A DNA stretch of 64,000 nt, taken from positions 1-64,000 of the forward strand of contig JAISJO010000019.1 of NCBI GenBank assembly GCA_031261485.1, written 5' to 3'. The notes beneath the pieces were generated by a model that had not been told where the DNA came from, did not search any database, and saw nothing but the letters and a program-made list of their open reading frames with translations. The first letter of the stretch is position 1, and each line of letters opens with the position of its first letter. The position numbers and the translations under genes are program-made. This document shows positions 1 to 64,000 of the stretch, one piece after another. The DNA is from Propionibacteriaceae bacterium. GTDB taxonomy: Bacteria > Actinomycetota > Actinomycetes > Propionibacteriales > Propionibacteriaceae.

Positions 1-447
<447 letters not shown>

Positions 448-475
448 CTAGTCAACAAACTAGTTTATTGACTAG
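448..475. promoter_or_regulatory. 28-bp palindromic operator of the vapC operon
   Basis: The sequence reads as an inverted repeat over 28 bases, centred on AAACTAGTTT, with a single mismatched pair between the arms. It lies about 10 bases upstream of the antitoxin ATG and overlaps where a core promoter would sit. Antitoxins of this family autoregulate through such palindromes, so this is the expected binding site. Binding itself is inferred. Confidence 0.7.
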
Positions 476-531
476 TGAGGACGGCAGTTGGCTGTTCGAT
501 AGCCACCCAGCTTTCGCCAGGGACATGGTGA

Positions 532-876
532 CTAGCCGTGCATGTCCATAAAGGTATCCGAGATGAAATGGAACATGTCTTCATCGAGCGCTAGGCGCTG
601 AATCGATTCTCCTTGGGCGGCAAAATAGCAGATAGCCTTGTCAGTCGTCACCCTGAAGAGGGCTTCGACACCATGATTCTCCATCAAGAACACATAGCCA
701 AACTCGACGAGAGTATTGGCTAGTTCTTGATAATCCTCACCTTGATGCAATGTCGACAAGGCAGTATTGGCTAGGTCTTCCTTGAGTGTACGATTGCCAA
801 TCTCGTTTGTTGCCCCTTTGTCGCCTGCCGCGACACTAGGGGTAGTCTTCTTCTTGAACCGGTCAAACAATGCCAT
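532..876 (-). CDS. Small hypothetical protein
   Basis: I do not recognise this 114-residue protein. It starts MALFDRFKKKTTPSVAAGD; this ATG was chosen because GGAAGGAGA lies about 8 bases upstream, whereas a longer in-frame start 18 codons earlier has no such site. The N-terminal 30 residues are basic and low-complexity. The rest is a compact mixed domain containing HQGEDYQELANTLVEFGYVFL and FHFISDTFMDMHG. No signal peptide or membrane segment is visible. It is on the same strand as the ilv operon but follows its terminator, so it probably has its own promoter. Confidence 0.75.
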   Translation of the reverse strand: MALFDRFKKKTTPSVAAGDKGATNEIGNRTLKEDLANTALSTLHQGEDYQELANTLVEFGYVFLMENHGVEALFRVTTDKAICYFAAQGESIQRLALDEDMFHFISDTFMDMHG

Positions 877-953
877 GCTTTGTCTCCTTCCCCGGTACAT
901 GTTACGCGCAGGGGATGCACGCTTGGCCATTGATCGCGGATGGGCGTGACTAA

Positions 954-973
954 GGCGACCCCGTGGGGTCGCC
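954..973 (-). terminator. Hairpin after ilvC
   Basis: A perfect 9-bp GC-rich stem (GGCGACCCC / GGGGTCGCC) with a 2-base loop lies just beyond the ilvC stop. It is followed on the minus strand by TTAGTC, a poor U-tract, so termination may be incomplete. Confidence 0.6.
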
Positions 974-988
974 CTCGCACTTCTGGAC

Positions 989-2017
989 CTACCTTGCGGC
1001 GGTACCTTCGGTGTAGTCGGTGTCTGTGGTGTTGACCCAGCTCATGAGCTTGCGCAGTTCACGTCCCACGCCTTCGATGGGGTGTGCTTCTTCCTTGGCT
1101 CGCAGGGCCTTGAACTCGGGGGCGCCAGCGTCTTGGTCGGCGATGAAACGGGCCGCGAAAGCGCCGGACTGGATGTCGTCCAGCACAGCCTTCATGGACT
1201 CCTTGACGTGGTCGTCGATGATCCTCGGGCCGGAGACATAGTCGCCGTATTCAGCGGTGTCGGAGACTGACCAGCGCTGCTTGGCGATGCCACCCTCGTA
1301 CATCAGGTCCACGATGAGCTTCATCTCGTGGAGGCACTCGAAGTACGCGACCTCCGGCTGGTATCCGGCGTTGACCAGGGTTTCCCAGCCAGCCTCGATG
1401 AGGTGCGACACGCCGCCGCACAACACAGCTTGCTCGCCGAACAAGTCGGTCTCAGTTTCTTCGGTAAAGGTTGTGGCAATGCCACCAGCGCGCAGACCAC
1501 CGATGCCTTTCGCATAAGCCAATGTCAGCGGCCATGCCTTGCCGGACTCGTCCTTCTCGACCGCGACGACCACGGGCACACCGCGACCTGCGGCGTACTC
1601 ACGACGCACAAGGTGGCCTGGGCCCTTGGGGGCGACCATGCACACGTCCACACCCGCAGGCGCTTCAATGTACCCGAAACGAATGTTGAAGCCATGCGCG
1701 AAGAACAGAGCGTCGCCAGGCTTGAGATGAGGGGCGATTTCCGCCGCGTACAACCCACGCTGGACCTGGTCGGGGGCCAGAATCATGATCAAGTCGGCCT
1801 CTTCAGCCGCCTGCTCGACGCTGACGACGCGCAGCCCCTCAGCCTCAGCCTTGTCCTTCGAGTGCGAATCAAGGCGCAAGCCAACCCGGACGTCTGCGCC
1901 GGAATCGCGCAACGAAAGCGCATGCGCATGGCCCTGGGAGCCATACCCGATCACCGCGACGACGCGATTCTGAAGGACGCTGAGGTCAGCGTCGTGGTCA
2001 TAGAACATCTTTGCCAT
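989..2017 (-). CDS. ilvC: Ketol-acid reductoisomerase (NADP+)
   Basis: This enzyme performs the NADPH-linked isomerisation and reduction of acetolactate or acetohydroxybutyrate, the second common step of valine, leucine and isoleucine synthesis. The 342 residues fit the short class I form. The Rossmann motif GYGSQG is at residues 24-29. The acidic Mg-binding region is represented by [13 protein letters not shown] and the later [18 protein letters not shown]. It is the last gene of the ilvB-ilvN-ilvC operon, 36 bases after ilvN. The start lies 8 bases after AAGGAG (minus strand). Confidence 0.98.
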
Positions 2018-2053
2018 TATTTCTCCTTGTTAGAGGCAAACTTAGTGTAGTAC

Positions 2054-2590
2054 TCAGGCCTTGGCCTTGGGCGTCCTGTCATAGCGAGACCTATCCGTGA
2101 TGGACGAGCCTCCCCGCGCCAGTGCGACCGATCCAGACTGGACCAGCTCCTTGATCCCGAATGGGGCGATCATGTCGAGGAAGGCATGAACTTTGCCATA
2201 CTTGCCTGTGACCTCGATGATGAGGGTGTCGGCGGACACGTCCACGACCTTGCCACGGAACATTTCCACAATGGCGAGCACGTCGCGGCGATTGGACTCG
2301 TCGGTCTTCACCTTGACGAGAATCAATTCCCGGCGAACAGACTTGCCCTTCTCCAACTCGGAAATCTTGATGACCTCGACCAGTTTGTTCAACTGCTTGG
2401 TGATTTGTTCCGTGGTCTGCGCGTCTTCAGTCAGCGCCACGATGGTGATGCGGGACTGGTCTTCGCGTTCGGTCGGCCCGACTGACAGCGACTCGATATT
2501 GAAACCGCGCCGAGCGAACAGTCCAGCGATACGGGCGAGAACACCCGGCTTGTCTTGCACGAGCACAGACAAAGTGGTCACGATGCTCAC
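2054..2590 (-). CDS. ilvN: Acetolactate synthase, small regulatory subunit
   Basis: This 178-residue protein is the regulatory subunit that binds valine and stimulates the IlvB catalytic subunit. The N-terminal ACT domain is plain: [19 protein letters not shown] followed by [12 protein letters not shown], the effector-binding region. A second ACT-like half occupies residues 80-160. Translation starts at GTG, which overlaps the ilvB TGA by four bases (GTGA), so the two subunits are translationally coupled. About 15 residues beyond the usual C-terminus are basic and probably disordered. Confidence 0.97.
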
Positions 2591-4317
2591 AGTTCGTCCT
2601 CCTCCCAGATCGGGGCCATGTCACGAGCGTACTTGATGTCGGAATTGGATGTGCCAGCAGCCACCATGGGCCACACCATCTCGTCTTTGTGGACGACGAA
2701 CTCCACCACGACAGGGCGGTCGTTGATTTCCATGGCACGAGCGATGACGCCGTCCACTTCGTCCTCGGTCGTCGCCCTCAGTCCCACAGCGCCCATCGCC
2801 TCAGCGAGTTTGACGAAGTCAGGACATAGATCCGTGTGCAATTCAGTGTTGGAGTAACGCTGGTTGTAGAACAGGGTCTGCCATTGACGCACCATCCCCA
2901 AGACTTGATTGTTGATGATGGCAATCTTGATAGGAATGTTGTTGAGCGTGCAGGTCGTGATCTCCTGATTCGTCATCTGGAAACAGCCGTCGCCGTCGAT
3001 GCCCCACACGACCTTGTCCGGTCGGCCCACTTTGGCGCCCATGGCGGCGGGCACGCAGTAACCCATGGTCCCCGCGCCTCCCGATGTGAGCCAGGAGTAC
3101 GGCTGCTCGTGCGGCAGGAAATGTGCCGACCACATCTGATGCTGACCCACGCCTGTGACGTAGATGGCGTCTGGCCCAGCGATGGCCCCGATGCGGCGAA
3201 TGACCTCTTGAGGCGACAACATGCCATCGCCAGCTTGGCCGGGCCATGTCGGGTACTTCTCCTGGAGATTTGTCAGGTAGCGGGTCCAGTCGGACCAATC
3301 CGGAAGGTCCACTGAGTCGAGACGATCAGCTAGTTCCTCCAACATCAGGCGGCAATCACCCACAATGGGCAAGTCAGCGGTCCTGTTCTTCCCAATCTCA
3401 GCAGGGTCGATGTCGCAGTGGATGACCTGGGCGTGGGGGGCAAAAGAATCCAACGCACCGGTCACCCGGTCATCGAAGCGAGTGCCGACCGCGATCAGGA
3501 GGTCTGCCTCTTGCAGTGCTCCCACAGCGGCCACGGTTCCGTGCATCCCCGGCATTCCGAAGTTCAGCGGATGGGAGTCCGGGAAGACGCCCCTCGCCAT
3601 CAACGTGGTCACCACAGGGATGGGGGCCTTGTCCACAACGACGGCAAGCGCTTCGGCGGCACGGGCCTTCACGAGCCCGCCACCGACGTACAACACAGGC
3701 TTGCGTGACGCGGCGATCATATTGGCCGCTTCGCGCACCTGACGGAAGTGCGGGGTGACTGTCGGCTTGTACCCCGGCAACTCGATCTCGATAGGCCATG
3801 CCCAGTCGGTCAGCCCATTGAGGGCGTCCTTGGTGATGTCAACCAAGACCGGGCCAGGACGACCTGTCGCGGCGATATGGAAAGCCTCAGCGATACCACG
3901 AACAATGTCATCAGCGGATCTGATGAGGAGGTTGTGTTTCGTTATCGGGAAGCTGATGCCGCGAATGTCGGCCTCTTGGAAAGCATCGGTCCCGATGGAC
4001 TTGGAGCCGACCTGGCCAGTGATGGCCACGATGGGCACCGAATCCATATAGGCGTCCGCTATCCCTGTGACAAGGTTCGTCGCACCGGGACCGGACGTGG
4101 CGATGCAGACGCCGACCTTGCCCGTGGCCATCGCGTACCCCTCGGCTGCGTGGGCGGCACCCTGCTCATGGCGTACAAGAATGTGACGAATGGAGGAATC
4201 GAAGAGCGGGTCGTACAAGGGCAGGACAGCGCCACCAGGAATGCCGAAGGCGACTTCGACATTGAGTGCTTCGAGCGCGTTGACGAGCGCCTGTGCGCCT
4301 GTCACCTGAGATGACAT
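2587..4317 (-). CDS. ilvB: Acetolactate synthase, large catalytic subunit
   Basis: This is the ThDP-dependent enzyme that condenses pyruvate with pyruvate or 2-oxobutyrate, the first committed step of branched-chain amino acid synthesis. At 576 residues it is normal length. Visible motifs are [14 protein letters not shown] at the N-terminus, [14 protein letters not shown] with the catalytic glutamate, and [14 protein letters not shown], the ThDP/Mg-binding GDG...N motif. The start chosen begins [12 protein letters not shown], preceded by AAAGGAG; a frame extending 16 codons further upstream runs through the terminator and the ribosome-binding site and is not credible. Regulation is by the leader-peptide attenuator directly upstream. 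Confidence 0.98.
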
Positions 4318-4339
4318 GAATCTCCTTTCCGTCCTCAAC

Positions 4340-4372
4340 AAAAAACCCCCGCTGCATAAGTGCATACGAGGG
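4340..4372 (-). terminator. Attenuator terminator in the ilvB leader
   Basis: On the minus strand CCCTCGT pairs with GCGGGGG (with G-T pairs), continues through a one-base bulge into TGCA/TGCA around a four-base loop, and is followed by six T residues. It lies between the leader peptide and the ilvB ribosome-binding site, where an attenuator terminator is expected. Confidence 0.75.
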
Positions 4373-4373
4373 T

Positions 4374-4392
4374 GCGCGTTGGTGTAACGCGC
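4374..4392 (-). promoter_or_regulatory. Leader hairpin between the leader peptide and the attenuator
   Basis: A perfect 7-bp inverted repeat, GCGCGTT and AACGCGC around a 5-base loop, starts 3 bases after the leader peptide stop codon. A ribosome stalled on the Leu/Val codons would alter whether this segment pairs with itself or with the terminator arm. The alternative pairing is inferred, not drawn out here. Confidence 0.55.
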
Positions 4393-4395
4393 TGA

Positions 4396-4422
4396 CTAGA
4401 GTACGAGGACCAATGTGAACAT
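4396..4422 (-). CDS. ilvB leader peptide (MFTLVLVL)
   Basis: This 8-codon open frame reads M-F-T-L-V-L-V-L then TAG. Five consecutive codons specify Leu or Val, end products of the ilv pathway. AGGGGAAAG, a credible Shine-Dalgarno, lies about 8 bases upstream. It is followed by two hairpins, the second with a T-tract, and then ilvB. This is the layout of ribosome-mediated attenuation known for actinobacterial ilvBNC operons: scarce charged Leu/Val tRNA would stall the ribosome and permit read-through. Confidence 0.8.
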   Translation of the reverse strand: MFTLVLVL

Positions 4423-4762
4423 GGAAACAACTTTCCCCTAAGTTCGGGGTCTGAGTCAACTTTGCCCAGATGATGGGACAGCTCGGATGCGAGCCCGTCG
4501 CTTGCCCCGTTGACCCGACTCGGTGGGCGGGCACGGATTAGCCGAGGCACTGCAAACACACTCACCTGTGATTCTGCGTGCGTGCGCAGTTCCAGTGTAT
4601 CGGTGACCCAGGATGTGGAACACGGGCTGAGAGGGGAATAGTGATGAGTGGTATGAGAGAGGACAATGAGGAAAGAAACCTGCCGCTCGATGTCGTGTAC
4701 GGCTCGGCGTTAGCCTCAGCGTCCCCCAACCGTTCTTGTTCATCGAGTGACTGTTTGTGACC
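4423..4762. other. Intergenic region upstream of the ilv leader
   Basis: About 340 bases without a supportable gene. It should contain the ilvB promoter; a TTGACT hexamer is present on the minus strand near 4455-4460, but I could not assign a convincing -10 box. Short open frames here have no ribosome-binding site. Confidence 0.4.
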
Positions 4763-5083
4763 TTACTTACCTGACGAGTTTACCTTTTCAGCAGTCTCGC
4801 TAGGCTGGCTTCGCATCGCCCGCCAGAGGAAGCCTGGTAGCCCCTTCACCACCGGAGCCGAGACCATGGAGAGCATCTTTCGAAATTCTTTTGGACGCAC
4901 GTAGGCAACAGTAGGCATGGCGCCCATCATCTTGCCTTTCATGGCAAGATTTTCGCCGCGGAATTCGATGGCGGTCACCTCCATCAGCACCATGCCGTCC
5001 GAACTCACCAATGAGAACGAAGACACTGCTCGCTTGGCAGGCAATTTCAAGGCTGCGCGAAGCCGCTCAGACACTTTGGCCAT
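4763..5083 (-). CDS. Small hypothetical protein coupled to the FAD oxidoreductase
   Basis: This 106-residue basic protein begins MAKVSERLRAALKLPAKRA. Its start codon lies one base after the stop of the upstream oxidoreductase gene, so it is almost certainly co-translated with it. It contains a soluble middle part (SDGMVLMEVTAIEFRGENLAMKG) and a basic, possibly amphipathic C-terminal half (KEFRKMLSMVSAPVVKGLPG). I do not recognise the family. Its constant proximity suggests an accessory role for the oxidoreductase; that is inference. Confidence 0.7.
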   Translation of the reverse strand: MAKVSERLRAALKLPAKRAVSSFSLVSSDGMVLMEVTAIEFRGENLAMKGKMMGAMPTVAYVRPKEFRKMLSMVSAPVVKGLPGFLWRAMRSQPSETAEKVNSSGK

Positions 5084-5084
5084 C

Positions 5085-6662
5085 TCAGAACCCGCTATCA
5101 ACAACACGCTCGAAGTCGATTCCGAGGTCTTCCATGACAATCATTGCGGCTGCTCTGGCACCGCCCGTGACACCACCACCTGGGTGAGTCGATGGGCCGC
5201 ACAGATACAGAGCTTCGGCGGGCAGCCGATAGTAGCCAGCCTCGGCGAACGGCCGGTGTGAGAAGTACTGGCCGATCATGTTCCGCAGATGAAGCGGGTC
5301 GCCATGCATCCAGGAGATGTTCATTCTCGCCAGGTCCGCCGGGCTGGTGACAGTGCGTCCCAAGATCGTGGCCGAGTTGATGTTGGTGGCGTACTGGGAG
5401 TAATTCGCAATCACTGCATCGGCGATTTCTTCTTTGCGTTCGTCCCAAGTGCCTTGGGCAAGGTCATAGGGCTCATACTGGAACGCATAGAGCGTGTGCT
5501 TACCGTCCGGCGCGCGCGTTGGATCAAGGTTGGTGGCGCAGACCACGCCTGGCATTTCGGTGGCAGGTAGGCCGTACTTGAAGCCATCAAAGGCTTGGCG
5601 CATCTGTGGCAGATACCCGCACAGTTCCACCAGCAGCGACTTGTCCAATTCCGGGTCGCCATACTTCGGTGCCTCGCTGAGAGCCAGATTGATATTGACT
5701 CCTGCAAATACGCTGGCTTTGGTGTTGTTCGTCTGACGGACGAAGTCCTCGCCGAGAGTATCTGCGCCCACCAAGCCGGGGAGTTGTTTGACGTTGACGT
5801 CCCCAATGACTGCCTTCTTAGCCAAGATCGTCTCTCCAGATTCCAAGGTCACGCCAGTCGCTCGGCCACCAGCAAGGTTGACTTTAGCCACGGTGGAGTT
5901 GGTGAGGATCGTCCCACCATTAGCTTCGACACAGCGGGCGAGGGCGGCCGAGAGTGCCCCGGAACCGCCAACCGGGATTCCCATCCCAAAGGTGTGGACG
6001 AGCGGAACCATGATGAATAGGAAAGAGCCGGTGCCAACATCGTCCGGCCCCACGATAATTTCTGAAACATAGCGTGCCAAGAAGGCCTTGACTATGTCAT
6101 TTTCGAACCAGTCGTCTAGAACGTCGAGACAACTCATCTGCATCGCGCGAAGGAGATCCCGACCTGGGCCTGGCTGATCGAGCTGTGCGAACAACCCACC
6201 GAAGGGCGGCGGCGGACCAAAGAAACCACCAATAAGCATGCCCAGAATCGGCTGCGCCCAAGTGGCGAACCGACGGTAAGCTTCGGCATCGCGCGGTGAA
6301 ACTGTGGCAATGGAAGCGCAGGTCTTGTCAAGATCGCGGTAGAACGACAAATGCTCACCACCAGGGAAAACTACCGAGACACAAGGGTGTTCGTCGGCAT
6401 AGACATATTTCAGACCGTGCTTGGACTTCAAACCCAACTCGTCATTGCGAAGTAGCGGATTTGCCTGAATGAAAATATGGGCGGTGGAGGCCAGGTCATG
6501 TTTGAACTCTGGAACGTTGGTCTCCAAGGTGATGGCACCTCCACCTAGGTAGGATTGCCGCTCGACTACGGCAACATCGAGTCCAGCTTTGGCCAAGTAG
6601 GCAGCGGCAGTGAGTCCATTGTGGCCTGCACCTATCACGACTACATCATGTGTATTGGGCAT
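5085..6662 (-). CDS. FAD-dependent oxidoreductase, phytoene-desaturase-like (COG1233)
   Basis: This is a 525-residue flavoprotein of the phytoene dehydrogenase/amine oxidase superfamily, closest in look to the PYROXD2-like branch. The N-terminal dinucleotide-binding motif is VVVIGAGHNGLTAAAYLAK, followed by VVERQSYLGGGA. The C-terminal FAD-binding motif is LYLCGPSTHPGGGVTGGAR. The substrate is unknown: no carotenoid genes are nearby, so a desaturase role in pigment synthesis is unsupported. The start was set by AGGAGGTG 7 bases upstream of MPNTHDVV. It is divergent from a TetR gene across a shared operator and is probably controlled by it. Confidence 0.88.
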   Translation of the reverse strand: MPNTHDVVVIGAGHNGLTAAAYLAKAGLDVAVVERQSYLGGGAITLETNVPEFKHDLASTAHIFIQANPLLRNDELGLKSKHGLKYVYADEHPCVSVVFPGGEHLSFYRDLDKTCASIATVSPRDAEAYRRFATWAQPILGMLIGGFFGPPPPFGGLFAQLDQPGPGRDLLRAMQMSCLDVLDDWFENDIVKAFLARYVSEIIVGPDDVGTGSFLFIMVPLVHTFGMGIPVGGSGALSAALARCVEANGGTILTNSTVAKVNLAGGRATGVTLESGETILAKKAVIGDVNVKQLPGLVGADTLGEDFVRQTNNTKASVFAGVNINLALSEAPKYGDPELDKSLLVELCGYLPQMRQAFDGFKYGLPATEMPGVVCATNLDPTRAPDGKHTLYAFQYEPYDLAQGTWDERKEEIADAVIANYSQYATNINSATILGRTVTSPADLARMNISWMHGDPLHLRNMIGQYFSHRPFAEAGYYRLPAEALYLCGPSTHPGGGVTGGARAAAMIVMEDLGIDFERVVDSGF

Positions 6663-6706
6663 TACGCACCTCCTATAACTTGGATTCAACGTCAGCGGTG
6701 AATCCT

Positions 6707-6727
6707 TAAGTACACGACATGTACTTA
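6707..6727. promoter_or_regulatory. TetR operator in the divergent promoter region
   Basis: TAAGTAC and GTACTTA form perfect 7-base arms around a 7-base spacer. The palindrome lies between the divergent oxidoreductase and TetR genes and covers the likely -35 of tetR (ACGACA, 17 bases before CATAAT). This is where a TetR autorepressor site is expected. Confidence 0.7.
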
Positions 6728-6736
6728 GGCTAGTGC

Positions 6737-6742
6737 CATAAT
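6737..6742 (+). promoter_or_regulatory. -10 box of a leaderless tetR transcript
   Basis: CATAAT ends 6 bases before the tetR ATG, which places the predicted transcription start on the A of the start codon. A match of four of six bases to TTGACA (ACGACA) lies 17 bases further upstream. Confidence 0.6.
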
Positions 6743-6748
6743 AGGCAG

Positions 6749-7468
6749 ATGGTCAAGCCCGAAATCGAACGAAAAACTCGAGTTCGCCACGTCGTCCTGG
6801 CTCAAGATCGGGTAATACGCCGACGGGACTTGACGCGTCCGCAAATTCTGAAGACAGCTTTGGAAATTATCGACGAACTGGGTCTTGATCAATGCACTAT
6901 GCAAACGCTTGCGACTAGGCTGAATGTTACGTCACGAGCCCTCTATCGCCATTTCGCTGACAAGGAAGAACTCTTGCGTGGGGTCGCAGACCTAGTGCTC
7001 GCTGACATAGTGCTCCCAAATGAAAACCAGCCTTGGCAAGATCAGTTGCGTCAGATCGGCTTAGAGTTGAAGAGAGTCTTGGACAACCATCCGCAAGTGA
7101 CGCCACTGTGCGCTCGCCGGGCTTCGGTTTTTCCAGGAGTAATCCCGATCGCTGATTCTGCGGTGAGGGCTGCAGAGCAAGCCGGGATTTCACCTCAAAC
7201 CGCCATTCGCTTTGCGCACGCGGTGACCAATTACACCATCGGCTTCTCACTGGTGGTCACTAACTATCTTTTGCAGGACCCATCGTCGCAGACCGCAGAT
7301 CCGTTCGACAATATTGATTTGCCGCGCGTGCCCTATGCCGCCAGCCAGGCGGATTTCCTGCGCGATTTTGCCAACAGTGGTGACTTCGCCAGCCTCAATC
7401 AGTATCTTTTCGGCCTTAGTCTGATGGTCGATGGGCTTCAGGCTGCTGTGTTGACTGATCCGTCCTGA
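6749..7468 (+). CDS. TetR-family transcriptional regulator
   Basis: This 239-residue repressor has the TetR HTH at about residues 28-76: RPQILKTALEIIDELGLD, then MQTLATRLNVTSRALYRHF and DKEELL. The remaining 160 residues are the ligand-binding and dimerisation domain, resembling the TetR_C class found in tetracycline-repressor-like regulators. It has an extra basic N-terminal stretch of about 25 residues. No Shine-Dalgarno is present and the -10 box predicts a leaderless message. The likely target is the divergent FAD oxidoreductase and its small partner. Confidence 0.92.
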   Translation: MVKPEIERKTRVRHVVLAQDRVIRRRDLTRPQILKTALEIIDELGLDQCTMQTLATRLNVTSRALYRHFADKEELLRGVADLVLADIVLPNENQPWQDQLRQIGLELKRVLDNHPQVTPLCARRASVFPGVIPIADSAVRAAEQAGISPQTAIRFAHAVTNYTIGFSLVVTNYLLQDPSSQTADPFDNIDLPRVPYAASQADFLRDFANSGDFASLNQYLFGLSLMVDGLQAAVLTDPS

Positions 7469-7532
7469 AGACACTTCGGATAGCAACTTCGATGCAGATC
7501 TGGAACATGGCCGCATCTGTCACACTGGTGTT

Positions 7533-8189
7533 ATGGACTCTTCGATCCCCCAAGCCAATCCCTTCGAGGTGGACCAGGTCGTGTGGCAACCTGTGAGCCC
7601 GCGTTTGGCTGCTGTGCGCACATCGACCCTCGGCATCGTCTTCGGTTCCCTGACTGCGATCGCTGCCGTCGTGACCGTTCTCGTGTACCACTGGGCTCTG
7701 GTTCTGACGACCCTCGCCCTCGCGGGACTGGGCGGATGGCTCATCTGGGTGGCTCGCCGACAGGCCAAGGCCATTTCGTACACGTTGAGAGGCCGCGACC
7801 TGTGGATGCGCCGAGGCATCATGTTCCGTTCTCTCACGATTCTGCCCTACGTCCGGATCCAGTACGTGGATGTGTCCTCCGGCCCGCTCGAACGCAAGTA
7901 TTCACTGGCGACATTGGTTGTGTACACCGCCTCTCCCAGTGTGTCGGCAACCCTGCCGGGGCTGACGCCCGAAGCGGCGCAAACCTTGCGCGACGTCTTG
8001 ACGGACAAGAAGAATCTGGAACCCGAAAACCAAGAGCCAGCACAGCAGGTCGCGGAATACGCCGAACCAGCCCAGCCGATTACTGAAAACGCCGAACCAG
8101 CCCAGCAGGCAACCGGGACGTGGGAGACTGGACCCCAGGAAGTCGTGCATCTGGAAACTGGGCCGCAGGAGACCGATGAGCACGCCTGA
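7533..8189 (+). CDS. PH-domain membrane protein, YdbS-like
   Basis: This 218-residue protein has two N-terminal membrane helices (about residues 30-75) followed by one bacterial PH-like domain of the YdbS/bPH2 type, with ISYTLRGRDLWMRRGIMF and PYVRIQYVDVSSGPLERKYSL. The last 60 residues are an acidic, proline- and glutamine-rich tail with repeats of the type AEYAEPAQ and ENAEPAQ, probably disordered. It overlaps the next gene by 14 bases; the two form the ydbS-ydbT pair common in Gram-positive bacteria. Function is not established beyond membrane association. Confidence 0.88.
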   Translation: MDSSIPQANPFEVDQVVWQPVSPRLAAVRTSTLGIVFGSLTAIAAVVTVLVYHWALVLTTLALAGLGGWLIWVARRQAKAISYTLRGRDLWMRRGIMFRSLTILPYVRIQYVDVSSGPLERKYSLATLVVYTASPSVSATLPGLTPEAAQTLRDVLTDKKNLEPENQEPAQQVAEYAEPAQPITENAEPAQQATGTWETGPQEVVHLETGPQETDEHA

Positions 8190-9732
8190 CGCCCCGCCTG
8201 CGACTGACACGATTCCCGACGCAGAATGGCTCCACCTGCACCCGCTGACTCCGTGGTTGCGGAGTTGGGCGGCTCTCGTCATCCTCGCGGGCATCCTGTA
8301 CAACTTTGTGCAAAGTGCCCTTCAAGATGGCCTGTCCGACATCGTGGACGCCGCCAGGGCCTTGGGCGTGTTCTGGGTCATCGCTATCATCATTGCTGTG
8401 GTCGTGGTCGTTCTCGGTGTGGCCGCGCTGTACAACCTCCTGTGGTGGCGCAAGGCTCGCTTCCATGTCGGAACCCATACTGTCGAATTGCGTACAGGTC
8501 TGCTGTTCCGCGTCCAGCGAAGCCTCAGACTTGACCAACTTGAAGCCATCGATATCGTCCACCCCCTTGTCGCTCGGATATTTGGCCTAGTCAAACTCAA
8601 GTTGGAATCGGCCGGTGGCCCCAATTCCAGTCTCAATCTGGAGTACTTGCGCAAAGACCTAGCTGAACAGGTCCGAGAACAAATCCTGGCGGCGAAGATG
8701 GGTCCGCAACCCCTGTCGGCAAGGATCACTCTTCCGACAAAGATCATTCTTCCGACGAGACCTGCTGTCGGCCTTGCCCCTCGCACCGTCGCTTCCGAAA
8801 CGGCACCTTCAGTGGGCGCTCCTGACGCTTGGGTCCAGGCCGCGCCCATACAACCCGTCACTATCCCCGCACCCCCGACTCCCGCGCCAATTCCTTCCAA
8901 AGAACACTTGTTCCGCGTGCCTGCTGCGTGGACCATCGGGGCGTACCTACGCAGGCTCGGTCTGTGGATAGGAGGGGCGGCTGTCTTGATCGCAGTGGCC
9001 GTCGCAGTCTTGATGCGCACATGGTCGATTCTGTGGTTCCTCTTTCCCTTCGCGGCGGGCATGTTCAACCAATTCCGCAAGTACATCTTCGAGGAGATGG
9101 GATTCACCGCCCAGGTCGCTCCCGAAGGGCTGCGCCTGACCCATGGCCTGACCACCACGACCCACCAGACCATTCCCGCCGCCCGTGTGCAGGCCGTGCG
9201 CTTCGACCAACCTGTGCTCTGGCGCAAACCTGGTTGGTGGAGGGCGGAACTCAATATCGCCGGGTACGGCATCGAGGCCAAGGGCTCGCGCTCGGTGCTT
9301 GTCCCCGTGGGAGACGCTGCCATGCTGGCCACCGCTTTGGCCACACTCATGCCCCGAGCAACCACCCAGCAGATGTGGGCCGTCATTCAGGAAGCCATGT
9401 ACGGGTCCGGTCCGACTCCTGGCTTCATCACCTCCCCCGAACGCGCAAAGACCCTTGACCCCTTCGCCTGGCGCAGGCAGGGCGTCATCGACTTGCCGTA
9501 CGCCCTTGTCATCCGAAGAGGTCGGCTGCACCGCAGTGTCACCGTTGTGCCGCAGGACCGCATCCAGGCCATGTCCGTCAGCCAAGGGCCTTGGGAGCGC
9601 CGACTTGGACTCGCCGACTTGGGCGTCCATTCCACGTTGGGTTCCATCGTCCCTGTTGCGACACATTTGGACGCCGCAGACGCACGTTACTTGGCCTTGG
9701 CTTACGCCCGGCGAGTGGAGTACGGACGCTAA
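8176..9732 (+). CDS. PH-domain membrane protein, YdbT-like
   Basis: This 518-residue partner of the upstream protein carries two or three YdbT-type PH-like modules. Paired helices near residues 35-80 precede the first module (FHVGTHTVELRTGLLFRVQR, SLRLDQLEAIDIVHP). A Pro-rich linker at about 195-240 is followed by a second helix pair and module (AQVAPEGLRLTHGLTTT) and a third (LPYALVIRRGRLHRSVTVVP). The membrane-facing repeats YDQLEAI/AARVQAVRF are typical of the family. Its start lies inside the upstream gene, indicating translational coupling. Confidence 0.88.
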   Translation: MSTPDAPPATDTIPDAEWLHLHPLTPWLRSWAALVILAGILYNFVQSALQDGLSDIVDAARALGVFWVIAIIIAVVVVVLGVAALYNLLWWRKARFHVGTHTVELRTGLLFRVQRSLRLDQLEAIDIVHPLVARIFGLVKLKLESAGGPNSSLNLEYLRKDLAEQVREQILAAKMGPQPLSARITLPTKIILPTRPAVGLAPRTVASETAPSVGAPDAWVQAAPIQPVTIPAPPTPAPIPSKEHLFRVPAAWTIGAYLRRLGLWIGGAAVLIAVAVAVLMRTWSILWFLFPFAAGMFNQFRKYIFEEMGFTAQVAPEGLRLTHGLTTTTHQTIPAARVQAVRFDQPVLWRKPGWWRAELNIAGYGIEAKGSRSVLVPVGDAAMLATALATLMPRATTQQMWAVIQEAMYGSGPTPGFITSPERAKTLDPFAWRRQGVIDLPYALVIRRGRLHRSVTVVPQDRIQAMSVSQGPWERRLGLADLGVHSTLGSIVPVATHLDAADARYLALAYARRVEYGR

Positions 9733-10528
9733 ACGCTTTAGGAAACGGGGGACTACCCGCAGAATGACGAGGCAGGCTAGTCAGTGTTTGCCTTGGGTCG
9801 GCAGACCCGGAACTGATATCGTGGAGGCCTCGTTCTTGGGGAATGACACTACCGGCAAACTGTCCCATGCAGACGGCGCGAGCCAGAACGCTCAGCCAAC
9901 TGAGGTTGGTCCCGTAGACGCGATGGGGTGGACGCACAAAAGCTCCCTAAAATGTACGTATTCCAGGTTTCGCAGGTACGTAGCGCAACGAATTGGCCAA
10001 ATTCCGAGCAATATTCTCTAGTCACTGAACACGACAGTGTCATGTTGAGTTTCTTACTAGATGTGCACGAGGCAAAGACGGATGTCCGAAGCTGGCAAAC
10101 CCCATGGCCAGCAGTACAGCGGCTCCTGAAGGCTGATGTACAAGGGACAGGAGAAGGATGAGCACACCACTCACAATCGGCAGGCCGGGCGCAGCCCGTA
10201 GAGGGATTCCCCTACGCGGCCTGGACTTTTTCAAGATTCACGGTCGCGGCGCATCCCCTCGCCGTGCCATGGGTCTGGGTCTTGGCGAGTCCACATTCAA
10301 CGAACCGGTCTTGGCGCAGCTTGCGTTGGCAGAACCCCGATCCACGCAAGACAGCCCGCTGAGCAATTCCCCGACCCAAGTCTGGGTAAGAACGACCAGG
10401 CGAGCCGCTCGGCTGCTTGGTGCCACACCTCAACCCGCTGGGCTGGCGTGATGTCGGCAGGCCACACCTGCCGTCCCCCTGAATAACCAACAACAAGGAG
10501 GTGAGTGGAACTGACTCCCTATGGCATG
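9733..10528. other. Intergenic region without a convincing gene
   Basis: About 800 bases separate ydbT from the proA-like fragment. Open frames here are short and have poor codon use and no clear ribosome-binding sites. The segment 9779-9795 resembles the dispersed AACCACTGA repeat. The segment 10181-10223 can fold into a strong nested stem. No tRNA, RNase P or tmRNA signature was seen. It may be decayed accessory DNA at the edge of the island. Confidence 0.5.
10158..10451 (+). CDS. Doubtful small open frame
   Basis: A 97-codon frame beginning MSTPLTIGRPGAARRG has AGGAG four bases before the ATG. The protein is basic and has no recognisable domain. The frame lies over a stable stem-loop, which argues for an RNA or for non-coding DNA. 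I list it only because the stretch is otherwise empty. Confidence 0.2.
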   Translation: MSTPLTIGRPGAARRGIPLRGLDFFKIHGRGASPRRAMGLGLGESTFNEPVLAQLALAEPRSTQDSPLSNSPTQVWVRTTRRAARLLGATPQPAGLA

Positions 10529-10568
10529 AAGTGCCCGCTGGCTTCGGCTCGCGGGCACTTCTCTTTTT
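10529..10568 (+). terminator. Strong intrinsic terminator
   Basis: AAGTGCCCGC and GCGGGCACTT form a perfect 10-bp stem around a 12-base loop, followed by CTCTTTTT on the plus strand. It directly abuts the proA-like repeat. Confidence 0.75.
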
Positions 10569-10575
10569 CAGGCCA

Positions 10576-10635
10576 GTGTCTGACCTTCGCCGGTGATGAC
10601 GTACTTCGTGGCCGTCATCTCTTTGAGACCCATGG
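10576..10635 (-). pseudogene. proA 3'-end fragment, repeat copy A
   Basis: These 60 bases match the 3' end of native proA (16852-16911) at all but about three positions and lie in the same orientation. Read on the minus strand they encode MGLKEMTATKYVITGEGQT and then LA-stop; the native gene ends RV-stop. The different last codons show the fragment came from another proA allele, not from copying the local gene. No upstream proA sequence accompanies it beyond a few codons (SRGA against ARGP). It marks the left boundary of the island like an attachment-site repeat. Confidence 0.85.
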
Positions 10636-10683
10636 CACCCCTGGACTGTTCAGAGACCTGCAGGTGCGTCGGGCGGAAACTGG

Positions 10684-10944
10684 CTATGCGTCGTAGTGGA
10701 ATCGTGCCTGGAGAATGACGATTCCGTCAGGACGTACCTCATAGACAAGGCGATGTTCCTCTGTGATGCGGCGTGACCAGATGTTCCCCAGCTGGTACTT
10801 GAGGGGTTCGGGCTTGCCAATGCCCGAGGTGGGTGAGCGCAGGGCATCGTCAATCAGGCGATTGATTCGCTTGAGAGTGGCCCGGTCGGTTCCCTGCCAC
10901 CACACGTAGTCAGACCACCCGTTCGTTGAGAAGGCGAGAGTCAT
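10684..10944 (-). CDS. yoeB: YoeB/Txe-family mRNA interferase toxin
   Basis: This 86-residue protein is a textbook YoeB: WSDYVWWQGTDRATLKRINR, GIGKPEPLKYQL, then IWSRRITEEHRLVYEV and the C-terminal ARFHYDA. The Glu-His-Arg cluster in EEHRLVY and the terminal His-Tyr form the ribosome-dependent endoribonuclease active site. It is encoded directly after its YefM antitoxin with a 4-base ATGA overlap. It sits 48 bases from the proA fragment, at the left edge of the island. Confidence 0.96.
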   Translation of the reverse strand: MTLAFSTNGWSDYVWWQGTDRATLKRINRLIDDALRSPTSGIGKPEPLKYQLGNIWSRRITEEHRLVYEVRPDGIVILQARFHYDA

Positions 10945-11192
10945 GACCGATCCAGCTCGTGAACGCGGGCCTCTCCCTTGTGGGACTGAGCAATCGACCC
11001 AAGAAGATGCTCAGCATTGGCACGAGTCGAAAACAGATACCGTGTTGTCTGCCAGGCCTCGAAATCGTCCTCCGACACTAGAACGCCGTTGCCAGCCTTG
11101 GACGTGATTCGAACGGTTGTGTGATCCTCATTGACTTCCGCCAAGAGTGGGAACAAGCTTTGCCTCGCCTCGCTCGCCGTCATGGTTGACAT
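10941..11192 (-). CDS. yefM: YefM-family antitoxin
   Basis: This 83-residue antitoxin begins MSTMTASEARQSLFPLLAEV, the Phd/YefM N-terminal DNA-binding domain, and continues with TVRITSKAGNGVLVSEDDFE. The C-terminal part binds YoeB. The start was set by GGAGG 5 bases upstream; a longer frame runs through the operator. It should autorepress through the repeated ATTGTACGA sites upstream. Confidence 0.95.
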   Translation of the reverse strand: MSTMTASEARQSLFPLLAEVNEDHTTVRITSKAGNGVLVSEDDFEAWQTTRYLFSTRANAEHLLGSIAQSHKGEARVHELDRS

Positions 11193-11207
11193 TGTTCCTC
11201 CATCGGT

Positions 11208-11228
11208 ATTGTACGAAATATTGTACGA
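11208..11228. promoter_or_regulatory. Repeated YefM operator half-sites
   Basis: ATTGTACGA occurs twice, 3 bases apart, 15 bases upstream of the antitoxin ATG. Each contains TGTAC, most of the TGTACA core recognised by YefM proteins. Binding is inferred. Confidence 0.6.
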
Positions 11229-11468
11229 CTCGGACGAGGCTGCGTCAACAACCCTTCCGGAGCGAAGGCTCAAGAAGGCTGGACAGATCCAAACGACTCT
11301 TGGTATACGGCACGGGAGTTCCTGTAGTGGGGTTCACAGGGAACAACTCAGACAACACAATCTCCTTGCGCTCCTGACTTAGCCGTCAATCTCGAGATTT
11401 GTTTCCTACCGGAGTAGACGGCGAAGAACGCAACAAGACAAGCACGACTCGGATGGCCTCGCCTGTCC

Positions 11469-14072
11469 CTAGGAAAGCAAACTTGGCCCAGCTTTCGGCG
11501 GGTGCGGCTTTGGCATTGGGAGGTCTGTCTCAGCTGAGGTCTTGGAAGGTTGAGGACTTGGCGGTGTTTCCCCGTTAGGAATGTCCGCCTGTCGAAGATC
11601 GTAGAAGCTCCCGCTCAAGCGAAGGAGGGTACTTGAAATGCTGTCGCTGGCGTCCCGGACCATCGCTATCTGCGTGTAGGCCCGAACCCAATCGTTCTGC
11701 ACTTTCCTCCTGAACTCGTCTTGCACACGCAGTGTTGTCTCGGATTGGTGGCTTGACGACAAGCGCTCCAACACGCGAATTGAGTACTCGAGGAATGCAA
11801 GCCAAGTCACGAAACTCGTCGTATTCTTCTCGAAACTCGCGGCTTTCTCAAATGCAGAGTAAGCGCGATCATAGTACGCATCAACGTCCACCTGAGCACG
11901 TGCAGCCTTTTCAAGGAGAACGGTTCCCAGTGTCGTGAAACTGTACGTATCTGGAAGCAAGTCTGTTGCACGAATTGCAAAAGACTCTGCTTTAGCCAGC
12001 AATGACTCGTCCGACACCGATTCTCGGCGAGCAAGGATCGCACGCTGTTCCCAGTACCGTCCACTCCAGGACCCGAAGACATCAAGTAGCGACTCGTAGA
12101 AAACGTCCAAGTCTGCGCCTGCGAACGCCACAGTCAAGTTGCGACGCGACATAAAGGCACCAATGAGCAGGGCAGTCGGGTTTCGCTCTCTCCGACTCTT
12201 GTCGCCGAGCCTCCCGGACACACTCCGGATTCCGTCTCGCACAATCTCAGCCGCGGCCTCGGCCCCTAGCCTGCCCACCAATGGCTCAAGAGCCATCCAG
12301 CGATGGCGAGTCCAGACACGTGTTCCATCCGTTGAGAGCAAGGACGATAGCTGTGAGTCTTTCCCCACACACCTAACCAGAGCATCACTATCAAGGCCTG
12401 CCATCCGCGCTGCATCGATGACAAGCAAATCGTGATTCACCAGCGATGCATAGGAGGCGACGAGGACCAACTTCTCCTTGGTGGGATCTTCGATACCGAC
12501 AAGCAACTCACCTACCCGACGACCAAATCCAGGGGCATTCTCCAAGTCAGCCATTGAAGAGAAGAGGCCCTTGCCCCGGAAGTGTGCCACCCGTCCCTTG
12601 TCGGGCCTATTGTCGATGATGCCTAGTCGACCAACCCTGGCCAGAGAATCCACAAGTCGGTTTGCGTCGATACTCGATAACCTATCTCGAATACTTGCCA
12701 CCCTATGGTGCGCAAGATGTGCGTTCTGCATTTTCCCGACGATGTTCGCTTCCTCGTGGGAATCATCCACAGCAACGCAGATTACACTGAGCCCTGCGCT
12801 CCGCGCGTCGGCCACAAGCTGATCGACATCGTCAACGAAGGCCGCCACACCGTCGAACAGAAGAGCAAGCGACTTGCCATTGGAGGCGAACCCAAGTATT
12901 GCCTCCTTATCAATTCGCCCAGATCCTCTGAACAGAAAAGTGCGCCAGGAACCCGCGCGAAGATGGTAGCCGACTTGCAAGAGTCCCGTTGAGCGTCCGG
13001 TCAACCTTTTCCCCGTATATGCAATAAGTGTCGAGGTATGAATCGTCTGGCCAATCTGGTCACAATCTGCTTTCGCGCTCGACACCCATTCAAGTTCAGC
13101 AGCAAGGTGATTCTCGATGTCACTCCATAGGGGTTCGTCCCCTCCGAGAAAGTCATGACCTCTCTGGACGGATGGCGACGAAGAAATGTTCAATTCGGTG
13201 AATTGGTGACCGACGCGCATAGCGAGTTCCTCATCTCCCGCGATGCCGTGCTCAAGGTCGAGCCCAGTCAGCTCCCCCCACTCCAGAACAAAATCCTCAG
13301 CTGACAGTTCTACGGGCACTAGGCCCCACCGGATGAGGTCATCGCGGGTTGCCGCAGAAATCGTCTTGGACACGTAGAAGCTAGGCGCGGCATGTGTCGG
13401 CCTACGACTCCGAATGACTGCTTCAATGTCGGGCTCGTCACGCATACGAGCGCCGATAATGACAAAGGGTGAGTTCCCATACGAATCACGGAAGTTGACC
13501 GGCCACGCCGCCGGAGTGGCGGCCGCACCTGCGTACTGGCTGAGCGAGAACACCAGCTTCCTTAAAGCGTCCTGGTCGACTACGCCATGCAGGTGAACCA
13601 CATTAAGTTCTCGGCCTTGACGGTATTCATCATCCCAGTTGAGGGTTTGGATGCGCTTCATTGATTCTGTAGCAACCGACCTGTAGGCCGCCTCGAAAGT
13701 GTCATCTACGTTCAACGTCCAGACCGTGGACCACGGGCTGCGCGCATAGTACTCCATCCAGTAAGGCGGTATGACATTCCAGAAATTGCGCCTGAACCAA
13801 GCATATATCTCGGGCTCGCCGATCTTCTCTGCAGCCCTATCGTATACACGCCAAAGTTGATCGTCTTCCTCAGCAGCCACGCCGAATTGCGTGCATAGAC
13901 GCCTGATCAATTCTTCACCGCCTGACAGGTTCTCACCTGCAGGAGAGACCGAGTCTCTGCTTGCTCCGGCCCCAAGCATCAAGTGGTAGTCACGATTGCG
14001 AACTGCACGTCGGAGAGCGAGCTTTTGCTGCCTCGTAATACCAATGGAATCAGCTGGAAGGCTTGTGGTCAT
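11469..14072 (-). CDS. SIR2-domain protein with P-loop (STAND-like) middle domain, probable phage defence
   Basis: This large protein has an N-terminal SIR2 domain: LMLGAGASRDS at residues 32-41, WTLNVDD at 118-124 (equivalent of the NYD motif) and VVHLHG at 158-163, with IIGARMRDEPD near 205-215. These are the NAD-binding and catalytic positions. Residues 308-319 (FLGGDEPLWSDI) match the linker that precedes the NTPase module in SIR2/STAND proteins. A degenerate Walker A (G-KRLT-GRST, 354-362, Arg for Lys) and a Walker-B-like SLALLFDGV (401-409) follow. The C-terminal 350 residues are helical and TPR-like, ending in a Pro/Ser/Thr-rich tail. Related proteins deplete NAD+ on phage infection. 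The start MTTSLPADS gives 867 residues; an in-frame ATG 46 codons upstream is possible. No Shine-Dalgarno is clear. Confidence 0.8.
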   Translation of the reverse strand: MTTSLPADSIGITRQQKLALRRAVRNRDYHLMLGAGASRDSVSPAGENLSGGEELIRRLCTQFGVAAEEDDQLWRVYDRAAEKIGEPEIYAWFRRNFWNVIPPYWMEYYARSPWSTVWTLNVDDTFEAAYRSVATESMKRIQTLNWDDEYRQGRELNVVHLHGVVDQDALRKLVFSLSQYAGAAATPAAWPVNFRDSYGNSPFVIIGARMRDEPDIEAVIRSRRPTHAAPSFYVSKTISAATRDDLIRWGLVPVELSAEDFVLEWGELTGLDLEHGIAGDEELAMRVGHQFTELNISSSPSVQRGHDFLGGDEPLWSDIENHLAAELEWVSSAKADCDQIGQTIHTSTLIAYTGKRLTGRSTGLLQVGYHLRAGSWRTFLFRGSGRIDKEAILGFASNGKSLALLFDGVAAFVDDVDQLVADARSAGLSVICVAVDDSHEEANIVGKMQNAHLAHHRVASIRDRLSSIDANRLVDSLARVGRLGIIDNRPDKGRVAHFRGKGLFSSMADLENAPGFGRRVGELLVGIEDPTKEKLVLVASYASLVNHDLLVIDAARMAGLDSDALVRCVGKDSQLSSLLSTDGTRVWTRHRWMALEPLVGRLGAEAAAEIVRDGIRSVSGRLGDKSRRERNPTALLIGAFMSRRNLTVAFAGADLDVFYESLLDVFGSWSGRYWEQRAILARRESVSDESLLAKAESFAIRATDLLPDTYSFTTLGTVLLEKAARAQVDVDAYYDRAYSAFEKAASFEKNTTSFVTWLAFLEYSIRVLERLSSSHQSETTLRVQDEFRRKVQNDWVRAYTQIAMVRDASDSISSTLLRLSGSFYDLRQADIPNGETPPSPQPSKTSAETDLPMPKPHPPKAGPSLLS

Positions 14073-14579
14073 GGGTAAAGCATGACAGTAACGTCGCTGC
14101 GTTGTTGGCGAAGGCCAAAGTGTGGGATTCACTGTGGCTTCGGCGAGGCGGATTGCTAGAACGGAGACTCTCGTTGACAACACTGTGTCCAAGTCATGTT
14201 TCTTTCTCACACCAGGAGTTTCATCCCGACAGTCTGCCGGACGGAAAGGAACCCTGCTGCGGAGAGGGGCTTCTCATTAGCCACCCTCCAACTCGTGCGG
14301 AATCGACTTGGAACTGACGGAAGGACGGCAAGAATCATCACAAAGAGACACCTCCTCGGGCGCCAGCCTCGAGAGTGACCAAGGAGGACAGAATACTCCC
14401 GTCAGTTGGGCTGGACAGCGCAATAGGCAGGGTCCGTGGTGCGGTGCCGATACTGCCATCAACTGTTCGACCAGAGGCCGAGAATCTGGTCTCCATTGAT
14501 TCAGATGAGACGAGGTCAATCTCAGAGCGCCTGCCGACGAGTCTTCGTACTAGAAGCGCAGTGGCAGGTTACCTCTACT
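14073..14579. other. Region between the SIR2 gene and repeat copy B
   Basis: About 500 bases with no strong gene. A 75-codon plus-strand frame (14375-14602) has plausible residue composition (ILPSVGLDSAIGRVRGAVP, RSAVAGYLYSLFRASV) but starts at GTG without a ribosome-binding site and ends inside repeat copy B. It could be the 3' remnant of a gene cut off by a recombination event. Confidence 0.4.
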
Positions 14580-14617
14580 CTCTTTTTCGGGCCAGTGTCT
14601 GACCCTCACCAGTGGCG
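14580..14617 (-). repeat. Partial proA 3'-end repeat, copy B
   Basis: The core GTGTCTGACCCTCACCAGTG at 14595 aligns with the proA terminus in copies A and C; on the minus strand it encodes TGEGQTLA. It also shares with copy A the flank CTCTTTTTCRGGCCA, which is not part of proA, so A and B derive from the same kind of donor sequence. Only about 25 bases of proA homology remain. It divides the island into two cargo segments. Confidence 0.65.
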
Positions 14618-15298
14618 ATGAAAACGGACCAATCGGATAAGGTCATTCACATACGTTCTGCTGGAAAGACCCACGTGAAGAAGACACTGATCAAGCGCAC
14701 GCTCATGACTATTGTCGGGGTCAGTCTTGTCTCCGTTGCGGTTGCTCTGCTGCGCCTGTCAGACTTGGGAACGGATCCCTACACCGTTTTGGTGATGGGT
14801 CTGGCCCATGCGTTTGATTCCACATATTTCGTGATTTTCACCATTGTCAGCGTCGCTCTGCTGGTGGGCGCCCTCATTTTCGCTCGAAACCTCCTGGGAT
14901 TTGGGACAGTCTGTGTCCTCTTGCTGATAGGCGCCATCGCAGATCAGGTGTTCAACGTCCTAGTGAACGTTTTCCCAGACCCGACTGTTCTCACGCGGAG
15001 CCTACTGCTCATAGGTGGCATCGCCGTCATGTGCCTTGGCTCAAGCCTGTACTACACGGCTGACTTGGGTGTGTCACCTTATGACTGCGTCGCACTCAGG
15101 CTTTCGAGAAAACACCCGAAGAGATTCAAGTACATACGCATCACGGCGGACTTGACCTGTACAGGGATTGGTTTCGTTCTCGGAGGCACAGTCGGGGTGG
15201 GCACTGTTGTCACTGCCTTCTTCATGGGGCCCCTCATCGCCTGGATGAATGAGCACATCGCCAAGCCGCTGCTGAAGGAGAAGGCCAGCGCAGACTAG
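14612..15298 (+). CDS. YczE/YitT-like integral membrane protein
   Basis: This 228-residue protein has five or six membrane helices starting at about residue 28 and the two family motifs RLSDLGTDPYTVLVMG and YYTADLGVSPYDCVAL, an internal repeat typical of YczE-like proteins. Transport substrate and role are unknown. The start is GTG at this position or ATG six bases later. Both lie inside or at the edge of repeat copy B, and no Shine-Dalgarno is visible, so the native 5' signals may have been replaced when the repeat formed. Confidence 0.82.
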   Translation: MAMKTDQSDKVIHIRSAGKTHVKKTLIKRTLMTIVGVSLVSVAVALLRLSDLGTDPYTVLVMGLAHAFDSTYFVIFTIVSVALLVGALIFARNLLGFGTVCVLLLIGAIADQVFNVLVNVFPDPTVLTRSLLLIGGIAVMCLGSSLYYTADLGVSPYDCVALRLSRKHPKRFKYIRITADLTCTGIGFVLGGTVGVGTVVTAFFMGPLIAWMNEHIAKPLLKEKASAD

Positions 15299-15367
15299 TC
15301 CTCGCCCACGCATCCCCGGTGGAGACGCGCAGAACAACACACAAACCTTTGAGTTCTCTTGTCGGCA

Positions 15368-16807
15368 CTAAAGCAGAGTCGCAATGAACGCAAACGCCGC
15401 TGCTTCGTCAACCGGTCCAAAATGGACACCGCCTCCAGTTGTCCACGTGGAGTCCGGAGGGTTGGTTATGGCGACGTCGATTTCTGAATAGCTTTCGGCG
15501 CGGACATCGACAACGACCACGGAAGTGACGCCCTGATAGCCGTCGGACCCATCGCTGTATGTGCCGTACAGGTCTCCTTTCCTGAACTTGATCATGACGA
15601 GGTGATGGCAGTCGTTGGGGCTCACGGCAATACGGTCCACTGGGACGCCGTACGCGCTGGCATCAAGTCTGTCGCCGCCCAACCGGTGCTCTGATGTGTA
15701 GCCATAGCTGCTGACGTACACCTTGTCGTCGATCCTCGCCGCAGTGCCAGTGTTGTCCAGCGTTTGATAGAAGTCGAGGTACGCCTCTCGCCATTCCCCA
15801 AATTCTAGGTCCGTGCCGTATTGGAATTGGTCATAGGACTCTATTGAAAACTCTGCGGCAGGGCGGCCTTGAATAGTCTCCATGGTGGGACACGACCTAG
15901 CCGCGTCCATGACGTTCACGTCCTGCAAGCTCACAGCAGTCGGATCTTTCCAACTGCTTCCGTTCAGGGTGGCGAGCGCCTCGTTCGCAGAGGCCGCAAA
16001 ACGCACCTCCCGAAGGGCGAGGCAGCCAGCGAAGACGGCAACCGAGTCATAGGACACGGAGAAATTCGGTGACACCTGCCCCTTGCTGCCAGTGGATTGG
16101 CGTTTGTTGGGAACGATCCACAATGTTTCCACCTTTGGTTGTGCGTCCAGCCCTGCCAGGGAGTACCAGAATGAAGACCCACGAGACAACTCAGGGACCA
16201 AAGTCAGGTCGATGATCAGTCTCTCGAGCGATTCCAGCGCAGGAGTGTCAGCGAGCACCAACTCATGGCCCACCGCCAAGGTCACAGGACAACTGACGCC
16301 TGCGAGGGGACCCAACTCCGCCGCGCTGACAGGCGCCGCGGCGCCTCTCGTGTCGACGATCAACGAAGAGCATGGGATGGCACTCAGATAGCTGTACCGA
16401 CTCCACTGCGCATCCGTCGGCCGAAAACCCCTCACAAGGTCGATGGAAACGGATATCCTCTTGCCGTCGCTGGGGCCTGCGATGGCGTCGAACAGCGGTT
16501 GGCTGTCAGCATTGACGTAGAGTTCGAGCGAATCGGCGCTTGGGTCGTACTCCGCATAGCCGATGTCCTCTTCAGACGCCTCTTGGGCTGCCTTTGCCGC
16601 GAAATACGCCGACTCGGTTGGCGTGCGACCGACCGGTATAGCTGTGTCCTTCGCACTCGAACCACCCGAACCGCTCGAGGCTGGCGCACCGCAACCAGCG
16701 AGGGATAGGCACGACAACACCAGTACCAACGATACAAGAGTTGTTACCCCATGTCTGGCTGTCGCGGAACCACCTTTGGGAAATGCTGCCCCACCTGTGC
16801 TACGCAT
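15368..16807 (-). CDS. Secreted lipoprotein of unknown function
   Basis: This 479-residue protein has a long lipoprotein signal peptide: a basic start, a hydrophobic stretch (TTLVSLVLVLSCLSLAGC) and the lipobox cysteine at residue 39. A Ser/Gly-rich linker (APASSGSGGSSAKD) follows, then a large extracellular domain of about 400 residues that I do not recognise. Parts such as LESLERLIIDLTLVPEL and CLALREVRFAAS hint at irregular leucine-rich-type spacing. The ATG has GGGAGGC 7 bases upstream. It is the last cargo gene of the island before proA. Confidence 0.8.
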   Translation of the reverse strand: MRSTGGAAFPKGGSATARHGVTTLVSLVLVLSCLSLAGCGAPASSGSGGSSAKDTAIPVGRTPTESAYFAAKAAQEASEEDIGYAEYDPSADSLELYVNADSQPLFDAIAGPSDGKRISVSIDLVRGFRPTDAQWSRYSYLSAIPCSSLIVDTRGAAAPVSAAELGPLAGVSCPVTLAVGHELVLADTPALESLERLIIDLTLVPELSRGSSFWYSLAGLDAQPKVETLWIVPNKRQSTGSKGQVSPNFSVSYDSVAVFAGCLALREVRFAASANEALATLNGSSWKDPTAVSLQDVNVMDAARSCPTMETIQGRPAAEFSIESYDQFQYGTDLEFGEWREAYLDFYQTLDNTGTAARIDDKVYVSSYGYTSEHRLGGDRLDASAYGVPVDRIAVSPNDCHHLVMIKFRKGDLYGTYSDGSDGYQGVTSVVVVDVRAESYSEIDVAITNPPDSTWTTGGGVHFGPVDEAAAFAFIATLL

Positions 16808-16843
16808 GTCTTTGCCTCCCTGCCGCCTTGGCTCTTTCATCTT

Positions 16844-18079
16844 TCAAACCCGTGTCTGACCTTCGCCGGTGATAACATACTTCGTGGCCGTCATCTCTTT
16901 GAGTCCCATGGGGCCTCTGGCGTGGAGTTTCTGTGTGGAGATACCAATCTCTGCCCCGAAGCCGAACTGTCCCCCATCCACGAAACGGCTGGACGCATTG
17001 ACGAGGACGCACGCGGCATCCACTTCCGCGACGAACAACCGTTGGTGTGCGAGATCGTTCGTGAGGATGGTCTCCGAATGGCCTGACGTGTGCTCCCGGA
17101 TGAAACTAATCGCCTCTTCGACACCTGCGACAATGCCCACACGCAAGTCCAGGGACAGGAACTCGGCGTCCCATTGATCGGCCTTGTCAATCCGGGGATC
17201 GAGCGCCATGGCAGCCTCGTCGCCATGGACTTTCACCCCGGCGGCAACCAGGGCGTCCACAATCTCGGGCACGTATTTCGCCGCAATGTCCTCGTGGACC
17301 AGCAGGGTCTCCAAGGCATTACACACCGATGGGCGCTGGACCTTGGCATTGAGAACGATAGCGGTGGCCTTCTCCAAGTCAGCCGAAGAATCCACAAAGA
17401 TATGGCAGTTGCCTGTTCCTGTTTCGATGACGGGGACCTGCGAACCGGTGACCACGGCGGCGATCAGGGAAGCGCCACCCCTGGGGATGAGAAGGTCCAC
17501 GAGCCCGCGTGCCTTCATCATGTCGCCGGTGACCTCATGCCCGCCCTCGACCAAGTTCACGGCGTTCGGGTCGATACCTGCGTTGACAAGCCCTTCCTTC
17601 AGAGCCGCGACGACTGCCCGGTTGGAGTGGATGGCGGTGGACGACCCCCGCAATAGAACGGCATTTCCCGCTTTGAGGCAGATACCTGCTGCATCGGCGG
17701 TGACGTTGGGGCGAGCTTCATAGATGATGCCGATGACCCCCATCGGTACCCTCACTTGGTCGATATGGAGACCATTGGCCAGGTCCCAGCCAGCCACGGT
17801 CTCTCCCACCGGGTCGGGCAGGGCAACGAGGTCGAGCAGCCCTTCCACCATCGCGTCCACACGAGACACGGTCAACGACAGGCGGTCGATGAGGGAGACA
17901 TCCATACCGGCGTCTTGTCCAGTCTCCACATCAAGAGCATTCGCGGCAAGGATGTTGGACATGTGGGCGGCGAGCGAATCGGCCATGGATTGCAAACTGG
18001 CGTCCTTTGCCCCTCTTGTCAGAGTCGCAAGAGTGATGGCCGCTTGTCTTGCGGAGTGAGCCTGGTCAATGAATGTCAT
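16844..18079 (-). CDS. proA: Glutamate-5-semialdehyde dehydrogenase (gamma-glutamyl phosphate reductase)
   Basis: ProA reduces gamma-glutamyl phosphate to glutamate semialdehyde with NADPH, the second step of proline synthesis. The 411 residues are normal length. Seen in the sequence: MGVIGIIYEARPNVTADAAG, AVLLRGSSTAIHSN, and the catalytic-cysteine region AKVQRPSVCNALETLLV. The C-terminus MGLKEMTATKYVITGEGQT-RV is complete. It follows proB by 9 bases. Its last 60 bases are repeated at 10576-10635, so the gene end has served as an insertion point while remaining functional. Confidence 0.97.
   Translation of the reverse strand: MTFIDQAHSARQAAITLATLTRGAKDASLQSMADSLAAHMSNILAANALDVETGQDAGMDVSLIDRLSLTVSRVDAMVEGLLDLVALPDPVGETVAGWDLANGLHIDQVRVPMGVIGIIYEARPNVTADAAGICLKAGNAVLLRGSSTAIHSNRAVVAALKEGLVNAGIDPNAVNLVEGGHEVTGDMMKARGLVDLLIPRGGASLIAAVVTGSQVPVIETGTGNCHIFVDSSADLEKATAIVLNAKVQRPSVCNALETLLVHEDIAAKYVPEIVDALVAAGVKVHGDEAAMALDPRIDKADQWDAEFLSLDLRVGIVAGVEEAISFIREHTSGHSETILTNDLAHQRLFVAEVDAACVLVNASSRFVDGGQFGFGAEIGISTQKLHARGPMGLKEMTATKYVITGEGQTRV
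16852..16911 (-). repeat. Native proA 3' end, repeat copy C
   Basis: This is the in-gene copy of the repeat found at 10576-10635 and partly at 14595-14614. The direct-repeat arrangement with 6.2 kb between copies A and C resembles the attachment sites of an element that integrates into the 3' end of proA. Confidence 0.75.
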
Positions 18080-18088
18080 GACACAAGG

Positions 18089-19225
18089 TTACTCGGACTT
18101 TCTCAGACTCCTTGTCATCAGGACAAGATCGTCTCTGTGGATGATCTCGCGCCCGAACCTGGTGCCCAAGGCGTGGCTGAGCTCCGACGATGTACGCCCC
18201 AACATGGCAGGGAGTTCCTCGCAGGAGTACGCCACCAGTCCACGCGCGATGATGGTCCCATCTGGCCCGACCACTTCGACTGGGTCCTGAGCCTTGAAAT
18301 CGCCTTCAACTCGACGTATCCCCGCTGCCAGAAGCGAGGCCGATGTCTTGGTCAGGGCCCGTGCCGCACCAGCGTCCACATGGAGTCTTCCGGTAGTGAA
18401 GCTCGCGTCCGCCAACCATCCGTGTCTGCGAGACAGCCTCGGGGCGCTGGGCGCGAAAACAGTGCCCACTGCGGCTGACAAGGCACTTCCCACCTGATCC
18501 CATCGAGCCAGAAGGACGGGAATACCGGCGGAAGTGGCGATACGGGCGGCCTCAATCTTGGACGCCATGCCGCCAGTGCCCACCCCCGAGGCGCCTGGCG
18601 AATCCACATCCGCGGTGAGGGTAGACAAATCAGGAACGTGCGAAATGAGCTCCGCGTCTGGGTCGGCTGGGTTGGTGGTGTAGAGCCCGTCCACATCGGA
18701 CAGAAGGATGAGCGCATCGGCCCGCACCAACTCGGCGACAAGAGCCGCCAACCGGTCGTTGTCCCCGAAGCGAATTTCCCGAGTGGCGACCGTGTCGTTC
18801 TCGTTGACGATGGGGATGACGTTCAGCCTCGTCAGAGCGCCAAACGTTTGCAAAGCGTTGGCATAGCGCTTCTTGCGAGCCAGGTCGCCTACAGAGAGCA
18901 GGACTTGTGCGACGACCACGTGCCGGGCCGCAAAAGCGGTGGCGTACGCGCTGAGCAACACCCCTTGGCCCACGGCGGCGGCGGCCTGCTGCTGGGCGAG
19001 GTCGGACGGACGATGCGTGAGTCCCAAAGGCACAAGGCCAGCCGCGATGGCCCCCGAACTGACCAGGACGACCTCCGACGACTGCTGGCGAGTGGCGAGC
19101 GCATCCACCAAGTGATCCACCGCCTCCTGGTTCAGCCCGCCCTGGGCCGAAGCCAGCGACGAAGACCCCACTTTGACCACGATTCTGCGGGCGTGCGCGA
19201 TACCTTCTCGAAGTTGAGACTCCAT
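18089..19225 (-). CDS. proB: Glutamate 5-kinase
   Basis: ProB phosphorylates glutamate with ATP in the first step of proline synthesis and is normally feedback-inhibited by proline. The amino-acid-kinase domain (about residues 12-245) shows RIVVKVGSSSLA, LVSSGAIAAG, PIVNENDTVAT and VGTGGMASKIEAA. The C-terminal 90 residues are a PUA domain (GRLHVDAGAARAL, RRVEGDFKAQDPVEVVGPDG). Length (378) fits the PUA-containing form. It is the first gene of proB-proA. The ATG lies close after GGAGG on the minus strand. Confidence 0.97.
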   Translation of the reverse strand: MESQLREGIAHARRIVVKVGSSSLASAQGGLNQEAVDHLVDALATRQQSSEVVLVSSGAIAAGLVPLGLTHRPSDLAQQQAAAAVGQGVLLSAYATAFAARHVVVAQVLLSVGDLARKKRYANALQTFGALTRLNVIPIVNENDTVATREIRFGDNDRLAALVAELVRADALILLSDVDGLYTTNPADPDAELISHVPDLSTLTADVDSPGASGVGTGGMASKIEAARIATSAGIPVLLARWDQVGSALSAAVGTVFAPSAPRLSRRHGWLADASFTTGRLHVDAGAARALTKTSASLLAAGIRRVEGDFKAQDPVEVVGPDGTIIARGLVAYSCEELPAMLGRTSSELSHALGTRFGREIIHRDDLVLMTRSLRKSE

Positions 19226-19275
19226 GAAACCTCCTGAAATGAGCCTAGTCCATGAGGGTTGCTTTCACCCAAGGG

Positions 19276-19380
19276 GTCGGCAGTCCGACCGACGGCAGTG
19301 CCAGAATGGACGGTCTTGGAAGGGGTCGACTTCTGCGCGTCCATGCTGTCGGCACTCCGACCGGAGGTACAAGAATGGAC
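19276..19380 (+). repeat. Two imperfect direct repeats upstream of azlC
   Basis: GTCGGCAGTCCGACCG (19276) and GTCGGCACTCCGACCG (19348) each start a unit of about 35 bases ending AGAATGGAC. Each start can fold into a small hairpin (GTCGG/CCGAC). They lie between proB and the AzlC promoter. Purpose unknown. Confidence 0.6.
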
Positions 19381-19408
19381 CGCGAAGGCTCCAGACTGGC
19401 TGCTCCCC

Positions 19409-19414
19409 TACACT
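19409..19414 (+). promoter_or_regulatory. -10 box of a leaderless azlC transcript
   Basis: TACACT ends 6 bases before the GTG start, which puts the predicted transcription start on the first base of the start codon. No Shine-Dalgarno precedes the gene. Confidence 0.6.
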
Positions 19415-19420
19415 TGTCCG

Positions 19421-20125
19421 GTGACCTCCTCCCCCGCACGTTCCGCCGCGATTCGCCAGGCGCTGTCCGTGTCGGTGGCAACGGGGCTGTACGGGATTTC
19501 GTTCGGAGCGCTTTCAGTCACCGCAGGGCTCAGCGTGCTCCAAACCCAAGTCCTGTCATTGCTCATGTTCACCGGAGGGTCACAGTTCGCCTTCATCGGC
19601 GTCATCGGCGCAGGTGGCGGGGCGGCCTCCGCTATCGCCACGTCGGGACTGCTGGGCGTGCGCAATGGGTTGTACGGCATCCAACTCGGCCCTCTGCTCG
19701 CCTACCGAGGATGGAAGAAGGTGGTGGCCGCCCATGTCACCATTGACGAGTCAACCGCCGTCGCCACCGCTCAGAAGGACCACGATGTGCAGCGCGCAGG
19801 ATTTTGGTGGGCTGGCTTGGGAGTGTTCGTCTGCTGGAACGCTCTGACCTTCGTGGGAGCCCTGGCCGGAAACGCGCTGGGCGATCCCAAAGCGTGGGGG
19901 CTGGATGCAGCAGCAGCGGCAGCCTTTCTTGGCCTGCTCTGGCCTAGGCTCGCCTCTCGGTCTGCGCAGGCGTGCGCCGCGTTTGCCCTTGTCATCGCTT
20001 GTGCATTGGTCCCCTTCACCCCTGCGGGCGTGCCAATTCTGTGCGCTGCGGTGGCCGCCATCGTCGTCGGCATGTGGGAAAGTCGCCGAGGCCCCGATGC
20101 CAATACTCCCGTGGAGGCGACATGA
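19421..20125 (+). CDS. azlC: AzlC-family branched-chain amino acid exporter, large subunit
   Basis: This 234-residue membrane protein is the AzlC/YgaZ component of a two-part exporter, known in the family to export branched-chain amino acids. Family motifs include GLYGISFGALSVTAGLS, LLMFTGGSQFAFIGV and HVTIDESTAVA. Seven or so helices are evident. I chose the GTG start (VTSSPARSAAIRQ) because a leaderless -10 box fits it; a frame open 54 codons further upstream crosses the repeats. Its ATGA overlap with the next gene couples it to AzlD. Confidence 0.92.
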   Translation: MTSSPARSAAIRQALSVSVATGLYGISFGALSVTAGLSVLQTQVLSLLMFTGGSQFAFIGVIGAGGGAASAIATSGLLGVRNGLYGIQLGPLLAYRGWKKVVAAHVTIDESTAVATAQKDHDVQRAGFWWAGLGVFVCWNALTFVGALAGNALGDPKAWGLDAAAAAAFLGLLWPRLASRSAQACAAFALVIACALVPFTPAGVPILCAAVAAIVVGMWESRRGPDANTPVEAT

Positions 20126-20442
20126 GTGACACCGTCCTGTGGCTGACCATCGCGGGTGCGGTGGCAGTCATTCTTGGCACCAAGTTGCTCGGCGCGTACC
20201 TGCCCGAACGCTGGTTCACGTCCGACCGAATCGCCCCCATCGTCTCGCTGGTCACTGTCGCCTTACTGACCGGCCTTGTCGCGGTACAGACTTTCGAGGC
20301 GGGAGGCAGACTCGTCATCGACGCCCGAGCCGCCGCCCTAGCCGTCGCCGCAATCGCTCTCTGGCGCAAAGCCCCTTTCCTCCTCGTCGTCATCTTGGCC
20401 GCCGCGACCGCTGCAGGATTGCGGTACTTCGGACTAGGTTGA
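20122..20442 (+). CDS. azlD: AzlD-family exporter, small subunit
   Basis: This 106-residue membrane protein has three or four helices and the AzlD-type conserved start (LWLTIAGAVAVILGTKLLGAYLP is the first helix region) and end (LRYFGLG). It follows azlC with a 4-base overlap and would form the exporter with it. A longer frame upstream is only the shadow of azlC. Confidence 0.88.
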   Translation: MSDTVLWLTIAGAVAVILGTKLLGAYLPERWFTSDRIAPIVSLVTVALLTGLVAVQTFEAGGRLVIDARAAALAVAAIALWRKAPFLLVVILAAATAAGLRYFGLG

Positions 20443-20477
20443 CTTCCTCTGCTCTCTAGATGATAATGATTCTCATG
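20439..20477 (+). promoter_or_regulatory. znu promoter with overlapping Zur box
   Basis: TTGACT (20439-20444), a 17-base spacer and GATAAT (20462-20467) make a near-consensus promoter. The predicted start falls on the ATG at 20475. TGATAATGATTCTCA (20461-20475) is a near-perfect inverted repeat of the Fur/Zur type and covers the -10 box and start site. A zinc-loaded Zur, encoded at the end of the same operon, would block polymerase here. Confidence 0.8.
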
Positions 20478-21416
20478 AACAAACGAGTCGCAGGCCGAAA
20501 AATGAGGAATCGAGCAGTGGCATGTGCCGTGGGGGTGGCTCTCGCGCTGGCCGGATGCGGGAACATTGAGCCTGATGATGGACGAGTACACGTCGTCGTG
20601 GGGCTGTACCCCTTGGCCTTTCTGGTCGAACGTATTGGCGGCGACTTGGTCGATGTGGAGAACCTCACTAAACCGGGAGCCGAACCTCACGACCTGGAGT
20701 TGACCGCTCAACAGGTCGGGCACATCGCCAAGGCACACCTAGCCGTGTACGAGGCGACTCTTCAGCCTGCGGTTGACGCGGCAATCGCTGAGGCAAAACC
20801 TGCTCACGCCCTCGATGTCACCACCATCGTCCCTCTCCAACCCCTGGCCACAGATTCCGACGACGAGCATGCCGATGAAGAGGCCGACACACACGGTCTG
20901 GACCCGCACATCTGGCTGAGCCCCTTGCACATGGTGGAAATTGCCGTTGCCATCACTGACCAATTGGTCGCCATCGACCCAGAGCACGAGCACACGTACG
21001 TGGCCAATCGCATGATCCTGGTGGGCGATCTGACGAACCTAGACGGCTCCTACTTCTCAGAGCTGCGACAATGCGAGCGCACCGACTTCATCACCACTCA
21101 TGCCGCCTTCGGATACTTGGCTCAGCGGTACGGCCTCACGCAGGTCCCCATCGCGGGCTTGTCCCCTGACGCCGAACCCAGTCCCGACCGAGTGGCCGAG
21201 ATTCACAAGATCGCACAAGACACGGGCATTACCACTATCTTCTTCGAGACTCTCGCCTCCCCGGCCCTGGCCGCCACCATCGCCGAGGACCTGGGATTGC
21301 GCACTGACGTTCTCGACCCACTCGAAGGCATCACCGACGACTCGCGCGGAACCGATTACCTGTCGGTCATGTACGCCAACCTGCAAGCTCTGAAGGAGGC
21401 CAACGGATGTCAGTAA
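20475..21416 (+). CDS. znuA: Zinc ABC transporter, substrate-binding lipoprotein
   Basis: This 313-residue cluster A-I solute-binding protein captures zinc outside the membrane. The signal peptide ends in a lipobox (LALAGC, Cys28). Metal-binding histidines sit in GAEPHDLELT, in DPHIWLSP and in TTHAAFGYLAQ, and an acidic His-containing loop (DDEHADEEADTH) precedes the second. The start was placed on the ATG that coincides with the predicted transcription start; ATGs at 20460 and 20466 lie inside the promoter. It leads znuA-znuC-znuB-zur. Confidence 0.93.
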   Translation: MNKRVAGRKMRNRAVACAVGVALALAGCGNIEPDDGRVHVVVGLYPLAFLVERIGGDLVDVENLTKPGAEPHDLELTAQQVGHIAKAHLAVYEATLQPAVDAAIAEAKPAHALDVTTIVPLQPLATDSDDEHADEEADTHGLDPHIWLSPLHMVEIAVAITDQLVAIDPEHEHTYVANRMILVGDLTNLDGSYFSELRQCERTDFITTHAAFGYLAQRYGLTQVPIAGLSPDAEPSPDRVAEIHKIAQDTGITTIFFETLASPALAATIAEDLGLRTDVLDPLEGITDDSRGTDYLSVMYANLQALKEANGCQ

Positions 21417-22177
21417 ACCCGACTGACCCATCCCGCAATTCCGCCATCGTAGTCAACAATCTTGCCGTTTGGCTAGGAAATACGCAGATTCTCCGCGATA
21501 TTTCCTTCGATGTCGCACCAGGGGAGACTGTGGCTCTTCTCGGCGGTAACGGGTCGGGCAAGACGACCCTCCTGCGAGCCATCCTCGGGCTGATTCCTCA
21601 TCGCGACGGCATTATTGAACTCCTGGGTACACCCCTGGAACAGTTCAATTCGTGGGACCAGATTGGGTATGTCCCCCAGCGAGCTTCCGTCTCCCTGCAC
21701 TCGACCACCGTTGCCGAAGTGGTCGGTTCTGGAACCCTCGCCAAACGCGCCGTCGGCTGGATGAGGGCCGCCGACAGGAAGCACGTCGCCGAAGCGCTGA
21801 ACGCTGTGGGTCTGGCTGACCTTGCACGCGAACCCTACCTCCACCTCAGTGGTGGCCAACAGCAACGAGTCCTGATCGCTCGCGGCATCGTCAATCGCCC
21901 ACGGTTGGTCCTCATGGACGAGCCGTTCGCGGGAGTCGACCTGGACAACCAAGCCCACATCGCCGCGACCCTCAACGCCCTGGAAGCCACTGTTTTGGTG
22001 GTTCTTCACGAGACCGATTCGTTGGCCGACGCCATCGACCGCACCATCGTCCTGCGCGATGGACGCATGGTGTACAACGGCACCCCCGAAATCGCCCACA
22101 GCGAAGGCACACATGAGGTCGCCGCCCCTGAGCGCACCCACCTCCTGACCGGAATGGAGCCAGCATGGACCTCCTGA
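21407..22177 (+). CDS. znuC: Zinc ABC transporter, ATP-binding protein
   Basis: This 256-residue ABC ATPase powers zinc uptake. Walker A is GGNGSGKTT at about residues 46-54, the signature is LSGGQQQRVLIARG, and Walker B is LVLMDEPFAGVD followed by the H-loop VLHETD. It starts 10 bases inside znuA and overlaps znuB by 13 bases. Family membership (metal ABC, COG1121) and its position between the binding protein and permease agree. Confidence 0.95.
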   Translation: MSVNPTDPSRNSAIVVNNLAVWLGNTQILRDISFDVAPGETVALLGGNGSGKTTLLRAILGLIPHRDGIIELLGTPLEQFNSWDQIGYVPQRASVSLHSTTVAEVVGSGTLAKRAVGWMRAADRKHVAEALNAVGLADLAREPYLHLSGGQQQRVLIARGIVNRPRLVLMDEPFAGVDLDNQAHIAATLNALEATVLVVLHETDSLADAIDRTIVLRDGRMVYNGTPEIAHSEGTHEVAAPERTHLLTGMEPAWTS

Positions 22178-23238
22178 CACTCGCCTTCGTCCAACGCGCC
22201 CTCATCGCCGCCGCTCTCGTCGGGATGTCCTCACCGGCCATAGGGACGTACATCGTGCAGCGCAAACTGTCCCTCCTCGGTGACGGACTCGGCCACGTCG
22301 CCATCGCCGGCGTGGGACTCGCTCTCATGACAGGGTCCGCTCCCCTGCCGTGGGCCGTGGGTATCTGCGTGGCAGGCGCGGTCCTCATCGAAACGCTGCG
22401 CCAAAAGGGGCGGGCAACGGGAGACATCGGATTGGCCGTCCTGTTCTATGGCGGTCTCGCGGCGGGCGTGCTCATGGCCTCCGTCGCGGGCCTGGGGGCG
22501 GGAGGACTGTCCACTTACCTCTTCGGTTCGCTGAACACGGTCTCCGCCAGCGACTTGTGGGTCGTCGCAGGGCTGGCGGTTCTGATTCTCCTTGTCAGCC
22601 TGGGTTTGTCACCGCAATTGTTCGCTGTGTGTGCGGATGAGGCCTTCGCCAAAGCTTTGGGACTGCCTGTGCGCGTGTACAACTACGTCATCGTCGTCCT
22701 AGCTGCCGTCACGGTCACCATGGCCATGCGCACTGTCGGCCTCCTCCTGGTCTCCGCCCTCATGGTCATCCCCGTTGCCGCCGCGCAGAACCTGTTCACT
22801 GGATTCTGGAAAGGCATGTGGGGGGCAATGGGCATCGGACTTGTTGCTTCTGTCGGCGGGTACATGGCCAGCATCTATGCCGACCTGGCACCAGGAGCAA
22901 TGATCGTCTTGGTCACCATCGGCTTCTTCGTCTTGTCGTGGCCTGTGGCAACTCTGCTCCACAAGCGCCGCCCCCTCGCCCACGCTGAGTCAGCGGTATC
23001 AGACCATAGCCACTCGCATACTGCCGACGACCCACAAATCCCCACAATCGACCCCCAAAGTCCCACCTCGCAGGGATCAGACTCCACTGGGGCCACACCG
23101 CCATCCACAGATCCCCACCACGACCACATCCACGGCCCCCACTGTGGGCACACGCCCGTCCCCCACGGCGACCACGTGGATTACGCGCACGATGGGCATC
23201 TCCACTCTCCCCACGGAGGCCACTATGACGAGCACTGA
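22165..23238 (+). CDS. znuB: Zinc ABC transporter, permease with histidine-rich C-terminal tail
   Basis: The first 270 residues are a standard ABC-3 permease: about eight helices with MSSPAIGTYIVQRKLSLLGDG, the family motif LLVSALMVIPVAAAQ, and the ISP1 pattern. The last 85 residues form a hydrophilic tail with about 20 histidines (clusters HSHSH, HHDHIHGPHCGH, HGDHVDYAHDGH, HSPHGGHYDEH), predicted to face the cytoplasm. Such tails on a permease are unusual and may buffer zinc or sense its level. The gene overlaps zur by 14 bases. Confidence 0.94.
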   Translation: MDLLTLAFVQRALIAAALVGMSSPAIGTYIVQRKLSLLGDGLGHVAIAGVGLALMTGSAPLPWAVGICVAGAVLIETLRQKGRATGDIGLAVLFYGGLAAGVLMASVAGLGAGGLSTYLFGSLNTVSASDLWVVAGLAVLILLVSLGLSPQLFAVCADEAFAKALGLPVRVYNYVIVVLAAVTVTMAMRTVGLLLVSALMVIPVAAAQNLFTGFWKGMWGAMGIGLVASVGGYMASIYADLAPGAMIVLVTIGFFVLSWPVATLLHKRRPLAHAESAVSDHSHSHTADDPQIPTIDPQSPTSQGSDSTGATPPSTDPHHDHIHGPHCGHTPVPHGDHVDYAHDGHLHSPHGGHYDEH

Positions 23239-23656
23239 CTTGGCCCAGCCCGCCCAAAGCGCACCCCCAAGTGAGCGCCGTACCCGCCAACGCCAGGCGA
23301 TTTCCGACTACCTGGCCACCATCCCCGCCTTCCTCACAGCCCAACAAATCCATGACCATCTGCGAAGCGCGGGTGTGGACGTGAGCCTGCCCACGGTGTA
23401 CAGGACGCTGGCCCACATGGCCGAGTCAGGCGAGGTCGACATCCTGACCCACGAAGGACAATCCTCCTATCGCCGGTGCTCGACCACGCATCATCACCAT
23501 CTGACCTGCCGCGTGTGCGGTCGGGCGGTTGAGATCGCGGACGCACCCATCGACGAGTGGATTGCCGCACTCGGCCGAGAACACGAGTACACGGACATTA
23601 CCCATGTCACGGAATTGTCCGGGATATGCTCGCGCTGCGCGAATCCTCAGGAATGA
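23225..23656 (+). CDS. zur: Fur-family zinc uptake regulator
   Basis: This 143-residue repressor has the Fur winged helix (TRQRQAISDYLATIPAFLTA, LPTVYRTLAHMAESG) and a metal-binding dimer domain. The His cluster HHHHLTC and the two CxxC motifs (CRVC, CSRC) provide regulatory and structural zinc ligands. It starts inside the end of znuB after CGGAGG. Its place in the znu operon and the Zur box upstream of znuA argue for Zur rather than iron Fur; it would shut off its own operon in zinc-replete cells. Confidence 0.92.
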   Translation: MTSTDLAQPAQSAPPSERRTRQRQAISDYLATIPAFLTAQQIHDHLRSAGVDVSLPTVYRTLAHMAESGEVDILTHEGQSSYRRCSTTHHHHLTCRVCGRAVEIADAPIDEWIAALGREHEYTDITHVTELSGICSRCANPQE

Positions 23657-23731
23657 ACCACGGTTCTTGCCTGGGCTCGGCAGTCCTGACACGCGCAATT
23701 TGTGTAAAGGACCTGCGTCCGCGCGAACCCT

Positions 23732-23752
23732 GGGGAACCACTGACTAATCAG
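23732..23752 (+). repeat. Dispersed AACCACTGA repeat, left copy
   Basis: GGGGAACCACTGACTAATCAG lies downstream of zur. An inverted copy is at 25214-25230 and similar termini bound the 124-bp element at 55624-55747. It may be the end of a miniature element. Confidence 0.6.
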
Positions 23753-23765
23753 CACTTCCCTCGTC

Positions 23766-24560
23766 CTACACAGCCCCCAAGTTGGCTTGTGCGCGCCAGC
23801 GACCGTCAACTTCGCTGACCCTCAGAGGCAGGTCGAACGTGCGACTGAGCACAGCGTCCGTCATGACCTCGCGCAGAGGTCCGGCAGCAACGACGCGACC
23901 CTGCTTGAGGAAGAGAGCATGAGTCACTCCGACAGGTATCTCCTCGACGTGATGGGTCACCATGATTGAGCAGGGCGATTTCGGGTCAAGGGCGATTTGC
24001 GTCAGCGTTACCAACAATAACTCACGCCCAGCCAAGTCCAATCCAGCGGTCGGCTCGTCCAGAACCAAGATTTCCGGGTCAGTCATGAGAGCACGCGCAA
24101 TCTGCACGCGCTGCCTCTCCCCTTCCGATAGGGTCCCGTAGGTCCGCTCAGCCAAGTGGTCGACACGCAATTGCGCCATGAGTTTCTCTGCACGAATGAA
24201 ATCAATCGGGGTGTAGTCCTCGTTCCATCGTCCGAATATCGCATATGACGCCGACATAATCACGTTGCGAACATGCTCATTGTCTGGTATCTGTGTTTCC
24301 AGGATGGCTGAGGCTACCCCGATCCGTGGTCGCAACTCGAAAACATCGACTCGCCCCATGGTCTCGTCTAGGAGCTGAACCTGCCCCGAGGTGGGGAATA
24401 TGCGCGCCGAGATGAGTTGAACCAAAGTGGTCTTGCCCGCCCCATTAGGCCCGATGATGACCCAACGGTCGGATTCGTCCACGCTCCAGGAGACATGGTC
24501 GAGAAGATGTGAACGGCCCCGCCGCACTGTCACATCCGACACCTCGATGACCTGGCCCAT
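23766..24560 (-). CDS. ABC transporter ATP-binding protein
   Basis: This 264-residue single ABC ATPase has Walker A (IIGPNGAGKTTL, about residues 34-45), signature LSEGERQRVQIARAL, Walker B ILVLDEPTAGLDL and H-loop MVTHHVEEI. The phrase HHVEEIPVGVTHALFLKQGRV resembles YlmA/ModF-type ATPases that are often found without a permease gene. No permease or binding protein is adjacent, so its partner or soluble role is unknown. It lies between inverted copies of a dispersed repeat. Confidence 0.9.
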   Translation of the reverse strand: MGQVIEVSDVTVRRGRSHLLDHVSWSVDESDRWVIIGPNGAGKTTLVQLISARIFPTSGQVQLLDETMGRVDVFELRPRIGVASAILETQIPDNEHVRNVIMSASYAIFGRWNEDYTPIDFIRAEKLMAQLRVDHLAERTYGTLSEGERQRVQIARALMTDPEILVLDEPTAGLDLAGRELLLVTLTQIALDPKSPCSIMVTHHVEEIPVGVTHALFLKQGRVVAAGPLREVMTDAVLSRTFDLPLRVSEVDGRWRAQANLGAV

Positions 24561-24652
24561 GGCACTAACCTACCTTGGCATCATGGAGGGGACAAGCAGT
24601 GACACGGCAATCACCAGGGGACGAGCGGATGCATGGCGCGGCGAAGGCTGTG

Positions 24653-25120
24653 CTACGCGAGTTGGGAGTGGATGGCATTGGCCAGAACCGACAATTCTTC
24701 CGGGGTCTGGCGACCGCCCGCGACCGTGGTCATCACTCCGTCCGTCAAGACAGTGATGCATGCCGCTTGCTCGACCCTGGGAGTCTGATTCGAGTCGCCC
24801 CTCCAGAGGATTCCGCAGCGGCTCATCCCGTACCACACTTGATCGGTCAAGTAGGTTGTCCCAAAATCTCCAGTCGCGTCGAACGAGACCACAGCCAGGT
24901 TGAGTGGATCCGTATCCGCTGCATATGTTGCAGTAATGTCGGTTGCTCTTGGCGCTGACCCGAGGGCGGTGTACGCCGAGACCTTGGCTGGCAAGGTTGA
25001 CCCCGCGATGGAATGAGAGGGGGCCTGCGGCGGAACAGTCGGGTCGGGACCAGGGTCGCCGCCACATCCTGCAAGAACAAGGACGAATGCAGCACCCAAT
25101 CCAGCCAGAATCTTTCTCAT
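24653..25120 (-). CDS. Small lipoprotein of unknown function
   Basis: This 155-residue protein has a lipoprotein signal (MRKILAGLGAAFVLVLAGC, Cys19), a Pro-rich linker (GDPGPDPTVPPQAP) and an extracellular domain of about 110 residues with two cysteines (SRCGILW and EQAACITVL) that could form a disulphide. The start follows GAGGAGG. No known family recognised. It is upstream of, and on the same strand as, the ABC ATPase, separated by about 90 bases. Confidence 0.82.
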   Translation of the reverse strand: MRKILAGLGAAFVLVLAGCGGDPGPDPTVPPQAPSHSIAGSTLPAKVSAYTALGSAPRATDITATYAADTDPLNLAVVSFDATGDFGTTYLTDQVWYGMSRCGILWRGDSNQTPRVEQAACITVLTDGVMTTVAGGRQTPEELSVLANAIHSQLA

Positions 25121-25213
25121 GTCCCGCCTCCTCGTTCTCGGGCTCACGGCCCGTACATTCCAGTATGTCGGTCAGCAGTGATTTCGAGGCTCCGAAACTC
25201 CGAGAAGGGGAGC

Positions 25214-25230
25214 ATTAGTCAGTGGTTCCC
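25214..25230 (-). repeat. Dispersed AACCACTGA repeat, inverted copy
   Basis: ATTAGTCAGTGGTTCCC is the inverted counterpart of the copy at 23732 and abuts the stop codon of the ABC-F gene. Confidence 0.6.
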
Positions 25231-26828
25231 TAAGCCAAGGACACGAGGTCGATGTACGCGGGATTCCACAGGTCCTCTGTGCCGTCGGGCAGGAGGAGGA
25301 CCCGGTCGGGATTGAGTGCCTCGACGGCTCCTTCATCGTGGGTCACGAGCACAATCGCACCCTTGTACGTGTTGATGGCGCGCAACACTTCCTCCCGCGA
25401 TGCTGGGTCAAGGTTGTTGGTTGGCTCATCCAAGAGCAGGACATTGGCTCGGGAGACGACCAGCATCGACAGCGCCAGTCGCGTCTTCTCTCCACCGGAC
25501 AGAACTCGGGTTGGCTTGTCCACATCGTCGCCCGTGAACAGGAAAGACCCCAGGATTGAGCGCGCCTCAGTCTCGCTCAGTTCGGACGCGGCCTCCATCA
25601 TGTTCTCCAAGACGGTCTGGCTCATGTCGAGGGTTTCGTGTTCCTGCGCGTAATACCCGAGTTTGAGCCCGTGGCCATCGTGGATTTCGCCAATGTCAGG
25701 TTCCTCCGCCCGACCGAGCAGCCTCAGAAGGGTCGTTTTGCCAGCGCCATTGAGCCCAAGGACCACCACCCGCGAGCCTCGATCCACGACCAAGTCCACA
25801 TCGAAGAAGACTTCCAGCGACCCGTACGACTTGCACAAACCCTCGGCTGACAAGGGAATCTTCCCCGATGGCGCGGGGTCCGGGAACCGCAGATGGGCGA
25901 CCTTGTCTGCCACGCGCACTTCGTCGAGGCCTTCGAGCAACCTTTCGGCTCTGCGCTCCATGTTTTGTGCGGCAACCGCCTTCGTGGCCTTGGCCCTCAT
26001 GGAATCGGCCTGGGCCTGCAGTGCTGCGGCCTTGCGCTCAGCGTTCGCACGTTCTCGTTTGCGGCGCTTCTCGTCCGCCTCGCGCTGAGTGAGGTACTTC
26101 GCCCATCCCATGTTGTACTGGTCGATGACTTGGCGAGTCGCGTCGAGGTGGTACACCTTGTTGACCGTCTCGCCCAGCAGAGCCACGTCGTGGGAAATGA
26201 CGATGAGACCGCCCGGGAAGGTCTTGAGGAAGTTGCGCAGCCACACAATCGAGTCAGCGTCCAAGTGGTTCGTCGGCTCGTCCAAGAGCAGTGTGTCGGC
26301 CGCCAAGAAGAGGATGCGCGCCAATTCGACGCGCCTCCGCTGGCCTCCCGACAGGGTTTCCAGTGTCTGACTCATGACTCGGTCGGGCAGGCCGACGTTG
26401 GCAGCGATACGGGCAGCCTCCGCTTGCGCTGAGTACCCTCCCTGGGAGAGGAACTCGGTCTCCGCCTTCGCGTACGAAGCCATGGCCTTTTCCCGCTCAG
26501 CGCCTTGGGAGTCCGCCATGAGAGTGGAGTACTTCTCCATCCTCAGCGTGATTTGGTCGAGCCCGCGCGCGGAGAGGATGCGAGCTTTGGTCGTCACATG
26601 GAGGTCGCCTGTGCGTGGGTCTTGGGGAAGGTACCCGATGACGCCTTTGGATTGCACAGTCCCGGCGGTCGGCAAAGTCTTCCCCGCCAGAATCTTCATC
26701 AGTGTGGTCTTGCCAGCGCCATTACGGCCAACAAGGCCAATTTTGTCACCGGGAGACACCGAAAAAGTGGTAGGCGCGATGAGCAGGCGTGCCCCCGCCC
26801 GCACCTCAAGTTCGCGAGATGAAATCAC
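25230..26828 (-). CDS. ABC-F family ribosome-associated ATPase
   Basis: This 532-residue protein has two ABC domains in one chain and no membrane segments, as in the ABC-F family of translation factors and ribosome-protection proteins. First domain: GRNGAGKTTLMKIL, LSGGQRRRVELARIL, TLLLDEPTNHLD. The linker (about residues 235-310) is a charged helical hairpin rich in Arg, Lys and Ala. Second domain: GLNGAGKTTLLRLL, LSGGEKTRLALSMLV, VLLLDEPTNNLD. It resembles the actinobacterial housekeeping ABC-F group rather than a known antibiotic-resistance type. GTG start, 3 bases after the stop of the upstream microprotein. Confidence 0.94.
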   Translation of the reverse strand: MISSRELEVRAGARLLIAPTTFSVSPGDKIGLVGRNGAGKTTLMKILAGKTLPTAGTVQSKGVIGYLPQDPRTGDLHVTTKARILSARGLDQITLRMEKYSTLMADSQGAEREKAMASYAKAETEFLSQGGYSAQAEAARIAANVGLPDRVMSQTLETLSGGQRRRVELARILFLAADTLLLDEPTNHLDADSIVWLRNFLKTFPGGLIVISHDVALLGETVNKVYHLDATRQVIDQYNMGWAKYLTQREADEKRRKRERANAERKAAALQAQADSMRAKATKAVAAQNMERRAERLLEGLDEVRVADKVAHLRFPDPAPSGKIPLSAEGLCKSYGSLEVFFDVDLVVDRGSRVVVLGLNGAGKTTLLRLLGRAEEPDIGEIHDGHGLKLGYYAQEHETLDMSQTVLENMMEAASELSETEARSILGSFLFTGDDVDKPTRVLSGGEKTRLALSMLVVSRANVLLLDEPTNNLDPASREEVLRAINTYKGAIVLVTHDEGAVEALNPDRVLLLPDGTEDLWNPAYIDLVSLA

Positions 26829-26831
26829 AGG

Positions 26832-26960
26832 TCAGAACGCAGGGTCCAAGGCCTCGGACCACAGTTCCGCTTCCGCTTCAGCCGCCCTCTTGGCACGGGC
26901 CACGTACAGAAAACCCAGGCCCGCAAGAATCAGCAAGGTGAGAAAGAGTTTCTTCTTCAT
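26832..26960 (-). CDS. DLW-39-like microprotein
   Basis: This 42-residue protein begins MKKKLFLTLLILAGLGFLYV, one membrane helix, then a charged tail ARAKRAAEAEAELWSEALDP. It matches the layout of the actinobacterial DLW-39 family (single helix, basic stretch, (D/E)LWxEAxDP ending). Function is unknown. It lies three bases upstream of the ABC-F gene, which implies coupled translation. No Shine-Dalgarno is present; TAGGCT sits 7 bases before the ATG, so the message may be leaderless. Its length is below usual gene-calling cut-offs. Confidence 0.8.
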   Translation of the reverse strand: MKKKLFLTLLILAGLGFLYVARAKRAAEAEAELWSEALDPAF

Positions 26961-27342
26961 GGGTACAAGCCTATCTCAGGGTGACGCACGCTTCACACGC
27001 CCTGAGAGAAACAACCGTCATCGAAGTGAGCCGCCGAGCAGCCACCAGAGGTTCATGAGAAGCCCCCACCGAGTGCCTCTTGCGCCCTCGGTATCCAACT
27101 CTGGCCTTGTCCGTGTACTTTCGGGACCTAGTGCCGAAGTGGGATCAGAGTCAGCCCGAAATCGGCTCCGAAATGGGCGAACTTTGGACCAACACCGACG
27201 GCCATCCCCCGATATCAGGAGGTTAGGGCATGAGTCAGGGCTTCAAACTCCACCTGCACTCTCTTCCATGAAGAGCCGCCATAGTACATGACGTAGGTTA
27301 GGAGTAAAATCCTATAAATTGGGATGTGGAGAGATGATACTT
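26961..27342. other. Intergenic region before the acetyltransferase
   Basis: About 380 bases with no gene I can support. Base composition drops towards the right end, where TATAAA (27313-27318) is a possible -10 box for the acetyltransferase. The left part should carry the promoter of the microprotein/ABC-F operon. Confidence 0.4.
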
Positions 27343-27951
27343 ATGGACAACGTTGAACGTAAGAAACAAGGATTGCCGTATTGCTACGACGACCCCGCGT
27401 TATTGGGCGACCAGCATATTTACCAAGACAAAATGACCGAGTTCAATAGAACGCTGCCGACAGAAACGGAAGAGCGGCAAAGAATCTTGAAGGAGATGTT
27501 TGCCGAAATAGGCGAGGGTTGCACGGTGGAGGCTCCGGTTTACGCAAACTGGGGCTGCAAGAACGTTCATCTGGGGAAGGGGGTTTACCTCAATTCCAAT
27601 GTGACTTTTGTAGATGACGAGCATATTTACATTGGAGACAACTGTCTGATTGCGCCGAATGTCGTGTTCTCAACTTCGGGACACCCGGTATTGCCTATTC
27701 TCAGAGAGCATCATTACGTGTACAATCTTCCCATTCATGTAGGTGTTAATGTTTGGATTGGTTCGGGTGCACAAATCATGCCGGGAATAACGATTGGCGA
27801 CAATTCTGTTATCGGCGCCGGAAGCGTCGTGACAAATGATATACCGGCTAATGTCGTCGCGTTCGGAGTGCCGTGCAGAGTGATACGGGAAATAGGCGAA
27901 AGAGACAGAGAATACTATTACAAGCAACGAAAACTGGATGTTTGGGAATGA
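27343..27951 (+). CDS. Sugar O-acetyltransferase (maltose/galactoside type)
   Basis: This 202-residue left-handed beta-helix enzyme transfers acetyl from acetyl-CoA to a sugar hydroxyl. N-terminal mac domain: YDDPALLGDQ, then FNRTLPTETEERQRILKEMF. Hexapeptide repeats run from about 75 to 180 (IGDNCLIAPNVVFS, GVNVWIGSGAQIMPGITIG, NSVIGAGSVVTNDIP). The catalytic His is His114 in STSGHPV. Start chosen from GGAGAG 9 bases before ATG. The gene is visibly A+T-richer than all its neighbours, uses codons such as ATA and AGA, and stands alone, all of which suggest recent transfer, perhaps from Firmicutes. Confidence 0.93.
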   Translation: MDNVERKKQGLPYCYDDPALLGDQHIYQDKMTEFNRTLPTETEERQRILKEMFAEIGEGCTVEAPVYANWGCKNVHLGKGVYLNSNVTFVDDEHIYIGDNCLIAPNVVFSTSGHPVLPILREHHYVYNLPIHVGVNVWIGSGAQIMPGITIGDNSVIGAGSVVTNDIPANVVAFGVPCRVIREIGERDREYYYKQRKLDVWE

Positions 27952-28039
27952 ACAAGTTCCAGTTTCTCGAAAGCGCAGCCCGAACAAGACCCAGTCGATG
28001 AATCCTGCGACAGCACACAGACCGACAACCAGTATTTCC

Positions 28040-28477
28040 CTACAAATTGAAGCCGATGGCGCGCAACTGTTCGCGGCCGTCCTCGGAAATCATGTCGAGG
28101 CTCCACGGGGGTAGCCAGACCCAGTTGAGGGTGACGGCGCTTGTCAGCTCGGATAAGAGGTAGTGTACGTCCGCCTCTAGGCGGTCGGTCAGGGGGCACA
28201 TGGGTGAGGTCAGGGTCATGTCGATGGTGGCACGACCTTGGTCGTCGATGTCCACGCCGTACACCAAACCTAGGTCCACGACGTTGACGCCCAACTCGGG
28301 ATCGACCACGTCCTTGAGGGCATCCAAGAGGGCTTCGGGAGTTCCAAAGTGTGGGTGGAACGCAGGGTCAGTCAGTTTGATGGAAGTGGCCACCTCATCC
28401 CCCTGGGATTCTTCAGCGGTCACTTCGTGAGTCTCGACTTCGTCTTGCGGAAGACCCGCGTCGTCGTATTGGCTCAT
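28040..28477 (-). CDS. sufT: SufT-like DUF59/MIP18 protein
   Basis: This 145-residue protein carries a DUF59 domain (about residues 45-140): ALKDVVDPELGVNVVDLGLVYG and TLTSPMCPLTDRLEADV, with the conserved cysteine. SufT proteins help mature Fe-S proteins when demand is high. The first 40 residues are acidic and variable. Start follows AGGAGGAG. It closes the suf operon with a 4-base overlap with sufU. A hypothetical-metal-sulfur-assembly label would be equally acceptable. Confidence 0.93.
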   Translation of the reverse strand: MSQYDDAGLPQDEVETHEVTAEESQGDEVATSIKLTDPAFHPHFGTPEALLDALKDVVDPELGVNVVDLGLVYGVDIDDQGRATIDMTLTSPMCPLTDRLEADVHYLLSELTSAVTLNWVWLPPWSLDMISEDGREQLRAIGFNL

Positions 28478-28917
28478 TTCTCTCCTCCTGTCCTCAAGAT
28501 GGCGTCGCGCAGGGCGGCCCACCCCAACATGGCACACTTCACACGGGCCGGGAACTGGGCCACACCGTTGAACGCGATGGCGTCGCCGTACACATCCTCG
28601 TCCAGTTCAACCGCACCCTGGCCTTCCAACATCTCCAAGAACCCGTCGTACAACCCCAGCGCGTGTTCGACGGTACCCCCAATGACAAGGTCTGACATGA
28701 CGGAGGTGGACGCCTGAGAGATGGAACAACCCTCAGCCAGATAGCTCACATCCCCAACGACATCGCCATCTCGGTCCAACCGCAGTTGAAGCTCGTCACC
28801 GCACGATGGATTCACATGGCTCACTTCGACCGAAAACGGCTCGCGCAACCCGCTATGATGCTTGGCGCGATAATGGTCGAGGATGATGTCCTGATACAAC
28901 GAGTGCAAGTCGATCAT
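28474..28917 (-). CDS. sufU: Fe-S assembly sulfur-transfer protein SufU
   Basis: SufU takes sulfur from the SufS cysteine and passes it to SufBCD. The 147 residues contain the three zinc/sulfur cysteines in NPSCGDEL, AEGCSISQAS and ARVKCAMLGW, and the acidic ligand in CGDE. The insertion between the second and third cysteines is typical of SufU rather than IscU. ATGA overlaps link it to sufS and sufT. Confidence 0.95.
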   Translation of the reverse strand: MIDLHSLYQDIILDHYRAKHHSGLREPFSVEVSHVNPSCGDELQLRLDRDGDVVGDVSYLAEGCSISQASTSVMSDLVIGGTVEHALGLYDGFLEMLEGQGAVELDEDVYGDAIAFNGVAQFPARVKCAMLGWAALRDAILRTGGEK

Positions 28918-30227
28918 GGGGCCACCTTGAAGAATCGGCGTACCTCCATGAGCCCGTCCACGAGGGCGTCGATTTCAGCGGTGGTCGTGTAGAGATACGT
29001 AGAGACACGGATGGACGATTGCACACCAAAACGCTCATGCAATGGCCGGGCACAATGATGTCCCCCGCGCACAGCGATGCCCAAGGAATCCAAGACCTGC
29101 ATGGCGTCGTGGGGATGGACATCCGCCAACGTGAATGCGAAAACCGACCCGCGATCAACAGGCACCTTCGGCCCGATGAGATGCAAGTCAGGGACGGATA
29201 ACAGCTTGTCAAGGGCATATTCTGTGAGAGTCGCGTCATGGGCGGCGACAGCGGACATGCCCTGCAAGGTCTTCGGCTTTTGGCCGCGCTCCCTGCTCGG
29301 CACACGCTCTTCCACCGCGTTCAAGTAATCCACGGCGGCCCCCAAACCCACGGCCTGAGCGATGGGCGGTGTGCCTGCCTCGAACCGGTGCGGAGGCCGG
29401 GCGTACGTCGAAGCGGCCATGCGCACAACCTCAATCATCTCTCCCCCACCGAGGAAGGGCGGCAGCGAATCGAGCAGGTCATACTTGCCCCACAGGACGC
29501 CGATGCCAGTGGGCCCCAGCATCTTGTGCCCAGTGAAGGCCAGCATGTCCACACCCATGTCTGCAACAGATGTTGGGTTGTGCGGGACGTACTGCGACCC
29601 GTCCGCGATGACGACCGCACCGAAGCGATGCGCCCAATCGGCAATCTCCCGAATGGGAGTCAGAGCCCCGGTCACATTCGACAAAGCAGTGATCGAGACA
29701 ACTTTTGTGTGCTCATTGATGAGGTGGTCGGCACGAGCCTTCGCCAGGTCAAGACGTCCCTCGTCGGTCACGTCGAACCAGCGCAGAGTGGCACCGGTGC
29801 GCTGACACGCCATCTGCCACGGCACGAGGTTGGAGTGATGCTCGGCCACGGAGATGACCACCTCATCGCCAGGTGACAAGCGGGAAGACAGGGTGTACGC
29901 GGCGAGATTCAGCGCTTCGGACGCATTCTTGGTGAAGACAATCTCCTGCGACACACCCCCGACGAAAGCAGCCACCTTGTCCCGCGCCCCCTCGAAAGCG
30001 GCGGTCGCCTGTGCCCCCAAAGTGTGCATCGCGCGCGCGACGTTGGCGTTGTGATACCGATAATGCTCGTCCACAGCCTTGAGGACAGCCTCAGGTTTCT
30101 GCGAGGTGTTGGCAGAGTCCAAGTACACCAGCGCCGTCCGCTTCCCGCCGACAGGTTCGATGCCCGCGTTCAGAATGGGAAAGTCAGCCCGGCGCGCCCC
30201 GAGGAGAGCATCATCGAAGAGTGTCAT
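28914..30227 (-). CDS. sufS: Cysteine desulfurase SufS
   Basis: This PLP enzyme removes sulfur from cysteine to supply Fe-S cluster assembly. Visible: the PLP-lysine motif AFTGHKMLGPTGIGVLWG, SVAEHHSNLVPWQ, and the active-site cysteine in VRGGHHCARPLHERFG. Length (437) is slightly above the usual 405-415; an insertion around residues 305-330 (EERVPSRERGQKPKTL) accounts for it. Joined by 4-base overlaps to sufC and sufU. Confidence 0.96.
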   Translation of the reverse strand: MTLFDDALLGARRADFPILNAGIEPVGGKRTALVYLDSANTSQKPEAVLKAVDEHYRYHNANVARAMHTLGAQATAAFEGARDKVAAFVGGVSQEIVFTKNASEALNLAAYTLSSRLSPGDEVVISVAEHHSNLVPWQMACQRTGATLRWFDVTDEGRLDLAKARADHLINEHTKVVSITALSNVTGALTPIREIADWAHRFGAVVIADGSQYVPHNPTSVADMGVDMLAFTGHKMLGPTGIGVLWGKYDLLDSLPPFLGGGEMIEVVRMAASTYARPPHRFEAGTPPIAQAVGLGAAVDYLNAVEERVPSRERGQKPKTLQGMSAVAAHDATLTEYALDKLLSVPDLHLIGPKVPVDRGSVFAFTLADVHPHDAMQVLDSLGIAVRGGHHCARPLHERFGVQSSIRVSTYLYTTTAEIDALVDGLMEVRRFFKVAP

Positions 30228-30979
30228 GACAGGTATTTCTCGTAGCCAGTCTCTTCGAGGGAGTCAGCCAAGCTTGCGTCGCCCTCTTCGACCACATGAC
30301 CGTCCACGAAGACGTGGACGAAGTCGGGATGGATGTACTTCAGAATCCGCGTGTAGTGTGTGATGAGCAGAACCCCACGGTCCCCTTGCGAAGCGTAACG
30401 GTTGACCCCCTCCGACACGACACGCAGCGCGTCGATGTCCAGACCGGAGTCAGTCTCATCCAGAATCGCATATTTCGGATTGAGCAATTCTAGTTGCACA
30501 ATTTCGTTGCGCTTCTTCTCACCGCCCGAGAAGCCTTCGTTGACCGAGCGGGAGGCGAACTCGTCGTCCAGTTGCATCTGGGCCAAAGACTCGTTGACCT
30601 TCTTGACCCACGAGCGCAGAGGAGGCGCTTCACCGTCGATGGCGGTCTTGGCTGTCCTCAGGAAGTTGGAGACGGAAACGCCAGGAACCTCCACGGGGTA
30701 TTGCATAGCAAGGAACAAGCCCGCCTTCGCTCTCTCGTCCACCTTCAGCGTGGTCAGTTCAACGCCGTCGAGCAGGACGGACCCGGACGTGATGGTGTAT
30801 TTGGGATGACCGGCGATGGAGTAGGCGAGGGTGGACTTGCCCGACCCGTTGGGGCCCATGATGGCATGGACCTCGCCCGGTTTGATGGTGAGATTCACCC
30901 CTTTGAGAATGGATTTCGGCCCTGTCTCAGTCTCCACATCCACATGGAGGTCGGTGATCTTCAGTTCGCGGTCAGTCAT
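30224..30979 (-). CDS. sufC: Fe-S assembly ATPase SufC
   Basis: SufC is the ABC-type ATPase of the SufBCD scaffold. Walker A MGPNGSGKSTL (about residues 41-51), signature GFSGGEKKRNEIVQL, Walker B YAILDETDSGLDIDAL, and the SufC-type H-loop ITHYTRIL are all present. 251 residues is normal length. It is coupled by ATGA to sufD before it and sufS after it. Confidence 0.97.
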   Translation of the reverse strand: MTDRELKITDLHVDVETETGPKSILKGVNLTIKPGEVHAIMGPNGSGKSTLAYSIAGHPKYTITSGSVLLDGVELTTLKVDERAKAGLFLAMQYPVEVPGVSVSNFLRTAKTAIDGEAPPLRSWVKKVNESLAQMQLDDEFASRSVNEGFSGGEKKRNEIVQLELLNPKYAILDETDSGLDIDALRVVSEGVNRYASQGDRGVLLITHYTRILKYIHPDFVHVFVDGHVVEEGDASLADSLEETGYEKYLS

Positions 30980-32139
30980 TTTTCTTCCTTGTCAAGGCCG
31001 GTTTCAGAGCCAAATCCTAGTTCGGTGTCAATTTTGTCCATGAGGAGTGTCTCGACGTCCTCGACGCCGATCTTGTTGAGGACAGTGGTAAAGAATCCGC
31101 GCACCACCAGTCGGCGAGCCTCTGCCTCATCGACCCCGCGCGATTGCAGATAGAACAACTGCTCCTCATCGAAGCGGCCCGTGGAGGCGGAGTGCCCAGC
31201 GCCCACGATATTCCCGGTCTCAATCTCCAGGTTCGGCACGGCCTCGGCGCGGCACCCATCGGTCAAGACCAGGTTCTTGTTGGCCTCATAGGTCTCGATG
31301 CCTTGCGCGGCCGGTCGGATGAGCACGTCGCCCACCCATACCGATGTTGCTTTCTCGCCTTGGAGCGCCCCTCGGTAGTTGACGTGGGACACGCCCTTGG
31401 GGTGGTTGTGGTCCACAAAGAGTCGATGTTCCAGATGTTGGCCAGCCTCAGCGAAGTACACACCCAACAACTCTGCGTCGCCACCTTGGCTCGCATAGGA
31501 GACGTTGTTCTGAATACGGACAAGGTCTCCACCCAGCGTCACGACGATATGGCGGTACACCGAGTCCTTGTTCACGAGGGCCTCATGCTGGCCCAAGTGG
31601 ACCGACCCACGTTCCCAGTCCTGGATGGACACGACGGTCAAATGCGCCCCATCGCCCACGAGGATTTCCACGTTGCCGATATGACGCGCCCGGCCACCAT
31701 ATTGAAGGATCACAGTCGCGCGAGACAAGGGTTTAGCCTCTATGACAAGGTGATTCGCGGTGAGGACCTGATTGTCGTCGCCCTGAATGGTCAAGCGGAT
31801 GGGCTCGGCCACCTCCGAATCAATCAGAAGGTAAGAGGCGTCCGCAGTGGTTGCCGCGATGGCGGATGTGCGGTCCACGGGCTTGAGGACGGTGCCACGG
31901 GGGACCTGGCCCTTACCCAATGTGGGCAGCGATGTGCCGGAGCCAAGCGCGCCCAACCCTACACAGTGAATGGGCAGGGACCCTTGTACATTGTTCTCAT
32001 CGAAGAAGTCTGTCAGCTTCTCCACAGGCGTGAAACGCCAGAACTCTTCGCGCCCGGTGGGCACGCCGTGGTCGGCCAGATTGAAGGACCCCTGAGGGTG
32101 CAGGTACGAAATGGTGGTGGTCTCAGGAAGATTGCTCAT
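30976..32139 (-). CDS. sufD: Fe-S assembly scaffold protein SufD
   Basis: SufD pairs with SufB in the cluster scaffold. The 387-residue chain shows the right-handed beta-helix core ([37 protein letters not shown]) and the C-terminal helical end typical of SufB/Suf[22 protein letters not shown], in which the His of HSAS is conserved. It overlaps sufB and sufC by 4 bases each. Confidence 0.95.
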
Positions 32140-33575
32140 CCGACGGCTCCTTCCATTTGCAGCTCGATCAATCGGTTGAGTTCGAGGGCGTACTCCATGG
32201 GAAGCTCGCGCGCGATGGGCTCGACGAATCCGCGCACGACCATTGCCATGGCTTCTTCCTCTTTCATTCCTCGGCTCATCAGGTAGAACAGTTGGTCCTC
32301 GGAGACCTTCGACACCGTCGCTTCATGGGCCATGGACACTTCGTCTTCGCGCACATCCACGTAGGGGTAGGTGTCAGAACGCGAGATGGTGTCCACCAGC
32401 AGGGCGTCACAGCGCACGGACGAGGACGAATGATGGGCATTCGGCGTGACATGGACCAAGCCCCGGTAACTCGACCGCCCACCGCCGCGCGACACCGACT
32501 TCGACACGATGGTCGAGGTCGTGTACGGGGCCATGTGGACCATCTTGGAGCCCGTGTCCTGATGTTGGCCAGGCCCGGCGAAAGCAATGGACAAGGTTTC
32601 ACCCTTGGCATGCTCCCCCATCAGCCACACCGCCGGATACTTCATGGTCGCCTTGGCGCCGATGTTGCCGTCCACCCATTCCATCGTCGCGCCTTCCGCG
32701 CACGTCGCGCGCTTGGTGACGAGGTTGTACACGTTCGTGGACCAGTTCTGAATGGTGGAGTAGCGGCAGCGGGCGCCCTTCTTGATGATGATCTCCACGA
32801 CAGCGGCATGCAGGGAATCGGACTTGTAAATCGGGGCCGTGCATCCTTCGACGTAATGCACGAAGGCGTCCTCGTCCACGACGATGAGTGTGCGCTCGAA
32901 CTGTCCCATGTTCTCCGTGTTGATGCGGAAGTACGCCTGGAGCGGGATGGTGACGTGCACACCCTTGGGGACGTAAATGAAGGACCCGCCCGACCAGACC
33001 GCCGAATTGAGGGCCGAGAACTTGTTGTCCCCCGAAGCGATGACCGTCCCGAAATACTCCCTGAACAACTCCGGCTGTTCTTTGAGGGCGGTGTCGGTGT
33101 CGAGGAAGATGACCCCTTGGCGAGTCAGTTCCTCGTTGATCTTGTGGTACACGACCTCGGATTCGTATTGTGCGGCGATGCCTGCGACAAGGCGTTTCTT
33201 TTCGGCTTCGGGCAGTCCGAGTCGGTCGTACGTCGTTCGGATGTCCTCGGGCAGGTCCTCCCAGGACTGAGCGGGGCGATCCGTGGGAGACACGTAATAC
33301 TTGATCTCGTCGAAATCGATGTCCGACAAGTCTGCGCCCCACGTGGGCATGGGCTTGCGGTGGAAGAGGTCGAGTGCCTGCAGACGGAAATCAAGCATCC
33401 ATTGGGGCTCGTTCTTCTTCGCCGATATCTCCCGGACGACCTGCTCGGTGAGTCCGCGCTGGGCATGTTCACCAGCCTCGTCAGAGTCATGCCAGCCGAA
33501 ACGGTAATTCCCCAGAGCGGCGAGGTGCTCGTCTTGAGTCGCACCTGTGCCAGGGGCCTGTGTGGGTGATGTCAA
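32136..33575 (-). CDS. sufB: Fe-S assembly scaffold protein SufB
   Basis: SufB is the main scaffold subunit, 479 residues from the chosen start. Conserved stretches: [34 protein letters not shown] with the essential cysteine, and the C-terminal [23 protein letters not shown] propose TTG at 33575 as start: AAGGAAGG lies 7 bases upstream, and TTGA gives the same 4-base overlap seen at every other junction of this operon. A GTG 18 codons earlier would add an odd His-rich leader ([15 protein letters not shown]) lying over the end of sufR and has no ribosome-binding site. Confidence 0.93.
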
Positions 33576-34261
33576 CGTGTGACCTTCCTTGTGGGAGTGG
33601 GTAAGGGCGTGGGAATGTGCGTTGTGCACACTCCGTCGCCGTGAGCTATCGTGGCCAGTCGCTGGACGTGGGAGTGCAGGAGCCGGGAGAAAACCTCAGT
33701 CTCGGCGGAGCACAGTTGGGGGAAACGTTCGGCGACGGCGGTGTACGGGCAATGGTGCTGGCACAGTTGTTCGCCCGACTGCGCAGGAAGCAACCCCGAC
33801 ATGAAACCAACCTCATTGAGCGCCTGCGAGAGCGCCTCCGCATCTGACAAGGTGGCATCATCTTTGCGCATCTGGTCGAAACGCTCCTCGACATGTGCGA
33901 AACGGTCTTCGAAGAAAGCCTCGACCGCCTCGTCCCCGCCCACTTGGCGCAACATTTCCAGCGCGGAGATGGCCAGTTCGTCGTAGGCGTGGGTGAAGGT
34001 CTCACGGCCCTGCCCAGTGGCGACGTATTCTTTGGAAGGCCGACCGGCTCCCCGCGCCTTCTGGGCCTTGGCCACACGAACACTGAGCATTCCCCCTTCT
34101 TCAAGGGCGCTCAGATGACGACGTATTGCCGCTTGTGTGAGTCCGAAGGCATCGGCCAATTGGGACGATGTCGCTTTCCCGTGTTCCATGACATACCTCA
34201 TCACGCGATGCCTGGTCGTGGCATCTGTCACCTCAGGCGAGGCAGGTACATCGAGTTTCAC
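33572..34261 (-). CDS. sufR: Fe-S-sensing regulator SufR
   Basis: This 229-residue winged-helix protein ([24 protein letters not shown], residues 31-51) has the SufR cysteine set CQHHC with a further Cys in FPQLCSAE about 14 residues on, which ligates an Fe-S cluster. Holo-SufR represses the suf operon, and loss of the cluster relieves it. It is the first gene of the operon. A GTG start coincides with the predicted transcription start of a leaderless promoter (see upstream). The C-terminal tail TPTRKVTR is Pro/Thr-rich. Confidence 0.93.
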
Positions 34262-34267
34262 AAGTAC

Positions 34268-34296
34268 ATTCTTGCGTAATTCTCCCTAGTTTTCAA
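34268..34296 (-). promoter_or_regulatory. Promoter of the suf operon (leaderless)
   Basis: On the minus strand TTGAAA (34291-34296), 17 bases, and AAGAAT (34268-34273) precede the sufR GTG by 6 bases, so transcription should start on the G of the start codon. No Shine-Dalgarno is present. Confidence 0.6.
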
Positions 34297-34479
34297 CGCA
34301 CCGACACGAGCCGTCTGGTCTTCAGACTCTTCTGACCCACCCCTGTGTCCAAATGGCGCAACAAGTGGCCCGAAGTCGAGCGCACCACCTAGTTTCGTAC
34401 TAGGGTGTGGTGTGCAGGCGAGTGGGCTTGGGCCAAAGACCTGCGCAATTACTAATGACGCAAAACAAGAGGAAAGATT

Positions 34480-37038
34480 GTGACTTCATCACTTAGCAAG
34501 GCGAAGCGGCTCGGGCTGTTCGCCACTCTTGCCATCCTCGGCACACTGACGCTGACCGGCTGCGGCCCAGCGGCAGGTGAGGCCGGTGGAGGCGAGGCCA
34601 ACCTAACACTTCCCGAAGCTCTTCGGGACGGTTCCGTGGCCATGTGGCCGCTCTATGTCGGACTGGTCCTATGTGTCCTGGGCCTCTTGTTCGGGGTATG
34701 GACGTATTCACGTCTGAAGAACCTCCCCGTTCACGAATCTATGAAAGAGATTTCAGAACTGATCTACACGACGTGCAAGGCGTACCTCGTGAAGCAGGGC
34801 AGGTTCCTCCTCATGCTGTGGGTGTTCATCGCGGTCGTCATGGTTGTGTACTTCGCCTTCTCGGGCGTCGTCGCCTGGCGAATCGCTGTCATCCTCGCCT
34901 TCTCTCTCATTGGCATGGCGGGCTCCTTCGGCGTTGCCTGGTTCGGCATCCGCATCAACACCTTCGCCAACTCTCGCACGTCCCATGCGGCTCTCAAGGG
35001 CAGCAAGTGGGATGTCCATGACATTCCCGCGCGTTCTGGCATGAGCGTCGGCATGGTGCTCATCTCTCTCGAGTTGCTGCTCATGCTCATCATCCTCTGC
35101 TTCCTCCCCGTGGGACTGGCTGGAAATTGCTTCATCGGCTTCGCTATCGGCGAGTCCTTGGGTGCGTCCGCTCTGCGTATCGCTGGCGGCATCTTCACTA
35201 AGATCGCCGACGTCGGCTCCGACCTGATGAAGATCGTCTTCAAGATCGACGAAGACGATCCCCGCAACCCCGGCACCATCGCCGACTGCACGGGCGACAA
35301 TGCGGGCGACTCGGTTGGTCCTTCCGCCGACGGCTTCGAAACCTATGGCGTCACTGGCGTGGCCCTCATCACCTTCATCCTGCTGGGTGTTGCTCAAGTC
35401 GGTGGAGTGGATATCAAGATCCAGGCCGTCCTACTCGTGTGGATCTTCGCCATCCGCTCCATCATGCTGGTCGCCTCCGCCGTGTCGTACTTCATCAACG
35501 AGGCTGTGGCCAAGGCGAGCTATGGCAAGACTGATTTCGACTTCGAGAAGCCGCTCACCTCTTTGGTGTGGGTTACTTCGGTTGTCTCTATCGTCCTGAC
35601 CTTTGCTCTTTCCGCCTACCTCCTCAAGGACTACGGCAACCTGTGGTGGCAGTTGTCCATCATCATCTCTTGTGGCACACTCGCAGGCGCTCTGATCCCC
35701 GAACTGGTCAAGGCCTTCACCTCGACCAAGTCTGCCCATGTCAAGGAAGTCGTCAAGTCGTCCGAACAGGGCGGGGCATCGCTCAACATCCTGTCCGGCT
35801 TCGTCGGTGGCAACTTTGCCGCTTACTGGCTGGGCATCGCCATCGTCGCCCTGATGGGCGTCGCCTACCTCGTGTCTGTGGCCGCTAACCTGGATGCCGC
35901 TCTTGGCACCTTGCCCCATGCGTCCGCTGTCTTCGCCTTCGGCCTCGTGGCCTTCGGCTTCCTCGGGATGGGCCCGGTCACCATCGCAGTCGATTCCTAC
36001 GGCCCGGTCACCGACAACGCGCAGTCCGTGTACGAACTGAGCCGCATCGAATCCGTCCCGAACATCGACGAAGAGATTGAGAAGACCTACGGTTACAAGC
36101 CCGTGTGGGACAAGGCCAAGGCCATGCTGGAAGAGAACGATGGCGCTGGAAACACCTTCAAGGCAACGGCCAAGCCGGTCCTCATCGGCACGGCTGTCGT
36201 GGGTGCAACGACGATGATTTTCTCGATCATCTTGTTCCTCGCCAAAGATCTCGCCGAGAAAGCTGGCACTGAGTTGACTAGCCTCAATGATGTTGCTGCC
36301 CTCATCTCACCGATCCACGCTCCCTTCCTGCTCGGCCTCATCGTCGGCGGCGCCATGATCTTCTGGTTCACCGGCGCTGCCACTCAGGCTGTCACAACGG
36401 GTGCGTACCGTGCGGTCGAGTACATCAAGGCACACATCCACCTGGATGAGAATGCCGATGTCAAGGCCTCCACGAAGGACTCGACCGAGGTCGTGGAAAT
36501 CTGCACTGACTACGCTCAGAAGGGCATGTTGGGCATCTTCTTGGCCATCTTCTTCGGTACTTTGGCTTTCGCGTTCGTTGAGCCGTACTTCTTCATCGGA
36601 TATCTCATCGCCATCGCGGTCGTCGGCCTCTTCCAGGCCATCTTCATGGCCAACGCTGGTGGCGCATGGGACAATGCCAAGAAGATCGTCGAAACCGACA
36701 TGGGCATGAAGGGCACACCGCTGCATGACGCCACCGTCGTCGGCGACACCGTGGGCGACCCCTTCAAGGACACCTCGTCGGTGGCCCTGAACCCGGTCAT
36801 CAAGTTCACAACCCTGTTCGGCATGCTGGCTGTTGAGTTGGCTGTCGCACTGAGCGCTGGAGAAACCGGCGCCCTCGTTGTACATATCCTCGCGGGTGTG
36901 TTCTTCCTCGTGTCGGCCTACTTCGTGTGGCGCTCCTTCTACAAGATGCGCATCGACTCGGCAGCGACCCCGTCAGCACCTGCTGAGGCTGGCAGTGACG
37001 CACAAGTTGCCAAGGAAACGGCTGAGGCCGTCGCCTGA
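34480..37038 (+). CDS. hppA: Membrane-bound proton-pumping pyrophosphatase with lipoprotein-like N-terminus
   Basis: This 852-residue protein couples hydrolysis of pyrophosphate to ion pumping and has about 16 helices. Key motifs: DVGSDLMKIV, EDDPRNPGTIAD, DCTGDNAGDSVGPSADGFETY and, near the end, DTVGDPFKDTSS. GNTFKAT carries lysine at the position that marks the K+-independent class, which pumps H+. The first 30 residues (basic start, hydrophobic stretch, LTLTGCGP) look like a lipoprotein signal with Cys28, followed by a Gly/Glu linker; this is unusual for the family. GTG start with GAGGAAAG upstream. An imperfect inverted repeat (34382-34415) in the leader region may be regulatory. Confidence 0.95.
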   Translation: MTSSLSKAKRLGLFATLAILGTLTLTGCGPAAGEAGGGEANLTLPEALRDGSVAMWPLYVGLVLCVLGLLFGVWTYSRLKNLPVHESMKEISELIYTTCKAYLVKQGRFLLMLWVFIAVVMVVYFAFSGVVAWRIAVILAFSLIGMAGSFGVAWFGIRINTFANSRTSHAALKGSKWDVHDIPARSGMSVGMVLISLELLLMLIILCFLPVGLAGNCFIGFAIGESLGASALRIAGGIFTKIADVGSDLMKIVFKIDEDDPRNPGTIADCTGDNAGDSVGPSADGFETYGVTGVALITFILLGVAQVGGVDIKIQAVLLVWIFAIRSIMLVASAVSYFINEAVAKASYGKTDFDFEKPLTSLVWVTSVVSIVLTFALSAYLLKDYGNLWWQLSIIISCGTLAGALIPELVKAFTSTKSAHVKEVVKSSEQGGASLNILSGFVGGNFAAYWLGIAIVALMGVAYLVSVAANLDAALGTLPHASAVFAFGLVAFGFLGMGPVTIAVDSYGPVTDNAQSVYELSRIESVPNIDEEIEKTYGYKPVWDKAKAMLEENDGAGNTFKATAKPVLIGTAVVGATTMIFSIILFLAKDLAEKAGTELTSLNDVAALISPIHAPFLLGLIVGGAMIFWFTGAATQAVTTGAYRAVEYIKAHIHLDENADVKASTKDSTEVVEICTDYAQKGMLGIFLAIFFGTLAFAFVEPYFFIGYLIAIAVVGLFQAIFMANAGGAWDNAKKIVETDMGMKGTPLHDATVVGDTVGDPFKDTSSVALNPVIKFTTLFGMLAVELAVALSAGETGALVVHILAGVFFLVSAYFVWRSFYKMRIDSAATPSAPAEAGSDAQVAKETAEAVA

Positions 37039-37056
37039 CAGGCATCCATACCAATT

Positions 37057-37084
37057 CAGGGGCTCCGGGAAACCGGGGCCCCTG
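37057..37084 (+). terminator. Terminator after hppA
   Basis: CAGGGGC and GCCCCTG close a stem continued by CCGG/CCGG around GAAA, followed by a short T-containing stretch. Confidence 0.7.
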
Positions 37085-37120
37085 ATGTTCTTGTAGACTC
37101 GTCCTGAGTCAAGGAGTGCC

Positions 37121-37837
37121 ATGGAACTCAGCATGCTGAGATACGAAGACCGAGCCGCCCTCATACACGGCGTCGCTGCCCTTCTGTGTTCCCGCATGGC
37201 CGCTCACCAGGCCCGACACGGCAGTGTGAGCGTGTGCCTGACAGGCGGGGATCTGGCCAATGCCGTCTACGACGTCGTGGCACGTCTGGCCGGTGGTGAC
37301 TCATCCCTCAAACCGGGCGAGGTGTCCCTGTGGTGGAATTGGGATCTCTTCGTGTCGACGGACGACCCTCGGCGCAACTCTCTGCAGGCTCTCAGCCGAC
37401 TGGCCGGCGTCTTACCTCTCGATCCCGCCAAGATACATCCGATGTCGTCAGCTTCCACGGCCAGCGACCCTGAAGCAGCCGCCATCGCCTACGGCGTGGA
37501 AGTCGCCAGCGCTGACATCGACATCAGCCTGGTCGAGATGACCGCCTGTGGCAAGATCGCGAATATCCCCGCCCACTTGCTGCCCCAGTCCGCCAATCCA
37601 GTGGTCGCCATGCCCGATGCTGACCCACCGAAGTTGATCATGACCAATCCCGGATTGAGCGCGACAAAGGAGATGTGGATTCTCGCCAGTGGAACGGCCA
37701 GCGCCGAGTGTCTGGCACGAATCGCCGCAGGAGACCCGTCACTTCCGGCCACTTACTTCGCCTGCCTGCCCCACGCCACCTGGATGGTGGACCAAGAAGC
37801 CGCCAGCCTCTTACCCTTCCACGAATGCAGGCTGTAG
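37121..37837 (+). CDS. 6-phosphogluconolactonase-family protein, probably inactive
   Basis: This 238-residue protein aligns with the SOL/NagB fold of 6-phosphogluconolactonase along its length: CLTGGDLANAVYDVVA for the N-terminal loop, VSLWWNWDLFVSTDDPRRN for the usual WWGDERFV...DDPDRN, and a C-terminal ASGTASAECLARIAAGDPSLPA. The catalytic sites are lost: GDERFV has become NWDLFV (73-78), and the GxDGHxAS loop has become ACGKIANI (142-149). Fold retention with loss of active-site residues suggests a structural or regulatory role, or sugar binding. AAGGAG precedes the ATG. Confidence 0.75.
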   Translation: MELSMLRYEDRAALIHGVAALLCSRMAAHQARHGSVSVCLTGGDLANAVYDVVARLAGGDSSLKPGEVSLWWNWDLFVSTDDPRRNSLQALSRLAGVLPLDPAKIHPMSSASTASDPEAAAIAYGVEVASADIDISLVEMTACGKIANIPAHLLPQSANPVVAMPDADPPKLIMTNPGLSATKEMWILASGTASAECLARIAAGDPSLPATYFACLPHATWMVDQEAASLLPFHECRL

Positions 37838-37885
37838 GCCGAACACGGCTGTCGGACGTCGCGGCTCGCTCGGAATGACTCGTGT

Positions 37886-39385
37886 CTAGGCCAAGGCGCG
37901 CAATCGTCTCAGACACTCTTCGCGGCCTAGAATCTCCATCGACTCGAACAAGGGCGGGGAGACGAGAACGCCCGTGATGGCCACGCGGATGGGCGCGAAG
38001 GCTGTCTTCTTCTTCAGCCCCAATTCTTCGACGAGACGTGCTTCTAGGCCCTCGTGGATAGTTTGTGCGGTGAAGTCCTCCAAAGCCTCCAGGACGGCGA
38101 CGGTGGCCTCCATGACGGCTGGAATATCGGCCTCGACCTTGGCACGGGCCTGAGCGTCCACCTCGACGTCGCCCAGGAGGAAGTCCAACTTGGGCAGTGC
38201 TTCCTTGAGAAGGGTCAGGCGAGGGGCGATCAGAGGCGTGGCCGCACGGATGATATCGCGGGCTTGTGGGGTCAATATGGGGTCTTGCGACACCGCAGGG
38301 CTCGTGGACCTCGCGGCGCTGGGAACGTCGTCCCTCTGATAAGTCTCAATGTAGTCCAAGATTCGGTCAGCCAGCTCGTCGCTGGGCAGACTCCGTATGT
38401 ACCACCCGTTGAGCCAATCCAACTTCTTGATGTCGAAGACCGGGCCAACAGTGTTGACCTTTGCCCAATCGAAGTTGGCCACGAAATCGTCCAGGCTGGA
38501 CACTTCCTCGTCATCGCTCGCGGGCGGATACCCCATCAACTGGAGGAAGTTGCGCAGAGCCTGTGGCAGGTACCCCTCCTCCTGGAACCACAGGAGGCGC
38601 GCAGCGGGGTTTTTACGCTTGGATATCTTGGAGTGGTCTGGGTTGCGTAGCAAGGGCATGTGGCACCAGGACGGGGCCTCCCAGCCGAGCCAGCGGTAGA
38701 GCAGGATGTGCTTCGGCGTGGAGGAAATCCATTCCTCCCCTCGCACAACGTGGGTGATGCCCATGAGGTGATCATCCACGACAACAGCCAAATGGTAGGT
38801 CGGAAAGCCGTCCGCTTTGAGGATGACCTGGTCGTCTGGGCGCGGCGCACGTACCTCTCCTCGGATCAAGTCAGTGAACGACAACTCCACGTCGTCAGGC
38901 ACGAGCATACGCACCACAGGCGTCTCAGAGAACCCCGGCAGCTTCGCCCTTTCCTCGCGGGTCTTGCCGTAGCAGAGCCTGTCATACCCTGTCACGGACT
39001 GTTTCGAGGCCTCCTGCTCGGCACGCATGGCTTTCAGGCGCTCGGGTGTGCACCAGCAGTAATAGGCGTGGCCCTCCTCGATGAGCTGGTCCACGAAAGG
39101 TTTGTACGTGTCCAGTCGCTCTGATTGGCGGTATGGTCCGAAGGGCCCACCGACATCGGGACCCTCATCCCAATCCAGTCCCAACCATGACAATGTGGAG
39201 AAAATCTGCGCCTCGGACCCAGCGACGTACCTGGCCTGGTCGGTGTCCTCGATGCGCAGGATGAATGCTCCGCCGGTCTTGCGGGCATAGGCGAGGTTGA
39301 ACAAGGACATGTACGCGGTCCCCACGTGGGGGTCGCCGGTTGGGGAAGGTGCGACCCTCAGGCGCGCAGGTGTTATCGAATTCAT
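37886..39385 (-). CDS. gltX: Glutamyl-tRNA synthetase
   Basis: This class Ic synthetase charges tRNA-Glu. The HIGH motif appears as PTGDPHVGTAYMSLFN at about residue 15, the KMSKS motif as SKISKRKNP near 255, and a Rossmann fold between. The C-terminal anticodon-binding domain is all helical. 499 residues is normal. No Gln-tRNA synthetase is visible in the window, so tRNA-Gln charging is probably by the indirect amidotransferase route in this organism; that is inference. Start at ATG right after a weak -10 (TAGACT) 9 bases upstream. Confidence 0.97.
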   Translation of the reverse strand: MNSITPARLRVAPSPTGDPHVGTAYMSLFNLAYARKTGGAFILRIEDTDQARYVAGSEAQIFSTLSWLGLDWDEGPDVGGPFGPYRQSERLDTYKPFVDQLIEEGHAYYCWCTPERLKAMRAEQEASKQSVTGYDRLCYGKTREERAKLPGFSETPVVRMLVPDDVELSFTDLIRGEVRAPRPDDQVILKADGFPTYHLAVVVDDHLMGITHVVRGEEWISSTPKHILLYRWLGWEAPSWCHMPLLRNPDHSKISKRKNPAARLLWFQEEGYLPQALRNFLQLMGYPPASDDEEVSSLDDFVANFDWAKVNTVGPVFDIKKLDWLNGWYIRSLPSDELADRILDYIETYQRDDVPSAARSTSPAVSQDPILTPQARDIIRAATPLIAPRLTLLKEALPKLDFLLGDVEVDAQARAKVEADIPAVMEATVAVLEALEDFTAQTIHEGLEARLVEELGLKKKTAFAPIRVAITGVLVSPPLFESMEILGREECLRRLRALA

Positions 39386-39411
39386 AGCAACCCCAGTCTA
39401 CTGGGCACAAA

Positions 39412-39448
39412 ACCACAGCGGGCCCCGTACTTGCGTACGGAGCCCGCT
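39412..39448 (-). terminator. Terminator after tuf
   Basis: GCGGGCTCCGTAC and GTACGGGGCCCGC form a stem of about 13 pairs around a short loop on the minus strand, followed by TGTGGTTTTG. Confidence 0.75.
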
Positions 39449-39464
39449 GATGGAGTTTGTCAGA

Positions 39465-40658
39465 TCACTTGTTGATCTTGGTCACACGACCGGCACCCAC
39501 GGTACGGCCACCTTCGCGGATAGCGAACTTGAGGCCTTCCTCCATGGCGATCGGCTTGTTCAACTCAACCGACATGTCGGTGTTGTCGCCAGGCATGACC
39601 ATCTCGGTGCCCTCAGGCAGGCGAACCATGCCCGTCACGTCCGTGGTACGGAAGTAGAACTGAGGCGAGTAGTTGGAGAAGAACGGCTTGTGACGGCCAC
39701 CCTCATCCTTGGTCAACACGTAGACGTTGGCGTCGAACTCGGTGTGAGGTGTGACAGAACCGGGCTTGCACACGACCATGCCGCGCTCCACATCGTCCTT
39801 CTTCGTGCCACGAAGCAGGAGGCCGACGTTTTCGCCTGCACGACCCTCGTCGAGGATCTTGCGGAACATTTCCACACCAGTGATGGTGGAGGTCAGCTTG
39901 GCGGGACGGATACCGATGATGTCCACAGACTCGCCAGTCTTGACGATGCCGCGCTCAATACGACCGGTGACAACAGTGCCACGGCCAGTGATGGTGAAGA
40001 CGTCTTCGATAGGCATAAGGAAGGGCTTCTCGGTGTCGCGCTCGGGCTGAGGAATGTAGTCATCGACAGCATTCATCAACTCAAGGATGGACTCGGACCA
40101 CTTCTCATCGCCGTTCATGGCGGGGAAAGCAGCCACGCGAACGACGGGGCAGTTGTCGCCGTCGAACTCCTGAGCGGTGAGCAGTTCGCGCACTTCCATT
40201 TCAACCAACTCGATGAGTTCGTCGTCGTCCACCATGTCGCACTTGTTCAGGGCGACGACCATGGCAGGCACGCCCACCTGGCGGGCGAGCAGAACGTGCT
40301 CACGGGTTTGAGGCATCGGGCCGTCGGTGGCGGCGACCACGAGGATCGCGCCGTCCATCTGCGCGGCACCGGTGATCATGTTCTTCACATAGTCAGCGTG
40401 GCCGGGGCAGTCGACGTGAGCGTAGTGACGCTTCTCGGTCTGATACTCAACGTGAGCAATCGAGATCGTGATGCCGCGTTGTTTCTCTTCGGGGGCCTTG
40501 TCGATTTGATCGAACGCAGACACAGCGTTGAGGGTCGGATACTTGTCATGAAGCACCTTGGTAATCGCCGCGGTGAGCGTGGTCTTGCCGTGGTCGATGT
40601 GCCCGATGGTGCCGATGTTGCAGTGGGGCTTAGTCCGTTCGAACTTGGCCTTTGCCAT
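39465..40658 (-). CDS. tuf: Elongation factor Tu
   Basis: EF-Tu delivers aminoacyl-tRNA to the ribosome. The G1 motif GHIDHGKTT, the switch region [24 protein letters not shown] and [10 protein letters not shown] are all present, and the protein ends with the domain 3 motif [15 protein letters not shown]. 397 residues is normal. Start MAKAKFER follows AAGGAG. It lies about 220 bases after fusA with its own leader. Confidence 0.99.
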
Positions 40659-40707
40659 TGGGGCTCCTTCTTTGTGCCACGCCTTCGCGGGGCTTCTTGT
40701 TCCATTG

Positions 40708-40795
40708 TGTACACGAGCCTCTCCCGTGTACATGACTAGTGATGCCTTGAAAGGCATACCTCCCTAGTCTTCCTCATATTGTCCACTCCAGTCAA
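40708..40795 (-). promoter_or_regulatory. tuf promoter and palindromic leader
   Basis: On the minus strand TTGACT (40790-40795), 18 bases and AAGACT (40766-40771) give a possible promoter. The leader then contains a 16-base palindrome (ATGCCTT and AAGGCAT, 40743-40758) and a perfect 8-bp stem (TGTACACG with CGTGTACA, 40708-40732). They could be mRNA structures or protein sites. The promoter assignment is tentative. Confidence 0.45.
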
Positions 40796-40875
40796 ACCAG
40801 AATAACAATATGAAACTTTTCTAGCGATCCCACGCTTTGATGAATCCGTGTCAGACTCCGCCGCGATCCAGGACC

Positions 40876-42987
<2,112 letters not shown>

Positions 42988-43060
42988 GTCAATTACCTCT
43001 TACTTTACCTCTGTGTGACTTGCCCGAGTGAACATGTGTGTTCCTACGAGCGCGCGAAAA

Positions 43061-43081
43061 CCTCGGACCCAAGGCCCGAGG
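43061..43081 (-). terminator. Hairpin between rpsG and fusA
   Basis: CCTCGG and CCGAGG form a 6-bp stem with a 9-base loop; on the minus strand TTTTCG follows. It may partly terminate transcription and set the ratio of ribosomal protein to EF-G mRNA. Confidence 0.45.
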
Positions 43082-43102
43082 TACGCAAAATACAATGATA
43101 CA

Positions 43103-43576
43103 TCACCAACGGTAATGGGCGAAAGCACGGTTGGCTTCGGCCATCTTGTGGGTGTCTTCACGCTTCTTGACGGATGCACCCAAACCATTGGCTGCGTCGA
43201 GAATCTCGTTACGCAGTCTCTCGGCCATCGTCTTCTCGCGGCGAGCCCGGGAGAATCCGACCAGCCAGCGCATGGCCAAAGTGTTGGCCCGAGCAGGCTT
43301 GACTTCGATGGGGACCTGATAGGTCGCACCACCGACGCGGCGGGACTTGACCTCGATGCCGGGGCGGACGTTGTCGAGCGCACGCTTGAGGGTCGCCACC
43401 GGATCGGCGCCACCTGTCTTGTCGCGCGTCCCTTCAAGAGCTGTGTACACGATGTGCTGAGCGACGGTCTTCTTGCCGGAGAGAAGGATCTTCGAGACCA
43501 ACTGTGAAACGACGGGAGAGCCATACACCGGGTCGACGACCACGGGACGCTTGGGGGCTGGGCCTTTCCTCGGCAT
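43103..43576 (-). CDS. rpsG: 30S ribosomal protein S7
   Basis: S7 nucleates assembly of the 30S head and contacts 16S rRNA. The sequence [20 protein letters not shown] through [15 protein letters not shown] is the standard 156-157 residue form. It begins at ATG sharing one base with the rpsL stop (TAATG). Confidence 0.99.
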
Positions 43577-43947
43577 TACTTCTCCTTCTTCGCACCGTAG
43601 CGGCTGCGGGCCTGCTTGCGGTTCTTGACGGCTTGGGTGTCCAAAGCACCACGGATGATCTTGTAGCGCACACCAGGCAGGTCCTTCACACGACCGCCGC
43701 GCACCAACACCATGGAGTGCTCCTGCAGGTTGTGGCCGACGCCGGGGATGTACGCCGTGACCTCCACGCCAGAGCTGAGCCTGACACGAGCCACCTTGCG
43801 CAGAGCCGAGTTCGGCTTCTTCGGGGTCGTCGTGTACACGCGAGTGCACACACCACGACGCTGCGGTGAGCCCTTGAGGGCAGGAGTCTTGGTCTTGCTG
43901 ACCTTGTCAGCCCGCCCTTTGCGGACTAACTGCTGGATAGTAGGCAC
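43576..43947 (-). CDS. rpsL: 30S ribosomal protein S12
   Basis: S12 sits in the decoding centre. The sequence carries [17 protein letters not shown], with the unmutated lysine at the position where streptomycin resistance usually arises, and [16 protein letters not shown] with the second resistance-associated lysine intact. [11 protein letters not shown] has Val where most bacteria have Glu. 123 residues. GTG start after AAGGGA. Confidence 0.99.
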
Positions 43948-44082
43948 CTACAGTTTCCCTTTTCTTCTCTGATCTGCGGTTTTGGCCCCGAAGGGCCGAG
44001 AACTCCCGGAAGATTTCTCATCTTGGTGTGCGTGTGTCCACGCGCAAACAAGGGCTGGACAGGCCAGCACCAAGGGTCAAGA

Positions 44083-46221
44083 TTATCCCTTTGCAGTCTT
44101 CCCGGTCAATTCCGCGATGACTGCCCTCTGGAGCGCCCACCAAGGGCGACCTCGTGAAGAGGTGCCCGGCTCATCAGAATACCTCGTCTTTTCAATGTAG
44201 GTGACCAAGGTGTCCAGTCTCGTGCGTGTTTCAGGACTCACCCGGGCTTTCACCTCGCGGACTCCCCTTCTCAGGGTCATCGCGTCCGTGACGAGTGTGC
44301 CCGCTTTCGCCCGGATGGAACGCCAGGCCTTCTCGGGAGTGTACCTGCGTCGGTACACCCACACGCCCAGCACGAACCCTGCGCCAACCAGTGCCACAGA
44401 ACCTGCCCCGATGCCCAGTCCCCACCAAAGGCGGGTGTAGTCGATCTGGCCTGGCCCGATGACGGGGCCGGTCGTGGGGTTGGAACTCGGCTGCTGACTG
44501 GGATTGGCCTCGCTGGGTTCCTGGGAAGGCGTGGGGGTCTGGGTCGGAAGCGGCAGACCCTCAGTCACAGCGCTGCCCACACTTGGGGTCGGCTCGTAGG
44601 GCACCCAGCCGATGGAGTCGAAGTACGCCTCCGGCCACATGTGGGCGTTCGAACCGGTGACCTCGCGGACGTCGTCTTTGGCGAGTCGGCCTGGCAGGTA
44701 CCCCACGGACACGCGCATGGGCAGTCCGATGATGGTGCCTAGGGTGTACATCGCCGTCGCGTAATGGATGCAATACCCCTGCTTGGCTTGCAGGAAGTCC
44801 CACACGGGGTCCTCGTTGCTGGCCCAACGCGGCGACAGGGTGTACTCGAAATCGTCCGAGTGGAAGTAATCGACCAGCGCGTTGAGCTTCCCATCCTGGG
44901 TCACGGCGTCGGCAGTGATCTCTTGTGCCAGAGCGAAAAGGTCGTCGTAATGAGCCAGACTGGACAAGTCGGAGGTCAGGACATCAGGCAACACCCCCAT
45001 CACGGGCGCCGAGTCGAGGACCCAGCGGTCGAGAGTCTGCGTGACCATCTCGTACGACTCGGGATAGGCGCCTGTGTCCAGTTGTACGGCGTCATCCAAC
45101 ATTGAGTAGCTCAAGTATCCCCTGCCCCCCTGCGGCCAGGCCGTCACCTCCACGGATCGAGGGCCGGTGGCGATGGGCAGCCAGGAATGGGAATCAGTCA
45201 GTTGCTCAGCGGGTTCCACGGTCAGACTCGTGGAATCTCCCCAGGCGTCATCCATTGTCCCTTGAGATTGCCCGCCCAGACTGAACATGGGCCACAAGGT
45301 GTCGCCTTCAGGCAGCGCCATGGTGTACGCGGCGGTGACCTCCAAGGGAAGGCCGCGCCATCGGAATCCGTCGAAGGAGTACATCGACCCCACTTTGAGC
45401 GCACCTGTGTAGTCTCCGCGGGTCACCATGACGACCTTCGAGGAGGTGTTGAGTAATTGCTGGCCCACGTCGATAGACCCGACCATGGCGATGGACGTCG
45501 AAGGACCAGGGCCAGCCAGCCACAGGTTGAGTGAATCCGCCTTGGAACCGAATCCCGGCAGCGAAGGCGACAATAAAGAGACTACGATTCCTGCGACAGT
45601 GGCCAAGACCCCCACCGTCGCTATCCCAGTCGCCGAGAGACGCCGGGGGTGTTGGGGCGTGCCGACCGCCCAGAGGAGGAGGTAGGTCACCGCTGTCGCA
45701 ATTGCCCATCCCCATCCTGCGTCCGGCACGCCGGTGAGAAAGAGGACCCACGCTGCCAGCGCGGCCACTCCGATCCATGCTGGCTGGGAGGCGACGATAG
45801 CCATGAACAATGCCCACAAGATGAGGAATCCCAGACCTGCCAGTCCGAGGGGGAGGAAGGTGTACGGGTCGGCCCCCGGTCTGGTGGACGTCGCCAATTG
45901 GGACATCGCGTCGAAAGACCGGTCGATGAAGATCTCCAGAGCCGCACGAGTCGGGATGACATGGCCAGGGGTCTTGTCTGGCGCGGCGTAGGCACAGGCA
46001 TAGGTGACCAGGATGTACACCCCAGCGAGCGTGGCCAGCAACCCTCCCCAGACTCGGTGGCGGGCCAGTGCGGCGACGATGCCAGCCATGGCCGCGGCCA
46101 TGAGAGCGGTCAGTGCCACGAAATGCCACTGCCACGCGCCCGGTTCCAGGATGTTGGCCAGACCCATGCAGGTCAGCATTATTGTCACAGCAGAAAGGAC
46201 AGTCACAAGCAGGCGGGTCAT
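44083..46221 (-). CDS. Membrane transglutaminase-like protein (TgpA type)
   Basis: The 712-residue protein has six or seven helices in the first 220 residues, an extracytoplasmic region with a transglutaminase-like core, and one more helix near residue 605 before a cytoplasmic tail. Catalytic Cys is in QGYCIHYATAMYTLG, His in GSNAHMWPEAYF; the third residue is Glu in WVPYEPTP. A Pro/Thr/Ser linker (LPTQTPTPSQEPSEANPSQQP) follows the core. It is the last gene of the moxR-DUF58-transglutaminase operon and overlaps the DUF58 gene by 4 bases. Substrate unknown. Confidence 0.92.
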   Translation of the reverse strand: MTRLLVTVLSAVTIMLTCMGLANILEPGAWQWHFVALTALMAAAMAGIVAALARHRVWGGLLATLAGVYILVTYACAYAAPDKTPGHVIPTRAALEIFIDRSFDAMSQLATSTRPGADPYTFLPLGLAGLGFLILWALFMAIVASQPAWIGVAALAAWVLFLTGVPDAGWGWAIATAVTYLLLWAVGTPQHPRRLSATGIATVGVLATVAGIVVSLLSPSLPGFGSKADSLNLWLAGPGPSTSIAMVGSIDVGQQLLNTSSKVVMVTRGDYTGALKVGSMYSFDGFRWRGLPLEVTAAYTMALPEGDTLWPMFSLGGQSQGTMDDAWGDSTSLTVEPAEQLTDSHSWLPIATGPRSVEVTAWPQGGRGYLSYSMLDDAVQLDTGAYPESYEMVTQTLDRWVLDSAPVMGVLPDVLTSDLSSLAHYDDLFALAQEITADAVTQDGKLNALVDYFHSDDFEYTLSPRWASNEDPVWDFLQAKQGYCIHYATAMYTLGTIIGLPMRVSVGYLPGRLAKDDVREVTGSNAHMWPEAYFDSIGWVPYEPTPSVGSAVTEGLPLPTQTPTPSQEPSEANPSQQPSSNPTTGPVIGPGQIDYTRLWWGLGIGAGSVALVGAGFVLGVWVYRRRYTPEKAWRSIRAKAGTLVTDAMTLRRGVREVKARVSPETRTRLDTLVTYIEKTRYSDEPGTSSRGRPWWALQRAVIAELTGKTAKG

Positions 46222-47402
46222 CTCATCGACTCCCCTGCCACAGTCACCGCAGCGGCCGCTTCCCTCAGAGTTGTTCGGTCGCGCAGACGCACTGGCTTCC
46301 AACCCAGTGTTTCCACCTGTGCCACATCAGCCACGGAATCCGACAAGACTGCCGCGAGAGCACATCTCCTGCGCTGAGTCCCTGAGCGAGGAGCGTGGAC
46401 GAGATCGTCACTCGACACAGACTTGTTCGAGGACCGGCACAGAATGAGCAGCGACACCCCCTCGGGCGATTGGCGAGGAAGCGCCCTGGCCAAATCGGCG
46501 TCACTGGCACGGGCCAACACCGTCATGAGGGAGGACAGGTCGCCATGATGGGTGGCTCCCCCCACCGCCAGATCCACTGGATTGCCCGCGTCATGTGCGG
46601 CACGGCACCAGGAAGCGGCCAACCCCACTGCGAGTTCGCGTCTGGGCGAACTTGTCCCAATCGGCACGAGGACCCCCACCCACACGTGGTCGGAATCGGT
46701 GGGTTCTTCGGCTCTGGAGACCAATTCTCCGCGCTTGGCCGTGGATTTCCAGTGGATTCTGCGCAGGTCGTCGCCGGGGGCATAGGCCCGCAGAGTCGTG
46801 TTGTCCGGCCTGGGCTGAAGGAAGACGTGGCCACCTGAGGGGCCTTCCCGGTCAGAAGGAGGGTGGAACAGCGACACCGGCGCCACTGACGGCCACACCG
46901 TCACATTCAAGGTCTCATCGTCGGTCAAACCCACAGACCACAAGCCAAAAGGACTCGTTCTCTTGGTCGCGTAAGGCCCGAGAGTCCATTGTCCCCTCTT
47001 GGCGAATGTGAGGTCATAGGTGACAGTAAACATTCCTGCTTCTTCTGGAACGTCCACCAACGTCATCTTGCCCACAAGATCATCAGGCATTGTCTCAACC
47101 AGAGGCGCACCCTCGTCCAGCCTCGTCGAAGAATTGGGCGAGGGGACCAGACGGACTCTCATGGCAGTCCCCGCCGTGGCAGGATTGGGACTGGCAATGC
47201 GGCTCAATCTCGGCAAAGGGCGCTTCGCGTCGATCACGTGAGTATGGACTCCGTCGCCAATCACGCCCACGAGCACAACGACTCCCGCTCCGATCATGCC
47301 TGGCGAGGCGAGGAGCCATCCCATCGTGGCCAAAGCAAGAGACACGATGATGAGAATCACCGCACCGGCTTGGGGTAGGACTCCTCTGGGCAGAGGGGGC
47401 AT
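46218..47402 (-). CDS. DUF58-domain membrane protein
   Basis: The 394-residue protein has two N-terminal helices (VILIIVSLALATMGWLL and MIGAGVVVLVGVIG) and a large cytoplasmic or exposed domain with the DUF58 signature LRAYAPGDDLRRIHWKSTAKRGELVSR at about 210-235, which has a von Willebrand-A-like fold. Such proteins partner MoxR ATPases in envelope or protein-maturation processes. Start is one base after the moxR stop region and the end overlaps the transglutaminase gene. Confidence 0.94.
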   Translation of the reverse strand: MPPLPRGVLPQAGAVILIIVSLALATMGWLLASPGMIGAGVVVLVGVIGDGVHTHVIDAKRPLPRLSRIASPNPATAGTAMRVRLVPSPNSSTRLDEGAPLVETMPDDLVGKMTLVDVPEEAGMFTVTYDLTFAKRGQWTLGPYATKRTSPFGLWSVGLTDDETLNVTVWPSVAPVSLFHPPSDREGPSGGHVFLQPRPDNTTLRAYAPGDDLRRIHWKSTAKRGELVSRAEEPTDSDHVWVGVLVPIGTSSPRRELAVGLAASWCRAAHDAGNPVDLAVGGATHHGDLSSLMTVLARASDADLARALPRQSPEGVSLLILCRSSNKSVSSDDLVHAPRSGTQRRRCALAAVLSDSVADVAQVETLGWKPVRLRDRTTLREAAAAVTVAGESMR

Positions 47403-47403
47403 G

Positions 47404-48408
47404 TCAGCGCACCTTGACCCTGCCCACGAGTTCCCTCAGCGTCTCTTCGGAGCTGCGCTCCCCCGCCACTTGGGCCAAGCGATGGCCCCAGACATAGGGC
47501 ACCATCTTCTGCACATCGTCCGGAATGACGAAGCGACGAGACTCCAAGGCGGCTGCTCCCTTGGCAGCACGCAATAACTGAATGCCGGCACGCGGAGACA
47601 CGCCCAGTCGCACACCGGGCAAGTCACGAGTCGCGCGAGCCAGGTCCACGATGTACTGCTTGATCGCCTGCGAGGCATGCAGACTTCGCACTGAGGCGAT
47701 GAGGCCGCTGACATCTGAGGCGGTGATAACAGGGCGAACATCGTCCAAGGGGTCGCTCAGTTCCTGCGAATCCAACATGAGCAATTCGTCATTGTAGGAC
47801 GGATATCCCAAGGACATGCGGATCATGAAGCGGTCGCGTTGGGCTTCTGGCAGGGGGTACGTTCCCTCCATCTCGAAGGGATTCTGGGTGGCGATGACTA
47901 TGAACATGCCCGGCAGTGGCAGAGTCACCCCATCCACCGTCACCTGCTTTTCCTGCATGGCTTCCAACATTGCCGATTGTGTCTTCGGCGAGGCGCGGTT
48001 GATCTCGTCAGCAATGACCACGTTGGCGAATATCGGGCCAGGCGTGAAGTCGAAAGTGCCGGTGGCTTGCCTGTACACCGACACGCCCACGATGTCGGAG
48101 GGCAAGAGGTCGGGGGTGAACTGAATACGGGAGACATGGGCGTCAATCGCACGCCCCAAAGCCCGAGCCAAAGTAGTCTTGCCCGTTCCTGGTACATCCT
48201 CGATGAGCAGATGCCCCTCGCACAGCAGTGCGATGACCGCTAATTCGACCGCCTGCCTATGGCCTTTGAGAACCGTCTCGACGGCATCCACGAGTGAATG
48301 AGGGTCAAAAGCCAAAGTGAGCGGCTTGGGTGCCACGTTCGGCGGATAGGACGGCAAAGGCAAGGAACTCATGCGATAGGCCGCAGATGTGGACACCGGC
48401 TCGGGCAC
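47404..48408 (-). CDS. MoxR-family AAA ATPase
   Basis: This 334-residue ATPase has Walker A EDVPGTGKTTLARAL, Walker B VIADEINRASPKTQ, sensor 1 VIATQNPFEMEGTYPLPEAQRDRF and the lid domain. It is the MRP/MoxR subgroup with chaperone-like activity, usually working with DUF58 and transglutaminase partners as here. GTG start with GGGGGAC upstream; an ATG 12 codons inside (MSSLPLPSYPP) is an alternative. Confidence 0.94.
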   Translation of the reverse strand: MPEPVSTSAAYRMSSLPLPSYPPNVAPKPLTLAFDPHSLVDAVETVLKGHRQAVELAVIALLCEGHLLIEDVPGTGKTTLARALGRAIDAHVSRIQFTPDLLPSDIVGVSVYRQATGTFDFTPGPIFANVVIADEINRASPKTQSAMLEAMQEKQVTVDGVTLPLPGMFIVIATQNPFEMEGTYPLPEAQRDRFMIRMSLGYPSYNDELLMLDSQELSDPLDDVRPVITASDVSGLIASVRSLHASQAIKQYIVDLARATRDLPGVRLGVSPRAGIQLLRAAKGAAALESRRFVIPDDVQKMVPYVWGHRLAQVAGERSSEETLRELVGRVKVR

Positions 48409-48607
48409 TAGTGTCCCCCGTCGGAAGGTCGCTGGTTAAGTGAGGCGGTGGATGGGGCCGGGCTGGCAAGGCGGAGGAGGGAGGCGATGTGGGTGCATCG
48501 TCGACCGACGACAACGCAGTCCAGCGTGGTTCCAGCCACCGAATCATCAAGCAGACTTCCGACGTGGGACACCAGGACCTACCTCTCAATTGCCCGCGTG
48601 GGGGAAT

Positions 48608-49018
48608 CTACTCCTCCAGAGCATCATGGTCAATACGTGACAATGCTGCCTTCCAACGAGCCGTGACCTTGGTGACATCGAAATCAGTGTTGGAATGGTC
48701 GTGGGTCAGTGTGATCTTCGTCTGAGAGTCGGTGAGCGGCGTGAGTGTGACCTCGACCCATGTCTTGGGGGAGTCGTCGTCCTTGTGCCAGGAGAAACGG
48801 ATTTCTTCGAGGGGGTGGTACGAACGAGTCACTCCCCACGTCCCATCAGTCGCTTTCCATCTATCGCCTTTGTCGCCTAGCAACGCACCCTCGCCGAGAA
48901 GGGCTTCTTGACCCTCTGCTGAAAGTAAGACTGCCCACACGCGCTTCACAGGGTACGCCACCACTCGTGAGACCACGGTGGTGACCGATGCGTTGGAATC
49001 TGCGACTTGCTCCGTCAT
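48608..49018 (-). CDS. SRPBCC (AHSA1-like) domain protein
   Basis: This 136-residue protein has the START/SRPBCC pattern: SRVVAYPVKRVWAVL, then WGVTRSYHPLEEIRFSWHKDD, WVEVTLTPL and KITLTHDHSN. Proteins of the AHSA1 branch bind hydrophobic ligands or activate chaperones. The function here is unknown. Start MTEQVADS is preceded by AGAGAGG; a longer frame reaches into the promoter of the divergent lipoprotein. Confidence 0.88.
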   Translation of the reverse strand: MTEQVADSNASVTTVVSRVVAYPVKRVWAVLLSAEGQEALLGEGALLGDKGDRWKATDGTWGVTRSYHPLEEIRFSWHKDDDSPKTWVEVTLTPLTDSQTKITLTHDHSNTDFDVTKVTARWKAALSRIDHDALEE

Positions 49019-49136
49019 GATTAGACCTCTCTGTATCCTGGGCTTCATTGCCCTAGGCAAAACCCTACCCTGCTCGGACCGAAGTTGGAAGATGATTCGC
49101 ACCCTTTCTCCGCCGGGTCCCACTGTTCATTCCCGA

Positions 49137-49142
49137 TACGAT
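49137..49142 (+). promoter_or_regulatory. -10 box of a leaderless lipoprotein transcript
   Basis: TACGAT ends 6 bases before the ATG, so the predicted start of transcription is the A of the start codon; no Shine-Dalgarno precedes it. No good -35 was found. Confidence 0.5.
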
Positions 49143-49148
49143 GGTGTC

Positions 49149-50039
49149 ATGGGATGCGGACGAATCTTGGGCACTGCCGCGGTTGCAGTGTGTCTTGCCT
49201 TGTCGGGATGTGGTCCTGTGCCTGATCCCACTCCCGAGACCCCGACAGTCGTCGTCGACCTCACCACTGGTCAGGCCAAAGGGGCCATTGAGGATCTCAT
49301 GGAGGCCGCTGGCTCCACTCGGGTCATCAACGTGGAAATCAGCAGGTACGAAGCCAAACTCGCTGTGGTCACGGGCTTTGGCGCCACTACCTATGCTTGG
49401 CGCTCTGGGCAGGTTCAAGTCATTGATTCCGACACTGCCTACGTCGGCCAAGCCATTTTCGACCCCCGCCAGACCTGGCCCGATGATATTGCGTCCCTTT
49501 GGGAGAAGGCCGCGCAAGTCTCGGGGTCGGACACCGAACAGAAGCTCCAGATGGTCGACTATGATCAAGGCGCGGTGTACATCTGCATCACCACGAATCC
49601 TGAATCCATCCCCGTCTTCTTCACTCCAACCGGACGTCTGGTGCGCGCCTTGGACCCCGCCTCGGTCCTCGATCTCGCCGCCGCGCTGAACGAAGTGGCC
49701 CCGGATGGACCGGTCGTGCGAATCGGCATCAGCCCGCAGGGCGGAGTGTGGGCAGAGGTCGAAGGCGGGTCAGGACAGGTGTGGCGCTCCACTCGGGACA
49801 GGCAATTCCCCGTTCGACACCAGATGCGGGCTGACTCGGGTGGACTGGAAAGCTTCGACCCCGACCCGGTCAGCGCCTATGGGGTGCTGACAGCGGTTGA
49901 CGCCGTCGGGGCCCAACTCGGTTTGCAGGACTCAACGTGGTCCGTGGAAGTGCGCGTTGACAAGGGCGAACCCTGTCTCTTTGTCACGATGGGAGCACGT
50001 ACAGTTCGTGCAAGTCTGGCCGGAGTCATCCTCGAGTAG
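49149..50039 (+). CDS. Lipoprotein of unknown function
   Basis: This 296-residue protein has a lipoprotein signal (RILGTAAVAVCLALSGC, Cys21) and a Pro/Thr linker (PVPDPTPETPT). The mature part is about 260 residues with a repeated mixed pattern (YVGQAIFDPRQTWPDD, GAVYICITTNPESIPVFFTPTG). No family recognised. Upstream in-frame codons exist but lie in the divergent gene; the leaderless ATG fits the signal peptide best. Confidence 0.82.
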   Translation: MGCGRILGTAAVAVCLALSGCGPVPDPTPETPTVVVDLTTGQAKGAIEDLMEAAGSTRVINVEISRYEAKLAVVTGFGATTYAWRSGQVQVIDSDTAYVGQAIFDPRQTWPDDIASLWEKAAQVSGSDTEQKLQMVDYDQGAVYICITTNPESIPVFFTPTGRLVRALDPASVLDLAAALNEVAPDGPVVRIGISPQGGVWAEVEGGSGQVWRSTRDRQFPVRHQMRADSGGLESFDPDPVSAYGVLTAVDAVGAQLGLQDSTWSVEVRVDKGEPCLFVTMGARTVRASLAGVILE

Positions 50040-50087
50040 CGCACGCCGACAGTCCGCCGCATGCGCACGGCGGACTGACGAGTTTGC

Positions 50088-51143
50088 CTAGTCTGTGTAG
50101 ACGACGGGCTTGATGAGGTCGGCAGGCTTCTGGTCCATCATGAGGAATGCATCTTCAATCTTGTCAAAGCCCTTGAATGTGTGAGTGATGAGCTTAGTCG
50201 TGTCCACGCGACCGTGCTTGATGAGTTCTTGCATGCGGATGATGCGCTCGGCACCACCGGGGCAGAAGCCGCCTCGAATGTCCTTGTGCGCCATACCAAG
50301 ACCCCACAGGTAGGCCGGCATGCTCAGAACGTCGGTCACGTCAAAGAAGTTGACGTTGGAGATGATTCCCATCTCCTTGGTCATTGCGACGGCCTGGGTG
50401 AAGGTTGTCTTGTCACCGCCGGCGATGATGGTCTTGTTGGACCCGCCGCCGGTGAGTTCGTGAACCTTCTCGACAATGTCGCCGTCTTTGTAGCTGATCA
50501 GGTCAGTGGCGCCGTACTCGGTCGCCACCTTGCGGCAGTTGGGACGTGTGCCGACGGCGATAATCTGACCCGCTCCAGCCAGCGCCGCGCCCGCAACCGC
50601 CATAAGGCCCACCGGGCCAATACCGATGACGACAACCTTGTCGCCATACTCGATCTCAGCCTGCTCAACACCGTGAAAACCAGTGGACATCATGTCGACG
50701 GTCAGGAGTGCCGCTTCAGGCGAGACACCCTCCAGCAGAGGCGCCAGGTTGGCATCCGCGAAATTGACATGGAATACCTCTCCAAAAACGCCATCCTTTG
50801 CGCCAAGAAACTTGAAACTCTTGAGCATTCCGACGTCGTGGGAGAAGGATTTGAAGTTTTGCACGCCCAACTCGTTCCAATCGGGGGTACAGCAGGGCAC
50901 CACAACAAAATCGCCTGGCTTGAACTTCGTGACAAGTTCGCCAACCTCGACAACCTCGCCGACCGCCTCATGACCCAAAATAAGGTTGAACTTGGGACCA
51001 TTTCCACCATGCATGACGTGAGTGTCCGAACTGCAAGGCGCCACAATCGTGGGGCGAACCAGAGCATCGAGCGGCCCGCACACAGGTCGCGGATTGTCGA
51101 GCCAGCCAGGTTTTCCGATTTCAATCATGCCGTAACCCTTCAT
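50088..51143 (-). CDS. NADP-dependent secondary (isopropanol-type) alcohol dehydrogenase
   Basis: At 351 residues this matches the zinc-dependent secondary alcohol dehydrogenases of Thermoanaerobacter and Clostridium beijerinckii along its length: MKGYGMIEIGKPGWLDNPRP, VAPCSSDTHVMHGG, ILGHEAVGEVVEVG, DMMSTGFHGVEQAEI, IKGGFCPGG-like KDIRGGFCPGG, and LIKPVV at the end. Catalytic zinc ligands Cys37, His59 and the Asp of TVDMM are present, and the structural-zinc cysteines are absent as in that group. GTRPN after the Rossmann GIGPVG fits NADP. It would interconvert ketones such as acetone and secondary alcohols. Start follows GGGAGGTAA. Confidence 0.93.
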   Translation of the reverse strand: MKGYGMIEIGKPGWLDNPRPVCGPLDALVRPTIVAPCSSDTHVMHGGNGPKFNLILGHEAVGEVVEVGELVTKFKPGDFVVVPCCTPDWNELGVQNFKSFSHDVGMLKSFKFLGAKDGVFGEVFHVNFADANLAPLLEGVSPEAALLTVDMMSTGFHGVEQAEIEYGDKVVVIGIGPVGLMAVAGAALAGAGQIIAVGTRPNCRKVATEYGATDLISYKDGDIVEKVHELTGGGSNKTIIAGGDKTTFTQAVAMTKEMGIISNVNFFDVTDVLSMPAYLWGLGMAHKDIRGGFCPGGAERIIRMQELIKHGRVDTTKLITHTFKGFDKIEDAFLMMDQKPADLIKPVVYTD

Positions 51144-51385
51144 ATGGATTACCTCCCTTTCCCGCAGGTATGTCTCCTCATTGAGAAATCCCCAAAATGA
51201 GCAATCTAGGGCCATTATATGCCGTATCTGTTCTATTCGCTGGATTGTGCCTTGAACCGCGCGACCGGGACAATGCCAAATATGGCACGCCTGCCCGATT
51301 GCCCACATTGCCGGACGAAAGAAACCGGGTGCAACACTGCACTTCGTCAGCCTGGCCCTGACGCGACACTCATTGGCCCTTGGGG
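51144..51385. promoter_or_regulatory. Promoter region of the alcohol dehydrogenase
   Basis: This 240-base gap contains a small palindrome, TGCCA-AATA-TGGCA, near 51274-51287, which could be an operator. No gene was found. Assigning the palindrome a role is inference. Confidence 0.35.
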
Positions 51386-52201
51386 TCAGGGTTTCGGCTT
51401 GGGCCGTACCGCCGCGTACACACTGCGGATCACTAGAGCCGTGAGATAGACACTGAAGCACGCTTGAGCGATCTGCGGGCTGAGAATCTTGGCGACCATG
51501 GCTCCGATGGGCGTCATGCAGCAGGCCGCAACCCCGACGACAAGACCAGCGCGAATGTCCACCAGTTTGCGACGGATGTTGGAGTAGGTCCCAGAAGCCG
51601 CGCCGGGGATCATCATCAATAGGGACGTGCCTTTGGCCACCAAGTCACTGGCCCCGAAGAGCAGAGCGAGTGCCGGGACGACGATGATGCCGCCACCAAT
51701 ACCGAGAAGCCCGGACAGTGAACCGGTGACTATCCCCAGAACCAGCAGACCCAAGCCAGAGGCAACATTGATGGCGACTTCAGAATCCCTGGAGGGAATG
51801 AAGACAAGTTGCTGGACGATGACCAGCACGAGGAACCCCACGAACGCCCACCGCAGGGCCTTCTCCGGCAGTCTGGACAGCAAGAATGAGCCTGCTTGGG
51901 CCCCGATGACCATGCCGACAGCTAACAGCAATGCCGCAACGTAGTTGACATTCGAACTGAGCGCGTAGGTTGTCACGCCGACAATGGCGGTGGGAATGAT
52001 CGCCACCAAAGATGTTGCGGAGGCTCGGCGTTGGGTCAGCCCGACGAAAACCAATGCTGGAACGATCACCGTCCCACCACCGATACCGAAAAGGCCGGAG
52101 AGGAAACCAGCGACAAGGCCAACAGCAACAAACACCGAAACACTTCGAAGCGACAGTGCGGTGAGAGGTGGCTCGGAAGGCACTGCAGGCGTGGATTCCA
52201 T
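51386..52201 (-). CDS. TauE/SafE-family membrane exporter
   Basis: The 271-residue protein has eight predicted helices in two repeated halves, each beginning with the family motif: GLVAGFLSGLFGIGGGTVIVP at the N-terminal half and GSLSGLLGIGGGIIVVPALA in the second. Members export sulfonates, sulfite or related anions; the substrate cannot be told. TAGAAT lies 7 bases before the ATG and no proper Shine-Dalgarno is present, so the message may be leaderless. Confidence 0.92.
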   Translation of the reverse strand: MESTPAVPSEPPLTALSLRSVSVFVAVGLVAGFLSGLFGIGGGTVIVPALVFVGLTQRRASATSLVAIIPTAIVGVTTYALSSNVNYVAALLLAVGMVIGAQAGSFLLSRLPEKALRWAFVGFLVLVIVQQLVFIPSRDSEVAINVASGLGLLVLGIVTGSLSGLLGIGGGIIVVPALALLFGASDLVAKGTSLLMMIPGAASGTYSNIRRKLVDIRAGLVVGVAACCMTPIGAMVAKILSPQIAQACFSVYLTALVIRSVYAAVRPKPKP

Positions 52202-52391
52202 GGAGGAGATTCTATCTCCCGCAGTGCGGACTGCCTCTAGTGGTATCGCATGGCGATTGCCCTACGCACAAATGAGAGTCAAAGGGCTAGAGTCATATCA
52301 GGCATTACGCGAGGGGTGTGACTTCGCTGGAACCATTTCTGAAAAAGGTGCCAGATGAAGAGCAAAAGCGCTAGTCAGACCTCGTCCATTC
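52202..52391. other. Divergent intergenic region
   Basis: No gene. It should hold the promoters of the TauE-like gene (minus strand) and the ECF operon (plus strand). I did not identify a known riboswitch. Confidence 0.4.
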
Positions 52392-52426
52392 CCTCGTTTC
52401 GTGCTGACCATTGAAATGAAACGAGG
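52392..52426 (+). promoter_or_regulatory. Hairpin that hides the ECF operon ribosome-binding site
   Basis: CCTCGTTTC and GAAACGAGG form perfect 9-bp arms around a 17-base loop. The GAGG of the right arm is the only Shine-Dalgarno-like sequence upstream of the ATG at 52436. Folding would hide it, so ligand, protein or temperature could control translation. No T-tract follows, which argues against a terminator. Confidence 0.5.
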
Positions 52427-52435
52427 AACAGGCAC

Positions 52436-53002
52436 ATGCCATCTAGTTCTGCGACAATCGCAACTCCACTCATCACAGGAGTGAAAGCCCGCACAATCGC
52501 CACTGCCGCGGCTATCGTCGCCGCTGTCGCGCTCCCCCAGGTACTCCACGGGTTGGGTGCGCTCCTTGGCTTTGGCGCTGGCCCGGCGCAAGCGTTGACT
52601 CCCATGCACATCCCGATCATTCTGGTGGGCTTGCTCGCTGGCCCAACCGTCGGCGTCATCGCTGGCATTGCCAGTCCTCTGCTCGCGTTCGCCCTTTCTG
52701 GTATGCCAGTCGCTGCGCTGTTGCCTTTCATGGTGCTGGAGCTCGCTGCCTACGGTCTGGTCGCCGGACTCCTGGCGAGAGTCAAGATGCACGTCATCCT
52801 CAAGGTCCTCGCCATCCAGATTGCGGGACGCCTCGTGCGCCTTGGAGCCGTTGGTTTCGCTCTCGCCTTCATGGGTGCTCAGTCCCCCTCCCTCGTCTCC
52901 GTCTGGGACGCCACAGTGGTCGGACTGCCTGGCATCATCCTGACGTGGATCGTCGTGCCGCCCATCGTGGGCTGGCTGCAGAAGCGAGGCCTGACCAAGT
53001 GA
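52436..53002 (+). CDS. ECF transporter S component
   Basis: This 188-residue membrane protein has five or six helices and reads as an S component of an energy-coupling-factor transporter: ALTPMHIPIILVGLLAGPTVG resembles the conserved PMHIPVllaGl stretch of the FolT/PanT/CbrT-like class. Its ATPase and T partners are not in the window; a shared ECF module is likely. The substrate is unknown. The gene is followed by DUF1893 and DUF362 genes with overlapping starts. Confidence 0.85.
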   Translation: MPSSSATIATPLITGVKARTIATAAAIVAAVALPQVLHGLGALLGFGAGPAQALTPMHIPIILVGLLAGPTVGVIAGIASPLLAFALSGMPVAALLPFMVLELAAYGLVAGLLARVKMHVILKVLAIQIAGRLVRLGAVGFALAFMGAQSPSLVSVWDATVVGLPGIILTWIVVPPIVGWLQKRGLTK

Positions 53003-53499
53003 CGACCGCCGAGTCAGTCAGCGATCTCATTCGCGCCAAGACCCTGTTCGCCACGGGTGAGTACACCTGTGTCTTGGTGAAAGGCGACTCAGTGCTCACT
53101 TCTGCAGCTCGTGGCGTCGCGCCCATGATCGGCTTCATCACTGAGGGCGTCGACCTGCGAGGTTTTTCCGTTGCAGACAAAGTAGTGGGCAAAGCCGCCG
53201 CATTGCTCTTTGCCAAAGCCGAGGTGGGCCAGGTGTACGCCCCACTTGCTTCCCACGCAGCAATCGATGTGCTGGCGAACGCCGGGATTGCGGCCCAATT
53301 CGACACCATCGTCGGGCGCATCTTGAAGTCAGATGGCACAGGCCCGTGCCCGATGGAACAGCAAGTCGCTCACACCGACGATCCCGACACCGCGTACACC
53401 CAACTCAGCGCCGCACTCGCCCAGATGCGAGCCGCGGCCCAGGCCAACCCCACAAACCAATCCTCCCAACAACCCTCGAATCGAGAAAGAAATGACTGA
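52999..53499 (+). CDS. DUF1893-domain protein
   Basis: This 166-residue protein has the DUF1893 domain over residues 5-130: AKTLFATGEYTCVLVKGDSVLTSAARGVAPMIGF and VGKAAALLFAKAEVGQVYAPL, with MEQQVAHTDDPD near the end and GPCPME containing the conserved cysteine. The tail is Gln/Asn-rich. GTG start overlaps the S-component stop (GTGA). Function is not established, but its location supports a shared role with the transporter. Confidence 0.9.
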   Translation: MTTAESVSDLIRAKTLFATGEYTCVLVKGDSVLTSAARGVAPMIGFITEGVDLRGFSVADKVVGKAAALLFAKAEVGQVYAPLASHAAIDVLANAGIAAQFDTIVGRILKSDGTGPCPMEQQVAHTDDPDTAYTQLSAALAQMRAAAQANPTNQSSQQPSNRERND

Positions 53500-54349
53500 C
53501 ACAGGCACACCCAAGGTCTACTTCACCCAAGACATCAGCCCAGCAGGCCTCGTCGCCATCTTTGAAGCACTGGGACGGGCCCTACCCGGCAGAGTGGCCG
53601 TCAAGATACACATGGGCGAGGCTGGCAACCAGAATTACCTGCGCCCCGAGTTGGTGCATGACCTCGTCACCGCCGTCGATGGGACGTTCGTTGATTCGAA
53701 CACCTTCTACGGTGGTCAGCGTTCCGACGCGGCCTCACACCTCAAGGTCGCCACCGAGCATGGTTTCACCTATGCCCCAGTGGACATCTTGGACGCAGAT
53801 GGCGATATCTCCATCCCGGTCACCGGCGGGAAGCGCCAGACTGAGGCTGTGGTCGGAGCCCACTTCGCCGACTACGACTCCGTCTTGTCCATCGCCCACT
53901 TCAAAGGTCATGGGATGGCTGGCTTCGGCGGAACGTTCAAGAACCTGGCCGTCGGCATCGCATCCTCAGCGGGCAAGGGCATCATTCACGGGACAGGCTT
54001 CTCGCTGCATGGCGAAGACTTCCTGAGCAATGTTGTTGAGTACGCCAAAGCGATCATCGACTCCAAGGAAGACACCATCGTCTACATCAACATCCTCAAC
54101 AATCTCTCCACCGATTGCGACTGTGATGGGAATGCCCCCCAGGCCGAATTGGACGACATTGGCATTCTCGGCTCTCTCGACCCAGTGGCCATCGACCGCG
54201 CCTCAGTCGACCAGATCTATGCCGCCCCCGCCGACAAAGGCAAGCACCTGCGCGAGCGCATCGAACGCCAAAACGGGACGTACCTGCTCGACTACGCCGA
54301 AGAGTTGGGCATTGGTTCCCAGACGTACGAACTGGTGAGCCTCGACTGA
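53492..54349 (+). CDS. DUF362-domain protein
   Basis: This 285-residue protein belongs to DUF362: VYFTQDISPAGLVAIFEALG, IHMGEAGNQNYLRPELV, GGTFKNLAVGIASSAGKGIIHG and DCDCDGNAPQAELDDIGILGSLDPVAID. The family is often linked to ferredoxin-like proteins, but the four-cysteine Fe-S motif is absent here; only the pair in DCDCDG is seen. It starts 8 bases before the DUF1893 stop. AAAGAAATG has no good Shine-Dalgarno, so coupling is likely. Confidence 0.92.
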   Translation: MTDTGTPKVYFTQDISPAGLVAIFEALGRALPGRVAVKIHMGEAGNQNYLRPELVHDLVTAVDGTFVDSNTFYGGQRSDAASHLKVATEHGFTYAPVDILDADGDISIPVTGGKRQTEAVVGAHFADYDSVLSIAHFKGHGMAGFGGTFKNLAVGIASSAGKGIIHGTGFSLHGEDFLSNVVEYAKAIIDSKEDTIVYINILNNLSTDCDCDGNAPQAELDDIGILGSLDPVAIDRASVDQIYAAPADKGKHLRERIERQNGTYLLDYAEELGIGSQTYELVSLD

Positions 54350-54520
54350 CGCGACGGAAGTCTTCCACGACTAGGTCATCGGCTGAGAGTGGCAAAGCCT
54401 TGGGTGTGGCCCAGTCGGCATAGTCGGCATGGTCGAATCAGGGAGCAATCGGGGTCGTTCGACCCTGGTGGCTGCGCAAACAGGTGTAAAATTGTTTGAG
54501 AACTCAAGTAAAGGAGTCTC
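54350..54520. other. Intergenic gap
   Basis: 171 bases, no gene. The right end carries the ribosome-binding site AAAGGAG for the next gene. Confidence 0.4.
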
Positions 54521-55537
54521 GTGACGAATCCCGTTCTGGCCAAGTCTTCGGCCTTTTCGCCTGACTATGCGGCCGCGCAGCCTTACGTGCAGCAGCCCTA
54601 CGCGCAGCAGGGATACCCCCCGCAGGGCTATCCTCAGCAGGGGTATGGGCAGGTCTACACCGACCCCTACGGCAATGTGGTCCAGCCTCCGCAGGGTCAG
54701 CCCTACCCCCCGCAGGGCCAGCCCTATCCTCAGCAGGGTTATGGGCAGGCCCCGTACGCTCCGCAACCGGGCAGCCCCTATGCGCCGGTGCCTCCGCAGA
54801 CCTGGAACGTCCCCAGTCGGAATACCAACCAGAAAGTCATGACCTTGGACGATGTGCTGACCAAGTCCGCCATCACCATCGGTTTGGTCATCGTCGTGGC
54901 TGCCCTCACGATGTGGTCCCTGACTCCTCTGCGCGGAGTTCTCGGCGCCCAGACTGCTATGGGTGCCATCTTGGTCACAGGGATTGTGTGCGGCCTGGCC
55001 ACCATCATTTTCCCCTTCATCGCCGCAGCGCGCCGCAAGGTCGGCCCTGGAATCGCGCTGACATTCGCCGTTCTCGAGGGCATCTTCCTAGGGGCCTTCT
55101 CGCTCATCTTTGAGTTGGCCTACCCCGGGATTGTGATGCAGGCGGTCGTCGCCACCTTTGTCGCAGCAGGTCTCGTCCTGTTGGCCTTCAAGTTCGGCAA
55201 GATTCGCTTGTCCTCCAAGGTGCGCAAGGTCGTCATGCTGTCCATGTTCGCCTATGTGGGCGTGGCTCTGGTCAGTTTCGTGCTCTTGCTCTTCCGAGTG
55301 GACCTCGGTCTGTTCCCAGGACCTGGTCAGCCCGTGAGTTGGCTGGCATGGTTGGCCGCTGGTGTGGGTGTCGTCCTCGCAGTTCTGAGCCTCGTCGACG
55401 ACTTCCAATATGTCGAGCAGGGCATCGCCAATCGTCTGCCCGCCTCCGAGTCGTGGAGAGCAGCCTATGGCCTGACCGTCACTCTGGTGTGGCTTTACGT
55501 CAACCTGCTGCGGATTCTCTCCTACCTGCGTAGGTAA
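54521..55537 (+). CDS. Bax1-I/YccA-like membrane protein with PQQG-rich N-terminus
   Basis: The C-terminal 230 residues have seven helices of the Bax-inhibitor-1/YccA type, e.g. LEGIFLGAFSLIFELAYPGIVMQ and VLAVLSLVDDFQYVEQGI. The N-terminal 100 residues are a low-complexity tail of Tyr-Pro-Gln-Gln-Gly repeats (PYAQQGYPPQGYPQQGYGQ, PYPPQGQPYPQQGYGQ). It resembles actinobacterial proteins with Pro/Tyr/Gln tails, which bind FHA-type or other partners or condense. GTG start after AAAGGAG. Function unknown. Confidence 0.88.
   Translation: MTNPVLAKSSAFSPDYAAAQPYVQQPYAQQGYPPQGYPQQGYGQVYTDPYGNVVQPPQGQPYPPQGQPYPQQGYGQAPYAPQPGSPYAPVPPQTWNVPSRNTNQKVMTLDDVLTKSAITIGLVIVVAALTMWSLTPLRGVLGAQTAMGAILVTGIVCGLATIIFPFIAAARRKVGPGIALTFAVLEGIFLGAFSLIFELAYPGIVMQAVVATFVAAGLVLLAFKFGKIRLSSKVRKVVMLSMFAYVGVALVSFVLLLFRVDLGLFPGPGQPVSWLAWLAAGVGVVLAVLSLVDDFQYVEQGIANRLPASESWRAAYGLTVTLVWLYVNLLRILSYLRR
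54590..54765 (+). repeat. In-gene minisatellite encoding PQQG repeats
   Basis: Imperfect tandem units such as CCGCAGGGCTAT and CCTCAGCAGGGGTATGGGCA recur in the 5' part of the gene. They keep frame; unit number may vary between strains. Confidence 0.7.
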
Positions 55538-55623
55538 TCTTCCCTTCCCCCCTGCGGTGTCTCGTCGGAAACGGCGGGGCACCGTTTTGTTTGAGCCAAG
55601 ACCGTTGGAACCCACGGTTCCCC

Positions 55624-55747
55624 AAGGAACCACTGATTATTGGCAACTTCAACTGTCATTCTGCGCGAAGTCGCAGAATCTACGAATGTCAGATGGATGC
55701 TGCGACTTCGCGCAGCATGACGAGATGCGTTTATCGGTGGTTCCCTA
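55624..55747. mobile_element. MITE-like palindromic element, 124 bp
   Basis: The outer ends AAGGAACCACTGATTAT and TTATCGGTGGTTCCCTA are inverted repeats. Inside, 21-base arms (CATTCTGCGCGAAGTCGCAG at 55657-55676 and its complement at 55700-55720) can form a long hairpin. It has no coding capacity. The core CTGCGCGAAGTCGCAG family is a known type of dispersed intergenic repeat in actinobacteria and other phyla. It lies between the Bax1-I gene and the MFS gene. Confidence 0.75.
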
Positions 55748-55853
55748 GCTCTGATCTATTCACCCGACGGACTCAATCAGTGCTGCCGTGGGCGACACAC
55801 CACCAGACACGGACCTTTCCAAGTCAGTCTCAGCAGGACACTAGACTTGATTG
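55748..55853. other. Upstream region of the MFS gene
   Basis: Contains TAGACT (55842-55847), 6 bases before a GTG at 55854, a leaderless-type arrangement for the MFS gene. Confidence 0.4.
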
Positions 55854-57326
55854 GTGAATGGAACCGAACAGTTGGCTGATCCGAAGCGATGGCGGGCACT
55901 CGTCGTGTGTCTCCTGGGCGGGTTCGTCACCATGCTGTTCCTGTCGATGGTCTCGGTGTCTCTGCCCTCCATCCAGTCCTCCCTGGACGCGAGTCCAGCC
56001 GCCATCCAGGTCGTCGTCGCGGGGTACACCTTGGCCTTCGCCCTGTGTGTCGTGCCCGCTGGACGACTCGGCGATGTACGTGGGCGGCGCACCCTCTTCG
56101 TCATCGGAATGACCGGATTTGGCGTTGTCACGGCCTTGGCAGGCATGAGCAACTCCGCCACCATGCTCGCCTGCTTGCGTGTTCTTCAAGGAGGATTCGC
56201 AGGTCTGGTCAACCCTCAGACCATGGGCATCATTCAGCAAGTGTTTCGCGGACCCGAGCGCGGGAAAGCATTCGGATTCATCGGAGGCGTCATCGGCGTT
56301 GCGACCGCCCTCGGCCCCTTGTGCGGCGGGGCAGCCATCGCCATTTGGGGGCAAAGTGATGGCTGGCGCTGGGCATTCTGGGTCGTCCTGCCGCTTGTGG
56401 CGCTTACTGCCATCCTCGCCTGTTTCTGGCTCCCAGCCAAGACCGAACAGTCAGCCTCGCAACGTCTGGACCCGGTGGGGCTGCTTCTCATCGGTGTCGG
56501 CACCGTCGCCATCATGACTCCTTTCGTTCTCGCTGAGGCTGCTGGGGCGACACCCTGGTGGCTCATCGGTGTCGGGGCCGTCTTCCTCGTGTTCTTTGGC
56601 TTGTGGGAAATGAGGTACCAGAGGAAGTACCAGGCGGCTGTTCTCGACCCAGAGCTTCTGCACAACGTAGGGTTCCGGTTCGGAGTTGGTGTGGGCATGG
56701 CGTACTTCGCCGGGTTCACCTCCGTGTTCCTCGTTGTCACGATGATGTTGCAAGAAGGCCTGGGGTATTCGGCGCTGATGGCCGGACTGGTGGGCGCCTG
56801 TTTCGCGGTCGGTTCTGGGATAGCGGCCCCCATCGCTGGCAGGCTGGTCGCTCGACATGGGCGTGCGATTGTGGTTGCCGCCTTGACCGTCATGGTTGTT
56901 GGTCTAATCATTGTTGATTGCGTCATGCGTTGGGCGCCCACACACTTGTACGGCGTGTGGATCGGCCTCGCCCTCTTCCTCGCTGGCCTGGGCTCAGGCG
57001 CCACCATCTCCCCCAACCAGACCCTCACCTTGATGTCCGTCCCTCCCCGCATCGGTGGAGTCGCTGGCGGGGCCCTCCAAATCGGACAGCAATTGGGGTC
57101 CGCAGTCGGGCTGTCTGTGGTCCTGGCAGGCTATTTCGTGGCTCTGCCCAGCAGCGGTCCCCGAGGAGGGGCGGCACACACCTTGCTGTTTTCCGTTGGC
57201 CTCGTCATCCTCGCCCTCGTCATCGCCTTCATCGACTGGCGGCGCAGGTCCGGGGACGAATCAGGGCCAATCCAGGGCAAGTCCAGGGAAGAGGGAGCGG
57301 GACCGGGAGGTACAGTGGTTCCATGA
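55854..57326 (+). CDS. MFS transporter, DHA2 (14-helix) type
   Basis: This transporter of about 490 residues has 14 helices and the family motifs GRLGDVRGRRTLFVIG (loop 2-3), VLQGGFAGLVNPQTMG (motif C-like region in helix 5) and RYQRKYQAAVLD in the central loop. Such proteins export drugs or metabolites by proton antiport. I set the start at GTG, since TAGACT is 6 bases upstream; the TTG three bases earlier is an alternative. It overlaps the next gene by 4 bases. Confidence 0.9.
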   Translation: MNGTEQLADPKRWRALVVCLLGGFVTMLFLSMVSVSLPSIQSSLDASPAAIQVVVAGYTLAFALCVVPAGRLGDVRGRRTLFVIGMTGFGVVTALAGMSNSATMLACLRVLQGGFAGLVNPQTMGIIQQVFRGPERGKAFGFIGGVIGVATALGPLCGGAAIAIWGQSDGWRWAFWVVLPLVALTAILACFWLPAKTEQSASQRLDPVGLLLIGVGTVAIMTPFVLAEAAGATPWWLIGVGAVFLVFFGLWEMRYQRKYQAAVLDPELLHNVGFRFGVGVGMAYFAGFTSVFLVVTMMLQEGLGYSALMAGLVGACFAVGSGIAAPIAGRLVARHGRAIVVAALTVMVVGLIIVDCVMRWAPTHLYGVWIGLALFLAGLGSGATISPNQTLTLMSVPPRIGGVAGGALQIGQQLGSAVGLSVVLAGYFVALPSSGPRGGAAHTLLFSVGLVILALVIAFIDWRRRSGDESGPIQGKSREEGAGPGGTVVP

Positions 57327-57670
57327 CCCAAGACCCCGAGGCTGCTTGGCCGTTGACGACCGATGTCGGGTATCAGCCCGCCCCCACCTACCCCGCCGCT
57401 GTTCCGCAAGTCCCGCCCACTGGGGTCGCGCGCGTCAACAATTCTTACGAGTATGCGCTTGCCAAGGCCCAACTTGACGCAGCGACCCCCAAACCGACTA
57501 ATAGTGCCGGTATCCTCATCGCCAAACTGTCCATCATCTTGGGTGGAGCCATCCCCCTGTCGGCCATCGCGGCGAGCTACGGCGGGCTGCTCGGCCTCAT
57601 CGTCTCGTGGATTGGGATCGTCCTCGTGGCAGGCATCGCCATGGGACAGCCCATCACAAAGAAGCCCTAA
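57323..57670 (+). CDS. Small membrane protein of unknown function
   Basis: This 115-residue protein has a Pro/Tyr-rich N-terminal 45 residues (GYQPAPTYPAAVPQVPP), a short polar region and two helices (SAGILIAKLSIILGGAIPLSAIAA and LLGLIVSWIGIVLVAGIAM). Its ATG overlaps the MFS stop (ATGA), and GGGAGG lies about 12 bases upstream. I do not recognise the family; coupling to the exporter suggests an accessory subunit. Confidence 0.75.
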   Translation: MTQDPEAAWPLTTDVGYQPAPTYPAAVPQVPPTGVARVNNSYEYALAKAQLDAATPKPTNSAGILIAKLSIILGGAIPLSAIAASYGGLLGLIVSWIGIVLVAGIAMGQPITKKP

Positions 57671-57677
57671 GGGTTCC

Positions 57678-59849
57678 TCAGGCCTGCAGTCCTATTCCTT
57701 CTGCTTCGACGACCCACTCGGGGCCAAATCCGGGATGTGGTTTCGAGCCGTCCCAACCCGCAGCCATGAGGGCGACGGCGCTGAGTAGACCGCCATTGCC
57801 GGGAAGGTAGGCGGGAAGCTCCGGAGTTTGCCAGTTGTGTCCGTTGGGTAAGTACGTGTTCTTACCCTTGTCGAAGAGCAGTGAATCGACGGCCAGGTCC
57901 GGACGACCAACCCGAGTCGCTGTCATGGCCATCATCGGGTAATCCCATCCCCATGTCGAGCCCCAGTCCCAGTCCCGACGTACATCCAGCAGTGTCGCCT
58001 CCATCGTGGCTGGGTCGATGAGTCCGGTGTCAGGGGTGAGGCCGAGGGCAGCCACCATGGACGGATGATCCACCCGCGTGGTCCATGGCGAGACCCCAAT
58101 CGCGGGGTACACGCTCGCGTCACCAAGCCTGACAGGCGACGGTTTCTTCATCCGTGAAGCGACCGTTCGCCAGTGGTCAGCCAAACGTGACTCTCCCAAC
58201 CGTTCGGCCCAATCTGCCGCCGTACAAAGTCCGTACACCCACGAGGCCAACTCGAAGGTCGGGTCGGTCAGCCTCTCCTTGAAGGGCGCGTAGCACTCCT
58301 GCGAAGGAATCAGCGGTGGCGGGAAGACGAGACCGTCAGGCGAGGCAATGGGATACTCTGCCATGAATGTCGCCGTGGCCGCCACGACGGGCCACCAACG
58401 CTGCAGAACATCGCGAAGTGGCATGGCCCGATACACCAAGTTCGCCAAAGAGATGACATGCGGCTGCTGCCACACGAGGAAGGCAGCGATGGAACTCGGA
58501 GTCTCACGGGCCTCGGGCCCGGAAGACTTCAACCAACGCGCCCCTGGATACCCTTGGCGCTTGGCGATGTCCCGAGCAGAGTCCAGCGTTGCCTCATACC
58601 AGGCCAAGACCTGTTCCACCAGTTCGGGATTGCCCCACGAAGCGAAGTGGGCCAGGTGCCACCATTGCATCTCCAGGTGGAACTTTCCCCGCCAGGAGTT
58701 CGTGTACAGCCCAGTCTCCGCCACTGGCAGCAGACCTGCGGAGTTGATCCTCGTCAGGTACCGGGACAAGACGACACGGCGTTCCAATTCCACGGCTTGC
58801 GGGTGGTCAGATGAGGCCAAGGACACCGCGCCCGTGGCCCAGTACTTCCACCATCCCCGCTCAGCGTTGCCGCGTGCCACCCCCGGCCACACTACCTCCC
58901 GGTCGGCATGGGCATTCCATTCAGAATCGGACCGGAAGCAGATCGATGCCTTCACCTCAGACACCTCGCCGGACAGTTCGTAGCCCTCATCGGCCATTGC
59001 GGAGTATTCCTCGTCCAGGATGACGATCTCGTGCGGCCCGACCTGAGCGATCTTCCCCCACGCGACAATCTCCACAACGTAGGCGGTGTCATCCATGGTG
59101 CGCTCAACAACGCATCGATTGATTTCGTCACCAAAGAGTCCTGCATAATGAACCCGCTCAACATCACCGAGTCGGGTCTTGTGGGAGTCGGGTCGGTCCC
59201 AGTCCTGCGCATTGCCTGGGTTCTCGCTCGCATAGGGGAAGCTCAGGCACACCTCAGCAAGCCCTCCCTGTACCCGCACAGTAAACGCCACGGTGTCCGA
59301 GTCCATATCCACGACCGTCGTCACATCGTAACGAGTCCGCCCTAGACAAAACGTCGATTTGAGGAACCCTGTGGCCAAGTCGAGTTGTTGATTCACCTCG
59401 GACAGGTCCTCGGGTTTGGTTCCTTCTGGGAGGACGAGCCCAATCCGTGCCAAGGAGATACGGTGAGGGTTGGCCCGGAAGTACACCTCTTCGGCACTCC
59501 CTTCCGCGCCTGCCACGCCTCCCGCCCCTGTACCGTCTGCGGACGCGCCCCACAGTTCACGTCCCATGTCCATGTACGTCACTGGCCCGCGCGGCGTGTC
59601 GTAGGACTTGAGACAGTCATCCACGCAGAAGTCGCGCCCATAAGGCATGGAATGCCATCCCCAGGTCGCCATCGTGTCCAGCAGGGTGCCTCCACCAGGG
59701 CCGGGATAAGCCTGCGGGAAGGTCTGGAGCCCAGTCACATCCACCGAAAGCGCACATTGTCCATTACCCAGTTGTAAAGGCGACCGAGGGTCGACACCGG
59801 TGACATGGGGGTTGTGGCGACTCACAAGGGCCAACCTGTCGATACTCAT
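57678..59849 (-). CDS. Six-hairpin glycoside hydrolase-like protein
   Basis: This 723-residue protein begins MSIDRLALVSRHNPHVTGVD and has the pattern RHNPxVxxxDPRSPLQLGNGQxA of a family of six-hairpin (alpha/alpha) glycosidase-like proteins. The N-terminal 240 residues form a beta-rich domain (PLQLGNGQCALSVDVTGLQT, MATWGWHSMPYG). The rest is all helical with HLEMQWWHLAHFASWGNPEL and DVRRDWDWGSTWGWDYPMMA, likely part of the active site. No signal peptide, so it is cytoplasmic and would act on imported sugars. The substrate and the general acid/base are unknown. A frame continuing 94 codons further upstream runs into rpoC and is rejected. Confidence 0.82.
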   Translation of the reverse strand: MSIDRLALVSRHNPHVTGVDPRSPLQLGNGQCALSVDVTGLQTFPQAYPGPGGGTLLDTMATWGWHSMPYGRDFCVDDCLKSYDTPRGPVTYMDMGRELWGASADGTGAGGVAGAEGSAEEVYFRANPHRISLARIGLVLPEGTKPEDLSEVNQQLDLATGFLKSTFCLGRTRYDVTTVVDMDSDTVAFTVRVQGGLAEVCLSFPYASENPGNAQDWDRPDSHKTRLGDVERVHYAGLFGDEINRCVVERTMDDTAYVVEIVAWGKIAQVGPHEIVILDEEYSAMADEGYELSGEVSEVKASICFRSDSEWNAHADREVVWPGVARGNAERGWWKYWATGAVSLASSDHPQAVELERRVVLSRYLTRINSAGLLPVAETGLYTNSWRGKFHLEMQWWHLAHFASWGNPELVEQVLAWYEATLDSARDIAKRQGYPGARWLKSSGPEARETPSSIAAFLVWQQPHVISLANLVYRAMPLRDVLQRWWPVVAATATFMAEYPIASPDGLVFPPPLIPSQECYAPFKERLTDPTFELASWVYGLCTAADWAERLGESRLADHWRTVASRMKKPSPVRLGDASVYPAIGVSPWTTRVDHPSMVAALGLTPDTGLIDPATMEATLLDVRRDWDWGSTWGWDYPMMAMTATRVGRPDLAVDSLLFDKGKNTYLPNGHNWQTPELPAYLPGNGGLLSAVALMAAGWDGSKPHPGFGPEWVVEAEGIGLQA

Positions 59850-59886
59850 GAACCGATTCTGCCACGAACCACTCGCCGCCATGCAC

Positions 59887-59913
59887 GAGAAAGGCCGCCC
59901 CGAAGGACGGCCT
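59887..59913 (-). terminator. Terminator after rpoC
   Basis: AGGCCGTCC and GGGCGGCCT form a 9-bp stem around TTCG, followed on the minus strand by TTCTCG. Confidence 0.75.
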
Positions 59914-59934
59914 GACTCGATACGTGACATGGCT

Positions 59935-62900
59935 TTACAGGTCGAAGTCCTCCATCGGGAGCACCGAACCTCCCGTGAAGCCCGCATCGTAGGCGTACGT
60001 GTCGAAGGACATCGAATAGGCCTTTGCCTTCGCCTCGGGCGTCGGCTCCACGCGAATGTTGCGGTACCTCTCCAGGCCCGTCCCGGCGGGGATGAGCTTG
60101 CCGAGGATGACGTTCTCCTTGAGACCGACAAGGGTGTCCGACTTGCCCTGAATGGCCGCGTCGGTGAGAACCTTCGTTGTCTCCTGGAAGGAGGCTGCCG
60201 ACAACCACGACTCGGTGGCCAAAGATGCCTTCGTGATGCCCATGAGGACAGGACGACCCTGTGCGGGAACGCCTTCCTCTGCGAGCACGCGGCGGTTCTC
60301 CGTCTCGAAGTGCGCCCTGTCGATCAATTCGCCAGGCAGGAAGACCGTGTCGCCAGCTTCGATGACCGTGATACGGCGCAACATTTGGCGGATGATGATC
60401 TCGATGTGCTTGTCGTGGATGGGAGCACCCTGTGTGCGGTACACCTGCTGGACCTCGTCCACCAGATGTTCCTGAGCAGCCCTCACGCCACGCACCCGCA
60501 AGACGTCCTGCGAATCGATGGTGCCCGCAGTCAACTGCTGGCCTGCCTCGACGTGCATACCGTCCTCGATCTTGTGCGGGACGCCATTCTGGTCCTCCCA
60601 TTCCAGGCGAACCCTGCGCGGCACGGGGTACATCAGGTCCTCTTCGCCGTCATCACGGTTGAGGAGAATCTTGCGTGTGCGCTCCGAGTCGTCGAAGTGG
60701 ATGGTCCCTGCGGCTCCAGCGATGGGTGCCTTGCCCTTGGGGGTGCGCGCCTCGAACAACTCCACGACGCGGGGCAGACCCTGCGTGATGTCGTCGCCGG
60801 CCACACCGCCTGTGTGGAAGGTACGCATCGTCAACTGCGTGCCAGGTTCACCAATGGACTGTGCCGCGATGATACCCACAGCCTCGCCCACGTCCACGAG
60901 CTTGCCCGTGGCCAGTGAACGTCCGTAGCACTTGGCGCAGATGCCCTTGACCGCTTCACACGTCAGACCCGAACGAATCCGGATTTCCGTGATCCCAGCC
61001 TTGATGAGTTCCGGGATTTGCGCGTCGCCAACGTCGGACCCGGCCTCAATGAGGACTTTGCCCTTCTTGTCCACCACGTCTTCAGCGGCAGTACGGGCAT
61101 ACACCGAAGCCTCGATGTTGGCCACGGGGACCAGCTTGCCGTCCTTCTCCACAGCGATGGTCTTCAACATGCCGCGCTCTGTCCCGCAGTCTTCCTCACG
61201 AATGATGACATCTTGAGAGACGTCCACCAAGCGGCGAGTCAGATAGCCCGAGTCGGCTGTGCGGAGCGCTGTGTCAGCCTGCCCCTTGCGGCCACCGTGG
61301 GTGGAGATGAAGTATTCCAGAACGGTCAGGCCCTCGCGGAAGTTGGACTTGATGGGTCGAGGAATAATCTCGCCCTTCGGGTTGGCCACAAGACCACGCA
61401 TGGCGGCAATCTGACGCATCTGGGTCATATTCCCACGCGCACCAGAGTGAACCATCATGTAAATGGGGTTGTCCTTCGTGAAGTTGGCCTCCATGGCGGC
61501 GGTCAACTCGGCAGTCGCGTCGGTCCAAATCTGAATCAACTCTTGGCGGCGTTCCTCTTCGGTCACAGCGCCACGGTCATAGAGCTTGTCAATCTTGGCA
61601 GCCTTGGCATCGTAGCCTGCGAGAATTTGCGGCTTGGAAGCCGGGGTCTCCACGTCAGCGATGGACACGGTCACGCCAGAACGAGTGGCCCACTTGAAAC
61701 CCAAGTCTTTGAGGTTGTCCAAGGTGGCAGCCATGTCGATCTTCGAGTAGGTCTCCGCCAGTTCGTTGATGATCTGGCCGAGCTTCTTCTTGCCGACTTC
61801 AGCGTTCACGTAGGGGTAATCTGCCGGCAGCGCCTGATTGAACAGGGCGCGACCCAGCGTGGTCTGCAAGAGGAACGACCCATCCGGGCGAACCTCGACC
61901 CCTGCGGGAGGAGCGAAGCCAGTCAGGCGGATCGTGACCTTCGAGGCCACAACAATCTCATGATGGTCGAAAGCCATTTGCGCCTCGGCCACAGAACTGA
62001 ACGCCCGTCCTTCGCCAATCTGGTCGGAACGATCCAGAGTGAGGAAGTAATGTCCGATGATCATGTCCTGGGTAGGCATGGTCACGGGGCGACCGTCGGC
62101 GGGCTTCAGAATGTTGTTCGTGGACAACATGAGAATGCGTGCCTCGGCCTGAGCCTCCGCCGACAGCGGCAGATGGATGGCCATCTGGTCACCATCAAAG
62201 TCAGCGTTGAAGGCTGTGCACACCAGCGGGTGAAGCTGGAGAGCCTTGCCTTCGATGAGTTGTGGCTCGAATGCCTGAATACCCAAGCGGTGAAGGGTCG
62301 GGGCGCGGTTGAGCAGAACAGGATGCTCGGCGATGACCTCTTCGAGGACGTCCCACACGACCGGGCGCTGGCGCTCGACCATACGCTTGGCCGCTTTGAT
62401 GTTCTGGGCGTGGTTGAGGTCGTCCAACCTCTTCATGACGAAGGGCTTGAACAATTCCAGAGCCATGGTCTTCGGCACGCCGCACTGGTGCAGCTTGAGC
62501 TGAGGACCCACGACGATGACGGAACGGCCGGAGTAGTCCACGCGCTTGCCGAGCAAGTTCTGACGGAAACGGCCCTGCTTGCCCTTGAGCATGTCAGAAA
62601 TCGACTTGAGCGGACGGTTGCCAGGCCCAGTCACCGGACGTCCGCGTCGACCGTTGTCGAAGAGTGCGTCCACAGCCTCCTGGAGCATACGCTTCTCGTT
62701 GTTCACGATGATCTCGGGAGCACCAAGGTCGAGCAGCCTCTTGAGTCGGTTGTTACGGTTGATGACACGGCGATACAGGTCGTTGAGGTCAGAGGTGGCG
62801 AAGCGTCCGCCGTCCAACTGCACCATGGGGCGCAGATCGGGAGGAATGACCGGGACGGCGTCGAGGACCATGCCCAGCGGCGAGTTGCCTGTGGCGATGA

Positions 62901-63804
62901 ACGCCTGTACAACCTTGAGCCGCTTCAGCGCACGGGTCTTGCGCTGTCCCTTGCCCGTGGCAATCGTCTCACGCAGCTTCTCAGCCTCAGCCTCCAGATC
63001 GAAGGAAGCCAAACGGGCCTTGATGGCCTCAGCTCCCATCGAACCCTTGAAGTACTTCCCGAAACGGTTACGCATTTCGCGGTACAGCACCTCGTCGCCT
63101 TCAAGGTCTTGGACCTTGAGTGCAGAGAAACGCGCCCACACAGCGTCCAGACGAGCAATCTCGCGGTCCGCACGGTTGCGCATGGCTTCGGCGTCCTTGG
63201 TTGCTGCGTCCTGGACCTTCTTGATGGCTTCAGGCTTGGCGCCTTCGGCCTCCAGGGTCGCCGCATCCTCTTCGCGCTTGGTCAGACGGGCGTTGATGTC
63301 AGCGTCACGCCTGTCGGCCATCTGCTTCTTCTCCGTCTCGACACGAGCGGCCAGAGAAGACAGGTCGCGGTGACGCGCGTCATCGTCCACTTCGGTGATC
63401 ATGTACGCGGCGAAATAGATGACCTTCTCCAGGTCCTTCGGCGCGATGTCCAACAGATACCCCAAGCGCGAGGGGACGCCCTTGAAATACCAAATGTGGG
63501 TCACGGGCGCGGCGAGCTCGATGTGGCCCATGCGCTCACGGCGCACCTTGGACCTGGTGACCTCGACCCCGCACCGCTCGCACACGATGCCCTTGAAGCG
63601 CACGCGCTTGTACTTGCCGCAGAAGCATTCCCAGTCCCTGGTGGGGCCGAAGATCTTCTCGCAGAACAAACCGTCGCGCTCAGGCTTGAGCGTACGATAA
63701 TTGATGGTTTCAGGCTTCTTGACCTCGCCGTGGCTCCACATGCGGATTTGTTCCGCTGTCGCCAGTCCGATGCGCAATTCGTCATAGAAGTTCGTGTCCA
63801 GCAC
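59935..63804 (-). CDS. rpoC: RNA polymerase beta-prime subunit
   Basis: This 1289-residue subunit carries the catalytic [16 protein letters not shown] motif whose three aspartates bind Mg. Zinc site 1 is [20 protein letters not shown] at residues 60-80, and zinc site 2 uses CGTERG with [19 protein letters not shown]. The bridge-helix region and trigger loop ([14 protein letters not shown]) are intact. It follows rpoB by 48 bases. The end MEDFDL matches the typical actinobacterial terminus. A long plus-strand open frame opposite is a shadow. Confidence 0.99.
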
Positions 63805-63852
63805 TGTTAATTCACTTTCCTAGTCGGTACAAGTCAATGGGACTGAGCGAAC

Positions 63853-64000
63853 TCAGACTTCTTCGATGGCGAAGGTGTCCACGCCAGGACGGCGGCTCAA
63901 GTCGATGCCGAAGTCTTCAGAGACTCTGAAGTCGTCCTCGGTGTCCTTCAAGTCGATGATCTGGCCGTCGGAGCTCAACACTTCGACATTCAGGCACAGG
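63853..64000 (-). CDS. rpoB: RNA polymerase beta subunit, C-terminal end
   Basis: These 48 codons read [17 protein letters not shown], then [19 protein letters not shown] and a stop; they are the usual last residues of actinobacterial RpoB. The rest of the gene lies beyond the right edge. rpoB-rpoC gene order is intact. Confidence 0.96.

Follow-up and report, generated by a model that had tools for sequence, protein, structure and literature searches.

Displaced copies of the proA 3' end suggest two successive insertions at one gene end in a Propionibacteriaceae genome

The DNA analysed here, referred to as the window, is a 64,000-nucleotide stretch from a Propionibacteriaceae bacterium, and it carries an intact proA gene (positions 16844-18079, minus strand) encoding a glutamate-5-semialdehyde dehydrogenase of 411 amino acids, whose matches to TIGR00407 (458 bits) and NF001221 (552.8 bits) both exceed the cut-offs. 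The tail of this host gene was found three times in the same orientation, as the native end (copy C) and as two further copies (A and B), all of them within proA and the 6.3 kb downstream of it. Element 1 (10645-14578, approximately 3.9 kb) lies between copies A and B and is bounded by these repeat copies, and element 2 (14615-16851, approximately 2.2 kb) lies between the cores of copies B and C and is bounded by reciprocal junctions. The G+C content of the island is slightly below that of its flanks.

Element 1 encodes a YoeB toxin (10684-10944, minus strand; PF06769, 118.4 bits; TIGR02116, 104 bits) and a YefM-type antitoxin (10941-11210, minus strand; PF02604, 56.9 bits; TIGR01552, 36.8 bits), whose adjacent genes overlap by 4 bp and both score above the Pfam cut-off, as a YefM-YoeB toxin-antitoxin pair. 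The remaining gene (11469-14069, minus strand) encodes an 866 amino acid protein that a preliminary description of this DNA had called a SIR2 protein; its account of the cargo stands, with the refinement that the Pfam matches are to a SIR2 domain together with a STAND NTPase (PF13289, 31.9 bits, and PF25199, 39.3 bits, both above cut-off). The translation contains GAGAS and HLHG sequences of the kind seen in SIR2 proteins. The protein matched no PADLOC defence model, its SIR2 and STAND domains being recognised at Pfam level only; it is likely to be a defence gene product, and its domains would fit an NAD-depleting antiphage role. No orthologue was present in the 14 genus mates searched, 148 genomes of the family yielded a single relative, 33% identical, and viral contigs and plasmids yielded none.

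Element 2 opens at the edge of copy B with the start of a gene for a YczE-like membrane protein (14618-15298, plus strand), which matched NF052291 at 104.5 bits, below the cut-off of 205, and had no match in 18 genus mates. The second gene (15368-16807, minus strand), co-directional with proA, encodes a predicted lipoprotein with a lipobox-like LSLAGC motif read from the sequence and no Pfam, NCBIfam or PHROG match. The same 18 genus mates contained no lipoprotein orthologue, only two weak partial matches, and one weak partial match was found elsewhere in its own genome. This distant paralogue, 27% identical over the C-terminal part, lies at 8677-9279 of contig C87, where a tyrosine recombinase match is found around 7 kb away, at 1559-2095.

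Copy A (10560-10644, minus strand) is a complete but displaced proA end, comprising 77 bp of the gene and 8 bp past the stop codon. Over native positions 16852-16911 it is identical to the proA tail at 57/60 bases, as the preliminary description had noted with its count of about three differences, and the alignment can be lengthened to 79 bp, with 89% identity (E 2.5e-23 in a search of the 2.8-Mb genome). Copy B, which had been placed at 14595-14614, is real and longer than that, extending over 14579-14614 (minus strand; 32/36 bases identical to A, E 7.9e-7 in the same search). There was no convincing fourth copy across the 2.8-Mb genome, the next-best place having an E value of 0.06. The repeat begins within proA and stops just beyond the stop codon, and similarity ends past its edges (3/30 bases match beyond the right end shared by A and C, and 6/30 past the left arm shared by A and B).

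Each copy was compared in three parts. The 20-bp core (14595-14614 in B, 16852-16871 in C) is identical between A and C (20/20) and matches at 17/20 bases both between A and B and between B and C. The 16-bp left arm (14579-14594 in B) is shared by A and B (15/16), with 9/16 between A and C and 8/16 between B and native proA; these are the flanking bases that the preliminary description had correctly seen to be common to A and B and lacking in the native gene. The 40-bp right arm is shared by A and C (37/40), copy C thus spanning 16852-16920 (minus strand), and is absent from B (11/40 against A). At the C flank (16836-16851, minus strand) the last two codons, the stop and the bases beyond differ from those of A and B, and the endings had been read correctly as LA-stop in A, LAR in B and RV-stop in C. 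Written as arms around the core, the copies are x-core-y (A), x-core-z (B) and w-core-y (C). As the left arm of A is common to B only and its right arm to C only, A is an intact proA end, and the pattern makes B and C reciprocal junctions of one insert; joining the left part of B to the right part of C restores 78/85 bases of A, and the converse join 39/85. B and C are thereby read as the two sides left by one insertion into an x-core-y site.

Directly past copy A lies a strong hairpin (10528-10561), after which the plus strand has a run of T; its minimum free energy is -31.6 kcal/mol on the plus strand and -32.5 kcal/mol on the minus strand (z -3.9 and -5.1). No such hairpin was found at the present proA end (z 0.2), and the hairpin beyond A is probably the original terminator of proA. 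Since copy A has both arms and adjoins a hairpin that the present end lacks, the best reading is that A is the original chromosomal end, now displaced, and the present end C, with its RV codons, stop and flank, would be the altered one, the native order being preserved in none of the relatives. The proposal in the preliminary description that the extra tails came from another proA allele is revised in this sense. Just before the hairpin is a 97 amino acid reading frame (10158-10451, plus strand) with a good ribosome-binding site and no Pfam, NCBIfam or PHROGs match.

The reading frame of proA was also examined as it would stand with element 2 taken out. The joined end (B-left with C-right) is open to a stop codon and reads GEGQTLARKRE-stop, so that the frame is preserved at each step. 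The part of the coding overlap that aligns with confidence holds six substitutions, three between A and C and three between A and B, and all of them fall at the third codon position; the chance of this is approximately 0.0014 if all positions are equally liable, in a small sample. This bias suggests that the tails were still acting as functional ends of a gene as they diverged.

From this anatomy we infer an order of events. Insertion of element 1 at the native proA end would have displaced the original end A together with its hairpin, while proA retained a functional copy of its tail; the 85-bp repeat around element 1 looks like the footprint of this earlier insertion at the gene end. Because B and C are reciprocal, element 2 went into an A-type end that belonged to proA, and it would have entered that tail within the 20-bp core. 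It would then have lain with element 1 on one side and proA on the other, joined to the first through half-site B and to the second through C, which supplied proA with a new pair of final codons, a new stop and a new flank. The reading frame of proA would have survived each insertion. We hold with moderate confidence that the locus is a tandem array, in which two small integrated elements were stacked at the proA 3' end by a site-specific recombinase acting in trans or since lost. Such an enzyme would recognise the proA 3' end, as in CIMEs. The arm-by-arm comparison and the reciprocal B and C junctions bear out the earlier suggestion of successive insertions at this gene end, and the intact proA with its two above-cut-off matches bears out the suggestion that the host gene was left functional. 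Nothing resembling an integrase is among the cargo gene matches, which are to toxin-antitoxin, SIR2/STAND and YczE families only, in line with the earlier statement that no recombinase remains in the element. The genome encodes five tyrosine recombinases, all on other contigs, which together with the lack of one in the island weighs against the tandem-array reading. So do twenty comparisons of the ends of elements 1 and 2, which gave no convincing similarity of the kind that would mark a common recombinase (best p 0.02). On contig C62 of the same genome a tmRNA gene (5245-5613) and a tyrosine recombinase gene are about 1 kb apart, consistent with an ssrA-targeting element.

CIME tandems arise by accretion at the 3' end of a gene (review PMC5704250). 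They resemble the present locus in that the elements stand in tandem where a host gene that is kept comes to its end, with att-like copies of its 3' end as borders and no integration or transfer genes. Here, copies A, B and C provide flanking direct repeats of attL and attR type with a common core and reciprocal arms. Unlike in CIME tandems, the target here is proA and no related autonomous element was found at the site, the genomes searched containing neither a proA-associated integrase, as of an ICE or IME with the same att site, nor a second proA tail. The ssrA genomic islands of Dehalococcoides are likewise stacked, with 20-bp direct repeats of the gene 3' end, and 15 of them are without an integration module (PMC3146451); they differ in that their target is an RNA gene and most keep a serine recombinase, whereas here the target is protein-coding and no recombinase was found. 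The elements are best read as integrase-less tandem relics like the described CIMEs and ssrA islands. As no autonomous relative was found at the proA site, and as their mobility is putative, we do not assign them outright to the CIMEs.

An insertion with long target duplication, or illegitimate recombination assisted by homology, in which foreign DNA with defence and toxin-antitoxin genes duplicated or brought with it part of the proA end and no site-specific recombinase took part, is a possible though doubtful alternative. Insertions of this kind (Nobusato et al. 2000, as cited in PMC1643837 and PMC3031569) have been described for restriction-modification genes, and to the extent that those citing papers set them out they share with element 1 the defence-type cargo, the long direct repeat (here 85 bp) and the lack of a recombinase. 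It also fits this explanation that the event is unique among the genomes searched, and the core copies, which agree at 17-20 of 20 bases and are not all identical, speak against the tandem-array reading. A process blind to its target does not, however, predict two insertions at the same 20 bp of the same gene end with the frame kept both times, a feature in which the locus departs from the insertions as presented in those sources, nor that the coding differences should all be third-position when displaced copies ought to drift freely. The CIME-like reading is favoured because the 20 bp used and the preservation of the frame are common to both insertions. That the tails are what remains of decayed, tandemly duplicated full-length proA genes would suit their shared orientation with proA and the common flanking bases of A and B, but we judge it very unlikely, as the genome has no other proA fragment, both relics are sharply bounded and correspond precisely to the 3' end, and B and C as reciprocal halves of an A-type site would go unexplained. 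A chimeric join at the repeats is scarcely credible even for a metagenome assembly in 112 contigs with no near relative for checking, as the repeats, at 36-85 bp, are short and not identical to one another, and completeness is 98.3% with 0.15% contamination.

As a check, the preliminary description had suggested comparing strains, where an empty site in some and different cargo flanked by proA tails in others would support it, and looking for an integrase in longer islands. A match to the proA C-terminus was present in some 490 actinomycete genomes (131 of the family and 365 of the class), and this was the only one with two tails; the coding tail was not repeated nearby in 80 diverse proA loci, nor in the proA regions of relatives. 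The recurrence looked for was thus not seen in these genomes, which give no evidence of proA as a recurrent or common landing site, and that idea was rejected. In genus mates the first frames downstream of proA, read by eye, look like genes other than integrases, and as no integrase-bearing version at proA was found and recurrence was absent, the recombinase remains inferred. No empty site was found among relatives, which are too distant for this, the nearest proA being about 72% identical and the shared local gene order being proBA only. No exact match to a 22-bp core was present in viral contigs.

The island is of a type already known, with a familiar mechanism, at a target gene that has apparently gone unreported; no literature naming proA as an attachment site was found. 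From a single genome, two successive insertions are here supported at the level of bases, at the end of a protein-coding gene that was kept working, with defence-type cargo. Should a recombinase for the proA site exist, proA would join the safe landing sites, and if there is none the locus is a tidy example of a process already described. The bolder idea, that an undescribed recombinase in gut Propionibacteriaceae targets the proA 3' end and in trans moves and stacks recombinase-less cassettes of 2-4 kb, defence genes among them, with the proA stop renewed each time, is distinctly unlikely.

Several candidate parallels were considered, and most were rejected. In one genus mate (G013, contig C103) a gene with a DUF559/REase-like domain lies between proA and an RDD-family gene, which follows proA in several genus mates; the 73-bp repeat flanking the DUF559-type gene is a dispersed palindrome found in about seven places in that genome, and this parallel was therefore discarded. 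A phage record with proA (S. suis) holds a full proBA-proC run and is thus host-type DNA, and among the viral contigs with proA that were examined, those of enterobacterial type have tRNA-Thr beside proA, marking a tRNA site. In the IMG/VR record UViG_2698536600_000002 (9.4 kb), which has no duplicated proA tail, a 559 amino acid serine-recombinase-like gene lies 317-1996 bases past the end of an intact proA, convergent with it and followed by phage-like genes; integration near proA may have happened independently here.

Follow-up and report, generated by a model that had tools for sequence, protein, structure and literature searches.

A minus-strand gene in a Propionibacteriaceae bacterium (assembly GCA_031261485.1, contig JAISJO010000019.1) encodes a SIR2 domain joined to a STAND-like NTPase domain whose Walker A loop has no lysine. 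STAND and NLR immune proteins are usually pictured as nucleotide switches with an indispensable Walker A lysine. The original prediction for this gene, made from the letters of the window (the whole analysed stretch of 64,000 nucleotides, positions 1 to 64,000 of the contig), was a likely anti-phage effector with a degenerate NTPase domain.

Domain layout and structural relatives

The ORF ran from an ATG at 14072 to a stop at 11469 on the minus strand as 867 uninterrupted codons, and the plus strand over the same interval held stops throughout. One copy was present in the source genome (2.8 Mb, 112 contigs). Profile search and structure prediction, which had been proposed as checks, recovered both expected domains. 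SIR2_2 (PF13289) was matched at residues 116–224 (E = 1.5e-7, 32 bits against a curated cut-off of 24.5) and nSTAND_NTPase5 (PF25199) at residues 307–433 (E = 6.2e-10, 39.5 bits against a cut-off of 34), and the AlphaFold2 model obtained from alignment A2 had a mean pLDDT of 86.5 and a pTM of 0.85 (Table 1).

The SIR2 motifs predicted for the N-terminus were complete, with LGAGAS at residues 33–38, WTLNVDD at 118–124 (N121, D123, and D124), and HLHG at 160–163 (H162), corresponding to the GAGxS, TxNxD, and HG motifs of SIR2 NADases. Asn121, Asp124, and His162 were present as named in advance, and N121, D123, D124, and H162 were invariant across 25 homologs in the alignment. The stretch FLGGDEPLWSDI at residues 308–319 had been taken for a linker preceding the P-loop; it is there, but it is not a separate element, since the Pfam match, running from residue 307, counts it as the opening part of the nSTAND_NTPase5 family. 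A Walker B strand was found (LLFD, hydrophobic and ending in Asp407), and the Walker A loop GKRLTGRST departed from GxxxxGK[ST] by its missing Lys. The expected TPR-like C-terminus appeared in the model as an all-helical repeat from about residue 500 to 830, but no Pfam TPR family matched the 867-aa protein, the C-terminus included. This repeat contains a conserved RYWEQRA at residues 672–678 of the protein, as seen in the alignment, and solved Avs5 has a similar W-x-Q motif. The Pfam scan of the protein also gave no match to nSTAND3 (PF20720), which 4 of 25 homologs matched weakly, and no AlbA_2 or OB-fold domain.

Table 1. Positions of the SIR2-STAND gene, its domains and the features of the proA island in the window
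Feature	Positions	Strand	Basis
SIR2-nSTAND5-helical repeat protein, 867 aa	11469..14072	-	ORF; Pfam; model pLDDT 86.5, pTM 0.85
SIR2 NADase-like domain, ~residues 12-271	13260..14040	-	Pfam SIR2_2 116-224; motif conservation
nSTAND_NTPase5 region, ~residues 307-500, including HDFLGGDEPLW signature	12573..13154	-	Pfam PF25199 307-433
Lysine-less Walker A loop GKRLTGRST, residues 354-362	12987..13013	-	Invariant Arg356; Arg360 at usual Lys position
Walker B region LFDG, residues 405-408	12849..12860	-	Asp407 invariant in 29/29; Ala at 411, usually acid
C-terminal helical repeat, presumed sensor, ~residues 501-830	11583..12572	-	Model secondary structure; alignment
YoeB-like toxin	10684..10944	-	Pfam YoeB_toxin E=1.3e-34
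Phd/YefM antitoxin	10941..11192	-	Pfam PF02604 E=1.4e-15
att-like copy A = displaced proA 3' end (residues 386-409, TGA)	10560..10648	-	57/60 identical to proA end
att-like copy B, 36-nt direct repeat	14579..14614	+	89% identical to copy A
att-like copy C inside 3' end of intact proA (16844-18079, minus strand)	16852..16911	+	

The best Foldseek match in the PDB was EfAvs5 (9jap, E = 1e-22), followed by the AVAST5 filament 9nc9, human SAMD9, DSR2, ThsA, and KomBC. Overall TM-scores were about 0.3 for the long matches, with an rmsd above 20 Å for Avs5 and 13–14% identity to proven Avs5 in the structural alignment; such low scores are as expected if the domains are arranged differently or the state differs. 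Using sequence alone, the A2 profile matched 9jap over positions 8–703 (E = 1.5e-24) and 9nah over 31–434 (E = 3.6e-19), so the Avs5 homology spans the SIR2 domain, the NTPase domain, and part of the helical region instead of the SIR2 domain only.

Like EfAvs5 (9jap), AVAST5 (9nc9, 9nah), and PaAvs5, the protein carries an N-terminal SIR2 NADase-like domain, a central STAND NTPase, and a C-terminal helical repeat in a single gene. The earlier assignment as "Avs5-type" was therefore correct as to homology and probably as to the way of working, but not as to strict membership. The NCBIfam model NF041814 for Avs5 gave 15.5 bits against its equivalog cut-off of 1000 bits and was rejected, and published Avs5 has nSTAND3 where the source protein has NTPase5 (PMC12931631). 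In addition, PaAvs5 requires the Walker A Lys363 (PMC12931631), which has no counterpart here, and PaAvs5-1 has an NG motif in place of the canonical HG of the source protein. Judged from sequence and model together, the protein is probably an NAD+-consuming phage-defence protein akin to Avs5 broadly defined, but it falls outside Avs5 strictly defined.

SAMD9/SAMD9L of animals and actinomycetes, the next fold match after Avs5, share a SIR2-like domain, a STAND-like P-loop without the Walker A Lys, and TPR repeats. In SAMD9, by contrast, the loop is GGT/S, the SIR2 domain is a variant one, and AlbA_2 and OB-fold domains are present in addition; the source protein has a GRST loop, Arg at loop position 3, and a complete SIR2 active site. 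It thus lies outside the SAMD9 family as defined by a Lys-less GG[TS] P-loop with AlbA_2 and OB-fold domains. DSR1 and DSR2, phage-triggered NADases, pair a SIR2 effector with a long helical sensor, as predicted for the source protein, and DSR2 is among its fold matches, but DSR2 is not known to have a STAND NTPase domain, and none of the DSR models in PADLOC matched. ThsA of Thoeris shares the SIR2 NADase domain. It senses its signal through a SLOG domain and has a TIR protein as partner, neither of which was seen for the source protein, and identity with ThsA was rejected because the only match was a weak one to the SIR2 domain (PADLOC, E = 0.0024). The literature searches made for NTPase5 returned nothing specific.

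The lysine-less Walker A loop

Among 29 aligned proteins, position 360 of the Walker A loop was Lys in 17, and the remaining 12, all of them actinobacterial, had Arg (eight proteins, including the source protein), Ser, Leu, Leu, or Thr. A maximum-likelihood tree of the 29 proteins was calculated with the P-loop columns left out. The 12 lysine-less proteins formed one side of a branch with a support of 100, which points to a single loss of the lysine.

Site rates within these 12 proteins placed position 360 at percentile 53, and Arg356, present in 12/12, at percentile 3, close to N121 (1), H162 (2), D407 (4), and S361 (5). G359 was invariant, G354 was kept in 11/12, and L357, S/T361, and L364 were conserved, giving the clade motif GxR-L-[TS]-G-x-[ST]; Asp407 of Walker B was invariant in all 29 proteins. 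Going by these patterns of conservation, the Walker A change does not reflect decay and is not peculiar to the source protein, and the label "degenerate" is misleading, because the rest of the P-loop and Asp407 are under strong constraint. The Arg-for-Lys replacement described in the original prediction exists in GKRLTGRST at residues 354–362, but the K-to-R exchange is not the key feature, as its position is free to be R, S, L, or T and R356 is invariant.

An Arg at the position of Arg356 also occurred beside the canonical Lys in two lysine-bearing homologs, L042 from Rhodococcus (GDRFSGKT) and L081 (GSRFTGKS). The loop of the solved AVAST5 structure 9nah, GRRFSGKS, has Arg at the equivalent position next to its Lys. 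These three loops indicate that the Arg can precede the loss of the Lys, and the aligned sequences suggest an order in which the Arg was gained first and the Lys lost later. L042 was placed as the sister of the lysine-less clade with a weak support of 50. The association between Arg gain and Lys loss comes from one loss event only.

Related proteins offer precedents on both sides. K363A in Walker A of PaAvs5 abolishes immunity and Walker B E410Q does not, which its authors read as the Walker B motif serving binding and not hydrolysis; the immunity requires Walker A and SIR2 residues (PMC12931631). The Walker A lysine of SAMD9 has become glycine, an upstream His was proposed as its stand-in, and terminases with an upstream Lys were mentioned by the SAMD9 authors (PMC5445408). 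The lysine-less clade seems to add another independent case to that of SAMD9, here with Arg, and from the alignment we infer that Arg356 took over phosphate binding from the Walker A Lys. Because Arg356 would bind the phosphates, the switch may bind nucleotide while hydrolysing it poorly or, as the original prediction had proposed, not at all, although we put this only tentatively, at somewhat below an even chance. Ala at position 411 in the source protein and its near relative L034, where most other homologs have an acid, fits poor hydrolysis by these two proteins.

Relatives, neighbours and the island at proA

Queried with an alignment of two sequences, 84,980 species genomes yielded 25 loci. 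Identities were 63% in Kocuria, 62% in Pseudarthrobacter, and 50–52% in Streptomyces; further homologs came from Amycolatopsis and Paenarthrobacter and, at 22–34%, from other actinobacteria, proteobacteria, acidobacteria, and Chloroflexi. Both Pfam domains were present in all 25 rows of alignment A2 (24 homologs besides the query), and the homolog ORFs were intact in nearly all loci, so that the pairing of SIR2 with nSTAND_NTPase5 is, on these alignments, far beyond chance. Two relatives were decayed: L086:1135-2133 is the remnant of a frame in genome G1263, which belongs to another family, and at L056:7971-9470 a Stenotrophomonas MAG has only a truncated ORF. Phylum-wide counts of PF25199 were set aside, because sub-cut-off matches from generic P-loops occurred in 14/14 controls and 389/397 genomes; only 16 of the 397 genomes had a match above the curated cut-off.

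Homologs were found in 1 of 19 genomes of the same genus and in 2 of 199 genomes of the family. The closest relatives belong to the Micrococcaceae and the sole homolog in the own family is just 33% identical, which indicates horizontal transfer. The GC content of the gene was 55.5% against 60.1% (sd 1.7) in equal windows outside the island, and its GC3 was 0.59 against 0.71–0.76 for proA and ilvC. No relatives were found in the phage records, plasmid records, and IMG/VR contigs searched. Taken on composition and relationships, the gene is real, intact, and horizontally moved.

When 293 neighbour ORFs of the homologs were all compared with one another, only two families recurred, each at two loci. 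The absence of a neighbour family at more than two loci agrees with the earlier statement that the gene stands alone and argues against an obligate partner, so the protein would act alone or with host factors. Single neighbours included an XhoI-type restriction-modification pair (L034) and type IV restriction enzymes (L038 and L039), and the neighbour set also held Dsr1-like, BrxC, and CBASS-cyclase genes. Large SIR2 proteins adjoined two lysine-bearing homologs (L048:3800-7294 and L054:10962-14576), and these are presumably the two Dsr1 matches given by PADLOC. As a control, the same scan applied to housekeeping genes of the window gave 10 families, mostly generic models of the ATPase, mads, and DndA/SspA types. 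The frequent occurrence of defence genes near the homologs is an indication rather than a statistical result, as the control differs from the neighbour set in genome and size. The Streptomyces homologs L044 and L035 had related neighbours (L044:6645-7760 and L035:8326-9372). A Macro domain is present in the former; domains of this type can bind ADP-ribose, which NAD+ hydrolysis releases, and the gene is a possible accessory.

In the window, the adjacent toxin-antitoxin pair was confirmed as YoeB and Phd/YefM (Table 1), and support for the mobile island that had been predicted came from three att-like repeats and from the displaced tail of proA. A 36-nt direct repeat (10560-10595 and 14579-14614) flanks the toxin-antitoxin pair and the SIR2-STAND gene. 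Its core was absent elsewhere in the genome at up to three mismatches, and exact matches to a 20-nt core were limited to three sites in the genome, 10576, 14595, and 16852, which share one direction. From 10576, a 60-nt stretch was 57/60 identical to the proA 3' end at 16852-16911 and read MGLKEMTATKYVITGEGQTLA-stop; a protein search with ProA retrieved this tail as a separate match (10577-10648, 88%, E = 3.6e-6), and a strong hairpin followed it (~10528-10561, z = -4.2). PMC4383910 gives a regenerated gene end with a displaced fragment as the classical mark of island ends, and we accordingly read the locus as an insertion of ~6.3 kb at the proA 3' end.

The arrangement of the repeats suggests two small elements in tandem, 10576-14594 with the toxin-antitoxin pair and the SIR2-STAND gene and 14595-16851 with YitT-like and lipoprotein genes. 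The YitT-like membrane protein (14612-15298) had a weak DUF6198 match and was not found elsewhere in the genus, and the lipoprotein-like 490-aa protein (15368-16840) had no Pfam match. No integrase was found inside the island, so the elements would depend on one supplied in trans, or they are remnants. Among the relatives looked at, no clean empty proA site was found, as the genes left of the island were not adjacent to proA, and acquisition of the island by another recombination route is possible. The island gave no Rfam match to a structured RNA, and the searches made of the literature returned nothing specific on proA as an integration site.

Proposed function and its meaning

Sequence, model, and analogy together make it probable that this horizontally acquired gene encodes a stand-alone phage-defence protein with an Avs5-like mode of action. 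The helical-repeat C-terminus would sense a phage product, upon which the STAND domain would change state with bound nucleotide and drive oligomerization, and the N-terminal SIR2 domains would then hydrolyse NAD+ and stop the infection. In this scheme, Arg356 of the GxRLTGxS loop would bind the phosphates in place of the lost Walker A Lys. The anti-phage role expected from the start is backed by the fold matches to Avs5, DSR2, and ThsA and by the defence genes next to homologs. However, the loss of the Lys could mean a different switch, since replacing it with Ala in PaAvs5 kills immunity.

In an alternative reading, the P-loop domain has lost nucleotide binding altogether and is a scaffold, with activation by ligand and SIR2 oligomerization alone, as in DSR2. 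The loss of the Walker A Lys in 12 proteins, the missing acid at 411 kept by most homologs, and the place of DSR2 among the fold matches all agree with it, but a nucleotide-free loop should erode, and yet G354, L357, G359, S/T361, L364, and D407 are conserved and R356 is among the slowest sites. We regard the scaffold as unlikely. The presence of Arg at the Lys position in eight of the 12, including the source protein, would permit a simpler account in which Arg360 is a one-for-one substitute and the NTPase cycle is unchanged; in sister proteins with intact ORFs the residue is S, L, L, or T, and this position evolves at an average rate while R356 never varies, which makes such a substitution very improbable.

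The SIR2 domain might also serve a purpose other than NAD+ destruction against phages, such as ADP-ribosyl transfer, plasmid exclusion, or stress. Several activities are known for SIR2 folds, and the homologs are rare and scattered within the genus and the family. Since the nearest solved relatives (Avs5, DSR2, ThsA, and KomBC) are defence proteins, the catalytic N, D, and H are all present, and defence genes adjoin homologs, such a purpose seems still less probable than the scaffold. Returning to the Avs5-like protein, we hold it conceivable, with slightly more doubt than for nucleotide binding without efficient hydrolysis, that the clade rebuilt its nucleotide switch, the third-position Arg of the P-loop replacing the Lys, into a hydrolysis-independent bind-and-lock sensor convergent with human SAMD9.

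What sets this locus apart, as far as the alignments reach, is that its whole clade has lost the Walker A lysine and conserves an arginine close by. A natural clade thus lacks the lysine, keeps the rest of the loop, and has another basic residue fixed. Its lysine-bearing and lysine-less sisters offer a direct comparison of hydrolysis with mere binding in STAND activation, and a bacterial parallel to human SAMD9 and its lysine-less loop.

Follow-up and report, generated by a model that had tools for sequence, protein, structure and literature searches.

An overlapping operon of an ECF S component, a TM1506 protein and a LarA-related DUF362 protein in a Propionibacteriaceae bacterium

Why would the gene of a micronutrient transporter subunit overlap a TM1506/DUF1893 gene, which in turn overlaps a gene of the DUF362 family? 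This arrangement occurs in a 64-kb stretch of DNA (hereafter, the window) from a Propionibacteriaceae bacterium whose genome assembly comprises 2.8 Mb on 112 contigs and is 98% complete. The gene-neighbour patterns described here suggest that the trio may supply the DUF362 protein, a relative of the lactate racemase LarA, with a nickel-containing cofactor. The three protein families, the Pfam clan of DUF362 and the TM1506 fold are already known; in the open-licence PMC literature, which leaves subscription papers and preprints largely outside, we found no paper proposing that DUF362 proteins use the nickel-pincer nucleotide (NPN) or that an uptake route for NPN exists.

Gene layout and leader hairpin

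The genes follow one another on the plus strand, with these features:

52392..52426, plus strand: inverted repeat (hairpin) in the leader, with GAGG in its 3' arm; fold of -19.7 kcal/mol, z-score -3.0
52423..52428, plus strand: GAGGAA, the better Shine-Dalgarno candidate by direct sequence reading, partly within the stem
52436..53002, plus strand: ECF transporter S component, 188 aa; Pfam ECF_trnsprt 40.3 bits (cut-off 30.7)
52999..53499, plus strand: TM1506/DUF1893 protein, 166 aa, GTG start; Pfam TM1506 126.6 bits (cut-off 27)
53492..54349, plus strand: DUF362 protein, 285 aa, predicted LarA fold (VIA-align), without a ferredoxin domain; Pfam DUF362 144 bits (cut-off 24)

The first-pass annotation of this DNA had named the three families and described overlaps of four bases (GTGA) between the ECF S and TM1506 genes and of eight bases between the TM1506 and DUF362 genes. 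Re-reading of the coordinates showed the overlaps to be correct, and all three Pfam scores exceed the curated cut-offs. The flanking genes, a divergent TauE-type gene upstream and a Bax-inhibitor-type gene downstream (both by Pfam), are apparently not part of the set. The view that the operon is built around a micronutrient (vitamin-type) importer is supported.

The hairpin had been said to hide the only ribosome-binding site of the ECF S gene. The GAGG at 52423-52426, located 9 nt ahead of the ATG, is indeed paired in the stem; "only" is slightly too strong, because a weaker AGG at 52430-52432 lies outside the stem, very near the ATG. One of 200 shuffled sequences folded as well as the hairpin, and the whole 171-nt leader had a z-score of just -2.0. 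The inverted repeat occurs once in the window, and its exact sequence was present in 5 of 226 loci, every one of them a copy of the window's own locus, which speaks against a conserved switch. A known riboswitch is ruled out by the absence of Rfam matches, with no family up to an E-value of 5 in positions 48000-56000 and no riboswitch in 24 related loci. Because the repeat is not conserved and Rfam was empty in the 24 loci, the earlier suggestion of a regulated operon has no support beyond this single sequence.

The DUF362 protein and lactate racemase

The structural model of the DUF362 protein was of middling confidence (pLDDT 75, based on a seven-sequence alignment). When it was compared by VIA-align with the 1000 best Foldseek chains, the top 11 entries were LarA or DUF2088 structures (Z 9.7-11.0, with 181-211 residues aligned at an rmsd of 3.5-5.0), and the next unrelated fold, a methyltransferase, reached a Z of 5.0; the ranking applies to the folds listed by VIA-align. 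With Foldseek on its own, nothing scored below 0.001; LarA came 18th, with the top query-normalised TM-score among the matches listed. When PDB sequences were searched with the profile of DUF362, none matched up to an E-value of 10. Using hhalign with 14 DUF362 and 7 LarA sequences, we obtained an ungapped alignment of three DUF362 residues with three LarA residues (E 1.6e-4, at a probability of only 50%). In LarA, His174 serves as the acid-base residue, Lys184 as the covalent NPN tether and His200 as a nickel ligand, as described in the LarA part of PMC11770544. The corresponding codons of the window are:

53909..53911, plus strand: His140, aligned with LarA His174 (acid-base)
53939..53941, plus strand: Lys150, aligned with LarA Lys184 (covalent NPN tether)
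53987..53989, plus strand: His166, aligned with LarA His200 (nickel ligand)

This His/Lys/His triad, at positions +0/+10/+26, recurred in 60 of 68 DUF362 matches and in all 12 sampled proteins of the ferredoxin type. Among the eight misses, five were second matches from shorter frames without the Lys motif (probably cut by the end of the locus), two had one extra residue and one had Tyr in place of the last His. LarA Arg75, which contacts the phosphate, and His108, the second acid-base residue, lie outside the hhalign region; by eye, they lie opposite Gly42/Glu43 and Tyr73, respectively.

Thus, the window protein shares with LarA (Pfam Lar_N and LarA_C, clan CL0471) the fold as judged by VIA-align and, with the same spacing, counterparts of His174, Lys184 and His200. 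It differs in its length of 285 aa instead of about 430 aa, in the Tyr placed by eye opposite His108 and in belonging to a genome devoid of LarC. As Pfam gave no Lar_N match, with DUF362 the sole family at E <= 0.001, we class the protein as a LarA-clan relative and not as a LarA. The authors of PMC11770544 assigned DUF362 to the same Pfam clan as LarA and took it as an outgroup. Judged from model and profile alignment, the protein is a distant relative of the NPN-dependent lactate racemase and appears to keep the NPN-anchoring residues. The first-pass annotation had called a cofactor or vitamin salvage role plausible. The predicted LarA fold and the anchoring residues make the cofactor part of that proposal more specific; the salvage part is unproven, and the many TM1506 genomes without DUF362 count against it (see below).

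Some clostridial DUF362 proteins are longer. One of them (L118:958-2415; L and G are our handles for loci and genomes) carries a hydrophobic, signal-like stretch at its N-terminus together with a copper-amine-oxidase N domain (125 bits by Pfam), and longer open frames occur likewise in many of the loci L117-L146. With such an N-terminus, a LarA-clan enzyme would be extracellular.

LarC is the last enzyme of NPN synthesis. We analyzed the surroundings of DUF362 in 20 clostridial stretches, assigning LarC, LarB and PP-loop proteins by Pfam. The DUF362 gene was found in one run with larB, larC and larE in four stretches (L148, L149, L154, L162); four others (L147, L159, L160, L161) combine it with one or two of these genes. 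In the former four, it occupies the place where larA would be expected in a larA-larB-larC-larE operon, whereas the window's DUF362 gene is partnered by ECF S and TM1506 genes instead of synthesis genes. The commonest DUF362 partner in the 20 stretches was an ArsP_1-type permease. Across 391 genomes of the clostridial class, LarC was present in 46 of the 76 genomes with DUF362 of this clade, against 31.9 expected (p 4e-4; LarC matches weaker than 1e-20 were left out, which kept 164 of 175), where this and the following co-occurrence counts ignore shared ancestry, use cut-offs set post hoc and include many draft assemblies. LarC is unnecessary for carrying DUF362, since 30 of the 76 genomes lack it. 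In the window's genus, larB, larC and larE occur together in two genomes (G005 and G017, with LarB assigned by Pfam in G005), both of which have DUF362. Fourteen control genomes contained LarC in six cases, DUF362 in five and both in four, including Synechococcus elongatus (p 0.09).

Two further observations concern these surroundings. A protein of approximately 117 aa without a Pfam match adjoins DUF362 in Clostridia and larB-larC-larE in the window's genus (L137:2497-2847, L228:3-410, L229:8110-8487). On the Selenomonas ruminantium plasmid pSRC1 (L234:1192-5426), DUF362 lies amid genes for a carboxymuconolactone decarboxylase, a flavodoxin and an SDR protein, which are the same kinds of neighbours as around clostridial TM1506.

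The ECF S-TM1506 pair and its distribution

The model of the TM1506 protein (pLDDT 92.9) has a deaminase-like fold. Its best Foldseek match was 1vk9, the TM1506 protein of Thermotoga maritima (E 8.8e-11, 27% identity), followed by the DUF1893 protein of Borrelia burgdorferi (9e9a) and then by deaminases, AICAR transformylase and LpxI. Both this match and the Pfam score of 126.6 bits place the window protein in the same DUF1893 family as that of T. maritima, from which it differs by its position after an ECF S gene. Zinc-dependent cytidine deaminases carry conserved His/Cys-Ala-Glu and PCxxC zinc motifs. These are missing from the set of residues invariant in 61 TM1506 sequences, namely G39, A59, D60, V62, V63, G64, A68 and C117, with no His and one Cys, and a canonical zinc deaminase was rejected. 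Two of the invariant residues are encoded as follows:

53176..53178, plus strand: Asp60 of TM1506, invariant in the alignment of 61 sequences
53347..53349, plus strand: Cys117 of TM1506, invariant in the same alignment

No paper was found under DUF1893 in the open-licence PMC literature. The passage on TM1506 in PMC8946771, citing Iyer 2011, describes the family as a third superfamily of ADP-ribosylating enzymes, auto-modified on aspartate. The role reported there agrees with a clostridial fusion of TM1506 and an ADP-ribosylglycohydrolase domain (197 bits; L072:6004-7434). In another clostridial genome, TM1506 is fused to a DNA_alkylation domain (L074:5974-7059).

An alignment of the ECF S component with 37 relatives revealed invariant H38, P56, M57 and E102 and near-invariant His58 and Arg132. 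The protein resembles solitary S components of the FolT/RibU/ThiT type in its ECF_trnsprt score above the cut-off and in its solitary gene; it differs from them in having no NCBIfam specificity match above the cut-off and in its invariant His38 and Glu102. The folate-family S model TIGR04518 matched 16 of the 37 relatives weakly, the best at 58.5 bits against a cut-off of 60. As to the energising module (A and T units), contig C54 carries a double ABC-ATPase gene in the vicinity of a second S gene, with a 443-aa candidate without a Pfam match between them. In two other genomes (G008 and G665), the ECF S gene adjoins a gene of the phosphoribulokinase/uridine-kinase type, which exceeds the Pfam cut-off in G665 only; a kinase at this position would be expected for nucleoside salvage.

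A TM1506 alignment was run against 84,980 species genomes, and the best 80 of at least 364 confirmed loci were retained, mostly from gut Clostridia and some from Olsenella-type actinobacteria. In 51 of these best 80 loci, an ECF S gene was located within 150 nt of TM1506 on the same strand, usually directly upstream and with an overlap of a few bases, and DUF362 was present in six. Because these loci had been picked for likeness to the window, the count was repeated on an even draw, the above 391 clostridial-class genomes, of which 55 have TM1506. The exclusion of G653 and G753, each with a partial TM1506 interrupted by a stop, left 53 loci. An ECF S gene stood within 150 nt in 33 of them, an aldo/keto reductase was near in 19, DUF362 lay within 1600 nt in two and LarC was found in one. 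The contiguous trio occurred in 2 of the 19 genomes of the window's genus (G000 and G015). Measured against the refuting condition of the first-pass annotation, rare co-occurrence of the three families and an unconserved hairpin, the outcome is mixed: ECF S and TM1506 co-occur strongly, the full trio is uncommon and the hairpin is not conserved. ECF S-TM1506 is a conserved two-gene unit, and the trio is one variant of it in which DUF362 is an occasional member.

Gene order varies within the genus, from ECF S-TM1506-DUF362 in the window and DUF362-ECF S-TM1506 in G015 to ECF S-kinase-DUF362 in G008 and DUF362-ECF S in G013. It is very improbable, in our judgement, that mobile single genes came together by chance or recently and have no joint function. 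The confinement of TM1506 to 3 of 57 relatives, all of one genus, would fit such an assembly. So would the similarity of the window's TM1506 protein to those of the same genus (44 and 47%), which does not exceed that to clostridial ones (up to 50%). The 4- and 8-base overlaps, the recurrence of the pair in both sets of loci and the persistence of the same families under a changing gene order argue against it.

Among the other neighbours of the pair, the commonest is an aldo/keto reductase that contains 4Fe-4S dicluster motifs. Its cluster, as in L101:6452-7579, was seen in 35 of the best 80 of at least 364 loci, and the reductase gene also precedes DUF362 in L126 and L130. DUF3842 overlaps or follows TM1506 in L103:6432-6854, L086, L278 and L283, with ECF S next in L103, and is another uncharacterised family tied to this type of importer. 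In G015, a 139-aa open reading frame on the opposite strand, PIN-like by eye, extends into the terminal part of the TM1506 gene (L003:1029-1448).

The window's genome contains DUF362, and no LarC was found in this 98% complete assembly. DUF362 is present in 10 of the 19 genomes of the genus, two of which have LarC, four others ECF S and four neither; the nine genomes without DUF362 have neither LarC nor ECF S (p 0.011). Within the genus, LarC and ECF S are therefore confined to DUF362 genomes and never occur together. In all four ECF S genomes, the gene is close to DUF362, being adjacent in G013 and G015 and separated by one gene in the window and in G008. TM1506 avoids LarC in the 391 clostridial genomes, with 5 co-occurrences observed against 23.1 expected (p 1.6e-8). 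For ECF S, we sampled 30 of the 46 LarC-containing genomes of the DUF362 clade, all 30 without LarC and all 19 of the genus. ECF S was found in 16 of the 30 clade genomes without LarC and in 5 of the 30 with LarC (p 0.006); when TM1506 genomes were removed, the counts were 10 of 24 and 3 of 28 (p 0.022).

The complementarity is not strict. Neither LarC nor TM1506 is present in 24 of the 76 DUF362-clade genomes, and 14 of these 24 also lack ECF S. With the four of ten DUF362 genomes of the genus that have neither LarC nor ECF S, a rule of "LarC or ECF S for each DUF362" had to be rejected. Another 20 genomes with TM1506 loci, analysed separately, included five with LarC, two of them among the six with DUF362. 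TM1506 and DUF362 co-occur at chance level in the clostridial genomes (22 observed, 24.8 expected), and 33 of the 55 TM1506 genomes lack DUF362, which argues that the pair also serves something else. G013 is devoid of LarC, and there the TM1506 gene stops 2 nt short of a true larA (Lar_N, 191.6 bits); L087, which agrees with the G013 contig in length and gene layout, is probably the same genome and was counted once. The proximity of larA to TM1506 as a general rule was rejected, with 1 case in the best 80 of at least 364 loci. In G694, TM1506 lies between a split larC and ECF S, and FolD and formiminotransferase genes follow the pair.

Proposed salvage of a nickel cofactor and the alternatives

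We tentatively propose that the operon combines a LarA-like enzyme, DUF362, with the means of obtaining its micronutrient through NPN salvage. Outside the cell, the ECF S component would bind NPN itself, a precursor of it or its dephosphorylated form. TM1506, whose deaminase-fold superfamily is reported to handle NAD/ADP-ribose, would convert the imported compound into a usable nucleotide, and DUF362 would load NPN on Lys150 for hydride transfer on some substrate. Elsewhere, the task of supply beside the same DUF362 would fall to larB, larC and larE. That salvage of the cofactor replaces its synthesis is an attractive yet unproven interpretation of the way in which LarC and ECF S complement each other. 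The larC beside the pair in G694 does not fit a simple replacement of LarC by the importer, and the TM1506 protein of B. burgdorferi, with no apparent link to NPN, also counts against an NPN role.

A live alternative, which we rate as likely as NPN salvage and hence hold equally tentatively, is that ECF S and TM1506 form a self-contained vitamin uptake unit unrelated to NPN. Its S component would carry perhaps a folate- or pterin-like cargo and TM1506 would process the cargo or ADP-ribosylate something, while DUF362 would be an occasional passenger with a cofactor from another source or one other than NPN. In favour of this view, the pair greatly outnumbers the trio, and more TM1506 genomes are without DUF362 than with it. 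The weak TIGR04518 matches and the FolD and formiminotransferase genes after the pair in G694 point to folate, and the fusion in L072 would fit ADP-ribosylation of the kind mentioned in that part of PMC8946771. This alternative is at odds with the restriction of ECF S in the genus to genomes with DUF362 (4/4) and its exclusion of LarC, and with the single cases in which TM1506 adjoins larA and larC.

We consider it improbable that ECF S imports the substrate of DUF362, for example a 2-hydroxy acid or a vitamin containing this group, which DUF362 would racemise or epimerise. Importer and enzyme do share one operon, and 2-hydroxy acids are the substrates of the characterised LarA homologues according to the portion of PMC11770544 that deals with them. 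Substrate import leaves unexplained, however, both the avoidance of LarC and the ECF S-TM1506 units without DUF362, and the clostridial DUF362 neighbour is usually the ArsP_1-type permease rather than ECF S. Queuosine salvage was also considered; no literature link was found in open-licence PMC.

The locus is a sound small observation. Its hairpin regulation fails, yet it leads to a nickel-cofactor candidate. According to the genome survey in PMC11796402 (mBio), approximately 15% of the analysed genomes have larB, larE and larC without larA, and cyanobacteria make NPN for a yet-to-be-identified protein; the part of the paper that deals with this missing user anticipates that its fold differs from that of LarA. 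A testable candidate for it is DUF362, because the anchoring residues appear to be kept, DUF362 occurs in runs with larB, larC and larE, and S. elongatus has both LarC and DUF362. In contrast to the expectation voiced in that part of PMC11796402, the fold would be the same as that of LarA, with a sequence too distant for recognition. That DUF362, including the widespread ferredoxin type, is the missing NPN-using family of NPN makers without LarA seems to us close to an even question, and the search for the NPN user becomes one of co-expression and mass spectrometry. We are more doubtful that ECF S-TM1506 represents the first route of NPN salvage, in which an importer and a remodelling enzyme would enable LarC-less bacteria to operate NPN enzymes with cofactor that their neighbours release, and slightly more doubtful still that both proposals hold together. 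If salvage proves true, NPN would join the vitamins that are traded among anaerobes.
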